DNA from: Dehalococcoidia bacterium
GTDB lineage: Bacteria; Chloroflexota; Dehalococcoidia; SAR202; UBA11138
DNA length: 6,347 bases
Reading direction: 5' to 3'
NCBI GenBank assembly: GCA_012270625.1
Contig: JAAXHZ010000229.1
Span: 1-6,347, forward strand
The notes below the pieces were generated by a model. The model was not told the origin of the DNA and made no database searches. It saw only the letters and a program-made list of their open reading frames with translations. Both the position numbers and the translations under genes were made by a program. Each line of letters opens with the position of its first letter. Position 1 is the stretch's first letter. This document shows, piece by piece, positions 1 to 6,347 of the stretch.

Positions 1-72
1 CTCGCGTCGGACGAGTCCGGCTGGGTGACCGGCAGCGAGCTCGTGATCGACGGCGGATGGACAGCCCAGTAA
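1..72 (+). CDS. Short-chain dehydrogenase/reductase (SDR), C-terminal end only
   Basis: Reading frame 1 is open from the first base to the TAA at 70-72 and encodes 23 residues. They include the segment GWVTGSELVIDGGW, which is the typical C-terminal signature of classical SDR oxidoreductases: a V-T-G-x-x-x-x-x-D-G-G strand that closes the Rossmann core near the substrate pocket. SDRs of this kind are cytosolic NAD(P)-dependent alcohol/ketone or sugar dehydrogenases. The catalytic YxxxK and the glycine-rich cofactor motif lie outside the window, so neither substrate nor cofactor preference can be read. It is co-directional with the enolase-superfamily enzyme 128 bp downstream. SDRs commonly accompany sugar-acid dehydratases, so a shared catabolic role is plausible but inferred. 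Confidence 0.85.
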   Translation, partial: LASDESGWVTGSELVIDGGWTAQ

Positions 73-200
73 GGCTTCAGACATCGAGCTTCAGGTGTCG
101 GAATCAGCTATGAGGAACACAGTTGACATCTCGTGATTTAAGGTAGTTCCCAAACCCCTGATGCCTGACACCCGAGGCCTGAAGACCAGGAGAATTTCCT
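73..200. repeat. Intergenic spacer with short direct and inverted repeats
   Basis: This non-coding gap has visible internal structure. GCTTCAG occurs twice in direct orientation (74-80 and 88-94). CTTCAGGTGTC at 89-99 is complementary to a split partner, GACAC at 167-171 and CTGAAG at 179-184, with 172-178 as a 7-nt bulge. Positions 159-187 can also be parsed as four imperfect 7-8-nt units: TGATGCC, TGACACC, CGAGGCC, TGAAGACC. The region could be an operator or mRNA leader for the downstream dehydratase, or the remnant of a small palindromic repeat element. The sequence alone does not decide. No T-tract that would make it a classical terminator for the upstream SDR gene is present. Confidence 0.4.
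188..193 (+). promoter_or_regulatory. Ribosome binding site of the enolase-superfamily gene
   Basis: AGGAGA lies 7 nt before the ATG at 201. It is a strong Shine-Dalgarno match at good spacing and supports that start codon. It sits immediately after the repeat cluster at 159-187, so folding of that cluster could affect its accessibility (inference). Confidence 0.8.
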
Positions 201-1352
201 ATGCAGATAACCGACGTCAAACACTTTCTCGCTAACCCCGGCCGCGGCAAGAACCTCTGCTTCGTCAAAGTAGAGACCGACGAGGGCATCTACGGCTGGG
301 GAGAGGCGTACACCCAGTCCGACAGGGACGTACAGGTAACCGCGCACATCGACCAGCTCCGCCGATACCTTATCGGTCGCGACCCGCGCAACATCAAGCA
401 CTTCATCCAGTGGTCCTACGACGATTTCGCCGGACGCCGCGGCGCGATGGACTTCTGGTGCGCCGTAAGCGGCATCGAGCACGCGCTCTGGGACATCACC
501 GGCAAGGCCGCGCGAATGCCTGTGCACATGCTCATAGGCGGCGCGTGCAGGGACAAGATCAGAGTTTACGCCAACGGCTGGGGCGGTGGCGGTGGCGGCC
601 CTGAGCAGCTTGCCGAGCGTGCGCAGGAGGTCGTTGAAATGGGTTTCAACGCCATGAAGTTCGACCCGATTCCCGGCCCCTGGCGCACATTCGTTAGCAA
701 AGACGTCGAGAACGCGGCGATCGAGAACGTCCGAGCCGTGCGCGAAGCTGTCGGGTGGGATGTGGACATCTTAGTCGAGATGCACCGCAGGCTCGCTCCC
801 ATGCACGCCCGCAGGATTGGGCGGGAGATCGAGCAGTACAAGCCGTTCTGGTACGAGGAGCCGGTGCTAGCGGAGAACATCGACGCGCTCGCCGCCGTGA
901 AGCGCGACGTGAACATCCCCATCGTCACCGGCGAGGAGCTCTACACCAAGTTCGAGTTCCGAGAGGTCTTCGAGAAGCAGGCGGCGGACATCCTCAACCC
1001 AGACGTCTGCAACGTGGGCGGTATCCTGGAGCTTAAAGAGATCGCCGCGATGGCCGAGCCTTACTTCGTTGTCGTCTCACCACACAACTTCAACAGCACC
1101 ACTCTGGGTCTGGCCGCGACAATCCAAGTGTCTGCGGCAATCCCGAACTTCCTGATCACCGAATACTTCGTAAACCTCGAGGACTTCGGGCGCGACATCG
1201 CCAAGCAGCCGTTCGAGGTCGAGAACGGGTACATCGAGGTGCCCGACACGCCTGGCATCGGAATCGATCTCGACGAAGACAGCCTCGCCAAGTACCCGTA
1301 CAAGCCCTTCGATCCCCGTTCTCCGTTGCAGTATTACCAAGAGGGGCCTTAA
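201..1352 (+). CDS. Mandelate racemase/muconate lactonizing (enolase) superfamily sugar-acid dehydratase, galactonate dehydratase-like
   Basis: This 383-residue protein has full family length. It is probably a cytosolic Mg2+-dependent dehydratase that converts an aldonic or uronic acid to the 2-keto-3-deoxy acid. The N-terminal capping domain covers about residues 1-115 (EGIYGWGEAYTQS, then GIEHALWDITGKA). The (beta/alpha)8 barrel covers about 120-360. Likely metal ligands are E193 (ILVEMH), E219 (WYEEP) and E245 (TGEEL). H195, two residues after the first ligand, and H295 (SPHNFNS), paired with D268 (NPDVCNVGG), match the acid/base layout of galactonate dehydratases. E321 (ITEYF) is the further barrel-end acid. 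The spacing Glu-x-His resembles the Asp-x-His of E. coli DgoD. Residues 128-133 are six consecutive glycines encoded by near-repetitive GGC/GGT codons. The start is supported by AGGAGA 7 nt upstream. The exact substrate cannot be assigned, because galactonate, mannonate, rhamnonate and related enzymes share this scaffold. The SDR just upstream fits a sugar-acid catabolic cluster. Confidence 0.93.
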   Translation: MQITDVKHFLANPGRGKNLCFVKVETDEGIYGWGEAYTQSDRDVQVTAHIDQLRRYLIGRDPRNIKHFIQWSYDDFAGRRGAMDFWCAVSGIEHALWDITGKAARMPVHMLIGGACRDKIRVYANGWGGGGGGPEQLAERAQEVVEMGFNAMKFDPIPGPWRTFVSKDVENAAIENVRAVREAVGWDVDILVEMHRRLAPMHARRIGREIEQYKPFWYEEPVLAENIDALAAVKRDVNIPIVTGEELYTKFEFREVFEKQAADILNPDVCNVGGILELKEIAAMAEPYFVVVSPHNFNSTTLGLAATIQVSAAIPNFLITEYFVNLEDFGRDIAKQPFEVENGYIEVPDTPGIGIDLDEDSLAKYPYKPFDPRSPLQYYQEGP

Positions 1353-1362
1353 ACGGCCAGCC

Positions 1363-1384
1363 GAAACAGAGGGGCCTGTGTTTC
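1363..1384 (+). other. Hairpin between the dehydratase and the mini membrane protein gene
   Basis: GAAACA (1363-1368) is perfectly complementary to TGTTTC (1379-1384). An alternative inner register pairs ACAG (1366-1369) with CTGT (1376-1379). The stem ends exactly where the Shine-Dalgarno AGGAG (1385-1389) of the next gene begins. The sequence GAGGGGCCT inside the loop (1369-1377) is a direct repeat of the end of the dehydratase gene (1341-1349). There is no downstream T-run, so it is more likely an RNA-processing or translation-modulating hairpin than an intrinsic terminator. Function is inferred only. Confidence 0.4.
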
Positions 1385-1395
1385 AGGAGCGAGCG

Positions 1396-1548
1396 ATGCT
1401 GATCGGCGTACTGCTAGTGATAGTTGGAGTGGTCCTGCTGCTGGAGCGGCTGGACATTATCGAGGGCGGTCTGGGTACATACTGGCCGCTGATACTGGTC
1501 GCGGTCGGCGCGGCCATGATCTTCGACAGGCTGCGAAGGCGAAGCTGA
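1396..1548 (+). CDS. Small membrane protein, LiaI/LiaF-like transmembrane domain (50 aa)
   Basis: This short gene runs from ATG at 1396 to TGA at 1546-1548 and is preceded by AGGAG at 1385-1389 with 6-nt spacing, a strong ribosome binding site. The protein starts MLIGVLLVIVGVVLLLERLD. It has a hydrophobic helix at about residues 1-16, then a charged and glycine-rich turn (ERLDIIEGGLGT). The motif YWPLILVAVGAAMIF (about 29-43) forms a second helix, and the basic tail DRLRRRS follows. The pattern helix - short turn with D/I/G - WPLxLxxxG helix is characteristic of the LiaI/LiaF-like transmembrane domain (DUF5668 type). That domain occurs alone or fused to cell-envelope stress proteins. The basic C-terminus suggests a cytoplasmic tail by the positive-inside rule. 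It is probably co-transcribed with the dehydratase 43 bp upstream, but no functional link is obvious. The real-gene call rests on the RBS and the coherent domain pattern. Confidence 0.68.
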   Translation: MLIGVLLVIVGVVLLLERLDIIEGGLGTYWPLILVAVGAAMIFDRLRRRS

Positions 1549-1560
1549 TAGACGATCAGC
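1544..1560. terminator. Candidate bidirectional hairpin between convergent genes
   Basis: GCTGAT (1544-1549) and ATCAGC (1555-1560) form a perfect 6-bp inverted repeat with a 5-nt loop. It lies exactly in the 13-bp gap between the + strand mini-protein gene and the - strand nhaA gene and overlaps the stop codon of the former. The position fits a shared terminator for convergent transcription. Neither side has the T-tract of a canonical intrinsic terminator, so it may only be an RNA 3'-end stabiliser or a chance palindrome. Confidence 0.35.
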
Positions 1561-1561
1561 G

Positions 1562-2920
1562 CTACGCAGGCCTACGTCGGGCGGCGAGTCTCAGCATCAC
1601 GTACCCACCGATCCCAGCCAGAAGCGACGCCAACAGGATACCCATCTTTGCGTTAACGATAATCGCGTTATTGTCGAACGCTAAGCCGGTCACAAAGATC
1701 GCCACCGTGAATCCAATTCCACCGACCAGGCCCACACCCGCGACGTGCATCCACGAAATCGGCCTCGGCAGCTCGACCAGGCCCAGCCGAGAAGCCACCC
1801 AGGGGAAGAGGGTTATCCCCACCAGCTTTCCGACCACCAGACCTCCAATGACTCCGATAGTTACGCTGCTGGACGCCGCCTGTTGCAGGCTTTCCATAGA
1901 GAATTCGATGCCAGCGTTGGCCAATGCAAACAGCGGCAAAATCACGTAGCTTGCCCACGGATGGATCAATCGTTCCAGCCGTTCCAGCGGAGCCTCCGTG
2001 GCCTGACTGATCTCTTCGATCTCTCCGAGAATCGCCTCAGCCCTCTCCCTGTCTCCAGCAACCAGCGCGGTTCGATACTCGGCCAGAAGCGCGTCCGCCT
2101 CCTCCGCGAACTCTTCCCTGCTGAAGCTGGGCCTAGCCGGCGTGAGACCTGCGATCAGCACTCCCGCCACGGTCGCATGCACGCCCGACTTCAGCACTGC
2201 CACCCAGATCAGGAACGCGAGTGCGGCAGTAAATGCCGGCTGTTTCAGACCAAGCCTGTCTCCTACCAGCATGGCAACGACTAAGCAGGCGGCGATTCCC
2301 AACTGGCCGAAGTCTATCGACTCCGTGTACGCGATGGCGATAACGGCAATAGCGCCGAGATCATCCACCACCGCGAGGCCCAGCATGAACACCCGAAGCT
2401 GCATCGGCACTCTGCGCCCGAGCAGCGCGAGCACTCCCAACGCGAACGCGATGTCAGTAGCCATCGGAATGCCCCAGCCACGCACTCCCTCCCCACCGAG
2501 GTTCGCTGACAAGTAGATCATGGCCGGTACTACCATGCCCCCTATCGCCGCCACTACCGGCAGCGCAGCCGACCGAAGCGTAGAAAGCTGTCCGAACATC
2601 ACTTCACGCTTGATCTCAAGACCAATCACGAAGAAGAAGAGCGCCATCAGGCCGTCATTGATCCACTCTTCGACCGTGAGATCGACCAGAAACAGCCCGA
2701 CGTCGAGCGTAAGGTGCGTCTCAAGAATGTGGTGATAGTGCTCAGATAGAGCCGAGTTGGACCAGGCCAGCGCCGTTAGGGTAGCGGCCAACAGCACGAT
2801 TCCGCCGATGGACTCGGTGTGAAGGTAGTGTTGGGCAGGGAGAATGATCGCGCGTGAAACGTAAGACCGATCAGCTTGCGCCCTGAGCGTTCCCCTGCTC
2901 CGTGGAGGGACGTGCGCCAT
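1562..2920 (-). CDS. nhaA: Na+/H+ antiporter NhaA
   Basis: This 452-residue integral inner-membrane protein exchanges cytoplasmic Na+ (or Li+) for external H+ to control pH and sodium. Family signatures are dense: ESIGGIVLLAATLTALAWSNS (about 36-56), WINDGLMALFFFVIGLEIKRE (86-106), PMATDIAFALGVLALLG (152-168) and LAVVDDLGAIAVIAIA (182-197). The ion-binding pair is D186/D187, equivalent to the Asp163/Asp164 pair of the E. coli protein. D156 corresponds to Asp133 and K365 (VVGKLVGI) to Lys300. It is longer than E. coli NhaA mainly because of a charged, probably helical cytoplasmic loop at about 262-320 (EEFAEEADALLAEY and following). That loop type is common in the family. The ATG lies 9 bp after the stop of the ThDP-enzyme gene. 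A GGAG about 12 nt upstream, inside the end of that gene, is a somewhat distant ribosome binding site. Placement as the last gene of a metabolic operon is unusual. Confidence 0.96.
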   Translation of the reverse strand: MAHVPPRSRGTLRAQADRSYVSRAIILPAQHYLHTESIGGIVLLAATLTALAWSNSALSEHYHHILETHLTLDVGLFLVDLTVEEWINDGLMALFFFVIGLEIKREVMFGQLSTLRSAALPVVAAIGGMVVPAMIYLSANLGGEGVRGWGIPMATDIAFALGVLALLGRRVPMQLRVFMLGLAVVDDLGAIAVIAIAYTESIDFGQLGIAACLVVAMLVGDRLGLKQPAFTAALAFLIWVAVLKSGVHATVAGVLIAGLTPARPSFSREEFAEEADALLAEYRTALVAGDRERAEAILGEIEEISQATEAPLERLERLIHPWASYVILPLFALANAGIEFSMESLQQAASSSVTIGVIGGLVVGKLVGITLFPWVASRLGLVELPRPISWMHVAGVGLVGGIGFTVAIFVTGLAFDNNAIIVNAKMGILLASLLAGIGGYVMLRLAARRRPA

Positions 2921-2929
2921 GAACCGACG

Positions 2930-4555
2930 TTACTCCACGATCTGGAATGGAGGCATCATGTTGGGAACGACAACCTCGAGAAGCACTGGCGCGTCCGTGT
3001 TCAGCGCAACCTCAAGAAGCTCCGCGAAGCCCTCCGGCTCGGTCCTCATTCCAACAGCTCCGAAGGATTCGGCCAGTCTGACGAAGTCGGGATTGTGAAG
3101 GTCGGTGCCTATGTAGTTGCCGCCATACCTGTGGGTCTGGTCCCATTCGGATGCGCCGAACGCGCTGTTGTTGAACACGACGGCCACGGTATTGATCCCA
3201 TGCCTGATGGCAGACGAAAGCTCCTGGGGACTGTACATGAATCCACCGTCCCCACAGAGCGCGACAACCTTCCTGTTGGGCTGCCCGACCTGTGCGCCAA
3301 GCGCTGTCGGAAAAGCGTATCCCAACGTGCCAAAGTAGCCGGAGGTGATGTAGGTCTTCGGCTGACGCACTTCGAAGAAGATGTTGCTCCAGTAGCCGAT
3401 GTTGGTAACGCCGCTCACAACTATCGCGTCGTCAGGCAGCGCATCGCGCATGTCCTCGATAATCCGCGCCTGGTCCGGCGCCAGCGACCTCATGCTGGAT
3501 GAGAACTCGGAGCGGAACTTGGAAATACGCTCAGCCCCCGACGGTCTGGTCCGGCTCGATCCTGACCTTTCCAGAACACCGAGCAGCTGCGCCGACGCGG
3601 TCTTGGCGTCCGCTGCGATTCCCAGCTCTGTTGGAAGATTGCGCCCTATCTCGTCCGGATCGATGTCTATGTGAACGATCCTCGGCAGCTCGCCGTCTGG
3701 CAGCTCCCTGAACAGCAGCCGAGTACCTATCGCCAACAGCACATCGGAGTCAGGCAGAACTATGTCCGCGGGTCCCACTGATGCGTAGTTGGTGCCTACG
3801 TAGAACGGGCTGTTCTCGGGAACTACTCCTTTGGAGTTCTGCGTTCCCATCACCGGGGCTTGCAGCAAGTCGGCTAGCCGCAGCGCCTCGTCCCCAGCGC
3901 CTGAGATTCGCGCTCCCCCGCCGACCATGATGGCCGGTCGCTCAGAGGAGGCGAGAATTTGAGCGGCCCGCTCCACGTCTCCCACCTCAGCAGCCTGAGG
4001 CGCATACTCCACTGGGGCGATGATTTCCGCTTCTCCCACAGCTGCCAGCGTGTCAGGTGGTATCTCCAGCTCGACCGGTCTGGGTCTGCCCGTCTTGAGA
4101 TGCCTGAACGCCTCGTGGACCGCGCCAGGTATCTCCTCCACGCGAGTTACGCGATGGTTCCACTTGGTGAGCGGACGGAACACGTCGAGCTGGTCTTCGA
4201 CCTCGTGAAGCTGCCCCTCACGCCTCCCAAGCGACTGGCTCTCTATCTGTCCTGAGATCAGCAGCACCGGCGACGATGACGCATACGCCGTACCAAGTCC
4301 CGCTCCAGCATTGATGGCTCCCGGGCCGGGGACCGCCATCGCCACCCCCACCTTGCCAGTAACTCTCGCGTATCCATCGGCCATGTAGGTCGTAGCCTGC
4401 TCGTGTCTCACGTGGACCAGCCGGACGGCGTCTCTGTACTCGTGGAGCGCGTCGAAGGCCGCCATTATCTGAACGCCAGGCAGCGCGAAGACGGTATCGA
4501 CGCCTTCTGCTGCCAGCTGCTGAACCAAGGCTTGCGCGCCTGTCACTCTAGGCAT
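2930..4555 (-). CDS. Thiamine-diphosphate-dependent enzyme, acetolactate synthase large-subunit-like
   Basis: This 541-residue protein has the three-domain layout of the acetolactate synthase/benzoylformate decarboxylase family. The N-terminal PYR domain (about 1-170) carries the cofactor-activating glutamate E52 in RHEQATTYMADGYAR, then PGPGAINA and GRPRPVELEIP. The central domain is at about 190-330 (PAIMVGGGAR; IVHIDIDPDEIGRN). The C-terminal PP domain (about 360-541) has the ThDP/Mg2+ motif GDGG at 435-438 ending in NN at 462-463. Known reactions of the family are decarboxylation of 2-oxoacids and carboligation of the resulting activated aldehyde. L411 (FGTLGYAFP) occupies the position that is usually Met in biosynthetic acetolactate synthases. 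No ilvN-like regulatory subunit follows, so a catabolic decarboxylase or ligase is at least as likely as branched-chain amino-acid synthesis. AGGGG 7 nt upstream of the ATG overlaps the stop codon of the hydratase alpha gene, 10 bp away, which implies coupled translation. Confidence 0.93.
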   Translation of the reverse strand: MPRVTGAQALVQQLAAEGVDTVFALPGVQIMAAFDALHEYRDAVRLVHVRHEQATTYMADGYARVTGKVGVAMAVPGPGAINAGAGLGTAYASSSPVLLISGQIESQSLGRREGQLHEVEDQLDVFRPLTKWNHRVTRVEEIPGAVHEAFRHLKTGRPRPVELEIPPDTLAAVGEAEIIAPVEYAPQAAEVGDVERAAQILASSERPAIMVGGGARISGAGDEALRLADLLQAPVMGTQNSKGVVPENSPFYVGTNYASVGPADIVLPDSDVLLAIGTRLLFRELPDGELPRIVHIDIDPDEIGRNLPTELGIAADAKTASAQLLGVLERSGSSRTRPSGAERISKFRSEFSSSMRSLAPDQARIIEDMRDALPDDAIVVSGVTNIGYWSNIFFEVRQPKTYITSGYFGTLGYAFPTALGAQVGQPNRKVVALCGDGGFMYSPQELSSAIRHGINTVAVVFNNSAFGASEWDQTHRYGGNYIGTDLHNPDFVRLAESFGAVGMRTEPEGFAELLEVALNTDAPVLLEVVVPNMMPPFQIVE

Positions 4556-4565
4556 TGTTGTTCCC

Positions 4566-5216
4566 CTAGTCGGCTTCGACTGGCTGAAGCTCTGGCCGCA
4601 GCGCGTCGGACACGCCGATCATACTGTCCCGCGTTACCAGCTCCGCAAGCTCTTCCTCGGACATGCCTTGGCTGCCATCGGGCCGACGCGGAAGTACCAG
4701 ATATCGCAGATCCGCGGTGCTATCGACGACGCGGACCTGGACGTCATCACCCACCTCGAGCCCAAACTCACGCATCACCGCGCGTGGTTCGACAATCGCC
4801 CGCTGCCTGTACGAAAAGCTCTTGTACCAGTCCGGCGGCGGCCCCAGCAGCGCGGTCGGGTAGCACGAACACAGCGTACACACGACCAGGTGATGTACGT
4901 CCTCGGTATTCTCCAGCGCCGCAAGCTCGGCATCATGGGTCAGTGAGTAACCCATTTCACTCACTGCCGACCGAGCATCCGCTATAAGTCTAGACTTGAA
5001 ATCGGGATCCACCCATGTCCTGGCTACGACCTTAGCGCCGTCAGATGGCGAACGGGACCGCACACGGTGTATCTGTTCCTCGACCTCACCAGCCTCGATC
5101 ACACCCTTCTCGACCAGAAGCTCGTTGATTGCGAGCGCTCGCTTGGCGCGGTAGCTCAACTCGATGTCCAGCTGCGTACCAGGATGTTCGGATTCGTCGT
5201 GATGATCGTCGCTCAT
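4566..5216 (-). CDS. Nitrile hydratase alpha subunit, cobalt-type (or thiocyanate hydrolase gamma-like)
   Basis: This 216-residue cytosolic protein binds the non-corrin metal of the hydratase that turns nitriles into amides; thiocyanate hydrolase gamma subunits are close relatives. The metal claw is VCTLCSC with C113, C116 and C118. By family rule C116 and C118 become sulfinic and sulfenic acids, and Thr at 114 marks the cobalt type. Other alpha signatures are ALAINELLVEKGVI (28-40), VVARTWVDPDFKSRL (63-77), GPPPDWYKSFSYRQR (125-139), VEPRAVMREFGLEVGDD (142-158), RYLVLPRRP (171-179) and LVTRDSMIGV (193-202). An in-frame ATG at 5252 would add 12 residues. I prefer 5216 because AGGGG at 5222-5226 precedes it by 5 nt and the beta-C gene stops just 1 bp before it. 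The residue pair after the claw's Tyr-Pro is Thr-Ala, where many nitrile hydratases have Trp-Pro. The N-terminus is His/Asp/Glu-rich (SDDHHDESEH). Confidence 0.9.
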   Translation of the reverse strand: MSDDHHDESEHPGTQLDIELSYRAKRALAINELLVEKGVIEAGEVEEQIHRVRSRSPSDGAKVVARTWVDPDFKSRLIADARSAVSEMGYSLTHDAELAALENTEDVHHLVVCTLCSCYPTALLGPPPDWYKSFSYRQRAIVEPRAVMREFGLEVGDDVQVRVVDSTADLRYLVLPRRPDGSQGMSEEELAELVTRDSMIGVSDALRPELQPVEAD

Positions 5217-5217
5217 G

Positions 5218-5529
5218 CTATCCCCTCGGCTCCAGCCACTGTTCATAGACATCTACCAGCAGCAAGTCTCGGCTCCCTTCACTGTACCGCTCGCCCCAGA
5301 TCTGCGTCGGGTCGAACTCCACCTGGTAGAGCAGGCGTCTGGGAATACCGTCCCCTCCGTGCGCCCTTGACTCCGGGTTAAGAAACGGCCCGCTGATGGC
5401 GCGAACGACTCCGCGCTTGCCCTTGATGAACCATGGCGTCCGGTGGTGATGCTCGACCTCGTCCGATCTGATCGTCACCAAGTCGCCGACACTGAACATT
5501 CCGGGTTCCGCAGAAAAAACTACTCCCAT
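5218..5529 (-). CDS. Nitrile hydratase beta subunit, C-terminal half as a separate protein (thiocyanate hydrolase alpha-like)
   Basis: This 103-residue protein covers only the C-terminal SH3-like barrel domain of a nitrile hydratase beta subunit. Visible markers are FSVGDLVTIR (12-21), HHHRTPWFIKGKRGVV (27-42), SGPFLNPESRA (46-56), LLYQVEFDPTQIWGE (66-80) and LLLVDVYEQWLEP (89-101). The family versions are GD-V-R, HTRxPxYxRGxxG, LYxVxFxxxxLWG and vDLWExYLEP. R30 corresponds to the conserved beta arginine in the HTR motif that contacts the oxidised cysteines of the alpha claw (family knowledge). Its ATG overlaps the stop of the beta-N gene by 10 bp in another frame, with a weak GGAAG about 4 nt upstream, so coupled translation is likely. 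M11 at 5499 is an alternative start. Thiocyanate hydrolase and toyocamycin nitrile hydratase also divide beta into two polypeptides. A frameshifted single beta gene is the alternative. Confidence 0.87.
   Translation of the reverse strand: MGVVFSAEPGMFSVGDLVTIRSDEVEHHHRTPWFIKGKRGVVRAISGPFLNPESRAHGGDGIPRRLLYQVEFDPTQIWGERYSEGSRDLLLVDVYEQWLEPRG
5222..5226 (-). promoter_or_regulatory. Ribosome binding site that decides the alpha-subunit start
   Basis: On the minus strand AGGGG lies 5 nt before the ATG at 5216-5214. It overlaps the last codons of the beta-C gene, whose TAG is at 5220-5218. The upstream in-frame ATG at 5252 has no comparable purine-rich site. This supports a 216-residue alpha subunit that is translationally coupled to beta-C. 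Confidence 0.7.
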
Positions 5530-5822
5530 CGTTCTTCCACTTCAGCGGCGCGGACGTCTATATCTTCGGATGTCAGCACACCCTTCTCCACCAGCAGCGT
5601 CTCCAGGGATGCGGACCAGCGTTCGTAGTAGGAAGACGCCTCATACTCCTCAGGAGCCATTGACTCGATGCCGCGCCTTAGCTCATCCACGTTCACGAGA
5701 TCATGGCTTCTCAGCACGCCTACGAGCGCATTCGTCATGTATTCCCAGTCTGCCCACTCGTGGGTAGTCTGGTCGATGAGGTCGTCGCTCGGACGTCCGC
5801 CCATGTCGTGAACACCTGCCAT
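5520..5822 (-). CDS. Nitrile hydratase beta subunit, N-terminal half as a separate protein (thiocyanate hydrolase beta-like)
   Basis: This 100-residue, mostly helical protein corresponds to the N-terminal half of nitrile hydratase beta. The hallmark start GVHDMGG is at residues 3-9. It is followed by WADWEYMTNALVGVL (23-37), DELRRGIESMAPEEY (46-60), the YYERW motif (65-69) and LETLLVEKGVLTSEDI (73-88). R49/R50 fall at the position of the conserved beta arginine that hydrogen-bonds to the modified alpha cysteines in the family. The GVHDMGG start argues that it is a true beta piece rather than the related activator protein (P14K/P15K type), which lacks it. The start is supported by AGGAG at 5830-5834, 7 nt upstream. 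The gene begins 4 bp after the cupin stop and overlaps the beta-C gene by 10 bp. The protein ends in an acidic stretch, VEERWE, just where the inter-domain linker of intact beta subunits would begin. Confidence 0.86.
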   Translation of the reverse strand: MAGVHDMGGRPSDDLIDQTTHEWADWEYMTNALVGVLRSHDLVNVDELRRGIESMAPEEYEASSYYERWSASLETLLVEKGVLTSEDIDVRAAEVEERWE

Positions 5823-5826
5823 CAGC

Positions 5827-6144
5827 CTACTCCTGACCCACTGAGCTGAGCGGATTGACGGTCACTCGACTCAGTATAGCGTCTCCTGTGTTCCTGAACT
5901 GATGCTCCACATCGGGCGGCACAAGTACCGCATCGCCTGCCTTGATCGGGAACTCCTCTCCTTCCACCCAAAGCGCTCCTTCGCCCTCCACGATGTACGC
6001 TTGGTGCTCCCACGGATGAGTGTGCTGTGCGCTCGTCCCTCCGGGTGGGTGCTGCACCCACAGCATTACGTAGTTCGGCACGCCGTCATCCGGCCCCAGA
6101 ACTGGATTCGCGGCGCCATCGACACTCTTGATTACCGGATTCAT
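5827..6144 (-). CDS. Small single-domain cupin protein (cupin_2 type)
   Basis: This 105-residue protein is one beta-barrel cupin domain, probably cytosolic and metal-binding. Cupin motif 1 is seen as GGTSAQHTHPWEHQAYIVEG (35-54), with H41 and H43 as metal ligands. The position usually Glu is Q48, with E46/H47 adjacent. Motif 2 is seen around AGDAVLVPPDVEHQFRNTG (69-87), with H81 as the third histidine. Such proteins range from isomerases and dioxygenases to small-molecule-binding partners, and this one cannot be assigned a reaction. AGGGAGA at 6149-6155 is a good ribosome binding site. The gene starts 15 bp after the 2-hydroxyacid dehydrogenase stop and ends 4 bp before the beta-N gene, so it is an integral operon member. 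A role in handling the hydratase substrate or product, or in metal supply, is speculative. Confidence 0.88.
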   Translation of the reverse strand: MNPVIKSVDGAANPVLGPDDGVPNYVMLWVQHPPGGTSAQHTHPWEHQAYIVEGEGALWVEGEEFPIKAGDAVLVPPDVEHQFRNTGDAILSRVTVNPLSSVGQE

Positions 6145-6159
6145 ATCGTCTCCCTGTGC

Positions 6160-6347
6160 CTAGTCCTGAATATCGTAGTCTTGGGCGACAGCCATAGGAG
6201 CGTCTCCGTTCCATACGCCCTGCATGTTCTCGTATGCAAACTCGGCTCTCCTGAACCAAGTATCCCACGTAGTTCCCGCCGAGTGAGGGGTCACGACGAC
6301 GTTGTCCATCGACAGCAGCGGATGTAACCGTCCCATAGGCGGTGTGA
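6160..6347 (-). CDS. D-isomer-specific 2-hydroxyacid dehydrogenase, C-terminal end only
   Basis: An open minus-strand frame enters at the right edge of the window and ends at the TAG at 6160-6162, giving 61 complete residues. LHPLLSMDNVVVTPHSAGTT is the conserved C-terminal part of NAD(P)-dependent D-2-hydroxyacid dehydrogenases. The histidine in TPHSAG (codon 6283-6285) is the catalytic acid/base of the family. The final helix follows (WFRRAEFAYENMQGVWNGDAP) and then a short acidic tail, AQDYDIQD. The family reversibly oxidises 2-hydroxyacids to 2-oxoacids. The cofactor-binding core and the other catalytic residues (Arg, Glu) lie outside the window, so the substrate cannot be called. It is the first visible gene of the minus-strand operon and ends 15 bp before the cupin start. 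With the ThDP enzyme downstream it suggests 2-hydroxyacid/2-oxoacid chemistry in this operon (inference). Confidence 0.85.
   Translation of the reverse strand, partial: TPPMGRLHPLLSMDNVVVTPHSAGTTWDTWFRRAEFAYENMQGVWNGDAPMAVAQDYDIQD

Follow-up and report, generated by a model that had tools for sequence, protein, structure and literature searches.

A three-chain gene set of the nitrile hydratase family, apparently free of an activator, in a Dehalococcoidia bacterium

We report that three adjacent genes (betaN, betaC and alpha) in a 6,347-nucleotide stretch of Dehalococcoidia DNA, referred to here in its entirety as the window, encode with a probability of roughly 70% a three-chain, cobalt-containing member of the nitrile hydratase family, which has no separate activator and most likely acts on a neutral nitrile. 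The set belongs to a large and for the most part unstudied group: a known enzyme family occurs here in a genuine and widespread three-chain form that apparently dispenses with an activator, and the pocket of this lineage is of an unstudied type. Its most telling feature, which was absent from the original prediction made for this DNA, is that no activator gene accompanies it.

Gene anatomy and recurrence of the split set

The three chains each exceed the Pfam cut-off of their own family (Table 1). Open reading frames (ORFs), Pfam matches and motifs (GVHDMGG, YYERW, HHHRTPWFIKGKRG, WLEP and VCTLCSC) confirm that betaN, betaC and alpha are separate genes joined by a 10-bp overlap and a 1-bp gap, as had been predicted: a single position (5217) lies between the betaC stop and the alpha start, for which the ATG at 5216 was taken (the mechanical ORF begins at 5252). 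The overlap may well couple the translation of betaN and betaC. On the NCBI full-length beta model (226 positions) betaN covers positions 1-99 and betaC positions 135-225, so beta is broken between its domains and the inter-domain stretch is absent. The record names (nitrile hydratase alpha together with two 'SH3-like domain' proteins) can mask such a three-chain enzyme.

Table 1. Features of the gene set and its surroundings (positions in the window)
Feature	Positions	Strand	Description and evidence
betaN subunit gene (nitrile hydratase beta N-terminal half; AnhD-like)	5520..5822	-	100 aa; Pfam PF21006 (NHase_beta_N) 82.5 bits
betaC subunit gene (nitrile hydratase beta C-terminal half; AnhE-like)	5218..5529	-	103 aa; Pfam PF02211 (NHase_beta_C) 69.9 bits
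alpha subunit gene (AnhA-like)	4566..5216	-	216 aa; Pfam PF02979 (NHase_alpha) 259.8 bits
betaN/betaC gene overlap	5520..5529	-	10 bp
Cobalt claw CTLCSC, alpha residues 113-118	4863..4880	-	Read from sequence and alpha alignment
alpha Thr121, position after CSCYP	4854..4856	-	Alignment; Trp in fused-beta branch, Arg136 in thiocyanate hydrolase gamma
Small cupin	5827..6144	-	Cupin_2 72.4 bits; 4 bp upstream of betaN; also in G300 (locus L225)
D-2-hydroxyacid dehydrogenase, C-terminal end, truncated at window edge	6160..6345	-	Weak NCBIfam matches below cut-off
Thiamine-diphosphate enzyme, acetolactate-synthase-like	2930..4555	-	NF006122/PRK08266 above cut-off; 10 bp downstream of alpha

The window alpha is barely above the cut-off of the nitrile hydratase alpha model TIGR01323 (250.3 against 249.85 bits), and its relative at locus L001 is slightly below. 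Among solved structures it is closest to the Co-type nitrile hydratases 4ob1 and 1v29 (about 211 bits) and more distant from the gamma chain of thiocyanate hydrolase (SCNase; 2dd4_C, 151 bits). BetaN and betaC give marginal matches to the SCNase beta and alpha chains (E 0.027 and 0.053, respectively). In a protein search that scored 8000 candidates and listed 120 matches, the listed alphas other than the window's own reach up to 89% identity, with some from Dehalococcoidia at 84%.

The same three genes recur in many genomes, which bears out the claim that the split is genuine; its order, too, is the one known from thiocyanate hydrolase. A first scan, over GTDB contigs, yielded 28 loci. PF02211 was subsequently found above its cut-off in 21 of 294 genomes from the class of G001 (Dehalococcoidia), in 104 of 289 from the class of G010 (Alphaproteobacteria) and in 35 of 296 from the phylum of G015 (Actinomycetota); of 369 genomes in the class of G014, 9 scored above the cut-off of the SCNase gamma model TIGR03887. 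Flanks were fetched for 60 chosen places, mostly short-frame or low-scoring matches; since the split form was deliberately sought in this way, its counts do not reflect random sampling.

The 194 loci with an alpha gene are ordered as betaN-betaC-alpha (94, including re-fetches and L029), alpha-beta-activator (46), beta-alpha-activator (26), beta-alpha (8), alpha-betaN-betaC-activator (7), betaC-alpha (4), betaC-alpha-betaN (3) and alpha-beta (2), with four singletons. Removing 17 re-fetched places leaves 177 loci: 73 split non-SCNase, 79 fused, 12 SCNase, 10 secondarily split (one of which is the frameshifted fused L029, sorted there by script) and 3 rotated. Genome searching for the same split thus yields 71 complete and distinct non-thiocyanate loci, to which L008 and L197, both cut at a contig end before betaN, add up to the 73. 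The complete loci belong mostly to Chloroflexota, Alphaproteobacteria and Actinomycetota, and the 73 also include L002 (Planctomycetota), L069 (class of G014) and L185 (Streptomyces canus type). Split betaN-betaC-alpha sets are a wide assemblage found in at least three phyla. Other split forms exist as well, namely the rotated betaC-alpha-betaN and secondary splits that retain the activator.

Absence of an activator gene

Most studied nitrile hydratases require an activator for cobalt loading, according to the accessible parts of PMC3511329, PMC4709657 and PMC7329996. Profile searches of the window's 6,347 nt found no such gene (nitrile_acc or P15K). When models built from fused-locus activators and SCNase P15K were run on all ORFs of the loci, only 9 of the 94 betaN-betaC-alpha loci scored above 15 bits outside the subunits (in L023 and L186 the locus ends within some bases of alpha, the downstream side being outside the data). 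These 9 are eight thiocyanate hydrolases with P15K plus L174, where the match (20 bits) lies in an ORF that also bears the betaN-like match of that locus.

The same pattern is seen genome-wide with TIGR03889 (nitrile_acc), P15K having been sought at the loci: it is above cut-off in none of 56 split-bearing genomes in which no fused set was seen (0/11, 0/4 and 0/41) against 38 of 39 fused-beta genomes (4/4, 15/15 and 19/20, the miss being G971). The group of 11 consists of G001-G005, G007-G010, G013 and G015, of which seven (G002-G005, G007, G008 and G013) were left out of the fused-set scan; the group of 4 consists of G022, G122, G256 and G300, and each genome in the groups of 4 and 41 has just one PF02211 place. 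G017 has no more than a fragment of alpha and is excluded from the count, and G006 carries a split set plus a separate fused set with activator (L199). Weak matches to the activator model in split genomes are betaN copies in all three cases compared (G001, G706 and G1181). For some fused alpha rows the activator is not seen within the flank. Taken together, a widespread natural split-beta group appears to do without an activator.

Two simple explanations were rejected. Splitting of beta does not by itself abolish the need for an activator, as 8 of 9 secondarily split sets retain one (for the exception, L101, the flank contains no activator). Neither is betaN of the window group more activator-like than other betaN: scored in bits on our own activator profile model, its median is 29.4, against 37.2 for fused and 56.2 for secondarily split sets.

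A characterised precedent is AnhD-AnhE-AnhA of S. canus CGMCC 13662, which according to the accessible text of PMC7329996 shares with the window the three chains, the gene order, the lack of an activator gene beside the set and a free betaN. AnhD corresponds there to the N-terminal and AnhE to the C-terminal part of beta, and AnhDEA matures without activator; AnhD forms an AnhD2A complex, the apo-enzyme is activated by holo-AnhDA (54 percent) and weakly by holo-AnhEA (12 percent), alpha alone is inactive, and AnhD is described as a cobalt-swapping chaperone (same source, in part). Because its betaN begins with MARINDV, as encoded by the anhD primer, locus L185 stands for the S. canus type in our comparisons. 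L185 is not the nearest kin of the window in the alpha tree: it groups (95/96), by way of a long branch, with the enzymes that have a fused beta and an activator, and carries Ile after CSCYP and Phe before betaArg52, where the window has Thr and Leu.

Other known systems resemble the window in part. Thiocyanate hydrolase (scnB-scnA-scnC; PDB 2dd4) likewise has beta in two chains and a Co claw CTLCSC, and 8 of the SCNase loci fetched have the gene order of the window; it differs in its activator P15K, its pocket residues Arg136 and Arg90 and its own clade. Classical Co-type nitrile hydratase (PDB 1v29, 3qxe) shares homologous chains, claw, clamp arginines and betaTyr68, but has a fused beta, an activator gene (NhlE/NhhG/P14K) and Trp after CSCYP. 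Toyocamycin nitrile hydratase (ToyJKL) has three subunits too, a likeness by description only. For three-subunit activator-free enzymes, the literature found, as far as its accessible parts go, consists of the S. canus study and references to the toyocamycin enzyme. In the consulted parts of review PMC7193024 six gene arrangements are given, among which only SCNase, with its activator, shows three structural genes, and the accessible portions of PMC2603476, PMC10098168 and PMC4709657 hold no mention of the split form.

Lineage, pocket and probable substrate

For the first, quick alpha tree, 30 of the 194 loci were dropped (17 re-fetches, nine near copies from Caballeronia or Burkholderia, the fragments L027 and L197, plus L002 and L186), leaving 164 rows. 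Fused and secondarily split rows together with L185 lie on one side of a starred branch (95), and the remaining split rows, SCNases and the rotated form on the other. A careful tree was made with 91 of the 164 rows: L013, L023, L178 and L179 (long or partial) were kept out by choice and the others by random draw. Here the window alpha falls inside a 12-row Chloroflexota clade (99/97), which adjoins Actinomycetota split rows (93/80). A branch (87/76) sets apart the fused and secondarily split rows, joined by L185, and the SCNases form their own clade (100/100) amid proteobacterial split rows, with the window outside. AU tests gave p 0.097 for all activator-free non-SCNase rows as one clade; uniting the window clade with the fused branch came out 6.6 log units higher (p 0.612), so its sister is unsettled. 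The trees thus place the window lineage outside both fused nitrile hydratases and thiocyanate hydrolases: its alpha is not nested in two-subunit enzymes, and its nearest relatives are all split. In this respect the predicted separate lineage stands, though not as a 'third' one, given that AnhD-AnhE-AnhA has been characterised (PMC7329996, seen in part) and that split sets are widespread.

None of the 164 aligned alpha rows departs from the three cysteines and the serine of the claw. Among rows with the column filled, the equivalent of betaArg52 is kept in 159 of 160, that of betaTyr68, a functional residue of nitrile hydratase beta, in 160 of 160, and that of betaArg150/157 in 163 of 163; by alignment these are R49 and Y65 of the window betaN and R30 of its betaC, and betaN W69 corresponds to betaTrp72. 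The position after CSCYP varies by lineage. Within the fused-beta branch Trp is found in 78 of 79 rows (69/70 fused, with Phe in one, and 9/9 secondarily split), and outside it in 0 of 85, whereas Arg is found in 12/12 SCNases, 15/15 Actinomycetota, 37/42 proteobacterial and 3/3 rotated rows. The 12 Chloroflexota rows have Thr (8), Arg (3) or Gln (1). Residue 136 of SCNase gamma is Arg in 2dd4_C and Trp in 3vyg_C. With Thr121 at this position, and with Leu48 of betaN at the position of SCNase betaArg90, the window pocket has neither the nitrile hydratase Trp nor the SCNase arginine pair. SCNase selectivity is reportedly set by these two arginines, Arg136 (gamma) and Arg90 (beta).

From these likenesses we infer the metal, assembly, catalysis, chaperone role and substrate class of the window enzyme. 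BetaN, betaC and alpha would assemble, by analogy as a dimer of trimers, and alpha would hold low-spin Co(III) via CTLCSC, with the second Cys oxidised to sulfinic and the third to sulfenic acid. R49 of betaN and R30 of betaC would clamp the oxygens of these oxidised cysteines, and a C-N triple bond bound to the metal, most probably that of a neutral nitrile, would take up water to give an amide (catalytic roles of claw and clamp arginines are treated in the accessible part of PMC12646544). For maturation, free betaN would form with alpha a complex in which cobalt is loaded, and loaded alpha would then swap into the full complex; window betaN would act as a cobalt-swapping chaperone, as reported for S. 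canus AnhD.

It is possible, if on the doubtful side, that the enzyme has a special substrate (e.g. cyanohydrins or a nitrile-bearing pathway metabolite) and little activity on standard nitriles, which would be a narrower form of the main reading. The Leu/Thr pocket pair, unlike both the SCNase pair and the Trp-bearing enzymes, agrees with this, and so may the surroundings. The series 2-hydroxyacid dehydrogenase, cupin, betaN, betaC, alpha, thiamine-diphosphate enzyme and NhaA, with successive gaps of 15, 4, -10, 1, 10 and 9 bp, reads as an operon, and the thiamine-diphosphate enzyme is probably co-transcribed with alpha. Dehydrogenase, cupin and thiamine-diphosphate enzyme would fit a route from hydroxynitrile via hydroxyamide and hydroxyacid to oxoacid, and split sets of other lineages adjoin GpgS, OtsA/OtsB or GlnII.

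Against this, neighbours vary among relatives. Among the loci compared, only that of G300 has the dehydrogenase (PF02826, 158 bits) and cupin in common with the window, next to betaN and betaC; a search of 15 genomes of its family found nothing, G300 itself being missed as its contig stops before alpha. In other Chloroflexota loci the upstream neighbours are GlnII-like and RraA-like genes and the downstream one is a GNAT gene, the G1322 split locus has OtsA and OtsB as neighbours, and a GpgS-like gene lies upstream in most Actinomycetota split loci. We therefore rejected neighbour genes as a clue to the substrate, since they vary between lineages as well as among relatives. An amidase to complete the route is also absent from the window, and relatives of one amidase (that of L058, the single family tried) lie near 0 of 73 split loci, the corresponding counts being 9 of 79 for fused and 2 of 10 for secondarily split ones, even though flanks were mostly longer for split loci. 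The classical nitrile-to-acid route is thus unsupported, and the cyanohydrin route drawn from neighbour genes is only a suggestion.

Thiocyanate, the other substrate first proposed, is disfavoured, and it is unlikely that the window encodes a thiocyanate hydrolase converting SCN- to carbonyl sulfide and ammonia. Most SCNase loci do have the betaN-betaC-alpha order, an Arg of the SCNase type follows CSCYP in most of the other split lineages, and forcing the window clade together with SCNase gives p 0.237 in the AU test. Nevertheless, alpha reaches only 175.2 bits on TIGR03887 (cut-off 291.45), both pocket arginines are replaced (by Thr121 and Leu48), P15K was not found beside the window set, and the SCNases form their separate clade. 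A neutral nitrile is consequently favoured over thiocyanate.

It is very unlikely that alpha alone is a self-maturing, working enzyme which betaN and betaC just tune. This is reported for ToyJ of the toyocamycin enzyme, whose alpha is active by itself (as cited in the accessible part of PMC7329996), and would agree with the missing activator in split-bearing relatives; yet the arginines and tyrosine of betaN and betaC are almost strictly kept, and the S. canus alpha by itself is inactive (same source). Finally, the idea that an ordinary fused beta gene was merely broken by a local frameshift or misassembly, of which L029 in G136 (same class) is an apparent case, has next to no chance of explaining the window: it is refuted by the identical complete split in 71 distinct loci (73 with the two cut at a contig end) and by the absent inter-domain stretch.

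BetaN and the origin of activators

The most interesting lead concerns the activators themselves. We compared them with betaN in a tree of 118 rows and only 101 columns, which included 22 activators randomly drawn from those above 85 bits and 6 of the P15K. One branch (100/96) separates activator-free betaN, SCNase betaN and P15K from fused-branch betaN, activators and L185. All 22 nitrile hydratase activators cluster together (100/99) on the same side as fused-branch betaN, and the 6 P15K make up a second cluster (100/99), which joins SCNase betaN (99/94). A possible long-branch pull of P15K towards SCNase betaN was checked: with the latter left out (52 rows), P15K remains on the activator-free side (100/97), its position within that side being weak (58/33 and 71/72).

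Each activator family sits with the betaN of its own branch, which suggests that activators arose twice by betaN duplication. Forcing a single origin costs 20.6 log units, which makes it less likely although the test does not reject it (p 0.213); two origins are the preferred but unproven reading. Resemblance of activators to beta is already published (PMC3511329 and PMC7329996, both seen in part), and PMC7329996 states, in its accessible text, that the evolutionary link requires more evidence; the double origin was not found in the accessible parts of the literature located on the topic.

Tentatively, and at somewhat less than even odds, these observations can be joined into one history, in which the activator-free three-gene enzyme would be the older form for the nitrile hydratase family as a whole; as the trees have no outgroup, the direction of change is one that we infer. 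The ancestral free betaN would have been subunit and cobalt-swapping chaperone at once. The nitrile_acc/P14K family would have come from a betaN duplication in the branch where beta became one chain and the pocket acquired Trp, and P15K from another in the thiocyanate hydrolase branch, each from its own betaN, while betaN of the window lineage would keep the original two-job role.

Nitrile hydratases are industrial catalysts, and the split group offers candidates for activator-free ones. The pocket of the window lineage is unlike that of either main class studied. Furthermore, the origin of activators becomes testable: if a betaN of this kind loads cobalt, activators may descend from betaN.

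Compatible-solute genes beside split sets

In Actinomycetota a glucosyl-3-phosphoglycerate-synthase-like (GpgS-like) gene was found with phmmer 5' of the split set betaN-betaC-alpha and on the same strand (loci L180-L183, L186, L188-L194, L196 and L197), with a SurE-like gene on the opposite strand in 10 of these loci. Five upstream ORFs were scanned with NF010496: those of L182, L189 and L192 scored above its cut-off, and the ORFs from L186 and L187 gave no match over it. We know of no link between GpgS-like activity and that of betaN-betaC-alpha.

Besides GpgS, the trehalose-6-phosphate synthase and phosphatase genes 5' of the three-gene set in L220 (genome G1322) are a second compatible-solute neighbour of split sets. 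Among the matches of one search this locus is the closest relative, with an alpha identity of 67 percent.

Other neighbours and matches

In the Chloroflexota subclade L001-L004 and L007-L009, the split set is preceded by a GlnII-type glutamine synthetase (5 loci) and by RraA-like genes (6 loci) and followed 3' by a GNAT gene (7 loci), counts to be read knowing that certain contigs are too short for all neighbours to show. The window's alpha scores above the cut-off with RiPP leader-peptide models as well (NHLP, TIGR03793; 69.1 bits); the likeness of nitrile hydratase alpha to RiPP leader peptides is already known.

Features with coordinates in the window and compared loci
Locus	Feature	Position	Strand	Score
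Window	Alpha	4566-5216	minus	
Window	Short ORF, LiaI-LiaF-like transmembrane region match	1396-1548	plus	44.8 bits
L220	Trehalose-6-phosphate synthase and phosphatase	8099-10596		
L146	Second betaN copy	5925-6260	minus	

Variant subunit sets

The extra betaN near the betaN-betaC-alpha set of L146 is perhaps a nascent activator (separate cobalt-loading protein). L167 (G734:C3) carries betaN and betaC genes, and alpha was not found within the stretch. A fused-type beta gene is read in two overlapping frames in L029 (G136:C36), which, in contrast to the window, looks like a true local frameshift.

Sets resembling thiocyanate hydrolase (SCNase) with a fused beta and the activator P15K occur in L056, L124 and L184. 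On Rhizobium and Microvirga plasmids (L053, L054 and L055) the order is rotated to betaC-alpha-betaN; CbtA/CbtB are annotated nearby in two of these three loci and a HoxN transporter in one. Here Lys and Arg occupy the two pocket positions (Lys before betaArg52 in betaN, Arg after CSCYP in alpha), a pair close to the Arg/Arg of SCNase.
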